This document shows positions 1-64,000 of a stretch of 64,000 nucleotides of DNA, in pieces (the first letter of the stretch is position 1; each line of letters opens with the position of its first letter). Source of the stretch: an uncultured Trichococcus sp. (GTDB lineage Bacteria; Bacillota; Bacilli; Lactobacillales; Aerococcaceae). A model generated the notes under the pieces. It was not told the DNA's origin and did not search any database. It saw only the letters and a list, made by a program, of their open reading frames with translations. The position numbers were made by a program, and so were the translations under genes. Where the stretch lies: contig NZ_OY764015.1 in the NCBI RefSeq assembly GCF_963667775.1, positions 433,501 to 497,500 of the forward strand. The letters are read 5' to 3'.

Positions 1-1689
1 TTAAGCGATGAGCATTTAACACCAGACCAAATTGCTGAAAAATTAAATGTTGTTAGTCGCGTTGATTTCATCATAGAGAGAATGAACTTCTATGGTCATG
101 ATGGTCCTAAACGAAAAGCACTCGGTTTCTGTATCACAAAGAAACATGCTGAATTCATGGCGGCTGAGTTTAACAAACGCGGCATTCCAAGTGCATACTT
201 GACTGGAGAAGACTCAGAAGAAGAGCGGATGCGTCAAATCCAACTGCTTGAGAGCGACACGGATACGTTAAATGTCATCTTTACAGTTGATATTTTTAAC
301 GAAGGTATTGATATTCCGAGTGTGAATACCGTTTTGATGCTGCGCCCAACTGAATCAGCGATTGTATTTACCCAACAACTGGGTCGTGGCTTGCGTAAAG
401 CGGAGCAAAAAGAATTTCTAACCGTCCTAGATTTTATTGGGAACTACAGCAAGTCATTTTTGATTGCCATAGCGCTTTATGGCTCACGTTCGGTGACGAA
501 GAAAGAAATCACCCATGCCGTTCGTAAAGGCTTCAGAAATATTCCGGGTCCAACTAATATTCGGATGGACGAAATTGCGAAGGATCAAATTCTAGAACAA
601 TTAGAAAATGAAAACTTCTATGCTCTAAAGTATTTAATTGAAGATTACCAAACTTTTAAAGGCGCCTTGGCAGGGAAAGTTCCGTACCGTCTTCAAGATT
701 ATTTGACGTTAGAAGGTGCGCCGGATCCGGTGTTGTTCTTTAGTAAATCTGTTAAGACTACCAAATCAGATAACTACATTGCATTTTTACAAAAGGTAGA
801 AAAGGATAACACATTGGTTCAAAAATTAGCTTCTAATAAGAGCTTCATGAGGATTTATACTAAGCTACAGAGTTATTTACCTTTGAAACGTCCACATGAG
901 TTTGCTATTTTAGAACTGTGTTTTGATCAAGAACGATTTACTAAAGAAGAAGCCATCCTACAAGTAAATCGCTATGTAGATGGCGATCAAACAGATGATA
1001 CGGCGCATGCGTTAGAGACCTTTAACCTTAATTACGCGGATAAGAATGAAATTAATGGCATTAAGATTGTTAAAAACGTTGAAGGTAATCTTTATGCTTT
1101 TAACAAAGAATTACTCACTTGTTTAGAAGATGAAGAAGCAGGTCCGTTTCTTAGTGATGCTATCCATTACGGTTTGATGCGTTACAAAAATGAGTTCGGT
1201 CATAAGAACTTGGGATATCCATTCTTGCAACTCTACAGTGAGTATTCGCAACGAGAAGTCGGGATGATGACGAACTTTCGTAATACCCATTCGTCCTTTA
1301 GGGGAAGTACTTTGCAAAATGAAATAGGCGGCGCTCATTACTTCCTATTTATCGATTTGCATAAAGAATCCGACATCGATGAAAATATCAACTACAAGGA
1401 TAAATTTATTTCGCAAAAACAATTCCAATGGGAGAGTCCTAATAATACTAAAGTGAATTCTGACCGTGGCAGGGACTTAACTCAAAATGAAGCAAATGGA
1501 AAAACCATTCACCTATTTGTGCGTAAGTATAAAACGGTGAATAATGTGACACAACGATACATGTATATTGGTCCTGCTAATGCAATTTCACATCAAAACG
1601 AGAAACCAATTGAAATTCAGTATCTATTGGAAAACAAAATGCCAATTGATCTGTATCAAGAATTTGAACCTGAGAAAGCTGTTTTTTAA
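1..1689 (+). CDS. DEAD/DEAH-box helicase with DUF3427 domain, C-terminal part
   Basis: The reading frame is open from base 1, so the N-terminal part (expected: nuclease-like region and helicase motifs I to III) lies outside the window. Visible first is the second RecA-like helicase lobe: the FTVDIFNEGIDIP stretch and the QQLGRGLRKA motif VI, whose arginines act in ATP hydrolysis. The long C-terminal part matches my recollection of the DUF3427 domain, which often follows a phospholipase-D-like nuclease in proteins of defence islands. The gene sits directly upstream of a type I restriction-modification locus on the same strand, which suggests, but does not prove, a defence role. Helicase assignment is firm; the DUF3427 name is moderately sure. 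Confidence 0.8.
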   Translation, partial: LSDEHLTPDQIAEKLNVVSRVDFIIERMNFYGHDGPKRKALGFCITKKHAEFMAAEFNKRGIPSAYLTGEDSEEERMRQIQLLESDTDTLNVIFTVDIFNEGIDIPSVNTVLMLRPTESAIVFTQQLGRGLRKAEQKEFLTVLDFIGNYSKSFLIAIALYGSRSVTKKEITHAVRKGFRNIPGPTNIRMDEIAKDQILEQLENENFYALKYLIEDYQTFKGALAGKVPYRLQDYLTLEGAPDPVLFFSKSVKTTKSDNYIAFLQKVEKDNTLVQKLASNKSFMRIYTKLQSYLPLKRPHEFAILELCFDQERFTKEEAILQVNRYVDGDQTDDTAHALETFNLNYADKNEINGIKIVKNVEGNLYAFNKELLTCLEDEEAGPFLSDAIHYGLMRYKNEFGHKNLGYPFLQLYSEYSQREVGMMTNFRNTHSSFRGSTLQNEIGGAHYFLFIDLHKESDIDENINYKDKFISQKQFQWESPNNTKVNSDRGRDLTQNEANGKTIHLFVRKYKTVNNVTQRYMYIGPANAISHQNEKPIEIQYLLENKMPIDLYQEFEPEKAVF

Positions 1690-1806
1690 TCTCGAAAAGA
1701 GTTTTTCAGGAATGACCAAATCATTCAGACCTTCTAAGTTTTTGAGAAGACGAATAAGTTGGTAGTGGGGTAGATAACTCAAATTACGTTTTTAAAATAT
1801 AAATAT

Positions 1807-1834
1807 GGGAGCGCCTGTTTTTAAGTGCGCTCCT
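1807..1834 (+). terminator. Hairpin downstream of the helicase gene
   Basis: GGAGCGC and GCGCTCC pair around a 12-base loop. The U tract is weak, so this is a probable rather than classic intrinsic terminator. It separates the helicase gene from the hsdM promoter. Confidence 0.5.
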
Positions 1835-1900
1835 ATTTACGTGGAACAATCTTGTCACTTACGCTTGCCTACAGCGATAGTTATGCAAATATAAAATTAA

Positions 1901-1909
1901 TGCTATAAT
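1901..1909 (+). promoter_or_regulatory. Extended -10 promoter of hsdM
   Basis: TGCTATAAT is a perfect extended -10 element. The -35 region 17 bases upstream (TTATGC) is poor, as is normal for extended -10 promoters. The start codon lies about 38 bases downstream. The hsdR promoter of the same locus has the same design (TGATATAAT). Confidence 0.6.
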
Positions 1910-1946
1910 GATATGATGGATAACTATACACTAAAGGGGTTTTAAT

Positions 1947-3533
1947 ATGGGAGCTGAACTAAATCAGAAGCTGTTTAGCGCTGCAGACAATCTGCGCAGC
2001 AAGATGGATGCGTCTGAATATAAAAACTATTTACTAGGGTTGATTTTCTACAAATATCTCTCAGATAAACTTTTGGAAAAAGTTGTTGAATTAGCTGGTG
2101 AGTCATTGGATGAATTTTCCAATGCGGATAAGCAGACGGTTTTGTATCGTCAGCTACTTGAAGATGAAGATACAAAGAGCGATTTGATCGAAACGTTAGT
2201 CGATACTCTTGGCTATGATATTGCAGCGGATCATTTATTCAATGTTTTGACGATGCAAGCAAATCAGAATACATTCCAACTAAACGACTTAAATAAAGCA
2301 TTCATTGACTTGTCCACTAAATACAATCAATTTAGCGGGTTATTCGATGATGTCGATCTAAAATCAAAAAAACTGGGTGCAGACGATCAGCAACGTAATG
2401 TTACCATCACTGAAGTGTTGAAAAAACTAAACGGCATTGATGTGCTTGGACATAACGGTGACGTTATTGGCGATGCCTATGAATTTTTGATCAGTCAATT
2501 TGCCTCCGAAGCAGGGAAGAAGGCCGGAGAGTTTTACACGCCTCATGAAGTTTCGGATATGATGGCAAGGATTGCTGCTATTGGGCAAGAGGATAAGAAA
2601 TTGTTCAGCGTATTTGATCCTACGATGGGATCCGGTTCTTTAATGCTCAACATCCGGAATTATTTGAATTATCCGAAAAGCGTGAAATATCATGGTCAAG
2701 AGTTGAATACGACAACGTTTAACTTGGCCAAAATGAATTTAATTTTGCATGGAGTTGACAATGAGGATATTCGTCTGCGCAACGGAGATACCTTGAATAA
2801 GGACTGGCCAACAGACGAACCATACACGTTTGACTCCGTGGTAATGAATCCGCCATATTCTGCTAAATGGTCTTCAGATGACACGTTTCTGGATGATTCA
2901 CGGTTTAATCGTTACGGCAAATTAGCGCCGAAATCAAAAGCAGACTTCGCGTTCTTGTTGCATGGTTTCTACCATTTAAAAGATTCCGGAACGATGGCAA
3001 TTGTATTGCCACATGGAGTCCTGTTCCGTGGTGCTGCTGAAGGTGTCATTCGTAAAAAGTTACTGGAAGATGGGAGTATTGACACAGTTATTGGAATGCC
3101 AGCGAACTTGTTCTTTGGAACATCGATCCCTACGACTGTCATCATTTTGAAGAAAAACCGGACTACTCGAGATGTTTTATTCATTGACGCAAGCAAGGAT
3201 TTCATTAAAGGGAAAAATCAGAATAAGCTATCGCAAGAAAACATCGACAGAATTGTTGAAACCTACAAAAAACGTGAGGATGTTGAGAAGTTTGCGCACG
3301 TCGCAAGTTTTGAGCAGATCCAAGAAAATGATTTCAACTTAAATATTCCTCGTTATGTCGATACATTTGAAGAACAAGAAGAAGTTGATATTGTTGAACT
3401 CGGGAAAGAGCTTGTAGCCCTCAATCAACAAATCAAAGCAGCCGAAAATGACTTCCTTTCAATGCTGGATGAATTGGCGGTAACAGACGAGACGCGCGAT
3501 ATTATCGAAGCAACAAAGGCGGTGTTTCGGTGA
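1947..3533 (+). CDS. hsdM: Type I restriction-modification DNA methyltransferase subunit
   Basis: HsdM methylates adenine within the site chosen by HsdS and forms the M2S methylase, or the R2M2S nuclease when HsdR joins. The 528 residues show the HsdM N-terminal helical domain (about 1-140), then the Rossmann methylase domain with the SAM motif [10 protein letters not shown] near residue 226 and the catalytic NPPY motif near 300, typical of N6-adenine methylases. Length is normal for the family. The start ATG is preceded by AAAGGGG. The stop codon overlaps the hsdS start, which indicates translational coupling. Confidence 0.97.
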
Positions 3534-4720
3534 TGTCTGAGGAAGCTAAAATGGCACCGGTCATACGGTTTCAAGGATTCACTGATGATTGGGAACAGCG
3601 TAAGTTGGGTGAATTATTAATTGAGCATAATCAAATAGTAAAAGGTGACAAATATCCAATTGCAACGTCATCAAGAAAAGGATTGTTTTTGCAAACAGAT
3701 TATTTTGATGGTGAACGAAGTGGAATTAATACAACTATGGATTTTCACTTAGTCCCAGAGAACTATCTAACGTATAGGCATATGTCCGATGACTCGATTT
3801 TTCATTTTAATAAAAACACTATGGGTACACCTATTCTAGTGAGTAAAGAATATCCAGTGTTTACAACTTCGGAAGCTGCTAACGATGAGTTCGTTATAAG
3901 AAATTTGAACTTTTCCAAGAGTTTCGCGAATTTTTCCCACATGCAGAAAAAAGGAGGCACTAGGGTTAGGTTGTATTTTAAAGTACTGCAAAACTATAAA
4001 ATTGCTATCCCTAGAATTGATGAACAGATAAAAATTGGATCACTCTTGAAGCATCTAGACAGAACTATCGCTCTTCATCAACGAAAGTTAACCTTATTAA
4101 AGCAGCTAAAACAAACGTATTTGAAGCAGATTTTCTCGCAAAATAAGGAGAATATACCGGTGCTAAGATTTGCAGGTTTTTCTGAACCATGGGAACAGCG
4201 TAAATTTTCTAATATAGTAAACAGAGTGTCCCAACAATCTAATGATTCCAATCTTCCAAAAGTCGAATTTGAAGATATTATTTCTGGTGAAGGTAGGTTG
4301 AATAAAGATATTTCTCGTAAGTTTGACAGTAGAAAAGGGACAGCTTTTGAACCTGAATTTATTTTATATGGTAAGTTACGCCCATACTTAAAGAACTGGC
4401 TATTTCCCAGTTTTAAGGGGATAGCATTAGGTGATTTCTGGGTTTTTGAGCCGAATAATTCGTCTTCTATTTTTGATTATTACTTGATTCAATCTGACAA
4501 ATATCAAGCAGTTGCAAATCTTTCTTCAGGAACGAAAATGCCTCGTTCTGATTGGAAGACTGTTTCAGAAACAGTTTATAGTATTCCTGACAGTATTAAT
4601 GAGCAAGAAAAAATAGGTACCTTTTTTAATCAGCTTGATAATGTTATTGCTCTTCATCAAGAAAAGATTGCTCATCTAAAAGCACTGAAAAGTATATTAC
4701 TCAACAAAATGTTCATTTAA
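3530..4720 (+). CDS. hsdS: Type I restriction-modification specificity subunit, expressed copy
   Basis: HsdS recognises the two halves of the bipartite DNA target and bridges two HsdM subunits. The protein has two target recognition domains, about residues 20-150 and 225-350. Each is preceded by a WEQRK motif and followed by a conserved helix ([19 protein letters not shown] in the centre, [15 protein letters not shown] at the end). GTG at 3530 or ATG at 3533 can start it; both overlap the hsdM stop. Three stretches of the gene are repeated exactly, inverted, in the second hsdS copy at 8029-9231, so the gene body can be exchanged by inversion. A terminator follows immediately. Confidence 0.95.
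3587..3606 (+). repeat. Inverted repeat A, left arm (20 bp)
   Basis: This arm codes for the DWEQRK motif at the start of HsdS and is the exact reverse complement of 9212-9231. Recombination here would swap both recognition domains onto the expressed hsdS start. Confidence 0.85.
4064..4125 (+). repeat. Inverted repeat B, left arm (62 bp)
   Basis: It codes for the central conserved helix of HsdS and is identical, inverted, to 8654-8715. This is the longest repeat of the locus. Inversion across it would exchange only the second recognition domain. Perfect identity over 62 bases, between coding regions that otherwise differ, suggests recent recombination. Confidence 0.95.
4177..4200 (+). repeat. 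Inverted repeat C, left arm (24 bp)
   Basis: It codes for FSEPWEQR at the start of the second recognition domain and is the exact reverse complement of 8579-8602. Between repeats B and C the two hsdS copies are similar but not identical. Confidence 0.85.
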
Positions 4721-4745
4721 AAAGGCACACGAGGTGCCTTTTTGT
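4719..4745. terminator. Bidirectional terminator between hsdS and the recombinase
   Basis: AAAAGGCAC and GTGCCTTTT pair around a short loop. Poly-A on one side and poly-T on the other let it end both hsdS (plus) and the convergent recombinase gene (minus). Confidence 0.8.
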
Positions 4746-4750
4746 TTAAC

Positions 4751-5479
4751 TTACATCAGTAACGCCAAGTGTTTCATGATCTTGTCGTTGTCTTGATTTT
4801 CGAGTTCTTGAATAATGTGGAGATACGTTTCTTGTGTGGTAGTCATGCTCGAATGTCCCAATCTAGTAGCTACACTTGCAATTGAAACGCCAGCAAAAAG
4901 TAATAAGGATGCATGTGTATGTCTAAGGCTATGAATAGTGATGATTGGAATATTTGCATTTGTGCAAAGGACCTTCAGGCGATAATTGATTGTTGAATTG
5001 AATACCCTGTTCTTCACAAAAATTGGTTTTTCAGGATCTAAATTCTTGATCAGCTGCGAAAATTGCATCGCAGTTTGCCAATCAATTTGCATCGTTCGTT
5101 TTGAGGATTCATTCTTCGTAGGTTGAAAGTTCCCTGTAGTACCCTTGTAGTTCCAGGTTTTTGTAATGCTTAGCTTTTGCTTGGAAAAATCGAAATCATT
5201 TGGAGTAAGTGCAAGAGCTTCAGAAAAACGCAACCCTGTTTTTGCCACCAATAAGATAAACCAATCCCAATTTATTTCAGAGGGTAGTTCCAGTTGTCTA
5301 AGTAGCGCTTGAATTTCAAATTGGTTTAGAAATTTCGTTCGCTTATCCTTAGGCTTTTTACCTTTTATGATGATTTTTCGCGTGGGATTTGTAGTAATAA
5401 GTCCCTCATCAACTGCATCCAGTATTGCGCCTTTTAATTGATGGTGAAAATCCATTGTGGTTTGTTTTTCGTGGGTAAG
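4751..5479 (-). pseudogene. Tyrosine recombinase, C-terminal part, split by IS21
   Basis: This is the catalytic part of a phage-integrase-type tyrosine recombinase, about 240 residues in the native frame. The signature HSLRHTHASLLL carries the conserved R and H, LGHS carries the second His, and TYLHI near the end carries the catalytic Tyr; the first Arg is in the TGLRFSEAL motif. The N-terminal part lies at 7745-7945. Removing the IS and one copy of the GGTAAG duplication restores one frame (NDYALT joined to HEKQTT) of about 309 residues. Recombinases between inverted hsdS genes in other Firmicutes drive specificity switching. In the interrupted gene this part has no start of its own; a short IS-encoded leader is in frame with it, so a truncated product is conceivable. 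Confidence 0.93.
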
Positions 5480-5609
5480 TGTCAACACCGGTTCAAAAAT
5501 GTTGTTTTTCACCGGTTTAAAAAATGTCGTTTTTCAGCGGTCAGACGATGTTGCTTTTCACCGGCTTCTGCCGAAAAACAACGGGGGACTGTCTTTTTTC
5601 ACCGGTCGA

Positions 5610-6392
5610 TCACGGAGGATCGTCCGGTGTTTTTTTCTTGGAACGCTGCTCGCGTTCCAGCTTGTAGTCTTTCATGCGATATGAGTTTCCGGTGATCTGG
5701 AATACTCTGGAATGGTGGATCAGGCGGTCAAGAATGGCTGCTGTCACGGCGCTGTCCTGAAAAACGTCTCCCCATTTGGAAAAGGGAATGTTAGTCGTCA
5801 GGATGGTGGAATGCACCTCGTGCCTCAACCGGATCAGTTGGAAGAGGAGACTGGCCTCTTGTTTGGCAATAGGCAGGTAGCCGATTTCATCGATGATTAG
5901 GAGCTCGTAGTTCGAATAACGTTTTAAAACCCGTTCGAGTGTTCCTTTTTCATAAGCTGATTGGAGCTTTTGGATCAGCTCATGACAGTTGATGAATATG
6001 GCCTTAACGCCTTGATGGCAGGCTTCCACGCCGAGGGCAGTCGCCAAATGCGTTTTCCCGACACCTGAATTACCGATGAATATAATATTTTCGGCTTTTT
6101 CAAGAAAGCCCATGTGCTGCAGATCCAGAATTTCATGCCGGTTGATGCTTGGCTGAAAGTAGAAATCGAAGTCTTTGAGTGCACGAATGACCGGAAACCG
6201 CGCGTTTTCTACAGCACGCTCCACTTTCCGATCGGACCGAAACGCCAGCTCTCGATTGGTTAATTCCAGTAGGGCTTCCGTGAAGGGAATCGCTTCGCGG
6301 TTTACGACTTCCTGGTAGTTGGGGAAGTATTCCCGCATCCGAAGCAGACCGAGTTTTTCAAAATTATTGAGGAGTTGGACATGGTTACTCAT
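5610..6392 (-). CDS. istB: IS21 helper ATPase
   Basis: IstB is the AAA+ ATPase that helps the IS21 transposase choose a target and assemble on DNA. The 260 residues have a DnaC-like fold with Walker A GNSGVGKTHLA near residue 107 and Walker B LLIIDEIGYL near 168. It follows istA by 11 bases in one operon. It appears intact, so the element may still be mobile. Confidence 0.95.
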   Translation of the reverse strand: MSNHVQLLNNFEKLGLLRMREYFPNYQEVVNREAIPFTEALLELTNRELAFRSDRKVERAVENARFPVIRALKDFDFYFQPSINRHEILDLQHMGFLEKAENIIFIGNSGVGKTHLATALGVEACHQGVKAIFINCHELIQKLQSAYEKGTLERVLKRYSNYELLIIDEIGYLPIAKQEASLLFQLIRLRHEVHSTILTTNIPFSKWGDVFQDSAVTAAILDRLIHHSRVFQITGNSYRMKDYKLEREQRSKKKTPDDPP

Positions 6393-6403
6393 TGCAGCAC
6401 CTC

Positions 6404-7627
6404 CTACACATCATCATACTGCGCCAAAGAATTTTCAATGAACGCATAGATTTCTTCGTCCTCTTTATGCTTAAACACATCAGACTTCAAAATCTCGTAG
6501 GCGTCATGAGTGTCGTACGTATAGGATCGCTTTTTTTCACTAATCGGATGCGTTTGAATCAATTCTCCATTATAATAAATGTGTATGAATGCGGTAGTGA
6601 GTCGAATTTCGACTTCCTCGCCGATATATTTAATGGGAACGGAGTACTTACTCGTTCGAAATTGGACCATGGATTCTGTGCTGACGATACGGCGAATATC
6701 GTCACAACTGTATTCAGCCAACAGTTCAAAATCGAATGCCTGTAGGTGCTCTTTTTCGTGTTCCCATAAGTCGATTGGCCGTTGGCCTGTCGCTTGGGAA
6801 ACCTCATAATTGAGCTCTTCGGCTAAATCATGGACGTAGTGACATAACTCGAGCTCATCATCAAATTCGCCATTCATAACGCGCAACCGTTCGCAGGTTC
6901 TTGCCAAAGCCTCCACTTTTCCTTTTGTCTGAGGCCGGAACGGACGACAAGCGATAGGCTGAAAACTGGCATCCTTACTGAAGGCGTAGAAGGTGTCGTG
7001 GAAGACGACCTTTTTGTATTGGGATTTGGCATGATTGACCACTGTTTTCATATTGTCGAACCAGATTTCCCTGGGTACACCGCCGGTTAAATAAAAGGCA
7101 TCGTTTAAGCACATGAATAACGTATCTTGCTTTTTCTCAAAAGTCAGTTCCAAATATTTCATGCGTGAATAACCCAGCACGTACAAGAAGATATTGAATG
7201 TGACGGGCCGCCCGGAACTCGTGTAAAGGGTCATATTCTCCTTCCAATCCACTTGCGCCGACAGACCAGGGTTCGTTTCAATTCGAATTGTTGCCTTCTT
7301 GGTTTTTGTTTGTTTCAGTGTTCGGCAATAGTCCCGAAGAATCGTGATTTTTCCTTCGTATCCTCGCCGTTTAAGGAGCGAATAAATCGCCGTAGCGGAA
7401 CAGCCTTCCGAAACCTTTTCGTCAATCAGGGTCCGATAAGGATCCAATTTACTGGCTTTCTCCGGCACGGGTTTCCTGGGCTTAATCAACTCAGGATTCT
7501 GTTGTTCCTCAAAGTGTTTTTTAATGGTACGTGGATCACTGTCGTATTGACGTGCCATCTGTGCAAAATTTGGTTTGATGTCGTTCATAATGTAGAACCT
7601 CACTCCTTCTCGAATATCTTTTCTCAT
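6404..7627 (-). CDS. istA: IS21 transposase
   Basis: IstA is the DDE-type transposase of IS21. After an N-terminal HTH region (QMARQYDSDPRTIKKHF) comes the rve integrase core; one catalytic Asp is in QVDWKE and the conserved GVPREIWFDNMKT carries the next; the FRPQTKGKVE segment carries the Glu. The chosen ATG at 7627 follows AAGGAGG with normal spacing; a longer version from 7672 would include the ribosome binding site. About 407 residues, normal for the family. Confidence 0.95.
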   Translation of the reverse strand: MRKDIREGVRFYIMNDIKPNFAQMARQYDSDPRTIKKHFEEQQNPELIKPRKPVPEKASKLDPYRTLIDEKVSEGCSATAIYSLLKRRGYEGKITILRDYCRTLKQTKTKKATIRIETNPGLSAQVDWKENMTLYTSSGRPVTFNIFLYVLGYSRMKYLELTFEKKQDTLFMCLNDAFYLTGGVPREIWFDNMKTVVNHAKSQYKKVVFHDTFYAFSKDASFQPIACRPFRPQTKGKVEALARTCERLRVMNGEFDDELELCHYVHDLAEELNYEVSQATGQRPIDLWEHEKEHLQAFDFELLAEYSCDDIRRIVSTESMVQFRTSKYSVPIKYIGEEVEIRLTTAFIHIYYNGELIQTHPISEKKRSYTYDTHDAYEILKSDVFKHKEDEEIYAFIENSLAQYDDV

Positions 7628-7744
7628 GCTCATTACCTCCTTGTGTAGATGAGATGAAATAAGTATATTCAAAAAAATGTATGATTTCCGACATTTTTCA
7701 AACCGTTGTTTTCCTACATTTTACTACCGGCGTTAACAGGTAAG

Positions 7745-7945
7745 TGCATAGTCATTCAACAGCTGCTGGTATTTCCGTCTGTCTATCTCCCCAACTTTTA
7801 AACTAGGCGCTAGTTCATACACTCGTTGGAGGGACATATTATATTTACTCAACGTTACGGACCGCACAGCCCCAACCTTGTATAATTCAATCCATTCCTC
7901 GAAATACTCATAGAACAGTTGATCTGACTTCCTTTTTCTAACCAA
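7745..7945 (-). pseudogene. Tyrosine recombinase, N-terminal part, split by IS21
   Basis: This codes for the first ~69 residues (FEEWIELYKVGAVRSVTLSK is the arm/core-binding domain pattern) and now runs into a stop 8 bases inside the IS. The start is TTG at 7945, preceded by AGGAGGT at 7-base spacing; no ATG is available. The gene is convergent with hsdS and follows the inverted hsdS copy. Together with 4751-5479 it gives a normal-length recombinase if the IS is removed. Confidence 0.9.
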
Positions 7946-7952
7946 AATAAAG

Positions 7953-8004
7953 ACCTCCTGATAATAAATTTGATGAACATGTCATCACTTTATTATCAGG
8001 AGGT
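7953..8004 (-). promoter_or_regulatory. Long hairpin burying the recombinase ribosome binding site
   Basis: A perfect 16-bp inverted repeat (7953-7968 with 7989-8004) extends inward with a further 6-bp pair, TGATGA with TCATCA, so about 22 base pairs can form. On the minus strand the 3' arm contains AGGAGGT, the ribosome binding site of the TTG-start recombinase. Any transcript reading in from the inverted hsdS would hide this site. It may restrict recombinase translation, or it may simply end the hsdS transcript, although there is no good U tract. Confidence 0.7.
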
Positions 8005-8028
8005 TTGTCAGTAACTGCAAAAATAAGG

Positions 8029-9231
8029 CTATAAGAACATCTTTGCTAGTAGGACTTTTTTAAGTACTGTTAAATTCTTAATCTTATATTGATGAAGGGT
8101 GATAGTATCATCGAGTTTTCTGAAAAAACTACCAATATGAATTTGTTCTTCTATCCTAGGCATAAGTATAGGCATTTTTGCCATTTGTTTACCTGACACT
8201 TCTATAAAAGTTGATCCTGCTCCATTTAATTCTCCATATCGTTTCAATTCATGGGTTCTGGAATAAATAAAATAAGAATCCAGTTCATTTTCATGGGGAA
8301 TAATCGATTGAAAGCCTTGATTTGTTGCCCCTTCTTTAGCAAGAATAGCAGTATTACCAATTCCTGCACGAGATGTAAATAAAACTGTTCCAATCGGAAA
8401 AATTTTAGCAGAGCTTTTTTGTAGACCGGCCTCTGTAATTTTCTTTTGACTATCATTTACAAAGATTTGGTTTCCAATTTCAGCAGGGGAATACCAGTCG
8501 ATATTCCCATTCCAATAATAGTCATTGCTGGTGCTGGGGGTTCCACCACCGACTATGTCCGATATTTCACCTAGCTTTCGCTGTTCCCATGGTTCAGAAA
8601 AATCCGCAAATCTTAGTACTGGCATATTCTCCTCTTTTTGCGGGAACATCCGGTTCAAATACGTTTGTTTTAGCTGCTTTAATAAGGTTAACTTTCGTTG
8701 ATGAAGAGCGATAGTACTGTCTAACTGTTTGAAGAATAAACCAATCTTCTCCTGTTCATATAGATTTTTAGGAACTATAACTTTCAATCCTGATAGGGAC
8801 CTTTGACTAACTCCTTTTGCAGTACCACCACTTGATAAAGCAGATAAATCATTGAATACATTTGGCGAACGTAATAAAACTGCCAAAAAATCATCGGTAA
8901 TTTTTTCATCATTTACATCAAATGTGATTGTTCTTTGACTAAGGATGTATCCTTGATTATCAGGCACTTGAGCTACATTACCCATAGGCGCTTCTGTCGT
9001 AAATAAGACTTGCCCCTTTCTTAGCTCTCTACCACCCATCCATTTCTGATATAACTCTTCATTACCGTAATGCGCATCTGCTGAGGGGTCAATGTATCCA
9101 TTTTTTACATTCAAAGCAGAAAGTGCAAGGTATCCTGATTCACTCCAGTCCATTCCCAATTTCTTTGGAGTTCTTCCCCTAAAATCGATTGTGTTTTGTA
9201 TGTTATCAAAAAACTTACGCTGTTCCCAATC
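8029..9231 (-). CDS. hsdS: Second, silent hsdS cassette lacking a start codon
   Basis: The frame begins with DWEQRK at 9231 and is open above that, but contains no ATG, GTG or TTG there; the first ATG is internal at 9159. It ends normally (KKVLLAKMFL). It has two recognition domains that differ from those of the expressed hsdS, separated by the shared [19 protein letters not shown] helix. The design fits a silent store of recognition domains, expressed only after inversion joins it to the hsdS start at 3530. It is bordered by the hsdR promoter on one side and the recombinase gene on the other. Confidence 0.9.
   Translation of the reverse strand, partial: DWEQRKFFDNIQNTIDFRGRTPKKLGMDWSESGYLALSALNVKNGYIDPSADAHYGNEELYQKWMGGRELRKGQVLFTTEAPMGNVAQVPDNQGYILSQRTITFDVNDEKITDDFLAVLLRSPNVFNDLSALSSGGTAKGVSQRSLSGLKVIVPKNLYEQEKIGLFFKQLDSTIALHQRKLTLLKQLKQTYLNRMFPQKEENMPVLRFADFSEPWEQRKLGEISDIVGGGTPSTSNDYYWNGNIDWYSPAEIGNQIFVNDSQKKITEAGLQKSSAKIFPIGTVLFTSRAGIGNTAILAKEGATNQGFQSIIPHENELDSYFIYSRTHELKRYGELNGAGSTFIEVSGKQMAKMPILMPRIEEQIHIGSFFRKLDDTITLHQYKIKNLTVLKKVLLAKMFL
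8579..8602 (-). repeat. Inverted repeat C, right arm (24 bp)
   Basis: Exact reverse complement of 4177-4200, in the silent cassette before its second recognition domain. Confidence 0.85.
8654..8715 (-). repeat. Inverted repeat B, right arm (62 bp)
   Basis: Exact reverse complement of 4064-4125, in the central conserved helix of the silent cassette. Confidence 0.95.
9212..9231 (-). repeat. Inverted repeat A, right arm (20 bp)
   Basis: Exact reverse complement of 3587-3606; similarity to the expressed hsdS stops at its outer edge, which marks the boundary of the invertible segment. Confidence 0.85.
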
Positions 9232-9269
9232 GCAATTTATCAGAAATTCAACATTAAATAAAACAATCG

Positions 9270-9278
9270 TGATATAAT
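9270..9278 (+). promoter_or_regulatory. Extended -10 promoter of hsdR
   Basis: TGATATAAT is a perfect extended -10 with a poor -35, as for hsdM. It lies just outside the invertible segment, so hsdR expression should not depend on orientation. Confidence 0.6.
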
Positions 9279-9329
9279 TTAATAGATAATTTGTGGGGGA
9301 ATTAAGTATATAGCTTAGGTGGGAAGATT

Positions 9330-12300
9330 ATGTGCAAAATTCCAAGAAATGATGAGGAAACAATTGAAAAACATTTGATTGACGTTCTGGGTCAAGGACA
9401 TAATCAGTGGAACTATCGCGAGGATCTGAAGTCTGAAGAGGACCTATGGCGGAATTTGCGTCAAAAAATTACCCAAAATAACTTGTCTGAAATCAAGGAA
9501 CATCCGATTACGGATAAAGAATTTGATTCGATAAAAATGGAGTTATTAACACATACGAAAACGCCTTTTCATGCTGCCAAATGGCTGAAGGGCGAAAATG
9601 GCATTGCGCGTATCACAATTGAGCGTGAGGATGCTTCTTTAGGTGCCATGTCTTTGATCTTGTATTCCAATCAAGATATCGGCGGAGGTATTTCCACTTA
9701 TGAAGTTGTAAATCAGATTGCCAAGAAAAAATCGGATGATGAGCGAGAGCGGCGATTTGACGTAACGTTGTTGATCAATGGGTTGCCGATTGTGCAGATT
9801 GAGTTGAAACAAGCAGGTGCAAAAGACGGTTATTTTCAGGCTTTTAATCAAATTAAAAAATATGCTGAAGAAGGCATGTTCCGCAATAACATCTTTTCGA
9901 CGTTGCAGCTTTTTGTCGTTTCCAATGAAAAGACAACCCGTTATTTTGCGAATGCGCTACCAAAAGACATGCACAGGAAATTTCTTTTCAGTTGGCGGAC
10001 AACCGATAATCGGAAAGTGGATAATGTTTACGAGTTTTGCAAACAGGTTTTGAACATACCGGATGCCCATAAGTTAATTGCGCACTATACGATTGTCAGT
10101 GAGGATCATGATAATAAAGCCCTAATGGTATTGCATCCTTACCAAATCCACGCGATTGAAGCTCTATTTACATCTGCTATGAAGCACGAATCGGGTTATG
10201 TTTGGCATGCAACAGGATCAGGGAAAACGTTGACAAGTTTTGTAGCGACGAAATTGCTTGCCCGCAAGTCTGGTGTTGATAGAACCATCATGGTCATTGA
10301 CAGGAAAGACTTGGACAGCCAGACTACATCAGAATTCACAAAGTTTGCCTCTGAATTTAATACAGGCATATCTTCTGGAAACGTTCGAGCGAATAGTTTG
10401 ATTGTGGGGACTGGCAGCTCGATTGAACTCAGCCGAGCTTTGTTGTCGGATACGAATAATAACACAGTCATCATCACGACTCGCCAAAAACTGGAGGCCG
10501 CATTGCGCCATGCCCAAAAGCAAAAGGAGAAACGAAATGTGGAACGATTCAAAAAGTTGATGGGCCAGCATATCGTCTTTGTCGTGGATGAATGCCACCG
10601 TGCTTTGAGTGCGGAAAATATGGATGAAATAAAGCAGTTCTTCCCGAATTCCACTTGGTTCGGATTTACTGGGACACCTATTTTTGAAGAGAATAAAAAG
10701 CAAGCCAAAGGGCAATTGGCCAGAACGACGCACGACCAATATGGCGAGAAATTGCATACTTACACGATTAAAGATGCTTTGGACGATGCTGCGGTTCTGG
10801 GATTTCAGGTGGAACATGAGGATACGATAGAACAGACCTCTTTAAACAATCACATTTTCAAAAACCTCCAAGTCAATGAAAAATATGCAAGCTACAGCGT
10901 AGATGGCATTAATGACATAATCGATCAGATGCCGCCGAATGAAAAAGAAGAGTATTTGGATGCAACGATCTATGAACGGAACGAGCATATTCAAAAGGTG
11001 CTACGTAAAATTTTCCGACCGGATAACGCCTATATGAAATTTGATTTTCAGAATGGCCGTCCGAGAAAGTCAGCGATTCTGACGACTAGTTCGATCGATA
11101 TGGCAAAACGGTATTATCATGCCATCAAGCAAATGACGAAGGAACCAGGCTGGATTCAAAGAGAATTTTCTCACCATCCGATCCGGACAGGTCGCACGAT
11201 TGAAGACCCAGATTTTCCAAGAATCGCGATTACCTATTCTATGCAGGAAAATGAAGTGGATTCAGCCCAAAATCAAAAAGAAATGAAAAAAATTATCAAG
11301 GATTACAATGCGTACTACGGTACTGCTTGGGGCATCGATGACATTGACCGCTATAACGGGGACATCAATAACCGGCTCGCGCGCAAAAAAGGAGAATTCA
11401 AAGAATTCGGGAAACAGATTGACTTGGTTATCGTCGTTGATAGATTGCTGACGGGGTTCGATGCGCCGACGATTCAGACCTTATTTGTTGACCGGAATCT
11501 TAGCTATGCCAACTTGATTCAAGCCTTTTCGCGTACGAATCGTACCTACCCGGATAAAACGAAAGGCTTGATCGTCACTTTCCGGAAGCCACACTCCATG
11601 GAAAAAAATGTTGCAGATGCAACAAGACTCTATTCCGAAGCTAAAGAAGAAACCAGTCTGATTTATCCGACTTATGAAAAATCGAAGAAGAGATTCAATG
11701 GCGGTCATAAGAAGTTCACTGACATCGTTGAAACACATCAGGATATAGATGAGCACTCTCCGTTGGAATTGAGGATTGATTTTGTCAAAGCATTTCAGGA
11801 ATTCACGAATTCGTTTGAGGCGCTTGTTACATATGATGATTATAACGATGAGATGGAAAAATCAGGTAGTTTGAAGACGCAAGTGATGGTACTGGAAGAG
11901 AATTTAGGATTGTATGAGACGATTAAAGGGTCAATACTTGCAGATTTGTCTATCGCACCGACTCCTCCAGAAAGCCTGTCCGAAATTGAATTCTATTCAG
12001 ACAATGCGGTTAAACTTTATGATATCGACGCTACCTATATCGATCAGCTGTTGAACACGTACTCCGCAAACAACAAATCTGTGCGTGAAGACATTGAAAA
12101 AGCGATGCAGAAGTTGAACAAAGCAGAGGTTGTAAGGGAAGTTTATCGCGCAATTTTGAACGATATCGACTTAAAACGAGTTGATCCAGAGGAAGATATA
12201 TTTGTTCTCAAACGGCATTACTTTACTCTAGCACGAGATCAGTCTATCGCTCATTTTGCGAAGGATTGGTTTGTTTCACCTGATGAATTACATTCCTCGG

Positions 12301-12488
12301 CAGTACAGTATGTTATCGGGGCAGACCCGATTCCAAACATAGGTAGTATCATCGACAGCAAAAACTTTGAAAAATACAAGGTAGTGCACCCCGAAGCCAA
12401 ACCACTGCGATATGGTCCAGAAATGAAACGGCAGTGGCGAAAGGTATTGGACGAGGTTGTTGTGCAGTTAGATAATGAGTTAAGATGA
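9330..12488 (+). CDS. hsdR: Type I restriction endonuclease subunit
   Basis: HsdR translocates DNA with ATP and cuts it at a distance from unmethylated sites. The 1052 residues begin with the HsdR nuclease domain (IVQIELKQAG holds the E-x-K of the PD-ExK site, near residue 157). Two helicase lobes follow: Walker A HATGSGKTLTSF near 293, DECHR near 419, and a LIQAFSRTNRTYP motif VI. A long helical C-terminal region, which binds HsdM, completes it. The ATG follows GGTGGGA. It looks intact, so the nuclease should be active if HsdS is supplied. Confidence 0.96.
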   Translation: MCKIPRNDEETIEKHLIDVLGQGHNQWNYREDLKSEEDLWRNLRQKITQNNLSEIKEHPITDKEFDSIKMELLTHTKTPFHAAKWLKGENGIARITIEREDASLGAMSLILYSNQDIGGGISTYEVVNQIAKKKSDDERERRFDVTLLINGLPIVQIELKQAGAKDGYFQAFNQIKKYAEEGMFRNNIFSTLQLFVVSNEKTTRYFANALPKDMHRKFLFSWRTTDNRKVDNVYEFCKQVLNIPDAHKLIAHYTIVSEDHDNKALMVLHPYQIHAIEALFTSAMKHESGYVWHATGSGKTLTSFVATKLLARKSGVDRTIMVIDRKDLDSQTTSEFTKFASEFNTGISSGNVRANSLIVGTGSSIELSRALLSDTNNNTVIITTRQKLEAALRHAQKQKEKRNVERFKKLMGQHIVFVVDECHRALSAENMDEIKQFFPNSTWFGFTGTPIFEENKKQAKGQLARTTHDQYGEKLHTYTIKDALDDAAVLGFQVEHEDTIEQTSLNNHIFKNLQVNEKYASYSVDGINDIIDQMPPNEKEEYLDATIYERNEHIQKVLRKIFRPDNAYMKFDFQNGRPRKSAILTTSSIDMAKRYYHAIKQMTKEPGWIQREFSHHPIRTGRTIEDPDFPRIAITYSMQENEVDSAQNQKEMKKIIKDYNAYYGTAWGIDDIDRYNGDINNRLARKKGEFKEFGKQIDLVIVVDRLLTGFDAPTIQTLFVDRNLSYANLIQAFSRTNRTYPDKTKGLIVTFRKPHSMEKNVADATRLYSEAKEETSLIYPTYEKSKKRFNGGHKKFTDIVETHQDIDEHSPLELRIDFVKAFQEFTNSFEALVTYDDYNDEMEKSGSLKTQVMVLEENLGLYETIKGSILADLSIAPTPPESLSEIEFYSDNAVKLYDIDATYIDQLLNTYSANNKSVREDIEKAMQKLNKAEVVREVYRAILNDIDLKRVDPEEDIFVLKRHYFTLARDQSIAHFAKDWFVSPDELHSSAVQYVIGADPIPNIGSIIDSKNFEKYKVVHPEAKPLRYGPEMKRQWRKVLDEVVVQLDNELR

Positions 12489-12774
12489 CAATAAGTTTGC
12501 GACATTAAAGAGGAGGAATCAGCATGGTTTCAGTCACAAAATGAATCGCACAATTATTCTAGTCCTATTGAGTGTTAGGAGCTCGATAGTCATTGTTAAA
12601 ATTTTTTCGAAAAAAATCCGTGTGTTATATAATAATTAGAGCAGTTTAGCTTGGTGTCACATTACTTAAAGCAGTGCTGTAATTAAATATTAAATAGTTC
12701 TTTAGGTTGAAATTAAGGGAATTTCTTAAAGCTTTTTTATTTTTTATTCTCAGATAAGGAAAAGGTGAGCGGTA
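12489..12774. other. Intergenic region before the SIR2 gene
   Basis: AT-rich, no convincing gene. GAGGAGGA at 12512 precedes an ATG with only six codons, perhaps the start of a lost gene. A -10 match TATAAT lies at 12628-12633 and a perfect 14-bp palindrome TTTTTTCGAAAAAA at 12602-12615, where a -35 would be expected. These may be the promoter and a regulator site for the SIR2 gene. Confidence 0.4.
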
Positions 12775-14268
12775 TTGAATATAAATGATTTTGTTGGGAA
12801 ATTTACGAATCATCCGGTTCTTTTTATTGGTACAGGAATTAGTTTAAGATACTTAGATAATTCATATACTTGGGATGGATTGTTGAGAAAGATTAGCTTA
12901 GATCTATACGGAAATTTAGAAACTTATTTCGATATTAAAGGTGAACATGTCCTAGAGGATAGTTTTAATTATCCTGCAATTGCATCAAGAATCGAAGCAG
13001 ACTTTAATAGTTTTTTAATAATGAATAGAGATGGGAAATTCAAGTTTGTTAATGATATTTACTATAAACATATGGAAAACAATTCTCATATTAGTAGATT
13101 TAAAATATATTTGTCCGAGTTGTTTAGTTCTATGGTATACAGAGAGAGTAAATCCGAGGAACTGCTAAAGCTAAAAAAAGTTAGAAAAAATATAGGATCA
13201 GTTATAACAACTAATTATGATTCGTTAGTTGAAGAAATATTTGGTTTTACACCTTTAATTGGAAATAACATTCTATTAAGTAATCCTTATGGATCTGTTT
13301 ATAAAGTGCACGGCTCTGCTTCTGTACCTGACAAAATAATTATTACTGATGAGGACTATTTAAATTTTAATAAAAAATACGAGTTGATTAGAGCGCAGTT
13401 GCTGTCACTTTTTATTCACAATCCAATTATTTTTATGGGATATAATATTGGGGATTCAAATATTAAGGCAATATTGAAGACCATTTTTTCTTATGTAGAA
13501 CCTAATTCTGAGCAAGCAGAATTAATTAGAAGAAATTTCTTACTTGTAGAATATGATCCGGGCTCGGAAAGCATCGAAGTTGTAGAACATGATATTGACC
13601 TGACTCAAAGTCAAACTATTAGAATAAATAAAATAAAGACGGATGATTATAATTCGATCTACAATGCTCTTGCAGCATTACAATTACCTGTATCTGCAAT
13701 GGATGTGCGCAAAGTACAAACCGTAGTCAAGGATATCTACTCAGGCGGGTCAATAAAAGTTCGAATTACAGAGGATCTTGACCAGCTAAACAATAGTGAC
13801 AAGGTATTAGTAATAGGCTCTGATAAAACAATTAGTTATGAGTTTCAAACTGTTTCAGAAATGATGGCCAATTACTTCAGTATTATTGAAGAAGAAAATA
13901 TCCAAATACTTTCAACTATTGATAAACTTAAAATTCAATCACAACAGTATTTTCCAATGTATGGATTTTCAACCATTAACCAAAATATATCATCGTCAAG
14001 TAGATTACGAACCCAACAAGAAACTAAACTTACAGAAATGATTAACAATATTAATTCAAAGTGTAAAGGAAACTACAAAACAATCGATGAAATTGAAAGA
14101 GATGAGTCATTAGCAAAATCTTATCAAGTTTCAGCCATTATATATGGCGTGATGCAAGAACAAATTAGCTTAACTGAAGTGGAAGCATACTTAAAGAAAT
14201 ATACAGATAAACAGAGTACGGATTATAGAAAGTTGCTATGTGCATATGACTTTATACGATACAAATAA
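12775..14268 (+). CDS. SIR2-domain protein, probable antiphage NADase
   Basis: The first ~250 of 497 residues form a SIR2-type NAD-binding domain: FIGTGIS near residue 17, TTNYDS near 144 and VHGSAS near 179, which supplies the usual catalytic His, then IFMGYNIGDSNIKAIL. Bacterial SIR2 proteins of this kind (ThsA, DSR, SIR2-HerA, SIR2-pAgo) destroy NAD on phage infection. The C-terminal half I do not recognise; it is not an evident SLOG domain and no transmembrane segment is seen. Start is TTG with AAAGGTGAG upstream. The gene is markedly more AT-rich than the core genome and stands alone next to a type I restriction locus, fitting horizontal transfer. Substrate and trigger are unknown. Confidence 0.8.
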   Translation: MNINDFVGKFTNHPVLFIGTGISLRYLDNSYTWDGLLRKISLDLYGNLETYFDIKGEHVLEDSFNYPAIASRIEADFNSFLIMNRDGKFKFVNDIYYKHMENNSHISRFKIYLSELFSSMVYRESKSEELLKLKKVRKNIGSVITTNYDSLVEEIFGFTPLIGNNILLSNPYGSVYKVHGSASVPDKIIITDEDYLNFNKKYELIRAQLLSLFIHNPIIFMGYNIGDSNIKAILKTIFSYVEPNSEQAELIRRNFLLVEYDPGSESIEVVEHDIDLTQSQTIRINKIKTDDYNSIYNALAALQLPVSAMDVRKVQTVVKDIYSGGSIKVRITEDLDQLNNSDKVLVIGSDKTISYEFQTVSEMMANYFSIIEEENIQILSTIDKLKIQSQQYFPMYGFSTINQNISSSSRLRTQQETKLTEMINNINSKCKGNYKTIDEIERDESLAKSYQVSAIIYGVMQEQISLTEVEAYLKKYTDKQSTDYRKLLCAYDFIRYK

Positions 14269-14662
14269 TTATAATGTTCCCAATTTGATGAAGATGTCTT
14301 AGTACAGAAAACGTTACCTCAAAGAAATAAATTGATAAACCAAATTAGTTAATAATAGTTTAAACCATCCGAATTATTGATGAACATCATAATTTTGATA
14401 ATATTCTAAGCCAATAGAGTTCATCATATTTATTATTAGAGATAAATCAACTAATAAAGAAGGAACCTGTAGTCTATATTTAGTGACACTAAATTATTTT
14501 TTCTAGAGTGATTTATTGAATAATTAATTAATTAATTAATGTACAACAAGATTATATGGGGATAGGTGTTTTCATGGAACATCATATTTTTAATATTCCT
14601 GCCAAATTATTCTTCAATAAAAAAAAATATTGTTACTCGTTTTTTTGATTTTAATCTGAGAT
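14269..14662. other. Gene-poor AT-rich stretch before the IS4 element
   Basis: No supported gene. A 24-codon reading frame at 14575 has no recognisable product. The GAACATCATA segment near 14383 recurs near 14578, with similar sequence after it, an imperfect direct repeat. ATTAATTAATTAATTAAT occurs near 14521. This may be the eroded 3' side of the defence island. Confidence 0.35.
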
Positions 14663-14761
14663 ACTCAACTTTCGCAGTAGAAAAAGTTGAGTGAACCTTT
14701 ACGTGTGTTGCTGTAGTCCGTTATTAATTAGGTACCTTGACAGTTGAAGGCATAAGAAAAA

Positions 14762-14817
14762 CACCTCGTTATTTGGTATAGTTTAATTACCACAAAAAAA
14801 CTACCAATAGCGAGGTG
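14762..14817 (+). promoter_or_regulatory. Hairpin hiding the transposase ribosome binding site
   Basis: CACCTCGTTATTTGGTA pairs with TACCAATAGCGAGGTG, with one bulge. The 3' arm contains the GAGGTG ribosome binding site of the transposase. Such inside-end hairpins in insertion sequences limit translation from outside transcripts (known for IS10 and others); here that is inferred. Confidence 0.6.
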
Positions 14818-14826
14818 CTTATCACT

Positions 14827-16188
14827 ATGATAACCAATAATGGCCTAAATAATCAACTACCAAATTCATTACAAGCTGTATTCGAAGAACTTAAGATCCT
14901 CAAACATTTGAGAAATGCTGGAATCAAGAAAGGTTCCGGATTTTCCTGTGGGTATTTATTCCAGCTGATTTTCTGCTTCATCTTTGAAGGTAAGAATTGG
15001 TTCAGAATGCTTGAAAGCAAGAAATCCGATGGATTGCCCTGTAAGGACGCTGTCTATCGTTTTTTGAACAGTCCAACCTACAATTGGCGCCGTTTTTTAC
15101 TGTCCTTGAGTGCAGCCACAATCTCTAAAGTTAGTGTATTGACCAATCATAATCGACCAAAGGTCTTGATTATTGATGATTCTGCCTATGAGAGAAATCG
15201 CAGCAAAAAAGTAGAACTGCTTGCGCGCTGTTTTGATCATTCTTCACAGAAAATGCGCTTTTACAAAGGTTTCCGGATGCTTACACTTGGGTGGTCCGAT
15301 GGCGCCACCTTTATGCCCATCGATTTTTCCCTGTTAAGCTCAACCAAATCCAATATTAACGGGATCGATGAACGAATTGACAAGCGCACCAGCGGGTATA
15401 AAAGACGGAAAGAAGCGCTTGAGACTGCGCCATCCGCTATCCCTGGCATGATTCAACGCGCCCTAAATTCCGGTGTTGAGGCTTCATACGTCCTTATGGA
15501 CACCTGGTTCACGCAGCAACCATTGATCAAATCCATTACAGAGCAAGGGATTGATGTGATTGGAATGGTTAAAGCTACTAATCAGCGCTATTTAGTTAAC
15601 AACCAGCGGGTGGATTTGCAGCAGCTTTACAAACTGGCTACACCGACAAACCGTCGTAAAGATATCTTGCGCTCCATCCAGACAACAATGACAAACGGTG
15701 TTCCCGTAAAGGTTGTCTTCATCAGAAACCGAAACAACCACAGCCGTTGGCTGGCTATATTAAGCACGGACTGTTCTCTCACGGAACAGGAAATTGTCCG
15801 TATTTATGGCATGCGTTGGGACATTGAGGTGTTCTTCAAGGCGACAAAGTCGCTTTTGAAACTGCAGAAAGAAATGCAAGGTCGCTCATATGATTCTCTC
15901 GTCAGCCACACTACGATTGTCTTTGCGCGATATATTGTATTGTCATGGCAGAATCGATGTAATACAGACGAACGAACATTGGGTGGCATGTTTTATGAAC
16001 TGTGTGATGAATTGAAAGAACTTGATTGGGCTGTAGCATTACAGCAGTTAGTCGAAATTTTGGAGGAAGCTATAGAAAAATCATCAAAAATATTCAAAAA
16101 ATTCATCAAATGTCAACTACAGCAATGGTTTGCAAGTTTGCCCAATTATATCAAGGCTTACTTGCCTATTTTGAGCTGCGAAAGTTGA
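14827..16188 (+). CDS. IS4-family transposase
   Basis: DDE transposase of 453 residues. VLIIDDSAYERNRSKKVEL has the first Asp, YVLMDTWFTQQP the second, and YGMRWDIEVFFKATKSLLKL is the Y-(2)-R-(3)-E-(6)-K motif typical of IS4. The ATG at 14827 follows GAGGTG at 9-base spacing; the GTG at 14815 would overlap that site. The gene ends two bases before the IS end. It appears intact. Confidence 0.93.
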   Translation: MITNNGLNNQLPNSLQAVFEELKILKHLRNAGIKKGSGFSCGYLFQLIFCFIFEGKNWFRMLESKKSDGLPCKDAVYRFLNSPTYNWRRFLLSLSAATISKVSVLTNHNRPKVLIIDDSAYERNRSKKVELLARCFDHSSQKMRFYKGFRMLTLGWSDGATFMPIDFSLLSSTKSNINGIDERIDKRTSGYKRRKEALETAPSAIPGMIQRALNSGVEASYVLMDTWFTQQPLIKSITEQGIDVIGMVKATNQRYLVNNQRVDLQQLYKLATPTNRRKDILRSIQTTMTNGVPVKVVFIRNRNNHSRWLAILSTDCSLTEQEIVRIYGMRWDIEVFFKATKSLLKLQKEMQGRSYDSLVSHTTIVFARYIVLSWQNRCNTDERTLGGMFYELCDELKELDWAVALQQLVEILEEAIEKSSKIFKKFIKCQLQQWFASLPNYIKAYLPILSCES

Positions 16189-16343
16189 GTGAGATAGAAT
16201 AGCGAGTATAAAATGAGAATCAGGCAAGAAGCCGAAATAGAAAAAAACGGGAGCACTGCCGTTCATTTGGAATGAGTTACCACGGTAGGACAGCGATTTT
16301 ATCTTCAGCATAGCGCCAGGATACAGGCGGGAGGGTTGATTTA

Positions 16344-17243
16344 ATGTACAATCATCAATTGGACACTTTCATTAAAGTTGCCGATTCCGGCAGTTTCAAT
16401 AAAGCCGCAGAAGAGTTGTATGTATCGCCGAATGCGGTCATGAAGCAGATCAATCTTCTGGAAAACAGTCTGGGATTTGACTTGTTTATCAGAACGCATC
16501 GGGGCGTCCGCTTGACACCGGCCGGCGAATCGTTGTACCGGGATGCGAAATATCTCATCCAGTATGCCAAGGATTCCATCGTCCGAGCCGAGAAGAGGGT
16601 GGCTGAGCCGAAGCACGTGCTGCGGATCGGCACCTCGTTGACGACTCCGGTCCAATTCCTAGTGAATCTCTGGCCGCAGATCCGCCAACACAATCCGGAT
16701 CTGAAATTCGAACTGGTATCATTCGAGAACACGCCCGAGAATGCGCGGGAAATCATGAATCATTTCGGCAGGAACATCGACCTGGTCGCCGGCATCTACA
16801 GCGAGAAGATCCTGAGCGAGCGGAACTGTTCGGCATTGAAGTTGTATGATACACCCCTATGTGCGGCGGTTCCTTTCCATCATCGCTTGGCAGCGAAGGA
16901 TGAAATCAAGGTAGAGGATCTTTTATATGAAACGGTCATGCTCATCAGACGCGGCTACATGAGTGCCTTTGATGAAGTCAGAGATGTTTTGGCAGAAAAC
17001 TATCCGCAGATCCAAATAGAAGATTTTTCATTTTTCGATGTGAATGTCTTCAATAAATGTGAAAACGACAATGCGGTTCTGATTGGTGTGAAAGAATGGG
17101 GAAACGTCCATCCGTTGTTGGAAATCATCCCGATCAGCTGGGACCATACGATTCCGATGGGTATCCTGTATTCAAACAAGCCATCCGATGATGTGAAAGA
17201 ATTTCTGAAAATCATCAGCCAGCTATACGCGATCCGGCCATAA
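16344..17243 (+). CDS. LysR-family transcriptional regulator
   Basis: 299 residues: an N-terminal winged HTH (FNKAAEELYVSPNAVMKQINLLE, RTHRGVRLTPAG) and a C-terminal periplasmic-binding-protein-like effector domain. The HTH helix has the unusual Asn-Ala-Val-Met where most LysR have Pro-Thr-Leu-Ser. GGGAGGG precedes the ATG. It may have regulated the aldo/keto reductase at 19682, now separated from it by the IS66 insertion. The effector is unknown. Confidence 0.9.
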   Translation: MYNHQLDTFIKVADSGSFNKAAEELYVSPNAVMKQINLLENSLGFDLFIRTHRGVRLTPAGESLYRDAKYLIQYAKDSIVRAEKRVAEPKHVLRIGTSLTTPVQFLVNLWPQIRQHNPDLKFELVSFENTPENAREIMNHFGRNIDLVAGIYSEKILSERNCSALKLYDTPLCAAVPFHHRLAAKDEIKVEDLLYETVMLIRRGYMSAFDEVRDVLAENYPQIQIEDFSFFDVNVFNKCENDNAVLIGVKEWGNVHPLLEIIPISWDHTIPMGILYSNKPSDDVKEFLKIISQLYAIRP

Positions 17244-17299
17244 CCTTTAGGTTGCAACTCGTGGTAAGCGCCAAATAATCAGGTATATACTGCAACACG

Positions 17300-17344
17300 A
17301 ATAACCCTGCTACAATATGGATATCATATCGTAGTAGGGTTATT
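17300..17344 (-). terminator. Terminator-like hairpin at the end of tnpC
   Basis: AATAACCCTGCTAC pairs with GTAGTAGGGTTATT (13 of 14), overlapping the tnpC stop codon. On the minus strand it would end the IS66 transcript. Confidence 0.55.
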
Positions 17345-18881
17345 TGCAGTTTGCCTGGACTTCTTGACTCCATGGTAAATAATCCTCAAGAAGTTCGGGC
17401 TCCTCTTTGAAGGGAGTGTTCGGAAGTTCCTTGAACAAATACGTCAGGTATTTGAATACATTCAGATCATTTGCTTTGGCAGTCTCAATGATGCTGTAGG
17501 CAATGCTGCTTGATTCAGCGCCCTTAGGGCTGGTATAAAAGTTCCAGGCTTTACGGCCAACCACGAACGGTCTTATATTTCGTTCCGCCAAATTGTTCGA
17601 AATTTGGCATTCACCGTCCAAAAGGTAATTCATCAGGTACGGTTTCTGTTTCTTGGCATAGCTAAGTGCTTTTCCAAGAACGGAATTTGGCAGCGCGTTG
17701 GTCGTTTCTACCCATCCCCAGAATGCCTTAAGTACCGGAATCGCCTTCTTTTTCCTTTTCTTCAAGCGTTCCTCAGGTGGCAGATGTGCAATTTCTTTTT
17801 CAATACTGAAAAGTGTGTTGCAATAATCCAGTCCAATTTCACATTGTGACTTTTTGCCGGTACTGGCTTTAGGAACTCCTTCGTGGAATTTTCGCCGAAT
17901 ATGCGCAAGGCAACCTACACGCGTCACATTCTTTACCTTGTTATACCCCTCATAGCCATCACAATGGATATAACCCGTATACCCCGATAAAAACTTCTCC
18001 GCATTTTCCCCTGCACGCGTAGGCGAATACTGGTAAAGAATGATTTGTTGATCGACATCCGTGCTATTCCGATAGAGCCACATATACGAATTTGAAGTTG
18101 CTTTTCTATTCGGTTCACGGAGTACTTGCGTGGTTGTTTCATCAACAAACAGGCAGTTGGCTGTCAATAATTTCTGGTGAAGCAGGTTATAAAGTGGCTT
18201 CAGCCAAAGTTCGGCAGCTTTGATTACCCAATTGGCCATTGTAGTTCGGCTCAAGGCAATACCGTAATCTTGCCATTCTTTCTCTTGGCGATGGAACGGC
18301 AAAGACATTTCATATTTTTGATGTAATAGCCAAGCCACCGAACTAGCGGAGGCCAAGCTTTTAGGAATAACTGGTATCGGTAACTCTGCCTTCACGATGG
18401 CATCTGCACCGTCCTTTTTACAACAAGGGCATTCGTAGGCATGGCGATAGATTTTTCTAACTTTAAGATGTGCCGGGATGAATTCTACCTCTTCGCGGAT
18501 GTATTCGCGACCAATTGGTCGCAAGTCGGTATTGCACCATTCGCAGTTGGAATCATCCTTATGGAGAAGACAGTCGACCTCTATCACAGGCAGATCCTTG
18601 ATCAATCGCGCTTTATGACCAGGAGTTCTTCTTTTACGTTCAAATTGTTCTGCATTTTTTGGCTCTACTGCAGACTTGTCGGCTACAACTTCCGCCTCAT
18701 TGAAAACATTGAGTTCTTCAGAGTTGAATAGATTGATTTGATTTTCATCGGCAGGCGTGCTTTTTTCGCTGGAACGACCATACAGTTTCTGCGTTAGCAC
18801 TTGGACTTGTTCAGTCAATAGAGCAATTTGCGTAATCAACTGCTTATTTTGCTCAAGCAACATTTGTTCCATCTCCGTCAT
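17340..18881 (-). CDS. tnpC: IS66 transposase
   Basis: 513 residues. It starts with a coiled-coil leucine-rich segment (MEQMLLEQNKQLITQIALLTEQ), followed by a zinc-finger-like region with paired cysteines (CEWCN, CPCCKK), then the DDE domain (FVDETTTQVL, HCDGYEGYN, NNLAERNIRPFVVGRKAW). The KKKRKK-type basic stretch and the IS66 C-terminal domain complete it. Family assignment is clear. Confidence 0.96.
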   Translation of the reverse strand: MTEMEQMLLEQNKQLITQIALLTEQVQVLTQKLYGRSSEKSTPADENQINLFNSEELNVFNEAEVVADKSAVEPKNAEQFERKRRTPGHKARLIKDLPVIEVDCLLHKDDSNCEWCNTDLRPIGREYIREEVEFIPAHLKVRKIYRHAYECPCCKKDGADAIVKAELPIPVIPKSLASASSVAWLLHQKYEMSLPFHRQEKEWQDYGIALSRTTMANWVIKAAELWLKPLYNLLHQKLLTANCLFVDETTTQVLREPNRKATSNSYMWLYRNSTDVDQQIILYQYSPTRAGENAEKFLSGYTGYIHCDGYEGYNKVKNVTRVGCLAHIRRKFHEGVPKASTGKKSQCEIGLDYCNTLFSIEKEIAHLPPEERLKKRKKKAIPVLKAFWGWVETTNALPNSVLGKALSYAKKQKPYLMNYLLDGECQISNNLAERNIRPFVVGRKAWNFYTSPKGAESSSIAYSIIETAKANDLNVFKYLTYLFKELPNTPFKEEPELLEDYLPWSQEVQANCK

Positions 18882-18939
18882 TCACAACACACCTCCATTC
18901 CGATTCATAACTTCCTTATTATACCAAGAAATGGCACTG

Positions 18940-18984
18940 AAAACAGCCACAAATGTTGTCTAATCAACAGTTGTGGCTGTTTTT
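18940..18984 (-). terminator. Hairpin between tnpB and tnpC
   Basis: AAAACAGCCACAA pairs perfectly with TTGTGGCTGTTTT. Within the IS66 operon it lies between tnpB and tnpC and so probably reduces tnpC transcription. Confidence 0.6.
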
Positions 18985-19339
18985 AATGGAAATATCCAGG
19001 GGTTACCTTTTTAATTGCCTTCGGCTGTTCTATAGATAACCCCTCCAATAACCACCGCAGCTCTTGCTGGGAAATATTCCTAACCTCTGAGCTCGATCGC
19101 GGCCATTGAATCACGCCGTTCTCCAAACGTTTGTAGAGCAGTATAAATCCGTCTCCATCCCAGTGGAGAGCTTTGTATTTATTCCTGCCACCTCCACAGA
19201 ACAGGAAAAGACAGTCATCGAACACATTCATATCAAATTGATCCTGAACAAGAGCAGCCAGGCCATCAATTGACTTACGCATATCGGTTTTTCCGCAAAC
19301 AAGATAAATGTGCTTAACCTTGGTGTAATCAACAATCAT
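18983..19339 (-). CDS. tnpB: IS66 accessory protein TnpB
   Basis: 118 residues with the IS66 Orf2 pattern: YLVCGKTDMRKSIDGLAALV and LFLFCGGGRNKYKALHWDGDGF. TnpB is needed for IS66 transposition, but its biochemical role is not settled. It starts 4 bases after the small upstream gene. Confidence 0.95.
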   Translation of the reverse strand: MIVDYTKVKHIYLVCGKTDMRKSIDGLAALVQDQFDMNVFDDCLFLFCGGGRNKYKALHWDGDGFILLYKRLENGVIQWPRSSSEVRNISQQELRWLLEGLSIEQPKAIKKVTPGYFH

Positions 19340-19342
19340 CCA

Positions 19343-19519
19343 TCACAGCTCCTTCAACAAAGCGTATAGGATGTATTTTTCAATGCCTTGATATACTGAA
19401 ACCGTTCGGTTTCGATCTGTATCCTTTATTTCAAAAGCAAGTTGTCGTTCGTGTGGTATTGGATCAAAATCATTTTGATTATCTAATTGAATAGGAACAA
19501 TGTCCGGCTGTTTTTCCAT
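19343..19519 (-). CDS. Small first gene of the IS66 element (58 residues)
   Basis: The frame starts MEKQPDIVPIQL and ends ILYALLKEL, with GAGGTAC upstream and a stop 4 bases before tnpB. In IS66 elements the first position holds TnpA; this protein is shorter than usual TnpA and I do not see its HTH, so it may be a shortened or divergent form. Confidence 0.6.
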   Translation of the reverse strand: MEKQPDIVPIQLDNQNDFDPIPHERQLAFEIKDTDRNRTVSVYQGIEKYILYALLKEL

Positions 19520-19666
19520 TTGGGTACCTCCGTTATATACGATAACTGAAGTATAAATGGAAAAACTCCTCCCGAAAATCTACCTGATTATTTGGCGCTT
19601 ACAACTCGTGAGCCAAGAGAGACTTCTGAAGAGTCTCTTTTTCTTTATACTTAAGGGGTAAAGTGA

Positions 19667-20802
<1,136 letters not shown>

Positions 20803-20847
20803 TTAGGATAGAGACTGTGATGATTAACTAAAAAAGGTGGGATCAGT

Positions 20848-21579
20848 ATGAAAAAATTATTCAGGAAAAAGACGAATACCGAGGAAACAGGAAATCCGGG
20901 GAAAGAGAAGCTAGTGCAAGTACAAGTTGAATCAGAACTTCCTGCCAGTGAACTGAAGCAAGAAGAAAAAGAATTTGAGTCCTTCTTCTCTGAAGTATTA
21001 AAAAAATTACCGCAAAAGACATCAACCAGTATCCTAAGCGCTTATGACAAGTCAAAAGAGCAGGCTGAAAAAATCCTCGATAAAAGTAAAAATCAATTTG
21101 ATGGAATCTTCGACGAATTTCTGAATGGTGTCGACGAAGAGAAACGCAAGAAATGTCATAAGACTGTTCACGCCGCGGCTTTGACAGCAGCCATAATCGG
21201 TTGCTCGCCAATCCCGTTTTCAGATGCTTTCTTGCTGGTTCCCGTCCAATTAACCATGATGTCTCGTCTGCACAAAATATTCGGTCAATCATGGTCCGAA
21301 AGCCTTGGGAAAAGCTTATCCAGGGAATTGATCGTTGTTGGTTTTGGCAGAGCTGCAGTCGGCAATATCCTGAAATTGGTTCCTGCGGTAGGCACTGTTG
21401 CAGGTGCCGCAATTAACGGTGCCGTTGCCAGCACCATAACAGAATCTTTAGGTTGGGTAACCGTGAAAATGTTGAATGACGGCGAAGATATTTTTGACCA
21501 AGCCATGTCCTTCAAGGGGCAGTTCGATACGTTGTTCAAAACGCTTCAGAACTCCAGTAAGTCCTCTAACAAAAAATAA
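20848..21579 (+). CDS. DUF697-domain membrane-associated protein
   Basis: 243 residues. The first ~90 are charged and probably helical (KKLFRKKTNTEETG, many Lys and Glu). From about 110 follows a DUF697-like region: HAAALTAAIIGCSPIPFSDAFLLVPVQLT, and a glycine/alanine-rich second hydrophobic segment (VGNILKLVPAVGTVAGAAINGAVA). DUF697 occurs in YcjF and fused to GTPases; no GTPase motif is present here. Good AAAGGTGG ribosome binding site. It stands alone, function unknown. Confidence 0.75.
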   Translation: MKKLFRKKTNTEETGNPGKEKLVQVQVESELPASELKQEEKEFESFFSEVLKKLPQKTSTSILSAYDKSKEQAEKILDKSKNQFDGIFDEFLNGVDEEKRKKCHKTVHAAALTAAIIGCSPIPFSDAFLLVPVQLTMMSRLHKIFGQSWSESLGKSLSRELIVVGFGRAAVGNILKLVPAVGTVAGAAINGAVASTITESLGWVTVKMLNDGEDIFDQAMSFKGQFDTLFKTLQNSSKSSNKK

Positions 21580-21687
21580 ATTGGATGATAGACTACTCCC
21601 ATGCTGTATCTGTCATGAAAAAAGTAGTATATTGATTAGATAGATTTTATTTTCAAATCGTATCATATTTAGTGAGGAGATCCATTT

Positions 21688-22353
21688 ATGTCGACACCTG
21701 AATTAAGAGCACAAATCATCGAAGCGCATCAAAGCCGCTATGCCACCAAATCCTTCGATCCGGCGAAAAAGATTGCAGAGGAAGATTGGGAAACGATCAT
21801 TGAATCAGCACGCTTATCGCCGAGTTCCTTTGGGTATGAGCCGTGGAAGTTCCTTTTGATTAACAATCAGGAAATCAAGGACGACTTGAAGGGGATCGCT
21901 GCGGGTGCCGTCAACAGTTTGAACGGCGCCAGCCATTTCGTCATTGCACTGGCAAGAAAGAATGTGACGATCGAAAGTGAGCATGTCCGGCACATTGTGG
22001 AGGATGTGCTCGGCGCGGAATTTGCGATTGACTCGCCGCGCAGCCAGTATTTCGATAATTTCCAGAAGAATAATCAACAGTTGACGGACGAGCGCACCTT
22101 GTACGATTGGGCCTCCAAGCAGACCTACATCGCGATGGCCAACATGATGACCACGGCAGCTCTTTTGGGAATCGACAGCTGTCCGATCGAGGGCTTCAAT
22201 AAAGCTAATGTTGAGAAATACCTGTCGGAAAAAGGTCTGGTCGACCTTAACGCGTTCGGCGTTTCCTACATGCTCGGGTTGGGCTACCGCAACGAACCGA
22301 TCACGCCGAAGAAACGGCAGGCTTTGGATGAAATTTTGGAAGTCATCGATTAG
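21688..22353 (+). CDS. Nitroreductase-family NAD(P)H oxidoreductase
   Basis: FMN-dependent nitroreductase fold, 221 residues, YdgI/NfsB-like. RYATKSFDP at the N-terminus and ARLSPSSFGYEPWKFL bind FMN phosphate and substrate; the C-terminal LGLGYRNEP segment contacts the isoalloxazine ring in relatives. AGGAG lies before the ATG. Monocistronic with a strong terminator. Such enzymes reduce quinones, nitro compounds or flavins; the physiological substrate is not clear. Confidence 0.9.
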   Translation: MSTPELRAQIIEAHQSRYATKSFDPAKKIAEEDWETIIESARLSPSSFGYEPWKFLLINNQEIKDDLKGIAAGAVNSLNGASHFVIALARKNVTIESEHVRHIVEDVLGAEFAIDSPRSQYFDNFQKNNQQLTDERTLYDWASKQTYIAMANMMTTAALLGIDSCPIEGFNKANVEKYLSEKGLVDLNAFGVSYMLGLGYRNEPITPKKRQALDEILEVID

Positions 22354-22423
22354 TTTTGTGATTAGAGTGTAACGGAAGCTGCCAACATTGCTCGTAAATA
22401 CACAAAAAGAACAACAAATGCAA

Positions 22424-22469
22424 CAGGAAGACAATCCCATCTGGAATAGGATTGTCTTCCTGTTTTTTT
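22424..22469 (+). terminator. Intrinsic terminator after the nitroreductase gene
   Basis: CAGGAAGACAATCC pairs with GGATTGTCTTCCTG, followed by seven T. Confidence 0.9.
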
Positions 22470-22522
22470 GCATGATATCGACCAAAACATGATTTTGGAA
22501 CAATATTGGCTGAGCATCATTC

Positions 22523-22551
22523 TTGACTTGAAGCCCAAATCATTGTATAAA
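22523..22551 (+). promoter_or_regulatory. Strong promoter of the 55-codon gene
   Basis: TTGACT and TATAAA are spaced by 17 bases, a near-consensus vegetative promoter, about 85 bases before the small gene. Confidence 0.75.
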
Positions 22552-22637
22552 TTTACTACACCTCATCAGGAGTCTGCCAATAGCGGTTGCTTTGATAATC
22601 AGCCTTTTACATAAGTTCTATACAAGGAGGAAATGCT

Positions 22638-22805
22638 ATGAAAAATTACTTTAATACAAACGAAATGACGTTGCAGGAACGCGAGCATCTGCAAATTGAA
22701 ATGGAAATGAAGAAAAACTACTACGGTGCTTTTGTCAGCAACGTGCTGACGGATGAAATGACCGAAAAAATGGAAAACATCTGCGGAGATGACTTGTGTC
22801 AGTAA
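22638..22805 (+). CDS. Unrecognised 55-residue protein with C-terminal Cys pair
   Basis: MKNYFNTNEMTLQEREHLQI opens an acidic, Met- and Glu-rich protein; the middle has KKNYYGAF and it ends ICGDDLCQ. AAGGAGG lies 7 bases before the ATG. The gene has its own near-consensus promoter and terminator, which argues that it is real although very short. I do not recognise the family. A leader-plus-core layout of a modified peptide is possible in principle, but no modification or export gene is adjacent, so a small regulatory or metal-binding protein is equally possible. Confidence 0.65.
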   Translation: MKNYFNTNEMTLQEREHLQIEMEMKKNYYGAFVSNVLTDEMTEKMENICGDDLCQ

Positions 22806-22859
22806 ATACCACTAGCTGCATGACACTGATGAGGTGCACGAATAACTATACTGGAATGA

Positions 22860-22894
22860 AGGGCTACCTCAGCCAAGGGGTAGCCCTTTGTTTT
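22860..22894 (+). terminator. Intrinsic terminator after the 55-codon gene
   Basis: AGGGCTACC pairs with GGTAGCCCT followed by TTGTTTT. Confidence 0.8.
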
Positions 22895-22977
22895 GGCTTA
22901 CGTTGATTCAGTTTCGTCCCGTAAAGACAAGATATTAGGGAAGGAGCCGTCATCAAATCTGCAAAAATCTCAATAAA

Positions 22978-23871
22978 CTAAGCCTTTTCCCCGCCAGTGT
23001 CCTCCTGCATGATATCCGAGCTGGTTTTGCGTTTGTCGGCGATCCTGCCAATGCGAATGATATGGGACAGATTTTCCTCGTAATTTTCAGCAAATACGAC
23101 TGAGTAGAGGACGTCGAGCAGGTAGATGATGGAAAGGTTGACCGTGAAGTTTCCGATCTTTGAATATAGTTTCTCGCGCGTCGTAATCGGCAGATAGCAG
23201 TCTACCGCGCGTGAAAGGTAGTTGTCGCCGATACTCGTGATTCCGATCGTGGGGATACCTTCAGCTTTCAAAATATTCGCGATTTGCATCATCGGGTTGC
23301 TTTCGCCGGTATAGGAAATCAAGATGGCACAGGTGCCTTCGGGACAGGTATAGGCTGTGTAGACGTCTTCGCCTTTGATGGTAGAGACGGCCGTGTGATG
23401 CTTAATCCGGTTCATCTTCAAGGCAAAGTCCTGCGGGATGAGCATATTGGCGTTGGTGGCGAAGATTTGGATATGCTTAGCCTTCAGGAGCATCTGTTTC
23501 GCCTGCTGCAACGAGTCGTGGTGGATCAGCGACAGTGTATCCTCTATAGTTGATTGTCCGAGCGAGGCCATCTTTTTACTGATTGTCATGATCGAGTCGT
23601 TCGCTTTGAACGGCAGGTTGGCATCGATGTCGACGAAATTGCGGGTCAGATAGTCGTGCTCCTCTTGGTAAGCCTTTTTGCATTCCACCCATCCGGTAAA
23701 GCCCAATTTTTTGGCGATGCGGATCAGCGTGGAAGGCTGCGTATAGGTTTCCTCTGCGATCTCCTGCATCGTCTTTTCATGCAACACTTCCGGATAACGC
23801 AGCAGGTAGTCCACGACTTCTTTTTCAGCCGGAGAAAACTTGATGGTTTCCATTTTTTCGCGTATCAGCAT
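22978..23871 (-). CDS. RpiR/MurR-family transcriptional regulator
   Basis: 297 residues: N-terminal HTH_6 domain (ETYTQPSTLIRIAKKLGFTGWVECKKAY) and C-terminal SIS sugar-phosphate domain (about 120-250; IQIFATNANML, ILISYTGESNPM). The ATG at 23871 is preferred because AAAGGAGG ends 10 bases before it; a TTG at 23895 would put this site inside the gene. It is divergent from the GH4 phospho-glucosidase gene, so it probably senses a phosphorylated sugar and controls that gene. Confidence 0.92.
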   Translation of the reverse strand: MLIREKMETIKFSPAEKEVVDYLLRYPEVLHEKTMQEIAEETYTQPSTLIRIAKKLGFTGWVECKKAYQEEHDYLTRNFVDIDANLPFKANDSIMTISKKMASLGQSTIEDTLSLIHHDSLQQAKQMLLKAKHIQIFATNANMLIPQDFALKMNRIKHHTAVSTIKGEDVYTAYTCPEGTCAILISYTGESNPMMQIANILKAEGIPTIGITSIGDNYLSRAVDCYLPITTREKLYSKIGNFTVNLSIIYLLDVLYSVVFAENYEENLSHIIRIGRIADKRKTSSDIMQEDTGGEKA

Positions 23872-24137
23872 AGGCAGAGCGCCTCCTTTTCTCAACTCCA
23901 GCGATCCATATCAGGCTGGAATCGCGTTTCTTCTATTTACAAAAATTATAAATTAATGTAAATGTTATGTAAACGATATTTTGCTCAAAAAAGGCCAAAA
24001 AGCGAAAAGAATTTGAATTATTGGGCGGATTTTGCGCGAATTTTGTAAAAAGGTTTTGAAGTGTACCCAGAACCCTTGTTATCGGTATTTACATGATGGA
24101 TAATAACCTTGTAAACGAAACGAGGAGGAATATACAC

Positions 24138-25514
24138 ATGACAAAAGGCGTTAAAATTGTAACAATCGGCGGAGGAAGCAGCTACACACCTGAACTAATG
24201 GAAGGTTTCATCAAACGTTACGATGAACTGCCTATCCGCGAAATCTGGTTAGTGGATATCGAAGCAGGGAAAGAAAAATTGGAAATCGTAGGCGCAATGG
24301 CACAACGTATGTGGGATGCATCCCCATATGATGTGAAAATACATCTGACTTTGGACCGCAGAGAAGCATTGAAAGATGCTGACTTCGTAACGACCCAATT
24401 CCGCGTCGGCTTACTGAACGCACGTATCAAAGATGAGCGTATTCCATTCTCCTATGGCATGCTAGGGCAAGAAACGAATGGTGCCGGCGGAATGTTCAAG
24501 GCTTTCCGTACGATTCCGATCATTTTGCAAATCGTTGAAGATATGAAAGAACTGTGCCCGAATGCATGGTTGGTCAACTTCACAAATCCAAGCGGTATGG
24601 TAACAGAAGCAGTTGTCCGCTATGGTAAATGGGACAGAGTAATGGGCTTGTGTAACGTACCGGTTATGGCTACAATGACTGAACCAAAAGCATTAGGCGT
24701 CGAAAAAGAGGACCTGATCTACAAATTTGCAGGCTTGAACCACTTCCACTGGCACAAAGTCGCTGACGACAAAGGCAACGACATCACTCATAAAGTGATC
24801 GATGCCATGTTCGACAAAGATGCTGGCTTACCGAAAAATATCCATGACATTCCTTTCTACAGGGAACAATTGGAACAAATGGGCATGATCCCATGCGGCT
24901 ACCACCGTTACTACTACCGTGAAGAAGAAATGCTGGAACATGGCTTGGAAGAGTTCAACGGCGAAGGCACGCGCGCTCAACAAGTGAAGCAGACTGAAGC
25001 TGAATTGTTCGAATTGTACAAAGATCCGAACTTGGACCACAAACCGGAACAATTGCAAAAACGTGGGGGAGCGTACTACTCCGATGCTGCCTGCGAGACA
25101 ATCGCAGCCATCTACGCCAACAAAGACACGCAAATCGTTGTATCGACCAAAAACAATGGCGCTGTTCCTGACCTGCCAGCTGACTGCGTAGTCGAAGTAA
25201 CAGCTTACGTTGGTGCACAAGGCGCTCGTAACGTTGCTTTCGGAGAATTGCCGACTGCTGAAAAAGGCTGGTTGCAAGTGATGAAAGCGATGGAGTTGTT
25301 GACGATCGAAGCGGCTGTAACAGGCGACTACGGTACAGCATTGCAAGCATTCACAATCAACCCGTTGATCCGTTCAGGCGAAACGGCAATCAAAATCATG
25401 AACGAATTGTTCATCGCGCATAAAAAACACTTGCCGCAATTCGCTGAAACGATCGCTCGTTTGGAAGCGGAAGGCGTGACCGTCAAAGACGAAATCGCAA
25501 AAGACTTGGACTAA
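24138..25514 (+). CDS. 6-phospho-beta-glucosidase, GH4 family
   Basis: GH4 enzymes hydrolyse phosphorylated glycosides using NAD+ and a divalent metal. The N-terminal Rossmann motif VTIGGGSSYTPELMEGF is typical, and MGLCNVP, the metal-binding Cys, and AGLNHFHW, the conserved His region, are present. 458 residues, normal length. The ATG at 24138 follows GAGGAGGA; an upstream ATG at 24093 lacks a ribosome binding site. Divergent from the RpiR gene with 266 bases between. No PTS gene is adjacent, so uptake of the substrate must come from elsewhere. Confidence 0.93.
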   Translation: MTKGVKIVTIGGGSSYTPELMEGFIKRYDELPIREIWLVDIEAGKEKLEIVGAMAQRMWDASPYDVKIHLTLDRREALKDADFVTTQFRVGLLNARIKDERIPFSYGMLGQETNGAGGMFKAFRTIPIILQIVEDMKELCPNAWLVNFTNPSGMVTEAVVRYGKWDRVMGLCNVPVMATMTEPKALGVEKEDLIYKFAGLNHFHWHKVADDKGNDITHKVIDAMFDKDAGLPKNIHDIPFYREQLEQMGMIPCGYHRYYYREEEMLEHGLEEFNGEGTRAQQVKQTEAELFELYKDPNLDHKPEQLQKRGGAYYSDAACETIAAIYANKDTQIVVSTKNNGAVPDLPADCVVEVTAYVGAQGARNVAFGELPTAEKGWLQVMKAMELLTIEAAVTGDYGTALQAFTINPLIRSGETAIKIMNELFIAHKKHLPQFAETIARLEAEGVTVKDEIAKDLD

Positions 25515-25559
25515 TTACGACAAGAAAACCCTATCATTCACTTTTTTTCAAAAAACCAT

Positions 25560-25588
25560 TTGACATTTCCTTGAAAAATGAGTATATT
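25560..25588 (+). promoter_or_regulatory. Promoter of the T-box leader and DAHP synthase gene
   Basis: TTGACA and TATATT spaced by 17 bases: near-consensus. Transcription would start close to 25596, just before the T-box stem I. Confidence 0.85.
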
Positions 25589-25599
25589 CTGAGAAACAA

Positions 25600-25873
25600 C
25601 ATAAAAAGTGATGATAAGAAGTAGTACGTTATTGAGCTGACCAGAAAGGTGCCGGTCGATGCGAGGCACACATGCGAGATAGCCGAATTCATCTTTGAAC
25701 TTCGCACTGAATCAAGTAGGCTGCGACGGGTGATAGCGTTCGTTATTTCGCTAGGGTATTATAATGTACCTATCGAGGTAGACTTGCGCGAGTGGTCTAT
25801 GAACAAAGGTGGTAACACGAGTCTATACGGCTTCGTCCTTTCCAATGAAAATTTGGAATGGACGAAGCTTTTT
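25600..25873 (+). promoter_or_regulatory. T-box riboswitch controlling DAHP synthase
   Basis: Characteristic elements appear in order: AAGTAGTA at 25619, the GGTG of the stem I apex near 25650, GAATCAAGTAGG at 25709-25720 (specifier region), the T-box AAAGGTGGTAACACGAG at 25803-25819, and a terminator pairing CTTCGTCC with GGACGAAG followed by seven T. Uncharged tRNA would stabilise the antiterminator. By position after GAA the specifier would be TCA (Ser); the variable T-box base is T, favouring tRNA with A73, as in tRNA-Phe or -Tyr. The amino acid is therefore unresolved. Confidence 0.92.
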
Positions 25874-25899
25874 TTGTTGAAGAAAATGGAGGGATAAAT

Positions 25900-26928
25900 A
25901 TGGGATTCAAAGCATTGAGTGAAAAAATCGATTTCGAATTAGTCAAAGAATTATCCAAACTGACACCTGAGCAAGCAGAGATGAAGGCAGCCCGCGACAA
26001 AGAGTTGCACGACATCATCGAAGGCAAGGATGAGCGCATCCTGTTGATCATCGGACCTTGCTCCGCCCATGATGAAGAAGCGGTAATGGAATACGTGCGT
26101 CGTTTGGCGAAACTGCAGGAAAAAGTCAAAGACAAAGTGTTCATGGTTCCCCGCATCTATACAAACAAACCGCGTACGACCGGCGACGGATACAAAGGCT
26201 TGCTGCATAAACAAGATCCTACCGGCAAGAGCAATCTGATCCAAGGAATCGCTGCTGTGCGCAGCCTGCACAACCGTGTCATCACAGAAACAGGCCTGAC
26301 GACAGCGGACGAAATGCTGTACCCGGAAAACCTGGATTTTGTGGATGATCTTGTCAGCTACCATGCAATCGGCGCGCGCTCCGTTGAGGACCAACAGCAC
26401 CGTTTCGTTGCCAGCGGAATCGACCACCCGGCCGGCATGAAGAACCCGACCAGCGGCAACCTGAAAGTGATGTTCAATTCCGTGTACGCTGCCCAACAAA
26501 AGCAAAAATTCATCCATAACGGCGTCGAAGTGCAGTCCAGCTCCAATCCGTTGGCGCACGTCGTATTGCGCGGCGGCCTTAACGAGTACGGCGACAATAT
26601 CCCGAACTACCACTACGAAGACCTAGTCAAAGTCGTCAAAGCGTACGAGAACGGGGACTACAAGAATCCGTTCATCGTCATCGACACGAACCACGACAAC
26701 TCGGGCAAACAACACATGGAACAGATCCGCATCGTCAAAGAAACGATGTTCAACCGTTCATGGAACGCTGACATCAAGAGAATGGCGCGCGGCTTCATGA
26801 TCGAGAGCTACCTAGTGGGTGGCCGCCAAGAAGACGACGGCACAGTCTTCGGCCAATCGATCACCGACCCATGCCTAGGCTGGGAAGATACCGAAGAATT
26901 GGTTCAATTCATCGCAGATAACGCGTAA
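25900..26928 (+). CDS. aroF: 3-deoxy-7-phosphoheptulonate (DAHP) synthase
   Basis: First enzyme of the shikimate pathway, joining phosphoenolpyruvate and erythrose 4-phosphate. Class I (AroFGH type), 342 residues: LLIIGPCSAHDEEAVMEYV, VPRIYTNKPRTT, GYKGLLHKQDP and IDTNHDNSGKQ are all typical. The ATG at 25900 follows GGAGGGA; an ATG at 25858 lies inside the leader terminator and is rejected. The T-box implies control by amino acid starvation rather than only by feedback. In some relatives this type is inhibited by Phe or Tyr; here that is not evident. Confidence 0.95.
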   Translation: MGFKALSEKIDFELVKELSKLTPEQAEMKAARDKELHDIIEGKDERILLIIGPCSAHDEEAVMEYVRRLAKLQEKVKDKVFMVPRIYTNKPRTTGDGYKGLLHKQDPTGKSNLIQGIAAVRSLHNRVITETGLTTADEMLYPENLDFVDDLVSYHAIGARSVEDQQHRFVASGIDHPAGMKNPTSGNLKVMFNSVYAAQQKQKFIHNGVEVQSSSNPLAHVVLRGGLNEYGDNIPNYHYEDLVKVVKAYENGDYKNPFIVIDTNHDNSGKQHMEQIRIVKETMFNRSWNADIKRMARGFMIESYLVGGRQEDDGTVFGQSITDPCLGWEDTEELVQFIADNA

Positions 26929-26976
26929 GAGCATAGATCTAGCAGGCTGGGACAAAAACCCAACTGAATACAGAAA

Positions 26977-27021
26977 AAAAGTAGTGGACTTACCTGAATT
27001 GGTAAGTTCACTACTTTTTTT
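26977..27021 (+). terminator. Intrinsic terminator after aroF
   Basis: AAAAGTAGTG-ACTTACC pairs with GGTAAGT-CACTACTTTTTTT. Confidence 0.9.
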
Positions 27022-27203
27022 ATCCTCATTCGGAGATATCCTTATGTTTTAATATTATGGTTATGAGCCAAGTTGTTTTTCCTAACAATTTAGCGGTAAA
27101 ATTACCAAAAAATGATAAGACAATATGTATGCAAAATCTTTCCGGTGCACAACATACGAATCAGACTCTTTTAAATTAATGGCTGTTTCTTCTGGTTTAT
27201 TGA

Positions 27204-27911
27204 CTATTGGACGAACAATGCCGCAAGAGGGATCAATCCAACCATCATGACTCCGGAAACAACCATCGCCAAGCTGCTCATGGCACCTTGCAGTTCGCTT
27301 GCTTTCAAAGATTCAGCCGTCCCCATAGCGTGGGAAGCCGCACCCATAGCCAACCCTTTCGCGATCGGTTCTTCGATCCTGAAGATTTTGAAAATCAGGC
27401 CGGAAACCACCGTCCCGAAAATGCCGGCGAAGATGACGCCCGCCACTATGATACCGGCGACCCCGCCAATCAATTCGGTCGTATCCAACGCGATAGCCAT
27501 CGTGATCGAGCGTGCCAATGTGGAAAGTGTCGTGATTTCGCTCATCTGAAGGATCAGCGCCAACCCGATGATCGTGACCAGACCGCTGATCATCCCCGCC
27601 AGACAACTGATCAAGACGACCCAACTGTTCTCGCGCAAAATCTTGAACTGCCGATAGACCGGAACGGCCAAGCAAATCGTGGCCGGCGTCAGGAGATCGG
27701 ACAAGACTTGAGCGCTTTTTTGAAAAACGACAACTTCGATATCCAACACAAGGATCAGGCCGATAACCAGTATCGTCCCGATCAGCAACGGGTTCATGAA
27801 GGCGTAGGGGTACTTTTTGTTCAGTTTCAAGCCGATCATGAAGGAGCCCAAGCTGATGAAAAGCCCGAAATATTTGGTCGTTTCCAACAGATGATCAATC
27901 ATTCCCGCCAC
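27204..27911 (-). CDS. lrgB: LrgB/CidB-family membrane protein
   Basis: 235 residues with about six to seven membrane segments and the conserved LTPATICLAVPVYRQFKIL and GMAASHAMGTAESL-like region (GAASHAMGTA). LrgB works with LrgA. In Staphylococcus the pair was linked to autolysis and antiholin function; in B. subtilis homologues import pyruvate. Its start overlaps the end of lrgA by 17 bases. No LytST two-component genes are adjacent. Confidence 0.9.
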   Translation of the reverse strand: MAGMIDHLLETTKYFGLFISLGSFMIGLKLNKKYPYAFMNPLLIGTILVIGLILVLDIEVVVFQKSAQVLSDLLTPATICLAVPVYRQFKILRENSWVVLISCLAGMISGLVTIIGLALILQMSEITTLSTLARSITMAIALDTTELIGGVAGIIVAGVIFAGIFGTVVSGLIFKIFRIEEPIAKGLAMGAASHAMGTAESLKASELQGAMSSLAMVVSGVMMVGLIPLAALFVQ

Positions 27912-28266
27912 CTTCTTTCGCTTTCTTCCTTCTGATCATTCCCTGCGACAAAACCCCAGTGGTCGCCAAAATCACGATGGTGGAGCCGACGTTGACGGCT
28001 ACCCAACTGAGGAAGTTTTCGGCGATCTGCCCGTAGGAGGTGATGAGGCCGGCTCCGCTGACGACGAACAACGCAGGCATGATGCCCAACAGCAGATTGG
28101 CGGCACTTTCCACTTGTTTGAGCTTCAGCGCACCTGTCATCAGCAACAGGAACAGCAGCGACATGCCGTAGATGCTGGCAGGAACGGGCAGCGGAATGAA
28201 GATGGCCAGCAATTCGCTGACGGCGGAGATGGCGATGATGATGGTGAATTGTTTTAAATACTGCAT
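27895..28266 (-). CDS. lrgA: LrgA/CidA-family membrane protein
   Basis: 123 residues with four hydrophobic segments and the typical IPVPASIYGM-like motif (LPVPASIYGMSLLFLLL). First gene of lrgAB. The C-terminus is basic (RRKKAKEGG). Function as for lrgB; pyruvate transport and holin-like roles are both possible. Confidence 0.9.
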   Translation of the reverse strand: MQYLKQFTIIIAISAVSELLAIFIPLPVPASIYGMSLLFLLLMTGALKLKQVESAANLLLGIMPALFVVSGAGLITSYGQIAENFLSWVAVNVGSTIVILATTGVLSQGMIRRKKAKEGGGND

Positions 28267-28553
28267 GTTAGCTCCCTTCTTATTTTGGATAAATTCAGAA
28301 TTCCTTGTTAAGTTATATTAGTTGGCATTATAGCTTTAGGACATCAAGGGATGGTAAAGCAAATCTAGGAAACTTCATCAAAGGGAAAACTAGCCCATCT
28401 ATATCAAGCTGCCAGTCTGTAATTAACGACTCGGTAAAGCTAGTTAGTCTTCTTAAACAATAATTTTATTTTCAATATATATAGAATGAATTTAATTTCT
28501 ACTCTTTTCGTTTTCCAGTATAATTAAGGTAAAAATAGGAAGGGTTGAATCTA

Positions 28554-29063
28554 ATGAATACCCAAATCCAACTTAATGAACTGAAGCAAGCAATGAAACA
28601 AACAAAGGACCGTAGACTTTTTGAACGCTACCAAGCTGTCTTCCTATACTTAGATGGGCACACAATGAACGAAGTTGCACATATTGTCGGCCGTACTCGT
28701 AAGACCGTAAGCAATTACGTTTCCTCCTACCGAAAAGCAGGCCTCGACGGCCTAGTCCGGCACCATTCAAATGGGAGACCCAGACGGCTGACTGCTGATC
28801 AAGAGGCCTCGCTAGCCAGTGTCGTATCGACCCAACTTCCATCAGATCTTGCATTGGGAATGTTTGCTAACTGGACGCTTGATCTGATGATTATGTATGT
28901 GGAGAGGGAATGGGGAGTCACCTACACCGGCCGGGGTATGTCGCTCCTTATGGAGCGATTGGGTCTGACCTACACGCGCCCTACCTATACGCTGGCTAAG
29001 GCGGATTCAGAAAAGCAGCGTGTTTTTTTGGAGGAGACCTTCCCGGATCTAAAAAAAAACTGA
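28554..29063 (+). CDS. IS630 transposase, N-terminal frame (OrfA)
   Basis: HTH domain part of the transposase: YLDGHTMNEVAHIVGRTRKTVSNYV, then GLDGLVRHHSNGRPRRL. Start ATG at 28554 follows AGGAAGGG; TTG at 28545 is less likely. The frame ends at a TGA in CTAAAAAAAAACTGATG; slipping back one base on the A run continues into OrfB as LKKKLMEEKIDY. Confidence 0.85.
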   Translation: MNTQIQLNELKQAMKQTKDRRLFERYQAVFLYLDGHTMNEVAHIVGRTRKTVSNYVSSYRKAGLDGLVRHHSNGRPRRLTADQEASLASVVSTQLPSDLALGMFANWTLDLMIMYVEREWGVTYTGRGMSLLMERLGLTYTRPTYTLAKADSEKQRVFLEETFPDLKKN

Positions 29064-29593
29064 TGGAAGAGAAAATCGATTATCTCTTATTTCAAGATGA
29101 GTCCATGATTCGAGATTACCAAGCCATTCAACGGACTTGGTTCCTAAAAGGAAAACAACGGATAATCCCTACCTACGGAAAACATTGTGGTACGAAGCTG
29201 ATTGGCTGCTTAGACTACGAAACGGGTGAGGTCCTTTGCAGTGAGAAAGAGCACTACGACGCAGCCGCCTTCTTAGAATTCCTAGTCTTTGTTCTTGACC
29301 ATTATCGGGTTGGAAAGATAGTCATGATTCTGGATAATGCCCGTATCCACCATGCGAAACTGATCCAGCCTTTCTTGGAAGAGAACAAGGGGCGTTTGGA
29401 ACTCGTGTTCCTTCCTCCTTATAGTCCTAATCTCAACTTGATAGAGGGGCTATGGAAATGGCTGAAGGAGACGGTCATCAATAACGTATTTTTCTCAAGC
29501 ATCCAGAAAATCAATCTGGCGGTTCAGGGGTTCCTTGTTTGGATAAACGAACAGAGGGAGAGTGTCATTGACCGTCTCTGCGTGAAAATGTAG
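29063..29593 (+). CDS. IS630 transposase, catalytic frame (OrfB)
   Basis: DDE domain: QDESMI (first Asp), ILDNARIHHA (second Asp), and YSPNLNLIEGLWKWLK (Glu). It is in the -1 frame relative to OrfA, overlapping its stop. Probably produced as an OrfA-OrfB fusion by slippage on A9. Both halves look intact. Confidence 0.9.
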   Translation: MEEKIDYLLFQDESMIRDYQAIQRTWFLKGKQRIIPTYGKHCGTKLIGCLDYETGEVLCSEKEHYDAAAFLEFLVFVLDHYRVGKIVMILDNARIHHAKLIQPFLEENKGRLELVFLPPYSPNLNLIEGLWKWLKETVINNVFFSSIQKINLAVQGFLVWINEQRESVIDRLCVKM

Positions 29594-29598
29594 GGTAA

Positions 29599-30789
29599 TT
29601 ATTTAATTCGACTTATATAGCTAACCGCTTCTTTAATTCGATATAGCCCTTCAGATAATCTTTCATGAGAGGTTGCAATATTCAGACGCATAAACATTTT
29701 TCCCTCTTCACCATAGTCACACCCTGCATTTAGAGCTACCTTTCCTTTATTAACTAGTAGACGCATTAATTGATCGTCATCAAGTCCAAAATCTGAAAAG
29801 TCCAACCAAGCTAAGTAGGTCCCTTCAGGTTTTTTAAACTTCACGTTAGGAATTTCATTTTTAATAAAATCCTCTATAAAATTAAATTGTTCGTCAAAAT
29901 ATTGAAGCACTTGTTGTAGCCATACTGCCCCCTCATTTAATGCAGCTTCTGTTGCAGTCAAACCAATTGAGTTCATTTCCAAATGTAAATTAGGGCCACT
30001 ATTTCTTGCTTGAGAGTGAACAAATCGTTCCCGTAATGACTGATTAGGGATAAACGCATAAGAGCATTTCAATCCTGCTAAATTAAATGTTTTTGTTGGT
30101 GCGGTTAAAGCAATGGTAAACGCGTCTGAACCATCCAGTGCCAACATACTAGTGAATTTGTTAGGTTTAAAAACGATGTCTTGATGTATTTCATCGCTAA
30201 TGAGGATAACCTCGTACTTTTTACATAAATCTGCGACCTTTTTAAGTTCTGCGTACTTCCAAACACGGCCTCCAGGATTGTGAGGGTTACAGAAAATATA
30301 CATTTTTACTTGGCGGGTCTTCATTTTATCCTCAACGTCAGTGAAGTCAATGCTGTATTCTCCATCATTGCTAATTAATTTACTTGTTACTAACTCTCTA
30401 TTATTGAGTAAGACAGCGCTCGCGAATGGAGAATACACTGGATCATGAATTAATATAGCGTCTTCTTCCTGGGAAAAGGCTTGAATCGCGGTGCAAATAG
30501 AGGAAACTACTGCTGGCGAGAATACGATAGATGATTTAGTCAGTTGATAATTATGTTGAGTGGACTGCCAATTTATAATTGCCTGTATGAGAGAATCCGA
30601 TGGCGTTTTGTACCCATAGATTCCATTAGAGATTTCATCTTTTATGGCTTCAATAATCTTTGGCGATGTGACAAAGTCCATATCAGCAATCCAAAGTGGC
30701 AATAAATCTTTATTCCCAAATACCGTTTCCACCATATCCCATTTAACACTGCCTGTATCTATTCTGTTTACTGATTGATTAAAATCCAT
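29599..30789 (-). CDS. PatB/MalY-type PLP aminotransferase, probable cystathionine beta-lyase
   Basis: Fold-type I PLP enzyme of 396 residues. WIADMDF at the N-terminus, GIYGYKTP, FCNPHNPGGRVW and SDEIHQDIVF are typical, and the PLP lysine is in TAPTKTFNLAGLKCS. Close families cleave cystathionine or cysteine (PatB) or, as MalY, modulate maltose regulators. The last few codons fall in the IS630 right end, so the native C-terminus may have been replaced. It is divergent from an XRE regulator gene. Confidence 0.9.
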   Translation of the reverse strand: MDFNQSVNRIDTGSVKWDMVETVFGNKDLLPLWIADMDFVTSPKIIEAIKDEISNGIYGYKTPSDSLIQAIINWQSTQHNYQLTKSSIVFSPAVVSSICTAIQAFSQEEDAILIHDPVYSPFASAVLLNNRELVTSKLISNDGEYSIDFTDVEDKMKTRQVKMYIFCNPHNPGGRVWKYAELKKVADLCKKYEVILISDEIHQDIVFKPNKFTSMLALDGSDAFTIALTAPTKTFNLAGLKCSYAFIPNQSLRERFVHSQARNSGPNLHLEMNSIGLTATEAALNEGAVWLQQVLQYFDEQFNFIEDFIKNEIPNVKFKKPEGTYLAWLDFSDFGLDDDQLMRLLVNKGKVALNAGCDYGEEGKMFMRLNIATSHERLSEGLYRIKEAVSYISRIK

Positions 30790-30928
30790 TAGATATCCTC
30801 TCCCTTAGGTAAAACACTTTTATATCATTTGCCTTATATGTAATAATAGATATGTATCATCAAGAAATCCAACTGACAAAAAAATCGTTAAAATCAACTT
30901 TTTGAAATTAAAAGTATTCTAGATGCTG

Positions 30929-30942
30929 TGAAAACGATTTCA
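30929..30942. promoter_or_regulatory. Catabolite-responsive element (cre), perfect match
   Basis: TGAAAACGATTTCA matches the TGWAANCGNTNWCA consensus at every position. CcpA-HPr(Ser-P) would bind here. It is in the 268-base gap between the divergent patB-like and XRE genes. As a sugar operon remnant lies just downstream, the site may be a leftover of that operon. Confidence 0.7.
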
Positions 30943-31057
30943 AATCCGGCGGGGTGATAATCTATTCATCTTTTCGTCTAATTTCATCAAAAAGAATATT
31001 TATAATACTTTTTCATATAACCTCATTATAAAAATACAGACTATGGGAGAATGAACT

Positions 31058-31765
31058 ATGTCAGAAATATCGTCAGAATTGGGAAGAACCATCCGACACT
31101 TTCGAAAAAGCAAAGGAATAACGTTGGAAGAGTTAGGCGAGCAAATAAATAGAAGTAAATCTACTATGCAAAAGTACGAGGCAGGAAAAATTATCATTGA
31201 TATTGAAACTTTTTATGAAATTGCTTATGCCCTTAAGATACATCCAGAACAACTTTTGTATAGCAAATCCAACCTTTTGATGGAAACCAACTCTGCTAAT
31301 CCAAAAACGTTATTTAAGGAGTCAACGACTCTATATTCATATATGTATGATGGACGAATCAATAAATTGCTTCGTTCCCTTTTTATAATTTCTAATCATT
31401 CGGAACAGGGGAGGTTTCCGACTGCATTCTATATGAATATACCAACATTTGATAAATACATGTTTGCTGAGAACACTTACTTCGGCTATTCTCAACATCA
31501 CGATACATTCACATCCATGTTCCTTACACACAGTTCAACTGAAGTTGAAAACGTATCGATAACCATTTTGTCGACATTTCAAGAAACAACGGAGCGTTTG
31601 GGAATGATGAGTGGAATCTCGTTTCGTCCCTTCATGCCAGTGTCCTTTAAGATGCTCTTTTCTAAAACGCCTCTTAAAGAAGATGAAGAGCTCATTAAAC
31701 GTTTAAAAATCAATCAAAATGATATACGCATGATGAAATTATTTAATATGTTTAATATTATGTGA
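31058..31765 (+). CDS. XRE-family transcriptional regulator
   Basis: 235 residues. The N-terminal HTH_3 (about 8-65) reads LGRTIRHFRKSKGITLEELGEQINRSKSTMQKYEAGK in segments; the rest is an unrecognised C-terminal domain of about 160 residues. AT-rich compared with the flanking sugar genes. Divergent from the PatB-like gene, which it probably regulates. Its TGA stop directly abuts, in the same frame, the remnant of a transporter gene. Confidence 0.85.
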   Translation: MSEISSELGRTIRHFRKSKGITLEELGEQINRSKSTMQKYEAGKIIIDIETFYEIAYALKIHPEQLLYSKSNLLMETNSANPKTLFKESTTLYSYMYDGRINKLLRSLFIISNHSEQGRFPTAFYMNIPTFDKYMFAENTYFGYSQHHDTFTSMFLTHSSTEVENVSITILSTFQETTERLGMMSGISFRPFMPVSFKMLFSKTPLKEDEELIKRLKINQNDIRMMKLFNMFNIM

Positions 31766-32026
31766 TTTTTTGAATACGGTGAATGGAAAACCGGCATTCA
31801 AACAGCTGGTTTGGCGAACTCAGCTTCTTCATTCGGCAGCAAGGTAGGCTGCGGATTGGGTAGTGCCCTCTTGGGATGGATCATCGCTGCTGTAAATGTA
31901 GTCTACATTTATGTTCTATTAGTACTGATAGCGGTTTCGTTAATTTTCATCTACCTCTATAAATTGGACAAAGAATATGATAATATTATTAAAGACTTAG
32001 ATGAACGAAAACTAAAGCAACAATAG
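31766..32026 (+). pseudogene. C-terminal remnant of a GPH-family sugar:cation symporter
   Basis: About 86 codons: FEYGEWKTGIQTAGLANSAS is the hallmark of the last part of MelB/YicJ-type (GPH) symporters, followed by the last two membrane helices and the charged tail DKEYDNIIKDLDER. The upstream ~370 codons are missing; the frame begins right at the XRE stop. It marks a deletion or replacement in which the IS630-patB-XRE segment took the place of the transporter 5' part. The TTG at 31811 has no ribosome binding site. Confidence 0.85.
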
Positions 32027-32029
32027 TGT

Positions 32030-32070
32030 TCAGGGTGAGGCGTATTACTCGCCGAGCCCTGATTTTTTTT
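32030..32070 (+). terminator. Intrinsic terminator after the symporter remnant
   Basis: TCAGGG and GGCG pair with CGCC and CCCTGA, then eight T. Confidence 0.8.
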
Positions 32071-32117
32071 GTTTTGAAGAGCGGATGCATTCATAAATGA
32101 GCGAAGGCGGAATAGAC

Positions 32118-33041
32118 ATGAAGAAAAACTATTTAAGCATCGACATCGGCGGCACGAACATCAAATTGGCTTTGATCGACCATTCGGGACAGATCCAGTC
32201 CAAGAAGCAGGTGAGGACGCCGCATGAATACGGTGCATTCATTGCCACATTGGAAAATGAAATTGAATTGGTGCAGGATGAGATTCGCGGAATCGCCTTC
32301 AGCTGTCCAGGGAAAGTCGATACGAATACGGGCCTGATTTCCTTCGGCGGAGCGTTGCCTTTCCTGGATGGCGTTTCCTTCGTCGAAGTATTCCAATCGA
32401 AATTTCAGGTTCCCATCTCGGTCATCAATGACGGCAAAGCGGCTGCGTTGTCAGAATTGTGGCTCGGTAATCTGAATGGCATCGAAAACGGACTGGCTTT
32501 AGTGCTCGGAACCGGCATCGGAGGAGGGCTGATACTTGAAGGCAAGCTCTATCAAGGCAAGCATTTCCAAGCCGGCGAATTGAGCTTCATGATGAAACAA
32601 TCCGACAAGCCATCTTTCGACGACATGTACGGAAAGACCGGCTCGGCTGTTGGACTCGTCAAGAAGGTGAACCTGGAACTGGGGACCGAGGATACGAAGG
32701 ACGGGGCGGTTGCCTTCGAGGCGATCAATCAAAAAGACCCGAATATCTATCCAATTTTCGAGTCCTTCGCCAAGGAAATCGCCTACATGATCTGCAATAT
32801 CCAAGCCATCCTTGACCTCGAAAAGATCGTCATCGGCGGAGGGATCAGCGCGCAACCAATCGTAACCGAAGAAATCCGCAAGCAATACCGCGCCATCCGC
32901 GCCGGGCTGCCTTTCCTGGAGAATACCTTGACTGAAGTCGAAATCGACAGCTGCCGCTTCCTGAATGATGCAAACCTGTTGGGAGCCTTGTATCAGCTTT
33001 TGCTGAATGCGGATGAAGAACTGTCAATGCCATCTATCTGA
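32118..33041 (+). CDS. ROK-family sugar kinase, BglK-like
   Basis: 307 residues. SIDIGGTNIKLALID is the phosphate loop of ROK kinases; GLALVLGTGIGGGLI and VIGGGISAQP are the other conserved glycine motifs. The Cys-rich zinc motif of glucokinases and NagC is missing (GELSFMMKQSDKPSF stands there), as in BglK-type beta-glucoside kinases. ATG at 32118 has a GGCGGA site; an in-frame ATG at 32097 is possible. It lies downstream of the symporter remnant and was perhaps in the same operon. Confidence 0.85.
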   Translation: MKKNYLSIDIGGTNIKLALIDHSGQIQSKKQVRTPHEYGAFIATLENEIELVQDEIRGIAFSCPGKVDTNTGLISFGGALPFLDGVSFVEVFQSKFQVPISVINDGKAAALSELWLGNLNGIENGLALVLGTGIGGGLILEGKLYQGKHFQAGELSFMMKQSDKPSFDDMYGKTGSAVGLVKKVNLELGTEDTKDGAVAFEAINQKDPNIYPIFESFAKEIAYMICNIQAILDLEKIVIGGGISAQPIVTEEIRKQYRAIRAGLPFLENTLTEVEIDSCRFLNDANLLGALYQLLLNADEELSMPSI

Positions 33042-33078
33042 TTGGACATAACTAATCAATCTGGAATGTAAAAAAATA

Positions 33079-33129
33079 GAAATAACCTCCAACGAGCAAG
33101 CAATACTGCTCTATGTGGAGGTTATTTTC
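33079..33129. terminator. Bidirectional terminator between ROK kinase and alpha-galactosidase
   Basis: AAATAACCTCCA pairs with TGGAGGTTATTTT, with A- and T-rich sides serving the two convergent genes. Confidence 0.85.
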
Positions 33130-33146
33130 ATTTTTAAAACTTATCC

Positions 33147-35339
33147 TTAACACTTTTCAAAATCCAATCTCAAAGCTAGGTGATCGCCGATCGGGTTCTC
33201 CAATGCAATGCCGCAATTAGCGAGTTCCGATCCGGAATACTGTGTCTGGCTGCTGACCTCGACGTAGTTTGCTTTCAGGTTAATAAAGGGAATCTTGATC
33301 AGCAATGACAGCTCTGATACATCATAGGTATTGCGGAAGACGTAAACGATAATTTTATTCCGGGCCTCATCAGTGAACATCCAGGTACAGTGGTTGGTGT
33401 CGAAGGGTGATTCCAATCGATAAAATTCACTTGCCATCAAGAAGTCCCGATCTTCCTTGTAGCCTTCGACATGGGCTTTGACGACAGCTTTTTCGTGGTC
33501 GCTGAGCTGCATGATGTCCATCTCATAGCCCATATTCGTGGAGGAAGCGAGATGCTTCCGCGTTTCGAAATCTATCACGCGTCCCGTTTGATGATTCGGT
33601 ACGGATGAAACATGACCAGTCAAGGAATAAGGCGGAAACAGGTAGGAAGCGCCGTATTGGATCCGCTGTCTGTCCAAGCCATCGGTGTTATCGCTGGCCC
33701 AAGTTTGGGGCATGAAGTATAACATTCCCGGATCCAATCTTCCGCCGCCGCTTGAGCAATTCTCAAAAAGGACTTCAGGGAAAAGAGTCGTTATCGTATC
33801 GAGTATGCGGTAAAGCCCCAGCATGTAACGGTGCGAGTACTCGTTCGCGTGAGTTCGATTCGGTAAGTTGGAAGCCGGGTCCGTTATATGGCGGTTCATG
33901 TCCCATTTGATGTAGCTGATTCCGAAATCGTTGATGCTTCGCGTCAGCAGGTCGATAATGAAAGTTTGGACTTCTGCGTTCGTGAGGTCAAGAATGTACT
34001 GGCTCCTTCCCAGCAGCGGTTCGTATTCCGCGGTACGCATGACCCAATCCGGATGGCTCTGGATCAGATCGCTGTTTGGCGAAATCATTTCCGGTTCGAA
34101 CCAGATGCCGAATTGCAGATCCCGTTCCTTTGCATAATCAACAAGGGGCTTGATGCCGTTCGGGAATTTATTTGCATCCACTTGCCAGTCGCCAAGAGAA
34201 GTCTTGCTACTGTTCCGTTCCCCGAACCACCCGTCATCCAGCACAACAGTCTCAAAGCCCATTTCCTTGGCGGAATCGATAAGATCTTTCATTATTTTTT
34301 CTGAAACGTCGAAGTAACTCATTTCCCAGCTGTTCACCAAAACCGGACGCGATTTCTTGACCCAGTTTTGGGGAATCAGATGATTATTGAAAAAACGATG
34401 GAACGCATTCGAATTTCCATTGTAGCCTTTGTCGCTAAAGCTCAACACAGCTTGAGGGCTCTGAAACGATTCACCAGGGCCAAGTTGCCATGCGAACGTA
34501 TCCGGGTTCAAACCAATCTGTAAACGCAAGTGATCATACTGATCCCTTTCAAGATTACTCAGATGGTTGCCGCTGTAGATCAAGGTCATTGCGTGTACGT
34601 CACCGGAAAATTCTGTGGCATCCTTAGAAATCGATAGATAGGGCGGGTATTGAGGTCCGCTTGCGCCGCGGTTGCTGCCGACCGAAAACTTGCCATGGCT
34701 GATGGGCTGACGGTTCAATTGATATTCCTTTTGGTGTGTCCCATAAAAAGTGGTGCTCATCTGACCATCGTAACGCATATCAATTGAGGCGCTGAAGAGC
34801 TTTTCAATCTGCACACCGGAATGGCTCTCGTTGATGATTTTGCTTGACCGGATGATGACGTCTGCATCCTCAAAAATCGTATAAGACAGTAGCAAACGGA
34901 TGCTTGAAATAGGATCGACCAAATGAATGGTCAGTGTCTGAGAATCTGAATTGGGTATGTCTCTTGCATGGGGAAACGAAGTGAATGCAGGAGCCCCATC
35001 AAATATTTCAAATTTCTCATAGGAAAAGCGGCTGACGGTATAGCCATTGCCCATTCTTATCTGAACGGAAGGTTCACGGTAATCGCCTTGGTTAGGGAAG
35101 CTCACTTCCAGTGGCACGTATTCAAGGGAGAATGCAGGACGCTCGGGAACAGTCATGGCTGCAAAAGTCCGTTTTTTTAATGTCGGTTTATTCGAGAAAG
35201 AATAGGATTCTATCCTTTTTCCCCAATGACGATGCGCCAAATAAGTATCCTCAATAATCTCAAAGACATAGCTTATATTGTCGTTCATAAGGTGGAAGAC
35301 TTGACTTTGATCATCGTATACAATCATTTGTCGGTTCAT
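33147..35339 (-). CDS. Alpha-galactosidase, GH36 family
   Basis: 730 residues, the normal length for RafA/AgaN-type enzymes that remove galactose from raffinose and melibiose. The beta-sandwich N-terminal part precedes the barrel with VLDDGWFG, the nucleophile Asp in YIKWDMNR and the acid/base Asp in WASDNTDGLDR; ENCSSGGGRLDPGM lies between them. No signal peptide, so it is intracellular. Its start overlaps the araC-type regulator gene stop, so the two form an operon on the minus strand. Confidence 0.96.
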   Translation of the reverse strand: MNRQMIVYDDQSQVFHLMNDNISYVFEIIEDTYLAHRHWGKRIESYSFSNKPTLKKRTFAAMTVPERPAFSLEYVPLEVSFPNQGDYREPSVQIRMGNGYTVSRFSYEKFEIFDGAPAFTSFPHARDIPNSDSQTLTIHLVDPISSIRLLLSYTIFEDADVIIRSSKIINESHSGVQIEKLFSASIDMRYDGQMSTTFYGTHQKEYQLNRQPISHGKFSVGSNRGASGPQYPPYLSISKDATEFSGDVHAMTLIYSGNHLSNLERDQYDHLRLQIGLNPDTFAWQLGPGESFQSPQAVLSFSDKGYNGNSNAFHRFFNNHLIPQNWVKKSRPVLVNSWEMSYFDVSEKIMKDLIDSAKEMGFETVVLDDGWFGERNSSKTSLGDWQVDANKFPNGIKPLVDYAKERDLQFGIWFEPEMISPNSDLIQSHPDWVMRTAEYEPLLGRSQYILDLTNAEVQTFIIDLLTRSINDFGISYIKWDMNRHITDPASNLPNRTHANEYSHRYMLGLYRILDTITTLFPEVLFENCSSGGGRLDPGMLYFMPQTWASDNTDGLDRQRIQYGASYLFPPYSLTGHVSSVPNHQTGRVIDFETRKHLASSTNMGYEMDIMQLSDHEKAVVKAHVEGYKEDRDFLMASEFYRLESPFDTNHCTWMFTDEARNKIIVYVFRNTYDVSELSLLIKIPFINLKANYVEVSSQTQYSGSELANCGIALENPIGDHLALRLDFEKC

Positions 35340-36196
35340 TTTTTGTAATCCTTTCGATATTGAGATGGAGATAGGCTGCTTTCTTTTCTGAAAAAATTAG
35401 AGAATGAAAGGGCATCGCTGAAACCTACGGAGCTGCCGATGATGTTGATCGGATCTTCCGTAGCTATCAGCAACTCTTTGGCTTTGTTGATTTTTAAATT
35501 TGTCAGGTATTTTTTTGGACTGATTCCCATTTCGGATTTGAAGACTCCCGCCAGGTAGCTCGGATGGATGCCAGCAAAGTCAGCGATATCAGAAATATGG
35601 ATATCGTCATGATAATGCAAATCCATATATCTCACCGCTTTAGATGAAACCGATGAGGAGTAGCTGGTGTTCGAATGTTTGATGCACTCCTCGAGCAGGG
35701 TTCCGATGATGTCATACATGACCCCATTGATCTTTAAGAAAGAAGCGGTGCTGTCATCGTTGGACATATCGATGATCTTCATTATTTTGTTTTCATACAA
35801 TTCGGCATCCGCGCAATCCAAAACAAAATGTTCTTCACTCGACTGCATCAGCATTTGGACATAATTATGCGATTGGATACCCAGAAAGCCTATCCAGGAA
35901 TATTTCCATGGTGAATCCACAGCGGCGGTATAGGTGGAAATTTCGCCTGCAGGGACAATAAAGAGTTGATTCTCATGAACCTCAAACTTTTTATCATTGA
36001 TTTCCAGTGAGCCTTTGCCCTCCTTAACAAAATGAATAAAGTGATAATCTCTGCGCTTTGGCCCGTAGCTGTACCCAGCTTCACAGTATTCAATCCCACT
36101 GTTGTAAAGTATGAAATCCGAGATGCTCTTTTTGGAAAAATCGGTGAACTTATCGGTGTACTCTCTAATATTTTTATCCATGGTTTCATTATACAT
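35336..36196 (-). CDS. AraC-family regulator, MsmR/RafR-like
   Basis: 286 residues: N-terminal cupin sensing domain (HFVKEGKGSLEINDKKFEV) and two C-terminal HTH motifs (HISDIADFAGIHPSYLAGVFK, and PINIIGSSVGFSDALSFSNFFRK). Such proteins activate raffinose/sucrose genes in related cocci. It shares a 158-base control region with the divergent scrB-scrA operon. Confidence 0.92.
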   Translation of the reverse strand: MYNETMDKNIREYTDKFTDFSKKSISDFILYNSGIEYCEAGYSYGPKRRDYHFIHFVKEGKGSLEINDKKFEVHENQLFIVPAGEISTYTAAVDSPWKYSWIGFLGIQSHNYVQMLMQSSEEHFVLDCADAELYENKIMKIIDMSNDDSTASFLKINGVMYDIIGTLLEECIKHSNTSYSSSVSSKAVRYMDLHYHDDIHISDIADFAGIHPSYLAGVFKSEMGISPKKYLTNLKINKAKELLIATEDPINIIGSSVGFSDALSFSNFFRKESSLSPSQYRKDYKK

Positions 36197-36304
36197 ATAT
36201 CACTCCCGATGGCTATCTTGATATTAGAATTTTCCATATACCTATGTGTTTTTTCCATATTCTATTCGGGGTAAGCTCTGTTATTATGTGTCTAACAAGA
36301 ACGA

Positions 36305-36319
36305 ATGAAAGCGCATCAA
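36305..36319 (+). promoter_or_regulatory. Possible cre site upstream of scrB
   Basis: ATGAAAGCGCATCAA fits the cre consensus with one mismatch. It lies about 40 bases before the scrB start, where CcpA binding would block transcription. Confidence 0.4.
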
Positions 36320-36354
36320 TTCAGTTTGTTAATTTGAATGGAGGAGGGATTATC

Positions 36355-37710
36355 ATTAAGGAAAATCCATATCGGAATTATTTTCATCTGGAACCCGATC
36401 GAGGACTATTGAACGATCCGAATGGGTTGATTCAATTTCAAGGGAGATATTATTTTTTCCATCAATGGAATAGGTTTGGTTTGGATCACGGCTATAAGGA
36501 GTGGGGAGCATTTACATCGTCGGATTTGAACAATTGGGATCATTTGGGTTCAGCACTATTGCCCGACAGCAAGGAAGACAGCGATGGTGTCTATTCCGGA
36601 AGCGCCATTGAACATGACAATAAGCTTTATGTTTTCTATACCGGCAACACGAAGAACAACGGAACGCGTAAAACCTATCAAAGGATGGCCTGTTCCTCGA
36701 ATGGCAACACATTCATCAAGAGCGAAAAGGTAATTGAAACACCAAATGGTTTTACAGAACATCACAGAGACCCAAAAGTGTGGCAGTCGGACGGAATGTG
36801 GTGGATGATTGTAGGAGCGCAGACAATTGAGCAAGTTGGTGCCATCAATTTGTTCAGCTCAACTGATTTAGAAGAATGGAAATATGAAGGGGTGTTCTAC
36901 TCGGCGCAAACGCTGGATCAAATGTGCGAATGTCCGGATTACTTTCAATTGGGCGATGCTGAAATTTTGGTGGTATGTCCCCAAAAAAGAACTTCGCTAT
37001 TAAACGGAAACGAGAACATTTCCAGCTATGCGGGCTATATTGTGGGAACTTTTGAAAAAAATAACAAGCGTTTTCGTCCGGAGAGCGATATTATTTTGAT
37101 GGATGAAGGGTTTGATTTTTACGCTCCGCAGTCTTTTATTGATGAAAAAAACAGAAGAATTGTGGTCGGGTGGATGTCGCGGATGGATGAAGCAGAAGAA
37201 CGGGCATGTCCGACTGCAGCTTTCAATTACTTGCATTGCCTTACGATCCCAAGGGAACTATTTTGGGAAAACGATCGTCTTTATCAACGGCCGTTGGCAG
37301 AGTTGAAAATGCTGAGGAAGAAACGAAATACGTCAACCGAAACCAATGCTGCTTTTCTTTCTGACAGCGCGTCTTACGAGTTACATCTACAACTCGTCAA
37401 TCAAACGACCCCATTAGAAATATCCATGAATAATGGGAATACGGTCATCCATTTTGATGGCAGATCAAAATTGGTCATCAGTCGCATAAACTGGGTTTCC
37501 GGCCAACGTGAACAAAAGGAACTGCACGTTCCCGAACTATTTGAAATCCAAATACTCAACGATACGTCAGCTATGGAAATTTTTATGAATAAAGGTGAAA
37601 AAGTATTCTCAATGCGTTACTTTTGTGAAGAAGAACAGCGCGATATTTCTTATAAGGGTCTACAAGCGAATGGCTCAATCGATTATTATTCGTATCAGGA
37701 GGAAGTCTAA
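36355..37710 (+). CDS. scrB: Sucrose-6-phosphate hydrolase, GH32, with ATT start
   Basis: GH32 beta-fructosidase of about 451 residues: nucleophile Asp in LLNDPNG, RDPKVW, and acid/base Glu in CECPDYF, with a C-terminal beta-sandwich. It splits sucrose 6-phosphate made by the adjacent PTS protein. GAGGAGG (36341-36347) has no ATG, GTG or TTG at suitable distance; ATT at 36355 lies 7 bases behind it and begins IKENPYRNYFHLEP, where the protein should begin. In-frame ATG codons at 36244 and 36286 have no ribosome binding site. The stop overlaps the scrA start by one base. Confidence 0.9.
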   Translation: MKENPYRNYFHLEPDRGLLNDPNGLIQFQGRYYFFHQWNRFGLDHGYKEWGAFTSSDLNNWDHLGSALLPDSKEDSDGVYSGSAIEHDNKLYVFYTGNTKNNGTRKTYQRMACSSNGNTFIKSEKVIETPNGFTEHHRDPKVWQSDGMWWMIVGAQTIEQVGAINLFSSTDLEEWKYEGVFYSAQTLDQMCECPDYFQLGDAEILVVCPQKRTSLLNGNENISSYAGYIVGTFEKNNKRFRPESDIILMDEGFDFYAPQSFIDEKNRRIVVGWMSRMDEAEERACPTAAFNYLHCLTIPRELFWENDRLYQRPLAELKMLRKKRNTSTETNAAFLSDSASYELHLQLVNQTTPLEISMNNGNTVIHFDGRSKLVISRINWVSGQREQKELHVPELFEIQILNDTSAMEIFMNKGEKVFSMRYFCEEEQRDISYKGLQANGSIDYYSYQEEV

Positions 37711-39095
37711 TGAATAACAAAGAACTTGCAGAAAAAATACTGGCACTTGTTGGGGGAAGACAAAATGTGAAGTCGGTTGCGCATTGTGCAACGAGACTGC
37801 GCATCATAACAAAAGATAAAGAGGCAATCGATGTAGAAGGGATCGAGTCCCTCGAGAAAGTCAAAGGTAGTTTTTACAATTCGGGCCAATATCAGATCAT
37901 CCTGGGGACGGGGCTTGTGAACAAAGTCTACGATGAATTTGCGCCTTTGGTTGAAAATTCTGGAAGCCAAGCGTCTGCCGATACGCAGGAAGACCAAAAA
38001 ATGACGCTGAAAAGCGCGATTCGGATTTTTGGCGATGTTTTCGTGCCGATCATACCAGTATTGGTGGCGACAGGATTATTTATGGGTCTCAGAGGATTGG
38101 TGACACAGGAAGCAATCTTGGGGCTTATCGGCTTAACCCCTAGCGATATTCCGCAGCAATTCTTGTTGTTCACACAAATTTTGACGGATACGGCTTTCGC
38201 CTTTCTGCCTGCTTTGGTGGCTTGGTCCACGTTCAGAATATTCGGCGGAACTCCTATATTGGGAATCGTACTTGGGTTGATGTTAGTCAGCTCGGTGTTG
38301 CCGAATGCTTATGAGGTCGGACAACAAGCAGCTGAGCCTTTAGTGTTTTTCGGTTTCATCAAAGTTGTCGGGTATCAGGGATCGGTCCTGCCGGCCTTTG
38401 TCACGGGCATCATCGGTTCAAAAATTGAACGTGCATTGAAGCGGAAAATTCCGGATTCTTTGGACTTGATCATCACACCGTTTTTGACCTTGCTTCTTGG
38501 ACTGATTGTTGCGCTGTTCATCATTGGACCGATATTCCATGAGGTCGAATTGGGCGTACTGCATATAGTGGAATCCTTGTTGACGCTGCCGTTCGGAATT
38601 GGCGGACTGATTTACGGGAGCTTCGGACAATTGCTTGGCATTTTCGGTATCCATCATATCCTGAATTTCCTGGAAATAAGTATGTTGAGTCAAACCGGTT
38701 GGAACATGCTCAATCCTATCGGAACTTGCGGGAATATAGCACAGGCTGGTGCGGTTTTGGCTGTTGCAATCAAGACAACCTCACCAAAAATCAAACAAAT
38801 TGCTTATCCATCCGCTTTTTCGGCGGCGTTGGGTATTACAGAACCGGCTGTTTTCGGTGTGACTTTGCGTCTGGTAAAACCGTTTGTGATGTCGATGATA
38901 GGCGGCGGTGTGGGCGGCTTCCTGGCTTCCCTATTGAATCTGCGCGCAACCGGAATGGCATTGACTGGCATCCCTGGAACCTTGCTTTATTTGAATGAAC
39001 AATTGCCATTCTATATCCTTGTCAACCTCGTAGCGTTCAGTGTCTCCTTTGCATTAACTTGGTTTTTTGGCTACAAGAAAGACGATACATTCTAA
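37710..39095 (+). CDS. scrA: Sucrose-specific PTS enzyme IIBC
   Basis: Imports sucrose with phosphorylation. EIIB domain at residues 1-85 with the phosphocysteine in HCATRLRII; EIIC domain of about eight to ten membrane segments from about 100 to 455, with IRIFGDVFVPIIPVL and GITEPAVFGVTLR motifs. No IIA domain is attached (461 residues), so a separate IIA-Glc protein must serve it. Second gene of scrBA. Confidence 0.95.
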   Translation: MNNKELAEKILALVGGRQNVKSVAHCATRLRIITKDKEAIDVEGIESLEKVKGSFYNSGQYQIILGTGLVNKVYDEFAPLVENSGSQASADTQEDQKMTLKSAIRIFGDVFVPIIPVLVATGLFMGLRGLVTQEAILGLIGLTPSDIPQQFLLFTQILTDTAFAFLPALVAWSTFRIFGGTPILGIVLGLMLVSSVLPNAYEVGQQAAEPLVFFGFIKVVGYQGSVLPAFVTGIIGSKIERALKRKIPDSLDLIITPFLTLLLGLIVALFIIGPIFHEVELGVLHIVESLLTLPFGIGGLIYGSFGQLLGIFGIHHILNFLEISMLSQTGWNMLNPIGTCGNIAQAGAVLAVAIKTTSPKIKQIAYPSAFSAALGITEPAVFGVTLRLVKPFVMSMIGGGVGGFLASLLNLRATGMALTGIPGTLLYLNEQLPFYILVNLVAFSVSFALTWFFGYKKDDTF

Positions 39096-39125
39096 AAAAG
39101 CTTATTGATGGCTGAAAAGTGAAAA

Positions 39126-39188
39126 TAACCCCTGCTTCTGATTGTACGCTTGATGCGTGTACAATTTGAGGCGGGGATTTTTTTTGGA
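39126..39188. terminator. Terminator after scrA
   Basis: CCCCTGCTTC pairs imperfectly with GAGGCGGGG, with an inner TTGTAC/GTACAA stem, then eight T. Confidence 0.7.
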
Positions 39189-39309
39189 ATGATTTGCAGC
39201 GGGAATGAGAATGATGCCTGCTGGTCCTTCAATCACGCGATTTGCCCTGAAGTGCACTCCATGGTTTATAATGAATGCATAGACTAAGCACAAGAGAGAA
39301 GTGAAGAAG

Positions 39310-39759
39310 ATGAACAGCAAAGAAGTATCGCAGCTATTTGATTTGCCGATCGATACAATCAGATATTACGAGAGGGTGGGTGTGATTCCGCCGATAACGC
39401 GCGACAAAAATGGCTACCGCATCTATGCCAAACGGGATCTCAATTGGATTTTTCTGGCAAAGAGTTTGCGCAAAGCGGGCTTGTCGATCGAGTCGCTGAT
39501 TGAGTTCGCAACCTTGGCGCAATCGAAGGAGAGTAATGTTCGGGCAGCCCAAAAACAGATTCTGCAGGATCAGTTGACGGAAATCAATGCCAAGCTGGAA
39601 GAAATGATGCATGCAAGGGATCTGCTGGAGTACAAGATCGAGACGTTTGATGATCATGTCGCTAAAATCAATGCCGGTGAACTGAGTGATGACGAGGTTG
39701 AAGAGCTCTGGACGATGAAACATTTCAAAAAACAAGAAATACCGCTTGCTGTGGAGTAA
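39310..39759 (+). CDS. MerR-family transcriptional regulator
   Basis: 149 residues: winged HTH (VSQLFDLPIDTIRYYERVGVIPP and NGYRIYAKRDL) and a long dimer helix (LTEINAKLEEMMHARDLLEYKIE). No metal-binding Cys cluster, so a small-molecule type. It lies 54 bases upstream of an aldo/keto reductase gene on the same strand and probably controls it, an arrangement common in Firmicutes. Confidence 0.9.
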   Translation: MNSKEVSQLFDLPIDTIRYYERVGVIPPITRDKNGYRIYAKRDLNWIFLAKSLRKAGLSIESLIEFATLAQSKESNVRAAQKQILQDQLTEINAKLEEMMHARDLLEYKIETFDDHVAKINAGELSDDEVEELWTMKHFKKQEIPLAVE

Positions 39760-39768
39760 ACTTCATAG

Positions 39769-40665
<897 letters not shown>

Positions 40666-40705
40666 GGATGTAAAAACAATTCTGAACTGAATAACGAGCG
40701 TGATA

Positions 40706-40745
40706 GAAAAAAACAGAAATCCTTTATCCGGATTTCTGTTTTTCA
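40706..40745. terminator. Bidirectional terminator between reductase and carD
   Basis: AAAACAGAAATCC pairs with GGATTTCTGTTTT, with A run on the left and T run on the right. Confidence 0.85.
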
Positions 40746-40757
40746 TTTAAAGTGTTT

Positions 40758-41276
40758 TTACTTGCTTAAGCTTAATTCGATTGCCGAAACTTTTTCTTCG
40801 ACGTAAGCTTTTACGTCGTTTTTTGGCATCTCCAACACGACCGCGAATTCGCCGTAAAGCATGTCTTCGGCTTTTTTCATGTAGCGTTTGTCGGTTTCAG
40901 AAACCTTTTTATTTTTTGTGGCAGCAATCTGGTTCTTGAGGTAGACCGTTTTGATCACCTGGATCAGGTATTTGCAATCATGACGTTCCATGGCTTTATC
41001 ATAATGTTCGGAAAGCAGATTCGCACTGCTGTATAGGATATCCGTTTCGATTGTAGGAATCTGTTCGATGATTTCTTGCGCGTCATCGGCCGAAATGACG
41101 GGACGCATAAATACTTTCGTATCAACGGGTGTGAATACTGTTCCGTTACGGTACAGGGGCTTCAGAACGTAATAGAGACGATCATTTGCGACAGAAGTGA
41201 CATTCATAACTTCGAGTGCTTCGACTCGGCAGACCCCTTCGTTTCCATACACTATCAAATCATTAACTTTGTACAT
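40758..41276 (-). CDS. CarD-family RNA polymerase-binding regulator
   Basis: 172 residues: N-terminal Tudor-like RNA-polymerase-interaction domain (MYKVNDLIVYGNEGVCRV) and helical C-terminal part. CarD/CdnL proteins stabilise open promoter complexes. GGAGG lies 5 bases before the ATG at 41276; an extension upstream is not supported. Confidence 0.92.
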   Translation of the reverse strand: MYKVNDLIVYGNEGVCRVEALEVMNVTSVANDRLYYVLKPLYRNGTVFTPVDTKVFMRPVISADDAQEIIEQIPTIETDILYSSANLLSEHYDKAMERHDCKYLIQVIKTVYLKNQIAATKNKKVSETDKRYMKKAEDMLYGEFAVVLEMPKNDVKAYVEEKVSAIELSLSK

Positions 41277-41521
41277 GTAATCCTCCATATCTTTTCCAAA
41301 AGCAACAAAAAAAGCGAGCAGATTTTGACAACAGGACTTACGTTCGTCAAAACAACACGTTGTATAGATATTATACCAAATTTTGACTGTTTTTGTAAGA
41401 GGTGATTTCAATAAAAGTATTTGGTATATAGCTTTCATTGTAAAATGCTGTTCAAAAAGAAAATATAAGGAAATCCACGACCACGTTTTGCTCACAGATT
41501 TGTTCGGAAAAATTAGACTGG

Positions 41522-41655
41522 AATTCCCGGTGAGAGTCCGTTCACCGGGATTCGGCCAGCAGAATAGGGTCTATTTCCCGGTGAACTTAGCTTCACCGGG
41601 AAATAGATGATAAAGTACAGCAAAATACCCGATGAAACCCTCTTCACCGGGTATT
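41522..41655. repeat. Array of three hairpins with CCCGGTGAA/TTCACCGGG stems
   Basis: Units at 41522-41552, 41571-41606 and 41624-41655, about 50 bases apart. Each pairs (A/T)TTCCCGGTGA or ATACCCGATGA with TTCACCGGG(A/T)AT; the loops differ. The stems share sequence while flanks do not, which indicates a mobile or amplified palindromic repeat. A related array occurs at 45965-46095. Confidence 0.8.
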
Positions 41656-41689
41656 TGCGCTATTCCATGATTTTTGGAATGAGGGACTG

Positions 41690-42672
41690 TCACTCGAACA
41701 GCGTTTTTCCATCGCTGGCGATGACGTCCTTGTACCAGAAGTAGCTATCCTTCTTGTAGCGCTTAAGGGAAGGTTCGACGGCTTCTTCGTACTGGTCGAC
41801 ATAGACGAAGCCGTAGCGTTTTTGGTAGCCGTTCAGCCAGCTGAGCAGATCGGTGAACGACCATGTGCAGTAGGCGAGCACTTCCGAGCCTTCTTCGATC
41901 GCCAGTTTGATTTCCTTGAGGTGTTCCGATAGATAGGCAATCCGGTAAGGGTCATGGATGCTGCCGTCCTCCTCGAGCGTATCGAAAGCGCCGAGGCCGT
42001 TTTCGGAAATGATGATCGGCAGGTCATAGCGGCTCGTGATGTCGCGGCAGCCGATGCGGATGCCGACCGGATCGATGGTCCAATCCCAATCGGTCGTCGG
42101 CAGATTGGGATTCAGCGGATTTTTGTACAACCCGGGAACGCCCGGAATGGTCATCGAACCTTTTTCGCCGGTTGTGTTGAACACGCCGCTGCTGTAGACG
42201 CCGTCCATCGGATTGTATTCGACCGTGTCGCTGCGGTAATAGTTGACGCCCATGAAATCGACATGCTTGGCGGCTTCCGCCAGCAATTCCGCATCGCCCG
42301 GCTCGAATTCAGGTGCCACGCCTTTTGTCTGCAAGTACTTCATGGCCGCTTTGGGATAGCGTCCATATGCGTAAACATCCATCCACCAATAGTTTTTCAG
42401 ATCGTCATAATCCATTTTGGCTACGACGTTTTCCGGCTTGCAGTCGATGGCGTAGCTCGGATGCAGGGCGAAGCTCGCGCCGATCATGCCGTCGGGAACC
42501 AGATCCTGGAAAGCCAACACGGCCTCGGCATGCGCCAAGAAGACGTTATGGTTCACTAGGCAGTAGACTTTTTCTTCGCCGCCCATCCGCGTGAAGATGT
42601 TCTGCTCGTTGATCGTGATCCGGTATTTCACTTTGCTGCCGTACGCCTCGAACAAAGTCACGGCGTATTTCT
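41690..42672 (-). pseudogene. 6-phospho-beta-glucosidase, GH1, missing N-terminus
   Basis: About 325 codons remain of a normal ~480. The acid/base Glu is kept in ITINEQN and the nucleophile Glu in IISENGLG. The 6-phosphate-binding loop region near YKKDSYFWYKDV is also present. The family similarity begins at TLFEAYGSKV; the upstream sequence is unrelated. The deleted N-terminus contributes barrel strands and substrate contacts, so no active enzyme is expected. The break is next to a decayed toxin gene. Confidence 0.9.
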
Positions 42673-42729
42673 TGTGTATGAATAGTTTAGATTATCTATT
42701 TTGAAATGATTAATCTTCCTGATTTCAAA

Positions 42730-43019
42730 TCAAAAGACATCCGCATGTGTTCCTGTCCGGATGAAAACGACTAGATTTTCGTCAGGGTAATATTTGTAAA
42801 TTAGCAACCAGTCACTTTTCGGCCAGAAATGTGGCATTCCCAACAATTGTGAAAATCTTTTGTTGGCTCTAATAGATGGGCACGATATTCGTCTTCCGGC
42901 AAAGGAACTTCTTCGGCGATCATCTTCATGGCCGATTTCAGTCTTTCAAGTTTGTAATTTCTCTTCTGCAATCGCTAGATATCTTTTTTAAATTTGGTTG
43001 ACTGCTGCATCTCGAGCAT
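42730..43019 (-). pseudogene. YafQ/RelE-type toxin, broken
   Basis: The frame starts MLEMQQSTKFKKDI 5 bases after the antitoxin stop, then meets TAG at 42977-42975 (codon 15). It continues RLQKRNYKLERLKSAM, typical of YafQ, and after a one-base shift near 42830 reads WPKSDWLLIYKYYPDE and FIRTGTHADVF, the normal end with the catalytic-region residues. Two independent lesions make a functional toxin unlikely. Confidence 0.88.
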
Positions 43020-43024
43020 ATCTT

Positions 43025-43312
43025 CTATTCCTCTGAGATGTCAGCGAAAAGCTCGTCGACGGAAGCATATTTATTTCCTGTTTTGTTTTTGATCATTTCA
43101 TCAGATTCTTGGATAGCGGCTAGGGTTTCACTATTGAATGCAGGTTGCTTTGGTTGGAATGGCAAACCGTTTTCAGCTATTACTTGTCTTAAAAATACAT
43201 TGATGGCGGTACTTGTATCCATGCCTAGATTGTTCAATACGGCTGCCGCTTTTCTTTTGGTTGTTTCATCAATTCTAACCTGAATTGTGGTTTTCTTTAC
43301 TTTAGTGACCAT
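43025..43312 (-). CDS. RelB/DinJ-family antitoxin
   Basis: 95 residues: N-terminal ribbon-helix-helix (TTIQVRIDETTKRKAAAVLNNLG) for DNA and toxin binding, and a charged C-terminal tail that would wrap the toxin. AGGAGG lies 9 bases before the ATG. The antitoxin appears intact while its toxin partner is broken. Confidence 0.92.
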   Translation of the reverse strand: MVTKVKKTTIQVRIDETTKRKAAAVLNNLGMDTSTAINVFLRQVIAENGLPFQPKQPAFNSETLAAIQESDEMIKNKTGNKYASVDELFADISEE

Positions 43313-43343
43313 TCGGGCCCCCTCCTTTATTTTTCGTTATATG

Positions 43344-43361
43344 ACATTGTACGCCCAATGT
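43344..43361. promoter_or_regulatory. Palindromic operator of the toxin-antitoxin operon
   Basis: ACATTG-TACGCC-CAATGT is a perfect inverted repeat about 32 bases upstream of the antitoxin start, in the promoter region, fitting autoregulation by a ribbon-helix-helix antitoxin. Confidence 0.6.
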
Positions 43362-43540
43362 AAATACGGAAGCAATGAGAAATGACTGGTTTCGAATCAA
43401 TGTTGACCTGTTGTTTGACTTTGCTTGAGGAAGCTACGCTTGGAGGAGCACATCATAAGAATTCCTGAATAATCAGTTGCTGATGTATTATAATATTCCA
43501 CCAAAAAGTGCTATCCTATTGATAAGGAGTGTGAGGGAGC

Positions 43541-43870
43541 ATGGGTGAGGATCTTGAGTTGGTTATGATTTTGGCGAGCATCGGAATCATCAGTGCATTT
43601 GGGTATCTGGTCTTTAATTGGGTTTTGAATTTGACTGCTGTGGAGGTTACCGAAAACGCCAAATTGATCGGGAAAGATACGGAGAGTGCGAGTCACATGA
43701 ACGGGGACTCTTTGATGACGACAACAAGCTATGTGATGACCTTTGAAGTGGAAGGTGGCGAACGCATCACTTTCCGTGTCGGCAGAGGGGTATACCGCAA
43801 GTATGTCATCGGCGATTATGGGCGGCTGACGTACAAAAGAAAATGGTTCAGACAATTTGAACGGATTTGA
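43541..43870 (+). CDS. Small membrane-anchored protein, DUF2500-like
   Basis: 109 residues: one N-terminal membrane helix (LVMILASIGIISAFGYLVFNWVL) and a small beta-rich domain with TSYVMTFEVEGGERITFRV and YVIGDYGRLTYKRKWF, resembling DUF2500 proteins. Function unknown. It stands alone before the preQ1 leader. Confidence 0.7.
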   Translation: MGEDLELVMILASIGIISAFGYLVFNWVLNLTAVEVTENAKLIGKDTESASHMNGDSLMTTTSYVMTFEVEGGERITFRVGRGVYRKYVIGDYGRLTYKRKWFRQFERI

Positions 43871-43956
43871 GATGACTTCACCTGCTTTTTATTCCTGACG
43901 AAGCTTGACTATCCATTTTTCCTGTAGTAGTCTGTATGGGTATCAAAAACAGAATA

Positions 43957-44056
43957 AGACAGTTCGTAACCATCCTGTCTCAAATCAAAACTAGGACCTG
44001 ACTGCTGCTTATTTGAAGCGGTCGTTTGTTGATGGGCATAGTGTGCCCTTTTTTTG
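43957..44056 (+). promoter_or_regulatory. PreQ1-I riboswitch with terminator
   Basis: The aptamer P1 stem AGACAG/CTGTCT encloses TTCGTAACCATC, and the tail CAAATCAAAACTAGG has the A-rich AAACTA segment that forms the pseudoknot of class I preQ1 riboswitches. Downstream GGGCA-TAGTG-TGCCC followed by seven T (44034-44056) is the likely expression platform. PreQ1 binding would end transcription before queD, queE and folE. Confidence 0.85.
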
Positions 44057-44193
44057 TGCCCAAAAATATAAATGATATGCATATTTCGAAGCCATCAAAG
44101 ACAAGGAAAGTTCTGGGAAGACGGATCGGCAGAACGGCAGTAGCGCCTAAAAGTGGCGGTGCTGCGGACAACTTTAGGGGGAGAAATAAAAAA

Positions 44194-44625
44194 ATGTATA
44201 TGTTAAAAACAGAGCACAGCTTCGACAGCGCTCATTTTCTTGCTGGCTATGCAGGCAAATGCGCAAACATCCACGGCCACAGATGGCGGGTCGAAATCGA
44301 GGTTCAATCGGAAGAATTGGTCGCATCCGGCCAACTGGATGGAATGATAGTGGATTTCGGGGATTTGAAAAAGGATCTCAAGGCCGCCGTGGATCACTTG
44401 GATCACGCGCTGATCATCGAGCAGGGGACCATGCGGGACCAAACGCTGCAGTGCATCAAGGAAGACGGTTTTGCCGTCATCGAATTCCCGTTCCGGCCGA
44501 CAGCCGAAAATTTCGCCGCCTATTTCTACAGAACGATGGCCGGTTTGGGCTATGATGTAAAGCGCGCCACCGTTTATGAAACACCGACAAACAGCGCCGC
44601 TTATGAAGAAAGCGGGGTAAGATAA
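44194..44625 (+). CDS. queD: 6-carboxytetrahydropterin synthase
   Basis: Second step of queuosine precursor synthesis, from dihydroneopterin triphosphate. 143 residues; zinc ligands in FDSAHF and NIHGHRW, catalytic Cys in GKCANIHGH, and ETPTNSAAYE near the end. ATG at 44194 follows AGGGGGA. The queE ATG follows its stop directly. Confidence 0.95.
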   Translation: MYMLKTEHSFDSAHFLAGYAGKCANIHGHRWRVEIEVQSEELVASGQLDGMIVDFGDLKKDLKAAVDHLDHALIIEQGTMRDQTLQCIKEDGFAVIEFPFRPTAENFAAYFYRTMAGLGYDVKRATVYETPTNSAAYEESGVR

Positions 44626-45291
44626 ATGGTATTACAGGTAGTTGAAAAATTCGTCAGCATCAATGGCGAAGGCCGCAGGTGCGGGCAATTGGCGACCTTT
44701 ATCCGCTTCGCGGGATGCAATCTGAACTGCGGTTATTGCGACACCGCCTGGGCAAACGACAGAAAAGTCGCATTCGATCCGATGACGGCCGAGGAGGTCT
44801 ACGCCTATATCAAGGACACGCAGGTCACGAACGTCACCCTGACCGGTGGAGAGCCGCTGTTGCAGCAGGACATGGGCGAACTTTTGGAGTTGCTGGCGCA
44901 GGATCCGGAACTCTATGTCGAGATCGAGACGAACGGCAGCGTGTTGTTGAGCAAATTTTCGGATCTGGAAAACCCGCCTAGCTTCACGATGGACTACAAG
45001 CTTCCTTCCAGTGGGATGGAGCGCATGATGGCGTTGGGAAATTTCGATTATTTGACAGAGAAGGATACGGTCAAATTTGTATCAGGAAGCATGGCGGACC
45101 TGGAGAAAGCCCGGGAATTGATCAACAAATATAAACTTACCGAAAAAACCAGCATCTTTATCAGCCCGGTGTTCGGGGAAATCGAGCTGGAAAGCATCGT
45201 TGATTTCATGAAGGATAACCAGATGAATGGGGTCAACATGCAGGTGCAGCTCCACAAAATCATCTGGGATCCGAACGAGAGAGGGGTTTAG
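44626..45291 (+). CDS. queE: 7-carboxy-7-deazaguanine synthase
   Basis: Radical-SAM ring contraction enzyme, 221 residues. The cluster motif is GCNLNCGYCDT (CX3CX2C), followed by the NVTLTGGEPLLQ motif. Third step of the pathway. It is followed by folE after 3 bases. Confidence 0.95.
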   Translation: MVLQVVEKFVSINGEGRRCGQLATFIRFAGCNLNCGYCDTAWANDRKVAFDPMTAEEVYAYIKDTQVTNVTLTGGEPLLQQDMGELLELLAQDPELYVEIETNGSVLLSKFSDLENPPSFTMDYKLPSSGMERMMALGNFDYLTEKDTVKFVSGSMADLEKARELINKYKLTEKTSIFISPVFGEIELESIVDFMKDNQMNGVNMQVQLHKIIWDPNERGV

Positions 45292-45294
45292 AAT

Positions 45295-45906
45295 ATGGCA
45301 ATCGATACATTAGCAATCGAAGAGCACATCTGGGGGATCCTGATTGCCCTGGGAGACGATCCCGAAAGAGAGGGCCTCAAAGATACGCCGAAACGGGTGG
45401 CCAAAATGTGCGAGGACATCTACAAAGGGATGTGCTACACGAACGATGAGATCGCAGAAATGCTGAACACCACTTTCGAGGATGATTTGGTTTTGGGCGA
45501 TGCCGAAAACGATTTGGTCTTCATGAAGGACATCGAGATATTCAGCCACTGTGAGCATCATCTGGCGTTGATGTACAATATGAAGGTGGCGGTCGCTTAT
45601 GTTCCTCAAGAGAAAGTCATCGGCTTGAGCAAAATTGCCCGGATCGCCGATATGGCGGGCCGCAGGTTGCAGTTGCAGGAAAGGATCGGCACTGACATTG
45701 CGGAAATTCTGCAGAAGATCACCGAAACGGAGGACGTGGCCGTCATCATCCAAGGCGAACACGCCTGCATGACCACCCGCGGTATCCAGAAGCCCGGTGC
45801 GAAGACCATCACGACTACGCTGCGTGGGCGCTTCAACACCGATCCGATGCTGAACAATAAGCTGATGATGCTGTATACGAAAGATGGATCGAATCAGTTT
45901 GGCTGA
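45295..45906 (+). CDS. folE: GTP cyclohydrolase I
   Basis: Makes dihydroneopterin triphosphate for both folate and queuosine. 203 residues; zinc site in FSHCEHHL and [11 protein letters not shown], and PERFF-like GLSKIARI. Within the preQ1-controlled operon it supplies QueD. The fourth gene, queC, is not in this window. Confidence 0.95.
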
Positions 45907-45964
45907 GGTTAGCTGGCAATGTGTGGTTGAGCGGAGGATAGTGGGGAACGCGAACAGGCCCGGA

Positions 45965-46095
45965 TCTCCTGTGAAGGGTCTGTCACCGGAGGACAGTCGA
46001 AAAACACGGCGGCAACTCCTGCGAAGATCGCTTAACCGGAGAAGAATGAGATACTCGATATCTCACCTCCGGCCAATGCTGTTCTCACCGGAGGA
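45965..46095. repeat. Array of three hairpins with CTCC-G/CCGGAG stems
   Basis: Units at 45965-45993, 46016-46042 and 46065-46095, about 50 bases apart. Each pairs a CTCCTG(T/C)GAAG or CTCCGG segment with (C/T)ACCGGAGGA. The core CCGGTGA/TCACCGG is shared with the array at 41522-41655, with CTCC replacing CCC. It lies between folE and its terminator. Confidence 0.75.
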
Positions 46096-46130
46096 CGGAG
46101 TAACACAGCGGGCAATCAAGAACAAAAAAC

Positions 46131-46174
46131 ACAAGCATCCTGGCAACATCTAGCCAGGACGCTTGCGTTTTTTT
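46131..46174. terminator. Terminator between folE and the YdjM-like gene
   Basis: CAAGC-TCCTGGC pairs with GCCAGGA-GCTTGCG, then seven T; could serve both convergent genes. Confidence 0.85.
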
Positions 46175-46183
46175 GTTTTACCG

Positions 46184-46804
46184 CTATGAAAAGAAAGCCA
46201 ATCCCATTCTGCCGATCAACAGCAGTGTTTCAATGATGACCACCAGGCTACCGATTTTGAACAACCAGGCATTCACGATGCCGTTCGCGCTGCACAAACC
46301 GAGGCGGATGCCGCCGGGCAGCGGATAAAACAGCTTCACGCGCTTGTGGTTCAGCATATCGATCGCAATATGCGATGCCATCGCAACCGCGAAGTAAGGA
46401 ACCAACAGCGGGGACAGAATATAGATAGCCATGCTCAGCAAGGCCAGCCCGAGTATGGAATGAAGAAACGACCGATGAGGCTGTTCTTTTCCGAAGATGC
46501 AGATGCCCAGAAAAATGACGGTCCCGAAAAAGATCCGCGAGTAGGAGCTGTGATTCAGGATGGCGGAGAAGATCCCGAGCGACCATCGCGACTCAGCGAA
46601 CGCCAACAGGACCGATACCGCCAGGATCAAACCGAGAATCCAGTCCAGCGTCTGATGGGATTCCGAGGTGCTGACATCGATGTCGCTGATGACAGACCCG
46701 ACGATCGCTACGCCCAGACAGATAAATAGTTCTTTCAGCGTGGAGGGTTGTGTAACCAGCAAGCTGGCGGCAGTCCCAATCGCTACGTGTGTTTTTCCAG
46801 TCAT
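46184..46804 (-). CDS. YdjM-like membrane-bound metal-dependent hydrolase
   Basis: 206 residues with about five membrane segments and the family pattern MTGKTHVAIGTAASLL, SDIDV, HRSFLHSILGL and ASHIAIDMLNHKRVKLFYP, holding His and Asp residues thought to bind metal. ATG at 46804 follows AAAGGAT. Physiological role unknown. Confidence 0.88.
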   Translation of the reverse strand: MTGKTHVAIGTAASLLVTQPSTLKELFICLGVAIVGSVISDIDVSTSESHQTLDWILGLILAVSVLLAFAESRWSLGIFSAILNHSSYSRIFFGTVIFLGICIFGKEQPHRSFLHSILGLALLSMAIYILSPLLVPYFAVAMASHIAIDMLNHKRVKLFYPLPGGIRLGLCSANGIVNAWLFKIGSLVVIIETLLLIGRMGLAFFS

Positions 46805-47034
46805 GTTGAATCCTTTCAAAAATAAAATAAGCAAGAACGTTTGTTCCTGTCGTTGTTATCATATCCGATTCAGGGCCAAAAAGAAACAAGAACCTTGCGC
46901 AATCAGATGATTCACAATCCGACAAAGGCTGTTCTGTTTTAACTATCAAGCTTGTTCGATTTTGCGTGTTATCCAAACCCCACGGAAGATGGTACTCTTT
47001 CCTTATCAAATTTTAATAAACAGGGGGAACAGAT

Positions 47035-47475
47035 ATGCCAAATCAATTATTCAAAGTGACATCGACCAGTTTGCACGAAAATTACCAGGTGATCAACAAA
47101 GCCAGGGGTAAGTCCATCGTGCTGGATGAACCGGAAGCGTTCGGAGGAACGGACGTCGGCTTGAGCCCGGTGGAGGCGCTGCTTGCCGGATTGGGCAGCT
47201 GCAAAGCTATCGCCGGGCGGATGTTTGCCGAAAAGCTCGGCATCAAACTCCATGAACTTGAGATTGAAGTGAGCGGGAACCTGAACACGGACGGATTTTT
47301 GGGCGATGAGAATGTCAAAATCGGTTTTACTGACATTCATGCGGTCTACCGCATTAAAGCTGATAATACCGAAGAGGAGATCAGTCATTTCGTGGAGTTT
47401 GTGGAATCGCATTGCCCTGTCGGCGATACCTTGATCAAACCTGCCAGCATCAGCTTTGATACAACCATCATTTGA
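47035..47475 (+). CDS. OsmC-family peroxiredoxin-like protein
   Basis: 146 residues with the two conserved cysteines of OsmC/Ohr in GLGSCKAIAGRMFA and VESHCPVGDTL. OsmC proteins reduce organic hydroperoxides. GGGGGA lies before the ATG. Single gene with terminator. Confidence 0.92.
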   Translation: MPNQLFKVTSTSLHENYQVINKARGKSIVLDEPEAFGGTDVGLSPVEALLAGLGSCKAIAGRMFAEKLGIKLHELEIEVSGNLNTDGFLGDENVKIGFTDIHAVYRIKADNTEEEISHFVEFVESHCPVGDTLIKPASISFDTTII

Positions 47476-47482
47476 AAAAAAC

Positions 47483-47533
47483 GAAAAAGTGTCCCGACCG
47501 ATGCGGAAGTTGCATCGATCGGGACACTTTTTT
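47483..47533 (+). terminator. Intrinsic terminator after osmC-like gene
   Basis: AAAAAGTGTCCCGA pairs with TCGGGACACTTTTTTT, with an internal GATGC/GCATC stem. Confidence 0.92.
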
Positions 47534-47564
47534 TCTTGAATCTATCAAATGATAATACTGATCC

Positions 47565-48110
47565 TTAGTGTCCGCCGTGTCCGCTTGGCAGCGAGTTGTT
47601 CGGATTTTCGAAAGCCAAGCCGAGTGCATCGGAGACGGCTTCCATGATGCTGTTGCTGCTGAAGGTCGCGCCAGAAACGGCATCGATTTCGACTGCTTGA
47701 GCGGCGATGATTTCTTCAATGACGGTGGTCCAAGCACGGTAGAAAAATTGGTCATCGTCCTGTTTTGAGGTTTCGGTGATGTCGGTTATCTGTCCGTTTT
47801 GGACGGTCACTTCCACAACCGTTTCGCCGCGAAAGCCGGTTCCGCTGCCTGTATAAACACCATCCGCATACTGCCCTGCGGCAACGCTGCTTGATGCGCT
47901 CTCCTCTGAACTGGATGAAGCTGCTTCCTCGCTGGTATCAGCTTCGATTTCAGTTGAGTCGCTTGCTGTGGATGACGTGGGTGTTTGTCCGGAAAGTACA
48001 TTGGCGACCGCATCCATGATCCCTACGCTGCTGTATGTTGCACCCGTAACGGCATCCACATCGGTACTTTGCGCTCCGATGATGTCGCCGCTACGGCTCC
48101 CAGAGTCTTG
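47565..48110 (-). pseudogene. FMN-binding-domain protein, 5' end lost
   Basis: Two FMN-binding domains are visible: the DVDAVTGATYSS and EIDAVSGATFSS motifs, in which a Ser or Thr carries covalently bound FMN in the family. A Ser/Glu-rich linker (about 50 residues) joins them and the protein ends SGHGGH. The frame merges upstream with out-of-frame sequence of an Fe-S protein gene, so it has no proper start or signal peptide. Probably once an exported electron-transfer protein. Confidence 0.75.
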
Positions 48111-48275
48111 CTGTTCAATTCCATCCCTAAAAATTGCATGTTGCAGTTTTTCATCGGGCAACCGGTTCCGCATTGGCCGCACTCGATGCATTCGCCGGAG
48201 TGGGATTTATCCGTTTTGTAAAGCGGGATGGACATGGGGCAGTTTTGCGTGCAAAGGCTGCAGTTTGCTATCTTC
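48095..48275 (-). pseudogene. Remnant of a 2[4Fe-4S] NapH-like protein
   Basis: One frame reads CSLCTQNCPMSIPLYK and then CIECGQCGTGCPMKNC, two four-cysteine Fe-S motifs. The upstream membrane part is missing, with apbE sequence directly before it, and the end is fused out of frame to the FMN-binding gene. Confidence 0.75.
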
Positions 48276-48329
48276 CGAGGGCTCGATTTGAAGTTCCTTG
48301 ATCTTCAATCCGTTGCGGATGGAGGTCAG

Positions 48330-49014
48330 CAGGTCTCCCAAGCTTCCCATCGCGGATGAAGAAGCGCTCGCTCACACCTGAAGTGACCATCGTCTGATCG
48401 GCCAAACCGACCGTCCCGATGAATTCTCCACGCTTCGCCAACGGATTCTGGACGCCGATCTGCCAACGGTCACCGTTTTGTTTTCCCCCAATTGTAGCGA
48501 TATTGCCGCCGAAATTGATCAGAGCAGAGTGGCAACCGTTCTGAACGAGGTGGTCCCTGGCTCGATCAGCGGCATAACCTTTGGCGATGCCGCCCAGGTC
48601 AAGCTGCTGTCCTGCCTTCTGCAGCATTGCGGTGCCGTTTTTTTGTCCAGGCTAAGGCTTTTGTAATCGACGAGCTTCTGGAGAGGTTCAAGATCCTTGT
48701 CTTCAGGCACGAAATCTCCCTTTTTGCCGATTCCCCATAGCGCGGTGGCGGGGCGTATGGTGATGTCAAACGCTCCTTTGGAAAGGTTCGAAACCTTGTG
48801 CTTTATTTAACATGAAAAACGTCTCTTCATCGATTGCGACAGGTCCGATACCGGCTTACGCTGATATTTCTGCAATTGCACTCGTGGGCTGGAAGGCGGA
48901 AAATTTGGCTTCAATTTCTTCGCATATTGTCTGGCGTTCTTCCAAAAGCGGCCGACAATCCTTCTCCGTCATAATCTGGTTATAGGTACCGAAAGCTGGG
49001 AACGATATCTGCAT
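48330..49014 (-). pseudogene. apbE: FAD:protein FMN transferase, degenerate
   Basis: From ATG at 49014 the frame starts MQISFPAFGTYNQIM and continues to a TAA near 48858. Later pieces, in changed frames, read GAFDITIRPATALWGIGKKG, then LDLGGIAKGYAADRA (typical ApbE) and INFGGNIATIGG, and TMVTSGVSERFF. The C-terminal third is missing. ApbE attaches FMN to proteins such as the FMN-binding protein next door, so the whole cluster has decayed together. Confidence 0.88.
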
Positions 49015-49228
49015 GGAATCACCTATTCTTTTGTGTTTTCATTCACATGCATTCGTTGTATGCCTCTAAGAATTGTGATTCCCCGAAAAAAAGACGTAAA
49101 TTTGCGAGAAAAGTGTTGGAGGGAAAGCAGCTGATGACATTTTCAAGATGTAATCTGCTATTCCGCGAGGCTAAATTTTCTGTATGCAGCAGCGATTGCG
49201 TTATAATAGGGTCAAAGGAAGCTGATTT

Positions 49229-49336
49229 ATGAAGAGTGCAGTTGGGCAACGTTTCAGGCAGCGAATGCGGTATTGCGGTTTGAGGAAGAAGGGCGTTTTA
49301 TGGGGGGGAAAGAGAGGATCAACTATTGGAGTGTGA
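49229..49336 (+). CDS. Possible 35-codon leader peptide overlapping mgtA
   Basis: MKSAVGQRFRQRMRYCGLRK begins a short, very basic peptide with AAGGAAG 7 bases before its ATG and TATAAT at 49202-49207. It overlaps the mgtA start in another frame and ends 36 bases inside mgtA. It could couple mgtA translation to that of the leader, or be chance. Confidence 0.35.
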   Translation: MKSAVGQRFRQRMRYCGLRKKGVLWGGKRGSTIGV

Positions 49337-51849
49337 CTCCGGAAGAGTTGTTGGAAGCTGTCCATTCTAACGAAAACGGTCTCACTGCTGAGGAAGCGGC
49401 AGTAAGGTTGAAGCAGCGTGGTCAAAACACGCTAAGGAAACAGAAAAAAGATACGCAGCTCAGGGCCTTCCTCAGCCAGTTCAAAAATCCAATCATCCTC
49501 ATATTGCTTGTTGCGACTGGTATATCGGCTGCAACAGGGGAGTGGATTGATGCGATGATCATCCTGGCCATCATCCTGGCGAGTGCGACACTCAGTTTTT
49601 ATCAGGAATATACTGCTGGAAATGTCATTGCGGAGCTCCGGGCGAAAGTGCAGGCGAAATCCGTCGTCCTTCGCGATGGCAAGCCAATCGAGATTGCATC
49701 AAAACTGGTAGTGCCGGGAGATATCGTCAAGCTTTCAACCGGCAGTCTCATTGTTGCGGACGGCTTGATTCTGGAAAGCACAAATTTATTCGTCAACCAG
49801 TCCATCCTCACAGGAGAATCTCAACCTTCCGAAAAGAAGCCGGATAAGGTCAAGGAAGATGCCAGCCTGGAAGAACGTACCAACTGTGTCTACACGGGCA
49901 CGAGTGTCCAGAGCGGAAATGCCACGATGTTAGTGGTGGAAACTGGAGCAAGCACCGAATTCGGCCAAATCGCCGATAAACTTTCTTTGCGCCCGCCGGA
50001 AACGGAATTTGAACGTGGTGTAAGACGGTTTGGTTACTTATTGACTGAAATCATGCTTGTCCTTACCCTTGTCGTTTTCGCGATCAACGTCATCATGAAC
50101 AGACCAGCCATCGAAGCCCTGCTTTTCTCGGTTGCTCTTGCAGTTGGGATTACCCCGCAACTTTTGCCGGCAATCATCAGCATTACCCTCTCGAAAGGAT
50201 CCCGCATTATGGCGAAGGAAGGGGTCATCGTCCGCCGCTTGACCGCGATCGAAAATTTTGGCAGCATGGATATCCTTTGCACCGATAAAACCGGAACCTT
50301 GACGGAGGGGACGATCCGGCTTGATGGAGCAGCTGATGTTGCAGGACAGCCCTCAGATGAAGTGTTCCGGCTTGCGTACTTGAATGCGAGCTTTCAGACA
50401 GGGATGGTGAATACGCTGGACGAGGCAATCAGCGCATCAAAAGAGGTGGATATCAGCGCCATCAAAAAGCAAGGAGAAATACCTTTTGATTTCAACCGGG
50501 AACGCCTCAGTGTCATTGTTCAGGAGGATGGACAGTGCACGATGATCGTGAAGGGGGCTTTGAACAGCGTCCTCACCATCTGTACGCGGGTTGAAATCGC
50601 GGGTTCCGAAAAGGCCATGGATGAAGAGATCCGATCCGGAATCCAGCAGCACTATGAAGAATGGAGCGGTCAAGGGATCCGCATCATCGCAGTCGCCAAA
50701 AAGACGGTGGCCTCAAAGGAAAAGTATGCAGTTGAAGATGAAAAGGAAATGGTACTGATGGGCTTTCTGCTGCTGTTTGACCATCCTAAAGAGGACGTTT
50801 CGCAGACTATAGTAGACTTGGCGCATAAAGGGGTCAGTCTGCGAATAATCACTGGGGACAATAAGTTGATCGCTTTGCACACTGCCGAGGCGGTAGGTCT
50901 GAAAGTCACTGGGGTTTTGACCGGATCGGAACTGATGAAGTTGAGTGATGAAGCCTTGTGGGCTAAAATCGAAGCCACTACGGTATTTGCAGAAGTGGAT
51001 CCCAACCAGAAGGAGCGGATTATCCTCGCTTTGAAAAAGAAAAATCATGTGGTTGGCTATATGGGCGATGGCATCAACGATGTGCCGGCGCTACACGCGG
51101 CAGACGTCAGTCTATCAGTGGATAACGCCGTTGATGTGGCCAAGGAATCAGCTGATTTCGTATTGATGGAAAAAAATCTGGAAGTGCTGAGCCGCGGTAT
51201 TCTGATGGGAAGGACAACCTTTGCCAACACGCTCAAATATATCCAGGTCACTACCAGCGCCAATTTCGGCAATATGTTCAGCATGGCGGGAGCATCCCTA
51301 TTCTTGCCGTTCCTGCCGCTGCTCCCCAAACAAATTCTCTTGATCAATTTTCTGAGCGATTTCCCTGCGATAACCATCGCCAATGATAGCGTGGATAGGG
51401 AAACAGTGGAAAAGCCGCTCAGATGGGATATTCATTTTATCCGTGATTTTATGTTTGTCTTCGGGCTGGTCAGTTCTGTTTTTGACTATCTGACGTTCGC
51501 TCTCCTGTTCATAGGATTTGATGCCAAGCACGGACTATTCCAGAGCAGTTGGTTCATTTTTTCAGTGCTCACGGAATTGTTGGTATTATTGGTCATGCGT
51601 ACGCAGAAGCGTTTCTACAGGAGTAAACCCGCCCCAATCTTGCTATTTGCATCCATCGTTGTAGGCATTATCACTTTGCTGATCCCATACCTGCCGTTCC
51701 ATCAATACCTTGGCATGGAACCAATCAAGCCAAGGTTGTTGCTGTCTTTGTTCCTTGTCCTAGGTCTGTATGTCATCGTCACGGAAATCGCCAAGTATTA
51801 TTTTTATAAAGCAAAGGCACAGCCGGAAACCAAGAAAGTACGCAGATAA
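49300..51849 (+). CDS. mgtA: P-type ATPase, Mg2+ transporting (MgtA type)
   Basis: 849 residues. Cation ATPase N-terminal domain, ILTGES actuator motif (TGES), phosphorylated Asp in CTDKTGTLTEG, and GDGINDVPALHAADVSLS hinge motif. The order of membrane segments (four before and six after the catalytic loop) is that of the type IIIB Mg2+ group. ATG at 49300 follows GAAGAAGGG; TTG at 49273 is less likely. Mg2+ or perhaps Ni2+ import. Confidence 0.9.
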   Translation: MGGKERINYWSVTPEELLEAVHSNENGLTAEEAAVRLKQRGQNTLRKQKKDTQLRAFLSQFKNPIILILLVATGISAATGEWIDAMIILAIILASATLSFYQEYTAGNVIAELRAKVQAKSVVLRDGKPIEIASKLVVPGDIVKLSTGSLIVADGLILESTNLFVNQSILTGESQPSEKKPDKVKEDASLEERTNCVYTGTSVQSGNATMLVVETGASTEFGQIADKLSLRPPETEFERGVRRFGYLLTEIMLVLTLVVFAINVIMNRPAIEALLFSVALAVGITPQLLPAIISITLSKGSRIMAKEGVIVRRLTAIENFGSMDILCTDKTGTLTEGTIRLDGAADVAGQPSDEVFRLAYLNASFQTGMVNTLDEAISASKEVDISAIKKQGEIPFDFNRERLSVIVQEDGQCTMIVKGALNSVLTICTRVEIAGSEKAMDEEIRSGIQQHYEEWSGQGIRIIAVAKKTVASKEKYAVEDEKEMVLMGFLLLFDHPKEDVSQTIVDLAHKGVSLRIITGDNKLIALHTAEAVGLKVTGVLTGSELMKLSDEALWAKIEATTVFAEVDPNQKERIILALKKKNHVVGYMGDGINDVPALHAADVSLSVDNAVDVAKESADFVLMEKNLEVLSRGILMGRTTFANTLKYIQVTTSANFGNMFSMAGASLFLPFLPLLPKQILLINFLSDFPAITIANDSVDRETVEKPLRWDIHFIRDFMFVFGLVSSVFDYLTFALLFIGFDAKHGLFQSSWFIFSVLTELLVLLVMRTQKRFYRSKPAPILLFASIVVGIITLLIPYLPFHQYLGMEPIKPRLLLSLFLVLGLYVIVTEIAKYYFYKAKAQPETKKVRR

Positions 51850-51894
51850 GCAGTCCGATTTTCAGTGTGTCGCAATCAGGGAGGCGGGATAGGC

Positions 51895-52326
51895 ATGTTC
51901 GAGACTTTTTATTTGTTGCTCGGGATAGTAAACAGTTTACTTTTGATAACCATCTTTTTACTTGTAAGGAATGCCAAATTAGCGCAAGTAGCGGTCGCGG
52001 GGAAAGTCTATTTGGCGTTGGCGGTCCCCGCAGTCATCGGAATCGTCCTGGCGCAACAGCAACAGAAGCCGGTCCAATACACGATATTCCTGGGCATTTT
52101 CCTGGCCTTTCTTATGCTGGAAGGCATCTACGACTTCGTTCTGAAGGTATCATTCCGTGAAAATTGGAAGTTATTGACGCCTTATCTGATGCTGTATTGG
52201 TCGATGAATTACGGTTTCATCGTAATGACGTGGAAACATTCGAAGCTGCAAGGCGGAATTCTGTTGGGATTGTTTGTTATCCAGATCATCGCAAATATCC
52301 GCTCGCACAAGAGGGATAAAAAATAA
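51895..52326 (+). CDS. Unrecognised integral membrane protein
   Basis: 143 residues with four or five hydrophobic segments, including LLLGIVNSLLLITIFLLV and YLALAVPAVIGIVLA, ending in a basic tail RSHKRDKK. ATG at 51895 follows GGAGGCGGG. It lies 45 bases after mgtA and may share its transcript. Function unknown. Confidence 0.75.
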   Translation: MFETFYLLLGIVNSLLLITIFLLVRNAKLAQVAVAGKVYLALAVPAVIGIVLAQQQQKPVQYTIFLGIFLAFLMLEGIYDFVLKVSFRENWKLLTPYLMLYWSMNYGFIVMTWKHSKLQGGILLGLFVIQIIANIRSHKRDKK

Positions 52327-52338
52327 ATGTTTGTAAAC

Positions 52339-52384
52339 AAAAGAAGCGTTACGCCCAAAAATGAGGGTGTAATGCTTCTTTTTC
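52339..52384 (+). terminator. Intrinsic terminator after the mgtA region
   Basis: AAAAGAAGC(G)TTAC pairs with GTAATGCTTCTTTTT. Confidence 0.85.
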
Positions 52385-52433
52385 GCTATCGCGCAGCCGC
52401 TTATAGGGTATTTCGAAAATCATATTTGTTTTT

Positions 52434-53327
52434 TCAGCTCTTATTTTTGGAACGAGCCTCTTCCTGCACCAATCTCAGGAAATAGTCCGAGGCCTTCGAA
52501 AACACTTGGTATTTCTTCCAGACAAAGTGGAGTCCGACCTCGAGCCGTGGTTCCAACGGACGGAGGCATAAATCGCTGCCTTCGCCGGTATGGATGATCC
52601 CATCCAAGCACAACGCATAATGGCTGTTTTCTTCCACGAGCAGGGAGGCATTGTAGAGTAGATTATAGGTTGTGACGATGTTCAGGCTGCGCTCATTGCC
52701 GCCGAGCCAACCAGCAAGTTCATTTTTGACCAACAGCTGGTTCGAGCAGATGACCGGCTTACCCCTCAGATCCTTCGGTGAGATGCTTTCCAAATCAGCC
52801 AGCGGACTGTCTTTCCTCATCAGCACACCCCATATGTTCTTAGTCGGCAACTTGATGAAATCATACTTGGTCATGTTCGTAGGCTCGACTAGTACACCGA
52901 AATCCAGCAGGCCTTTGTCCAATCGGTCCGTGACGTCCTCGGCATTGCCGCTGAACAGATGGAATTTGAGCAGTGGATGCTCTGCTTGGACTCTGCTGAT
53001 TGCGCGCGCTATGATCCGCATCCCCTCAGATTCGCCACCGCCGATATAGATGTCCCCGCTGAATTCAGTGTCGTCCGCTCGCATTTCCGACTCAGTCTTG
53101 TCAACGAGTTGGATGATTTCCTCAGCCCTTTTTCTGAGCAGCATGCCTTCATCCGTCAAAGTGATCTTGCGGTTGCCTCTGATGAAAAGCTGCTTTCCGA
53201 GTTCCTCCTCCAGTTCCTTCATCTGTCTGGAGAGGGTAGGCTGCGTGATATGCAAAAATTCCGCTGCACCCGAAATGCTCTGTTCCCTTGCAATCGTCAA
53301 AAAATACTGCAGTACTCTGAGTTCCAT
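52434..53327 (-). CDS. LysR-family transcriptional regulator
   Basis: 297 residues: HTH in ISGAAEFLHITQPTLSRQMKELEEELG and an effector domain from about residue 90 (GDIYIGGGESEGM). Canonical LysR HTH, unlike the one at 16344. Divergent from the small gene and the SemiSWEET gene at 53456, which it may regulate; the effector is unknown. Confidence 0.93.
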   Translation of the reverse strand: MELRVLQYFLTIAREQSISGAAEFLHITQPTLSRQMKELEEELGKQLFIRGNRKITLTDEGMLLRKRAEEIIQLVDKTESEMRADDTEFSGDIYIGGGESEGMRIIARAISRVQAEHPLLKFHLFSGNAEDVTDRLDKGLLDFGVLVEPTNMTKYDFIKLPTKNIWGVLMRKDSPLADLESISPKDLRGKPVICSNQLLVKNELAGWLGGNERSLNIVTTYNLLYNASLLVEENSHYALCLDGIIHTGEGSDLCLRPLEPRLEVGLHFVWKKYQVFSKASDYFLRLVQEEARSKNKS

Positions 53328-53455
53328 AACCTCAACTCCTTTGACATCATTTTAACGCTCTTTGCTATGCTTTTCAAGTATGTCAAGCTATCTGATATGG
53401 GTATTTGATGTTCTTGCTGATACGCTGTATTCTACTCTTAAGAGGAGTGAAACGA

Positions 53456-53668
53456 GTGGAGATAACTGAGGAAATGCTTATCACAAATCTGAAGGACGCT
53501 GGCTGCGATGATAAAATAATCGCTGCTTTTCTGCTATACCGCCAAACGAACGAACAGTTGAAACAGAAGGATTTGCTTGAAAAGCACAGGAGCATTTTGT
53601 TGGATAAGATCCATGAGGACCAGAAGGCAATCGACTGTCTGGATTATCTGCTCTACAAAATAAAATAA
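53456..53668 (+). CDS. Unrecognised 70-residue coiled-coil protein
   Basis: Starts with GTG after AGAGG at normal spacing. It reads MEITEEMLITNLKDAGCDDK, then a helical KDLLEKHRSILLDKIHEDQKA segment, ending LLYKIK. Charged and helical, without membrane segments. It is 24 bases before the SemiSWEET gene, so both are likely one operon. The family is unknown to me. Confidence 0.7.
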   Translation: MEITEEMLITNLKDAGCDDKIIAAFLLYRQTNEQLKQKDLLEKHRSILLDKIHEDQKAIDCLDYLLYKIK

Positions 53669-53692
53669 ACAGCTAACCAGGAGGAAAAGAAT

Positions 53693-53932
53693 ATGATAGG
53701 ATCAATCGCAGGAGTATTGACAACATTGGCATTTTTGCCGCAGGTAATCAAAGTTTTGCAGACAAAGGACACGAAGGCCATTTCGCTGGGGATGTACCTC
53801 ATGTCAGTGATAGGTATCTTCTTGTGGATGGTGCACGGCTACAGAATCGGTGATATGGCGCTTTTCATCGCAAACGTCGTCACTTTCTGCTTGGCTTTGG
53901 TCATTTTGATCTCAAAATTGAAATATAAATAA
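53693..53932 (+). CDS. SemiSWEET-type sugar transporter (PQ-loop)
   Basis: 79 residues with three membrane helices and the PQ motif in LAFLPQVIKVL. SemiSWEETs dimerise to move sugars by facilitated diffusion. AGGAGG precedes the ATG. Substrate not predictable. Confidence 0.92.
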   Translation: MIGSIAGVLTTLAFLPQVIKVLQTKDTKAISLGMYLMSVIGIFLWMVHGYRIGDMALFIANVVTFCLALVILISKLKYK

Positions 53933-53938
53933 GAATTC

Positions 53939-53965
53939 GGATCAGTTCACGCTGATCCTTTTTTG
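53939..53965 (+). terminator. Intrinsic terminator after SemiSWEET gene
   Basis: GGATCAG pairs with CTGATCC followed by six T. Confidence 0.88.
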
Positions 53966-54011
53966 TTTTTCAACAAAGTCGCTTATAATGGATGAGAAGG
54001 GTGGTGCCATC

Positions 54012-54428
54012 ATGTTGGAAGAATTGGCGCTTGAAATAGCGAAAACGGCGCATGCCGGACAGACGGATAAAGCCGGGCTTGATTATATTCTGCATCCGTT
54101 GCAAGTGGCCGCAGAGATGGCGACGGATGAAGAGAAGGCTGTCGCCTTGCTGCATGATATCATTGAGGACACGGATGTGACAGCCGATGAGTTGTTGGCT
54201 AAGGGGCTATCGGTTGCGGTAGTCGAAGCTGTTGAAGCATTGACCAAAAAAACGGACCAGAACTATGCCGATTATTTGGCAGAGGTTAAAAAGAACGGAT
54301 TGGCTACTGCCGTGAAGTTGGCGGATCTGAAGCACAATTCGGATCTGACCAGGCTGGAAACCATTACCCAAAAGGATAGGGATCGGGCAGAGAAATACCG
54401 CAAGGCGATTGAATATTTATCGAAGTGA
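54012..54428 (+). CDS. HD-domain phosphohydrolase, RelA/SpoT-hydrolase-like
   Basis: 138 residues: His in LHPLQVAAEM, the HD pair and ED in LLHDIIEDTDV, and LADLKHNSDL, the metal and substrate motifs of (p)ppGpp hydrolase (small alarmone hydrolase) domains. No synthetase domain. Start at ATG 54012 with GGTGGTG upstream. It may degrade alarmones or other nucleotides. Confidence 0.85.
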   Translation: MLEELALEIAKTAHAGQTDKAGLDYILHPLQVAAEMATDEEKAVALLHDIIEDTDVTADELLAKGLSVAVVEAVEALTKKTDQNYADYLAEVKKNGLATAVKLADLKHNSDLTRLETITQKDRDRAEKYRKAIEYLSK

Positions 54429-54448
54429 ATTGCTGGCGTCACATTTTT

Positions 54449-54832
54449 TTACGATTTCCTGAAGCGCAGATGCCAGGTCAAACCGATCAGGTGGGCCAAA
54501 TATACGATTATCAGTACGATGCGCAGCAATGTGCTGTCGGTCAGCGTAAAGGGGATCGCAAAGACAAAGAGCATCATCACGAACATCCGGCCCAACCCTT
54601 TGTTCGTGATGTTTTTTTTCACTAACGGGTCGTCGATGTATTGTTTGTATTTTTCCGATTCGACGAATTGCTTATGCAAACGGTCCGAACTGTGTATCCA
54701 GAAGAAGCCGGTCAGCAGATAGAAGACAGTTGTAGGCAAGAACGGCAGGAATATCCCGACAGTCCCGAGACCGAACGTCAAGAAACCCATGCCCATGTAT
54801 AAGTATTTTTTCAAATGGTTAGTCTCCTTCAA
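54449..54832 (-). CDS. YbaN-family membrane protein (DUF454)
   Basis: 127 residues with three or four membrane segments and the family signature GIFLPFLPTTVFYLLTGFFW. Function unknown. Convergent with the HD-domain gene, 20 bases apart. Confidence 0.88.
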   Translation of the reverse strand: MKETNHLKKYLYMGMGFLTFGLGTVGIFLPFLPTTVFYLLTGFFWIHSSDRLHKQFVESEKYKQYIDDPLVKKNITNKGLGRMFVMMLFVFAIPFTLTDSTLLRIVLIIVYLAHLIGLTWHLRFRKS

Positions 54833-54983
54833 ATCTGGCAGGAACCAGATGATTTTTGTTGCTTATAGTTAACGATATCCTCGTAGTGCAGATTGTTTGT
54901 GATATACTATTCAGATAGTATATTACATTTGGCATAGCGTGTGTATTAGGGAAATCCTGATTCATCACCGAGAAGGAGCTATT

Positions 54984-55382
54984 ATGAAAAATACATCTCT
55001 TATTATTTTGGGTTTACTCTTTGCCGTTTTTGGAATCAGTCTGTTTATGCCTTGGATTCTGCTGCCGAACTATGACACGCTCGCGTTGGATCCAACATCC
55101 GGCTATCGGTTTTATTCACAAAACTACTTCATGCTATTGTTATGTGTCCTGATTTTGCTTACGTATTTTCTGTTGTTCAGGTTCAGAAAATCCAAACTGT
55201 TGCTTTTGCTGGCAGCGGAACTGATCTTTTTGGCGGGAACCATCCTGTCACCACTTATAGCTAACGGTATGATATTTTTTGACGTAGTGCTCTACGGGTA
55301 TTATGTCGCGGTTGCAACACTGCTGGCCTTGATCCTTTATTCGATGGTTTTGTATTTCGGATGGAATAATCAGCCCGCATGA
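54984..55382 (+). CDS. Unrecognised four-helix membrane protein
   Basis: 132 residues with four hydrophobic segments, starting MKNTSLIILGLLFAVFG. AAGGAG 6 bases before the ATG. A loop containing DTLALDPTSGYRFYSQNY lies outside or inside the membrane between helices 1 and 2. No family recognised. Confidence 0.7.
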   Translation: MKNTSLIILGLLFAVFGISLFMPWILLPNYDTLALDPTSGYRFYSQNYFMLLLCVLILLTYFLLFRFRKSKLLLLLAAELIFLAGTILSPLIANGMIFFDVVLYGYYVAVATLLALILYSMVLYFGWNNQPA

Positions 55383-55390
55383 CCATTTAC

Positions 55391-55436
55391 AAAACCGTAC
55401 GTTGGACTTTTCGATGTCCATCCGTGCGGTTTTTTG
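55391..55436 (+). terminator. Intrinsic terminator
   Basis: AAAACCGTACG pairs with CGTGCGGTTTTTT with an inner GGAC/GTCC stem. Confidence 0.8.
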
Positions 55437-55483
55437 TTTTGGAGCGATTGCTATTATTCCCATCATGCAAGCGTTTGTATATT

Positions 55484-55526
55484 TTGACAAACTTTTTCTT
55501 TCGTGCTATTATTGCTTCGAAATCGA
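55484..55526 (+). promoter_or_regulatory. MarR gene promoter with operator-like palindrome
   Basis: TTGACA and TATTAT are 17 bases apart. TTCGAAATCGAA (55515-55526), a near-palindrome, lies at the transcription start, where a self-repressing MarR protein would act. Confidence 0.6.
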
Positions 55527-55551
55527 AATATTAAAGGGAGGTGGTGTTACG

Positions 55552-55995
55552 ATGTCTGCAACAGATCGCGATACTTTAAAGGCCCTTACTGTGTTATTTA
55601 AATCATCCCAACATGTACAGGACAAACTGAAGAAAGATATGATGAAGCAAGGTTTGAATTTCTCTGAATTCGCCGTGATGGAATTGTTGTATCATAAAGG
55701 GGAGCAACCGATCCAAAACATCGGAAAGAAAGTCTTGCTTGCCAGTAGCAGTTTGACGTACGTTGTCGATAAATTAGAGAGCAAAGGGCTGGTGCAACGC
55801 ATCCCATGTGCAACTGACCGCCGTGTTATTTTTACAGCCATTACCGAAGAAGGACGCAAATTGATGGACCGCATTTTCCCGTTGCATGCTGCGTATATCG
55901 CAGAGATTTTTTCCGTCCTTTCAGATAAAGAAGTAGAAACGTTCATCGACTTGGCCAAAAGAGTTGGGGTCCACGCCGAAAACTTGGAGCATTGA
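55552..55995 (+). CDS. MarR-family transcriptional regulator
   Basis: 147 residues with winged HTH: NFSEFAVMELLYHKGEQPIQNIGKKVLLASSSLTYVVDKLE, in segments, and the DRR wing (CATDRRVIFTAIT). AAAGGGAGGTGG before the ATG. A single Cys is in the wing segment, so redox control cannot be excluded. No target gene is adjacent downstream; probably self-regulated. Confidence 0.9.
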   Translation: MSATDRDTLKALTVLFKSSQHVQDKLKKDMMKQGLNFSEFAVMELLYHKGEQPIQNIGKKVLLASSSLTYVVDKLESKGLVQRIPCATDRRVIFTAITEEGRKLMDRIFPLHAAYIAEIFSVLSDKEVETFIDLAKRVGVHAENLEH

Positions 55996-56018
55996 CCACA
56001 ATCCAGCGTCAAAACATC

Positions 56019-56057
56019 AGGGACTGCCACAGCATTAAGCTGGGAAGTCCCTTTTTG
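56019..56057 (+). terminator. Intrinsic terminator after the MarR gene
   Basis: CAGGGACT pairs with AGTCCCT(T)TTT around inner GCC/GGG-like pairs. Confidence 0.75.
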
Positions 56058-56145
56058 CGCATTTTTATGCACGAACCATCACTTTTTCCGAATGCAATCC
56101 TTATACATATGGTAAAATAGGCAGTATCAGACTCAAAAAGGAAAG

Positions 56146-56649
56146 ATGAAAGTGAAAAATAAGAAAATCACCAAAACAAATGCGATGCGCATGCTCGATA
56201 AACAGAAGCGTGCTTATACAGTCCACGAATACACTTGGTCGGAGGACCACCTTGATGCGCTGTCCGTCCTCGAGAAAATGAGCCGTGATGCCGGTGCGGT
56301 CTACAAAACCATCGTTGCGGTAGGCGATAAGACCGGTGTTGTCGTCGGGGTCATCCCGGCGCAGAACGAACTGGACCTGAAGGCTTTTGCGAAAGTCAGC
56401 GGCAATAAAAGGATCGAAATGTTGCCTTTGAAGGATCTGGAAGCGACAACCGGCTATATCCGGGGCGGCTGTTCGCCGATTGGGATGAAAAAGGCTTTCC
56501 CTACCTATTTGTCGCATCATATCCTTGATGAAAAAAGCGTGCTCGTATCCGGAGGTAAACGCGGAACGCAGATCGAAATCAGTCCAGCTGATCTGATTGC
56601 CGTCACGCATGCTAAAGTTGAAGAGATTACACAAGAGAAAGATGAATGA
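56146..56649 (+). CDS. YbaK/EbsC-type aminoacyl-tRNA deacylase
   Basis: 167 residues. Family motifs: AVYKTIVAVGDKTG with the conserved Lys, GYIRGGCSPIGMKK with the glycine loop, and SGGKRGTQIEISPADL. YbaK proteins deacylate Cys-tRNA(Pro). First gene of a conserved Firmicute block continuing with YunD. Confidence 0.92.
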   Translation: MKVKNKKITKTNAMRMLDKQKRAYTVHEYTWSEDHLDALSVLEKMSRDAGAVYKTIVAVGDKTGVVVGVIPAQNELDLKAFAKVSGNKRIEMLPLKDLEATTGYIRGGCSPIGMKKAFPTYLSHHILDEKSVLVSGGKRGTQIEISPADLIAVTHAKVEEITQEKDE

Positions 56650-56688
56650 AGCACGTTCCTCTTTGTCAACGGAAAAGGAGAACGTATC

Positions 56689-58077
56689 ATGAAGAAATTG
56701 CATATCTACCATATCAATGATCTGCATTCGCATTTCGACAATTGGCCGAAGATCCGGCGTTTTTTGCTGGAGAAAAAGGCTTTCCATGAAAAGAACGGCG
56801 AAGAAGTCTTGCTTTTCGACATCGGCGACGCCTGCGATCGGGTGCATCCTTTGACGGAAGCCACCAATGGTAAAGCGAACATCGAATTGCTGAACCAAAT
56901 TCCCTTCGATGCGGTGACAATCGGTAATAATGAAGGGATCGGCAACGACAAACGGCAGTTGGACGAACTTTATGATGATGCCGAATTTCCGGTTGTACTG
57001 GCAAATCTTTACGATCCGGAAACGGATGCTCTGCCGATTTGGGCGCAACCTTACCTGATCAGGACTTTGTCGAGCGGTCTGAAGGTCGGCATCATTGGGC
57101 TGACGGCGCCACTCTACCTTAGTTATGTTCCGAACGGTTGGGACCCTAAGGAATCGGATGAAGTCCTGCCGAAAATTTTATTGAAAGTCGCACCATCCGT
57201 CGATTTGATCATCCTTTTGTCGCACGTCGGCATCATCGAGGACATCCATATCGGCGAAATGTACCGTTCCATTCCAATCATCATCGGAGCACATACGCAC
57301 CATGTACTCCCGGAAGGAAAGCATGTGGACGACTCTTTGTTGCTGGGAGCGGGCAAGTTCGGGAAATACATCGGCCATGTCACGGTCAGCTATGATTCCG
57401 ACAGAATTTTGGACCGCAAAGCCGAATTGATCGAAGCAGCGGGTCTGCCGGAAAAACCTGGCGATGCGGCGGAAGTCGTGGAGCTGCAGGAGCGCGGAGA
57501 AGCGCTGTTGGAGGCGATCCCGATCGCTGATAATCCGGTCAGGCTGAGAGCGGATGAAGGCCACATCAACGACTTGTTGTTGCTGGGATTGGATGCCGTG
57601 ACCGAATATGCCGATACGCCATTCGGCATTCTGAACTCCGGCTTGTTTCTGGCGGATCTGCCGGAAGGGATCATCACAAAAAATCATCTGCATCAAATCT
57701 TGCCGCATCCGATGCGTTTACTGGAATGTACGCTGAATGGTCGGGATTTCAAAGCCATGATTGATGAAATGGAATCGCAGCGCGAAGAACTGATGGTGAA
57801 GGAAATAACCGGCATGGGTTTCCGTGGAAGGATTTTTGGGGAGCTCTGTTATCGAGGCTTCAAGGTCGATCCAGAAACCAGGCGCGTGACCGTAGCCGGA
57901 AGGGAACTTTCCGATGAGGAGGACATCACCTTTGTGACGGTGGACCACTTCCGCTACATCACTTATTTCCCGACAATCGAAAACGAAGGCCGCAGCCGTC
58001 TACTGTTCCCGTATTTCCTTAGGGATGTGGTCGGTCTGCATTTGGAAGATAAATTTCCTATTACAAGAGAAAAGTGA
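56689..58077 (+). CDS. yunD: YunD-type metallophosphoesterase / 5'-nucleotidase
   Basis: 462 residues: calcineurin-like catalytic domain with HINDLHSHFDNW, FDIGDACD, TIGNNEG, LLSHVG and GAHTHH metal-binding motifs, and a C-terminal 5'-nucleotidase domain from about 260. No signal peptide, so cytoplasmic. Followed by yutD in the same order as in Bacillus. Confidence 0.93.
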   Translation: MKKLHIYHINDLHSHFDNWPKIRRFLLEKKAFHEKNGEEVLLFDIGDACDRVHPLTEATNGKANIELLNQIPFDAVTIGNNEGIGNDKRQLDELYDDAEFPVVLANLYDPETDALPIWAQPYLIRTLSSGLKVGIIGLTAPLYLSYVPNGWDPKESDEVLPKILLKVAPSVDLIILLSHVGIIEDIHIGEMYRSIPIIIGAHTHHVLPEGKHVDDSLLLGAGKFGKYIGHVTVSYDSDRILDRKAELIEAAGLPEKPGDAAEVVELQERGEALLEAIPIADNPVRLRADEGHINDLLLLGLDAVTEYADTPFGILNSGLFLADLPEGIITKNHLHQILPHPMRLLECTLNGRDFKAMIDEMESQREELMVKEITGMGFRGRIFGELCYRGFKVDPETRRVTVAGRELSDEEDITFVTVDHFRYITYFPTIENEGRSRLLFPYFLRDVVGLHLEDKFPITREK

Positions 58078-58086
58078 GGTGCTATC

Positions 58087-58800
58087 GTGGATAAAAAAGG
58101 ATTAGTGGATGACACAGTGAAGACACAAGTGGATTCCTTGCTTGAAAACCTATCGGAAGAAAGTGAACCGGAAACAAGCGAGCGCAATGAGGACGAAGCA
58201 ATCGTCAAGTTGTTGGACGATAAACGCCTTCTGGTGGGAACGCAAGAATACGAATTGAGCATCAATCACAGGGAAGGCTTTGATGCTGAAGCTTTGGCCG
58301 GAAGATATACGTCCATTCTGAACAAGTATGACTATATCGTTGGAGACTGGGGCTACGAGCAATTGCGCCTGAAAGGCTTTTACAGGAACAACAACAGCAA
58401 GGTTTCCCAAGATAAGAAAATCAGTTTCCTGGAGGATTATCTCTATGAGTACTGCAATTTTGGCTGTGCCTATTTCGTGATTGAAAAGACACATTCCGAA
58501 AAGGAAAAAATCACAAAAACGAAACGCAATCGTAAGCGGAAAAACCGTGAAGCCAACAGGGGGGAACAGCCGGTTGAACAGACCGTTCAGACAGCTGCCC
58601 AGAAGACCCCGACCACTACAACCAAAAATAAAGAAACGAAACATGTCGAAAGACCGAGAAGCCAAAGCAGGAAAAAAGAGTTTGTGATCAAAGATGTGAA
58701 CGCGAAGGACGCTCAACCAAAGGACATGGCAAAAACCACAACTACCAGACCTGCTAAGGGCGAGAAGAAAAGTTTCCAAATCAAAAAGATAGAGCAATGA
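58087..58800 (+). CDS. yutD: YutD-like protein (DUF1027) with long basic tail
   Basis: 237 residues. The conserved part is about 35-135 (GTQEYELSINHREGFDAEA, YDYIVGDWGYEQLRLKGFY, YLYEYCNFGCAYFVI). The C-terminal ~100 residues are repetitive Lys/Arg/Thr/Gln-rich and probably disordered, much longer than in B. subtilis YutD. Starts at GTG after GAGGTGC. Function unknown. Confidence 0.9.
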   Translation: MDKKGLVDDTVKTQVDSLLENLSEESEPETSERNEDEAIVKLLDDKRLLVGTQEYELSINHREGFDAEALAGRYTSILNKYDYIVGDWGYEQLRLKGFYRNNNSKVSQDKKISFLEDYLYEYCNFGCAYFVIEKTHSEKEKITKTKRNRKRKNREANRGEQPVEQTVQTAAQKTPTTTTKNKETKHVERPRSQSRKKEFVIKDVNAKDAQPKDMAKTTTTRPAKGEKKSFQIKKIEQ

Positions 58801-58816
58801 TCAGGAGGGAAATATC

Positions 58817-59584
58817 ATAAAAAAGTATAAAGGATATTTAATCGATCTGGACGGAACCGTGTACAAAGGTGCCGAGCGCATCCCTACGGCGGAAGTTTTC
58901 GTCAAACAACTTCAGGATAAAAACATTCCGTTCCTGTTCGTCACGAACAATGCAACCAAGACCGCTACCGAAGTCAAAGAGAATCTACTGAACAATTTCC
59001 AGATTGATGTGACAGAAGATCATATCTATACTAGCGCTATGGCGGCATTGGATCACCTGAATGAATTGAACATCGGCCAAAAGGTACTGGTCGTCGGCGA
59101 GCCATCCTTGAAGCAGGAAGTGCAAGCTGCCGGCTTCGAGATGGTCGATGAAGATCCTGATTTTGTTCTGCAGGCGTTGGATCGCGGGGTTACGTATCAG
59201 CAATTGGAAGCTGCTTGTTTGGCCATCCAAAAAGGGGCGACATTTGTTGCGACGAACCCGGATACCAATTTGCCGACTGAAAGGGGCTTTATTCCGGGAG
59301 CCGGTGCGTTGACTGCTTTTCTTAAAGCTTGCACCCAGAAAGAGCCATTGATCATCGGAAAACCGTATCCAACGATCATGGCCGGCGCCATCAAAAGGAT
59401 GCAGCTGGAGAAAGAAGATGTCATAATGGTTGGGGACAACTACAATACGGATATCCTGGCGGGTATCCATTATGGGGTGGACACGTTGATGGTACTGACA
59501 GGATTCTCGCAACTTGTTGACATTGAAGACAAGGATGAGCAACCTACCTACATCGTCAATGATCTGTCCGAGTGGGAAGTATAG
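58817..59584 (+). CDS. yutF: YutF/NagD-type HAD phosphatase with ATA start
   Basis: 255 residues if started at ATA 58817, which reads KKYKGYLIDLDGTVYKGAE, the normal family start; Asp nucleophile in DLDGTV, FVTNNATKT, and VGDNYNTDI close the HAD site. AGGAGG (58803-58808) lies 8 bases before the ATA, and no ATG, GTG or TTG exists at that place. A GTG at 58859 would cut away the catalytic Asp. One change (ATG to ATA) explains it. Hydrolyses sugar or nucleotide phosphates. Confidence 0.9.
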   Translation: MKKYKGYLIDLDGTVYKGAERIPTAEVFVKQLQDKNIPFLFVTNNATKTATEVKENLLNNFQIDVTEDHIYTSAMAALDHLNELNIGQKVLVVGEPSLKQEVQAAGFEMVDEDPDFVLQALDRGVTYQQLEAACLAIQKGATFVATNPDTNLPTERGFIPGAGALTAFLKACTQKEPLIIGKPYPTIMAGAIKRMQLEKEDVIMVGDNYNTDILAGIHYGVDTLMVLTGFSQLVDIEDKDEQPTYIVNDLSEWEV

Positions 59585-59586
59585 CG

Positions 59587-60219
59587 ATGGGGCAGAAGTT
59601 GAAGTATTTTTTCGGATACACTGCCATTTTTTTGCTGGTATTGAGTGCGAGTGTCGCTTTCACGATCAATTTCACACCGCTCTACAGCTTTGACATCGAT
59701 TACCTGAATATCGAACAAATGACTGGATTATCAAAAGCGGTCATTCTGGATAATTACCGCATCCTGATGCAGTATCTGAATTTTCCGTGGATAACGGAAT
59801 TGAAGATGCCTGATTTTCCCGCATCCGAAAGCGGACTTTTCCATTTTCATGAGGTGAAGAGACTGTTTCTGTTGGATTACGCCATATTGGGGATATCTGC
59901 TGCCGCAACCGTGTTTTTTTTGCGGATGGTGAAAAAAGAGCAGGGCTATTGGCGCATGCTGAATCCGTTGCGCTTGATGATTGCTGCACCTTTAGTGGCT
60001 TTGGCTGTCATATTCATGAACTTTGACCGATTGTTTATCGCGTTCCATGGTGTCTTCTTCAATAATGACGCTTGGATTTTTGATGCCCGGACAGACCCGA
60101 TCATTCTGGCGTTGCCGCAGGATTTTTTCATGCACTGTTTTGTGCTGGTCTTCGTGATGCTTGAACTAGTGCTTGTGCTACTGTACTTATGGGTGCGCAG
60201 GAAAGTGAAAACGACGTAA
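59587..60219 (+). CDS. TIGR01906-family integral membrane protein (DUF1461)
   Basis: 211 residues with four membrane helices and a large outer loop after helix 1 (NFTPLYSFDIDYLNIEQMTGLS, HFHEVKRLFL), the family pattern. Located 2 bases after yutF stop, as in many Lactobacillales. Function unknown. Confidence 0.9.
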   Translation: MGQKLKYFFGYTAIFLLVLSASVAFTINFTPLYSFDIDYLNIEQMTGLSKAVILDNYRILMQYLNFPWITELKMPDFPASESGLFHFHEVKRLFLLDYAILGISAAATVFFLRMVKKEQGYWRMLNPLRLMIAAPLVALAVIFMNFDRLFIAFHGVFFNNDAWIFDARTDPIILALPQDFFMHCFVLVFVMLELVLVLLYLWVRRKVKTT

Positions 60220-60222
60220 AAT

Positions 60223-60278
60223 AAACCAGCTTGAGCGGCCATTTTTTTGATGGCAATTCAGGCTGGTTTTTGTATTGA
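60223..60278 (+). terminator. Intrinsic terminator after the DUF1461 gene
   Basis: AAACCAGC-TTGA pairs with TCAGGCTGGTTTTT, with inner GCCAT/ATGGC. Confidence 0.85.
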
Positions 60279-60284
60279 CTGCGT

Positions 60285-60437
60285 GCTTAGTTTCTGGAGT
60301 GGGATTTGTCACACTCTCTAAAACGTGTTCTGAATCCCAGAAATCTCCGCCTAAGCTGACTAACACACACGGACAAAAAGCGTCCGCTTTGTGTTAGTCC
60401 TCTTAGTGCTCGATTTCTACCCGGGATTCATCACACT
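60285..60437. repeat. Composite intergenic repeat with two hairpins
   Basis: GCTTAG-TTTCTGG pairs with CCAGAAA-CTAAGC (60285-60356). Directly after it, GACTAACAC and CGGAC pair with GTCCG and GTGTTAGTC (60357-60399). GGGATT(T/C)(G/A)TCACACTCT occurs twice, near 60301 and 60423. The organisation suggests a small mobile repeat rather than a terminator. Confidence 0.6.
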
Positions 60438-60944
60438 CTATTTCATTATGTCGCTTTTGTTTGGGTTGTCGTGGGCGATGCGGCTGGCGGCTGCTGCGGC
60501 GATGGCGCCTACGATGTCATCAAGGAAAGTATGGCATTCCGAATCGGATTTGTCGTTCAGTTTCTGAAGGATTCCTGGTTTGACTTTGTCGATGTAGCCG
60601 TAGTTCGTGAAGCCGATAGAACCGTATACGTTGACTATGGAGAGTGCCATAATCTCATCGATGCCGTAGAGGCCTTCGTCATTCAGGATGATGTCCGCAA
60701 GCGGTTGGGAGAGTTGACCGCTTTCGGCAAGTTTATCTATTTCGATACCGGTGATGATTGCGTTTTGGACTTCCCGTTTCAGGAATACAGCCGTAACGTT
60801 CCCGATGCATTCTTCCATAGTCAGATTTTCTACATAGGATTTTTGGAGATGCAAAACGAGGTCGGCGATATCTTCGACGCTCACACCGCGTTCCTTCATC
60901 AAAGCCACCGCTCTTGCATGCAATTCGCTGTCTGATTTGACCAT
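60438..60944 (-). CDS. pgpA: Phosphatidylglycerophosphatase A-family protein (YutG-like)
   Basis: 168 residues. The conserved C-terminal region is IDKVKPGILQKLND and CHTFLDDIVGAIAAAAASR, matching the PgpA fold. Membrane segments of E. coli PgpA are not obvious, as in the soluble YutG type. May dephosphorylate phosphatidylglycerophosphate. Confidence 0.85.
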   Translation of the reverse strand: MVKSDSELHARAVALMKERGVSVEDIADLVLHLQKSYVENLTMEECIGNVTAVFLKREVQNAIITGIEIDKLAESGQLSQPLADIILNDEGLYGIDEIMALSIVNVYGSIGFTNYGYIDKVKPGILQKLNDKSDSECHTFLDDIVGAIAAAAASRIAHDNPNKSDIMK

Positions 60945-61090
60945 ATAAATGCCTCCTGGATTCGTATTTGATACTTTTATTATAGAGGAACAGGACAGGA
61001 AAACAAAAGGAGAGGCATTCTTGATTGGCTATTTGCGCCAGCGAGCGGATTTAGCGGAGGTTCTGCCCCGCAATGTCGGAATGAGCGTAG

Positions 61091-61130
61091 AAAGAAGGGA
61101 CCACCTCGGTATGAGACGGCCCCTTCGTAT
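61091..61130 (-). terminator. Probable terminator after yumC
   Basis: On the minus strand GAAGGGGCC pairs with GGTCCCTTC followed by TTT, just after the reductase stop. Confidence 0.7.
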
Positions 61131-61133
61131 AAT

Positions 61134-62123
61134 CTAGAATAAACTTGTGCTGTGCATAGGTTGCACGCGGGTATCTGGGTTGATGTACACCATCGCGTTG
61201 TTGACGGCTACAGGAGCTTCGCCGAATCCAGTGGCAATCAGTTTGACTTTCCCTGAATAAGTTCCGATGTCTCCGATGGCATAGATCCCTGGGATGGTGG
61301 TCTCCATCTTCGAGTTTACGACGATGGCGTTTCCTTGGACCTCGAATCCCCATTTCTTCATACCCCCGATGGAGGAGGAGAAGCCGTAATTGATCAAAAA
61401 GTCATCTATTTGCAATTCCGTCGTATTATCCTTGCGGGCTTCCTGAAGCGTGACACTCGTCAAGAAGTCATCGTTTCCGTTGACGCTTACTGGTACGAAT
61501 GGGGTCATGATTTCAACGGATGACTCTTGCAATAAGTGGACGCTGTGTTCTTGGGCGCGGAATTGCGGGCGACGATGGATCAGATAGACTTTTTTTGCGA
61601 TTGGTTCCAATGTCAAGGCCCAGTCCACTGCTGAATCCCCTCCGCCGCAGATGGCAACCGTCTTGTCGCGGAAACTTTCGATATTGTTCACGAAATAGTG
61701 GAGGTTGGTGTTCTCGTACCTATCTGCGTGCTCGATTTCCAGTTTCCTTGGGCGGAAAGCGCCGTTGCCGGCGGATATGATCACTGCTTTCGAATAGTGG
61801 CGGTTTTTGGTCGTTTGGATCTCGAAGATGCCATCCGCGTTTTTTTCGAGTTCAAACGCTTCTTCGCCGAATACCAACTTCGTGTCAAAGCGGTCCATCT
61901 GTTCTTTCAGGTTCGTGACGAGGTTGCCGCCGGAAATAGCGGGGTAGCCTGCGATATCGTATATGTTTTTTTCAGCATAGAGCATGCCGGGTTGGCCGCC
62001 GAGCTGGGGTAGGGCTTCTATGATTTTGACTTTGGCTTGCCGCAGGCCGGCATAGAACGCCGTGAACATGCCGACAGGGCCGCCGCCGATAATGGTAATG
62101 TCGTATATTTCTTTATCTGTCAA
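61134..62123 (-). CDS. yumC: Ferredoxin/flavodoxin-NADP reductase, YumC type
   Basis: 329 residues, thioredoxin-reductase-like: FAD motif IIGGGPVGMFTAFYAG and NADPH motif ICGGGDSAVDWAL; TYSGKVKLIATGFGEAP closes the FAD site. The redox CxxC of thioredoxin reductase is absent, as in YumC, which reduces ferredoxin or flavodoxin. Confidence 0.94.
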   Translation of the reverse strand: MTDKEIYDITIIGGGPVGMFTAFYAGLRQAKVKIIEALPQLGGQPGMLYAEKNIYDIAGYPAISGGNLVTNLKEQMDRFDTKLVFGEEAFELEKNADGIFEIQTTKNRHYSKAVIISAGNGAFRPRKLEIEHADRYENTNLHYFVNNIESFRDKTVAICGGGDSAVDWALTLEPIAKKVYLIHRRPQFRAQEHSVHLLQESSVEIMTPFVPVSVNGNDDFLTSVTLQEARKDNTTELQIDDFLINYGFSSSIGGMKKWGFEVQGNAIVVNSKMETTIPGIYAIGDIGTYSGKVKLIATGFGEAPVAVNNAMVYINPDTRVQPMHSTSLF

Positions 62124-62174
62124 TTTTCTTCCTCCGTTATTTATGTTCCGGGCGAAATATCGCCCGGAGCGGTA

Positions 62175-62684
62175 TCAGATTTGTTCGTAGAACATTCTGA
62201 CGATGAATGTCACAAAAATACCCGTCAGCAGTCCGACAAAAACTTCCGAAGGTTTGTGCCCAAGGTATTTTTTTACGGCCATTTCTTCAGGGTAGATTTT
62301 CTCCTCCGCTTCCTCAGCGATCAATTCCTGTTCGTTTTTCGGGAACTTGAGTGACAAGCGGGTCAACTCTTTGATGGCATCTATGAGAACGATTCCTTGT
62401 TCGCCGCTCTGGCGACGGACTCCCATCGAGTCGAACATCACGATGACACCAAACGTCGTAGCGATGGCAACATAACCGGAACCGATGCCGTATTGCAGAA
62501 TAAGTGCCGTTATCAGCGAACTGACGGCCGCCGAGTGGGAACTGGGCATTCCTCCTGTAGTCGTAACGATCGACAAGGAAGTTTTCTTGTCTTTGGAAAA
62601 AATTGCAATCGGATATTTTAAAGCTTGGGTGAATATGATAGCTACCAGGGAACAAATTAGGGGGAAATTCTCGAAAATCATCAT
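62175..62684 (-). CDS. YuiD-like divergent PAP2-family membrane protein
   Basis: 169 residues with four membrane segments and the signature TGGMPSSHSAAVSSL (the His and Ser of the acid phosphatase site) and MFDSMGVRRQSGEQ. Possible lipid phosphatase; activity is not known for the family. It is followed on the same strand by yumC. Confidence 0.9.
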   Translation of the reverse strand: MMIFENFPLICSLVAIIFTQALKYPIAIFSKDKKTSLSIVTTTGGMPSSHSAAVSSLITALILQYGIGSGYVAIATTFGVIVMFDSMGVRRQSGEQGIVLIDAIKELTRLSLKFPKNEQELIAEEAEEKIYPEEMAVKKYLGHKPSEVFVGLLTGIFVTFIVRMFYEQI

Positions 62685-62849
62685 TATTTTTCATCCTTCA
62701 CTTAAATATCTACTTTCCATTTATGATAACATGAATCGATAGATACAGCCTAATGAAAAAGAAAAAACGGATTGAATTTTCATTTTTGGAGAATCGTGCG
62801 ACTAATCTTTTGTATCTTGTGGTAAAATGTAAAAAAAGGAGGATGAATA

Positions 62850-63434
62850 ATGAGTTTATTTCCACAATTACAACCAACAGAGAACGATAAGAAAGTCATT
62901 ATGAGAACAAATAAAGGGGATATCACAATCCGTTTATTCCCTGATTTGGCACCAAAAACAGTCGAAAACTTCTTAGGATTGGCTGAAAGCGGCTATTATG
63001 ATGGCATCATTTTCCACCGTGTCATTGATAACTTCATGATCCAAGGCGGCGATCCTACAGGAACTGGTATGGGCGGATCAAGCATTTGGGGCGATTCTTT
63101 CGAAGATGAATTTTCAATGAATTTGTTCAACCTGAACGGTGCATTGTCGATGGCGAATGCTGGCCCGAACACAAACGGAAGTCAATTTTTCATCGTAACT
63201 GCTAAAGAAGTGCCTATGACAATGTTAGCTCAATTGGAAGCGGGTGGCTGGCCTAAAGAAATCGTTGAAGCATATGCTGCAAACGGTGGAACACCTTGGT
63301 TGGACCAAAAACATACCGTATTCGGACAAGTGGAAGCTGGCATGGACACAGTATATGCTATCGAAGGCGTGAAAAAAGGCGCTCAAGACAAACCTGTCGA
63401 AGACGTTGTCATCGAAAGTATCACGATTTTATAA
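62850..63434 (+). CDS. ppiB: Cyclophilin-type peptidyl-prolyl isomerase
   Basis: 194 residues, cytoplasmic: [36 protein letters not shown] with the catalytic Arg, [17 protein letters not shown] family-specific insert of about 25 residues precedes [20 protein letters not shown] before the ATG. Confidence 0.95.
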
Positions 63435-63644
63435 TAGTGATAGTGGGGGCAGTAAAAATGCCCCTTTTTCTACTTGAATCAGATTATCTTGTTTCCGTCA
63501 CTCCTAACACTATCGGCATGTTTTCAGAGTAGTGATCGCAATGACGCTGCCTAAGAGTGGCTTCTGATCAAAGTTGCATCAGAAATTCTATCCTTTCATC
63601 TAGGCACGTGGTATAATTATCTGGTACTGTGAGGGGAATTATGA

Positions 63645-64000
63645 ATGAAAATGGAATATAAAATCGGAGACATAATTGAAGGCAATGTAACAGGTATCCA
63701 ATCTTATGGTGTCTTTATTTCATTGGACAAGAATACGCAAGGTTTGATCCATATATCCGAATGCAGGCATGGGTATGTGACAAACCTAGATGAATTCATT
63801 CAGATCGACGATAAAGTAGAAGCCAAAATCATAGATATTGACGAGTACACAGGAAAAATAAGCCTGTCTCTCAGAGCTATGGAAAAGTTGGCAACTCCGT
63901 GTTACCCGGCAAAAAGAAAGAAAAGAAAAAGAAGATATTTACCGCAAATCGGTTTTGAGACCTTGAAAGAAATGATGCCGACCTGGATCGAAGAGGCCAA
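63645..64000 (+). CDS. S1-domain RNA-binding protein (YugI/CvfD-like), cut by window end
   Basis: The frame is open to base 64000 (about 118 codons). One S1 domain at about 5-75: YKIGDIIEGNVTGIQSYGVF, GLIHISE, and GKISLSLRAM, followed by a Lys/Arg-rich stretch (AKRKKRKRRY). GAGGGG precedes ATG 63645, and TATAAT at 63612-63617 is a probable -10. In relatives this protein (GSP13, CvfD) binds ribosomes or mRNA under stress. Confidence 0.9.
   Translation, partial: MKMEYKIGDIIEGNVTGIQSYGVFISLDKNTQGLIHISECRHGYVTNLDEFIQIDDKVEAKIIDIDEYTGKISLSLRAMEKLATPCYPAKRKKRKRRYLPQIGFETLKEMMPTWIEEA

Follow-up and report, generated by a model that had tools for sequence, protein, structure and literature searches.

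A type I restriction-modification locus of probable four-way inverting design in Trichococcus, with an IS21-split recombinase gene and a leader hairpin that probably insulates recombinase expression

When a recombinase gene is part of the DNA that its product inverts, each flip gives the gene a new transcriptional context. A locus of this kind in an uncultured Trichococcus sp. raises the question of whether the supply of recombinase can be made independent of the orientation of the cassette, and of which inversions are left when the gene is broken. The locus lies in the 64,000 nucleotides analysed here (the window) and, judged from its sequence anatomy, is probably an SpnIII-like type I restriction-modification locus that can invert in four ways, built from the following elements.

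1947 to 3533, plus strand: hsdM, methyltransferase subunit, 528 aa (PF02384 and PF12161)
3530 to 4720, plus strand: hsdS, 396 aa, the specificity gene that is expressed; it has two recognition domains (PF01420, two stretches)
3587 to 3606, plus strand: inverted repeat A, left arm, 20 bp, at the start of the first recognition domain, exact match to 9212-9231
4020 to 4203, plus strand: central inverted repeat, left arm, 184 nt (87% match), holding exact repeats B (62 bp, 4064-4125) and C (24 bp, 4177-4200)
4718 to 4744, plus strand: terminator-like hairpin between hsdS and the 3' end of the recombinase gene (terminator scan, fold)
8029 to 9231, minus strand: silent hsdS', lacking its own start codon and 5' end at repeat A (PF01420, two stretches)
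8576 to 8759, minus strand: central inverted repeat, right arm, 184 nt (87% match), holding exact C (8579-8602) and B (8654-8715)
9212 to 9231, minus strand: inverted repeat A, right arm, 20 bp, exact match, where the homology of silent hsdS' begins
9330 to 12488, plus strand: hsdR, 1052 aa (HSDR_N, SWI2_SNF2, EcoR124_C and others)

The gene order proposed by the first-pass annotation (M, S, recombinase, inverted S', separate R) is confirmed with Pfam support; its three exact inverted repeats, 20, 62 and 24 bp long, are confirmed too. No in-frame ATG, GTG or TTG occurs between 9330 and repeat A, in a frame derived by hand, consistent with a silent hsdS'. By our own arithmetic, a 20-bp match between two stretches some 1.4 and 1.7 kb long has a chance of order 1e-6, and the exact repeats are explained by the homology of the two hsdS copies. 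B and C lie inside a single 184-bp repeat, and the three repeat pairs therefore make up two exchange regions, not three. Inversion at A would swap both HsdS recognition domains, inversion in the central repeat (B and C) only the second, and the two together would give four specificities. Repeats at the end of TRD1 and in the centre were both found in 33 of 45 homologous loci.

The two hsdS copies do face each other across the recombinase, as had been described, but the recombinase gene itself is not intact. It is present in two pieces, separated by a 2.3-kb insertion absent from the earlier description.

4751 to 5479, minus strand: C-terminal piece of the recombinase, residues 68-309, with the tyrosine-recombinase catalytic domain (PF00589; 97.9% to the T. 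flocculiformis protein)
5480 to 7738, minus strand: IS21-family element, 2259 bp (istA and istB, ends, target duplication)
5610 to 6392, minus strand: istB (PF01695)
6404 to 7672, minus strand: istA (PF22483)
7739 to 7945, minus strand: N-terminal piece of the recombinase, residues 1-69, with a TTG start (97.1% to the T. flocculiformis protein)

The element splits the gene at codons 68-69 and is assigned to the IS21 family by its istA and istB genes, its TG...CA terminal repeats and its short target duplication, here 6 bp (GGTAAG, 5474-5479 and 7739-7744). A second, identical copy is found elsewhere in the genome with its own 7-bp flanking duplication, and the insertion in the recombinase is probably recent. 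The locus is thus not complete in this strain, contrary to the earlier claim.

Because the invertible segment includes the recombinase gene, this gene would stand behind the transcribed and the silent hsdS in turn. Two overlapping features on its 5' side might be relevant to this situation.

7953 to 8004, minus strand: leader hairpin (fold -29.6 kcal/mol, z -6.95)
7992 to 8021, minus strand: promoter-like site, TTTGCA (8021-8016), 18 nt, GATAAT (7997-7992), with the -10 within the 5' arm of the hairpin

The 3' arm of the hairpin holds the Shine-Dalgarno sequence of the recombinase (AGGAGG, 7959-7954) and the 5' arm the complementary anti-Shine-Dalgarno (CCTCCT, 8003-7998). No Rfam 15 model matches the hairpin in a search of 3400-9500, where the only match is weak (4591-4741). 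The promoter-like site is statistically weak, reaching p<=0.05 singly in only 11 of 39 close leaders, and a scan of the window gave 9 such sites, versus 10.6 in shuffles.

We assessed the conservation of the hairpin across homologues of the recombinase. The search listed 119 matches; 30 + 80 loci were taken, and nine matches did not enter the comparison of leaders: G345, two of G049, G255:C5, G003:C32, and the second matches of G000, G050, G119 and G315. L138 corresponds to the window, whose sequence was used in its place, and ten named loci were added; L032-L034, which duplicate G003, G004 and G011, were left out, as were L056, L058, L086 and L094, which contain distant integrases only. From 120 loci, removal of nine without an assignable start (the window included), four duplicates and one that was too short left 106. 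Of the 72 recombinase homologues adjacent to hsdS, 52 have a hairpin in which the Shine-Dalgarno is paired and z<-2; the other 20 do not show it by this criterion. On the same criterion it occurs at 6 of 150 other gene starts and in 4 of 24 homologues with no hsdS in view, meaning no match in the stretch to an hsdS profile derived from ten proteins of Trichococcus, some stretches ending at contig ends. Further searches for an independent test set, one class-wide (E<=1e-100, 10 of 398 genomes) and two within families (E<=1e-135, 8 of 36 and 17 of 105 genomes), added only three new genomes, G682, G763 and G768. Both assessable loci among those found later, L223 and L231, have the hairpin by this criterion; the third, L232, has one internal stop and no assignable start.

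When all 39 close leaders were aligned with MAFFT, RNAalifold recovered only a four-pair apical stem, the outer stem being offset by one base between groups, and we therefore relied on an alignment-free arm-swap test and on a pair count, the latter in 16 of the 39 leaders, chosen by eye for in-register alignment. In the arm-swap test, each arm pairs best with its cognate partner; the arm windows are fixed, an earlier version having taken them from each sequence's own fold, which favoured cognate arms, and the permutation tests are inflated by related sequences in the sample.

These features might simply indicate the terminator of the upstream hsdS, with the overlap of the Shine-Dalgarno playing no regulatory role, an explanation which we regard as possible but rather unlikely. 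As expected of a terminator tail, the spacer from the Shine-Dalgarno to the start is T-rich (88% T in the 39 close leaders, versus 25% in the group without hsdS). The stem and this spacer are both present at the window's leader, and the terminator consensus scan, with a loop limit of 8, did not list it. However, a terminator requires no Shine-Dalgarno in its stem, yet this is paired in 37 of the 39 close leaders, and the promoter-like -10 falls between anti-Shine-Dalgarno and Shine-Dalgarno in 33 of them. Instead, these sequence features suggest that the leader hairpin probably shields recombinase expression from the orientation of the cassette. Resembling an hsdS terminator, it would stop or silence RNA that reads through from upstream, while RNA started inside it, at the -10 in the 5' arm, would stay translatable, and the recombinase supply would be low and independent of orientation.

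The insertion bears on the second part of the question. By analogy with SpnIII, the short repeat A should no longer support inversion in this strain, whereas the longer central repeat may still invert without the recombinase, leaving at most two of the four states, or else a frozen locus. The four-way design proposed at first (A for both recognition domains, B or C for the second) fits the anatomy and known systems, as far as the part of PMC7394358 drawn on here describes them; with the recombinase disrupted, free four-way switching is therefore not the expected state of this strain. In the pneumococcal work, as covered by the portions of PMC6620402 and PMC4948785 used here, loss of CreX/PsrA abolishes only short-repeat inversion, and strains without creX still shuffle (PMC6620402); a recombinase is thus common to the inverting type I family but not essential.

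It could accordingly be argued that the locus still switches freely, through a recombinase acting in trans or through repeat exchange that needs no local recombinase. In S. pneumoniae, repeats of 85 and 333 bp invert without CreX, and RecA loss made no significant change (PMC6620402, same portions); repeat B, 62 bp exact within its 184-nt repeat, could act likewise, and the genome carries other integrases. Nevertheless, the best of these is only a 35% match and A, at 20 bp, is of the short type that required CreX, so we consider free switching improbable. The pneumococcal homologues may, however, be a poor guide to the Trichococcus recombinase.

Relatives suggest that the cassette does move. 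The recombinase is open in all four Trichococcus relatives in which a close recombinase was found, and it is co-directed with hsdM in two and opposed in two; these differences in orientation between species, despite the same M and R order, support flipping of the cassette in the genus, which is probably crippled in the strain studied. No relative was found to carry the recognition domains of the window in exchanged positions, which would be direct proof of inversion; most recognition domains differ between species. A passive duplication of hsdS that does not invert is very improbable: the orientation differences are indeed between species only, but Trichococcus species with the same M and R order show opposite orientations, and both orientations are common over the 54 homologous loci with hsdM in view (32 co-directed, 22 opposed).

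Taken as a whole, we find it fairly probable that this is an SpnIII-type four-way locus whose recombinase is split here by an IS21-family element and whose leader hairpin would steady recombinase supply. A wider reading seems to us evenly poised between right and wrong. It holds that a widespread subfamily of hsdS-flipping recombinases, spanning Lactobacillales and some relatives, would carry a conserved RNA gate, in which one hairpin terminates hsdS RNA, masks the ribosome site of the recombinase when RNA reads through and also contains the recombinase's own promoter. Supply would then be unchanged when the recombinase's own reaction places its gene behind the hsdM promoter; loci where hsdS directly abuts the recombinase mostly lack the hairpin and would have orientation-dependent supply; and in the window, a natural recombinase knock-out, the four-state methylation switch would collapse to two.

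If true, uncoupling of the recombinase from orientation would explain a steady switching rate. Gated loci can be set against abutting ones, which lets the idea of an RNA gate be tested directly. The insertion is likewise a natural test of which inversions require the local recombinase, a question left open by the pneumococcal work. Our literature search recognised no report of hsdS recombinases associated with a hairpin or a Shine-Dalgarno element (the tvr attenuator alone being close), of a disrupted or locked hsdS recombinase, or, for Trichococcus restriction-modification, of a hairpin or split recombinase.

In transposase leaders of the IS10, IS50 and IS200 type, the ribosome site is hidden on read-through RNA and exposed on RNA from the element's own promoter. 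Those leaders serve transposons, whereas the same logic here would serve a chromosomal specificity switch; this precedent did not turn up in our literature search, nor is it described in the accessible part of PMC8450116. The four-way type I loci of Streptococcus suis and others in a REBASE survey share two hsdS genes, inverted repeats, a recombinase and four specificities; the main text of the survey, in the part used here, describes neither an IS-split recombinase nor a leader hairpin and does not name Trichococcus (PMC7394358). Similarly, SpnD39III/Spn556II (ivr, cod) of Streptococcus pneumoniae has, in the accounts consulted in part, a single hsdS that is expressed, silent hsdS genes bearing inverted repeats, and a tyrosine recombinase (CreX/PsrA) within the invertible segment, with a TGGGAA-containing core, a layout that the Trichococcus locus shares. 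The pneumococcal locus differs in having two silent hsdS and six variants, compared to one silent hsdS and four possible variants in Trichococcus, where the recombinase is moreover interrupted. At SpnIII, creX RNA is 2.6-fold higher when co-oriented (PMC6620402, in part), an effect of orientation that the Trichococcus leader hairpin would damp. The nearest precedent for this hairpin is the attenuator of tvr (SpnIV) in S. pneumoniae. As described in the part of PMC6265443 drawn on here, tvr shuffles by excision at direct repeats, lies within a toxin-antitoxin operon, and has an attenuator for which neither a Shine-Dalgarno in the stem nor an embedded promoter is described. Like the Trichococcus locus, tvr is a phase-variable type I locus with a terminator-like hairpin 5' of its recombinase gene, and this upstream hairpin limits the recombinase TvrR, its removal raising tvrR RNA more than 40-fold (PMC6265443).

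The window occupies C1:433501-497500 of a single-contig, 3.3-Mb genome of the genus Trichococcus (order Lactobacillales), and its nearest named HsdM matches come from T. flocculiformis DSM 2094 and T. ilyis DSM 22150 (99%) and from Trichococcus sp. K1Tr (91%). ORF calls and a domain search give the gene order hsdM, hsdS, recombinase, inverted (silent) hsdS', and hsdR, as the first-pass annotation had proposed, except that the recombinase gene, counted there as part of a complete set, is in two pieces with an IS21-family element between them:

82-1689 (+), protein with Helicase_C and DUF3427, 5' of hsdM, possibly truncated by the window start
4751-5479 (-), recombinase C-terminal piece, residues 68-309 of the 309-residue T. 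flocculiformis protein (97.9% identity)
7739-7945 (-), recombinase N-terminal piece, residues 1-69 of the same protein (97.1% identity)
7953-8004 (-), leader hairpin, directly 5' of the recombinase
12775-14268 (+), SIR2-like domain protein (PF13289), directly 3' of hsdR, perhaps an additional defence gene
14815-16188 (+), ORF of 457 aa, resembling an IS4-type transposase

The insert measures 2,259 bp, carries istA and istB, and has TG...CA ends and a GGTAAG duplication. A second genomic copy is identical across all 2,259 bases and has its own 7-bp flanking duplication. The element was matched in 9 of the 13 Trichococcus genomes (including that of the window), elsewhere mostly as fragments, with one full-length copy (91%) in genome G006. 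No additional stop was found in the recombinase pieces, so the insertion looks recent.

The recombinase occurs at 93% identity or more in 5 of the 13 Trichococcus genomes searched, the window counted, and the four relatives have an open, 321-codon frame placed between hsdS and inverted hsdS'. In G003 and G011 it is co-directed with hsdM, in G004, G010, and the window it is opposed, while the order of hsdM and hsdR stays constant, which indicates, from sequence comparison, that the cassette has flipped within Trichococcus. Recognition domains also change position, since the first-position domain of the K1Tr silent hsdS (locus L027, 9535-10740, -) is 82.7% identical over residues 12-196 to the second-position domain of the silent gene in the window. 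Another type I specificity gene lies elsewhere in the window genome (L031, G000:C1:1158413-1159534), with two recognition domains in a single open frame and large adjoining ORFs; none of the own-genome matches to the recombinase adjoins it.

The three exact inverted repeats A, B, and C (20, 62, and 24 bp) were recovered by exact matching, as first annotated. B and C are the best-preserved stretches of a single repeat (184 nt, 87%) that lies between the recognition domains, and TGGGAACAGCG, which spans the WEQR codons of HsdS, is common to A and C. Both hsdS copies were in view at 45 homologous loci; exact inverted repeats of 15 bp or more were present at 44 of these, TGGGAA lay inside such a repeat at 32, and 33 combined a TRD1-end repeat (TRD1, first recognition domain) with a central one. 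The core of the pneumococcal inverting locus SpnIII, ATTATGGGAA (PMC6620402), also contains TGGGAA.

On the minus strand, 5' of the recombinase start, a 16-pair stem and a 6-pair apical stem are predicted (-29.6 kcal/mol, z -6.95). The 3' arm holds the Shine-Dalgarno AGGAGG. In the 5' arm, CCTCCT (the anti-SD) precedes GATAAT, which has TTTGCA 18 nt before it. Homologues were sought in 395 genomes of Lactobacillales (104 matched at E<=1e-45) plus ten named loci, and 106 of the 120 loci with a recombinase match could be classed. Counting as hairpins those with Shine-Dalgarno pairing >0.8 and z<-2, we found one at 52/72 recombinases with hsdS directly upstream (37/39 in the clade nearest Trichococcus, 15/33 in the rest), compared with 4/24 homologues without hsdS in view, 3/10 others, and 6/150 other gene starts with a good Shine-Dalgarno. 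Three loci were found later; L223, of a different family, and L231 have it, and the third was not assessable. hsdM was in view at 54 of the 72 (32 co-oriented, 22 opposed); 17 others had no hsdM match and one had hsdM too distant. A close recombinase lies between facing hsdS in 11 of the 80 loci found through HsdM (L032-L036, L051, L087, L090, L106, L109, L111), and named hairpin carriers include Sporolactobacillus (L035, L036), Alkalibacterium (L051), Sporosarcina (L087), Vagococcus fluvialis (L090), Furfurilactobacillus (L106, L109), and Lactococcus formosensis (L111).

Pairing within the leader is preserved through sequence change, as judged from an arm swap in which each 5' region, taken in fixed windows chosen independently of predicted folds, was paired with its own or a foreign 3' region. 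Uncorrected for relatedness, 39 leaders gave -19.3 (own) versus -13.8 kcal/mol (foreign; minimum of 5000 permutations -15.9), and -5.65 versus -4.36 (minimum -5.37) with the Shine-Dalgarno and everything downstream removed. For 24 less redundant leaders the values were -18.3 versus -12.4, and -5.33 versus -3.91 without the Shine-Dalgarno, the latter not beyond every permutation (minimum -5.44). The 33 more distant hsdS-adjacent leaders gave z -7.2 (-3.0 without the Shine-Dalgarno), and the 24 without hsdS in view z -2.1 (-1.2). In 16 of the 39 leaders, cells altered on both sides numbered 16, against 5.9 in shuffles (0/500 as high); in the same-register set of 16, sliding the partner cut pairing from 85.5% to 56.5% or less. 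Further pair types were no more numerous in the 16 than in shuffles, and RNAalifold on all 39 returned the apical stem only.

The hsdS reading toward the recombinase stops 41-110 nt upstream in 55/72 loci, 49 of them with the hairpin, which is found at 1/8 shorter and 2/9 longer gaps. The spacer from Shine-Dalgarno to start is 88% T versus 25% in the no-hsdS group, so that stem and tail resemble an hsdS terminator; a consensus scan did not call the window's hairpin among its terminators. In 33/39 leaders the best-scoring promoter-like -10 lies between the anti-SD and the Shine-Dalgarno (most often GATAAT, 20/39; most frequent -35 TTTACA, 14/39), with a mean promoter score of 9.03 versus 7.82 in shuffles, only 11/39 reaching p<=0.05 singly. 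RNA from this embedded site would begin downstream of the anti-SD, leaving the Shine-Dalgarno free; RNA from hsdM would stop at the hairpin or have its Shine-Dalgarno hidden. Such gating would matter because RNA of creX, the SpnIII recombinase gene, is 2.6-fold higher when that gene points the same way as hsdRMS (PMC6620402).

One internal stop each is present in homologous recombinases at G231:C1:694239-695162, G385:C33:3280-4182, G133:C1:126407-127246, and G361:C23:72807-73694 (4/119 matches) and at G768:C60:1431-2351 (1/17 in a separate family search). Judging by these five, loss of the flipping enzyme may be recurrent, with sequencing error as the alternative. In G049 the recombinase is divided near residue 110 over two contigs (G049:C60:351-950, G049:C78:17673-18002), for which an inserted repeat element could be the cause.

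In S. pneumoniae, a creX frameshift abolished inversion at the 15-bp repeat, reduced it slightly, from 15.8% to 12.7%, at the 333-bp repeat, and left that at the 85-bp repeat unaltered, and recA mutants showed no significant difference (PMC6620402); deletion of psrA, the same gene, cost IR1 inversion only (PMC4948785). By analogy, inversion at A should be lost in the window strain and inversion at the central repeat may persist; the locus would go from four states to two, or be frozen.

Inverting type I loci are already known, including four-way ones with a recombinase (PMC7394358). Within the literature covered, to which most subscription papers did not belong, we recognised no report of a leader hairpin or disrupted recombinase at such loci except the attenuator of tvr, the pneumococcal SpnIV locus, and met no earlier description of the Shine-Dalgarno within the stem or of the embedded promoter. 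At tvr, removing a terminator-like hairpin raised tvrR RNA >40-fold (PMC6265443); there, the limiting of the recombinase by the hairpin is experimental, whereas here a function for the stem-borne Shine-Dalgarno and embedded promoter is suggested by sequence.
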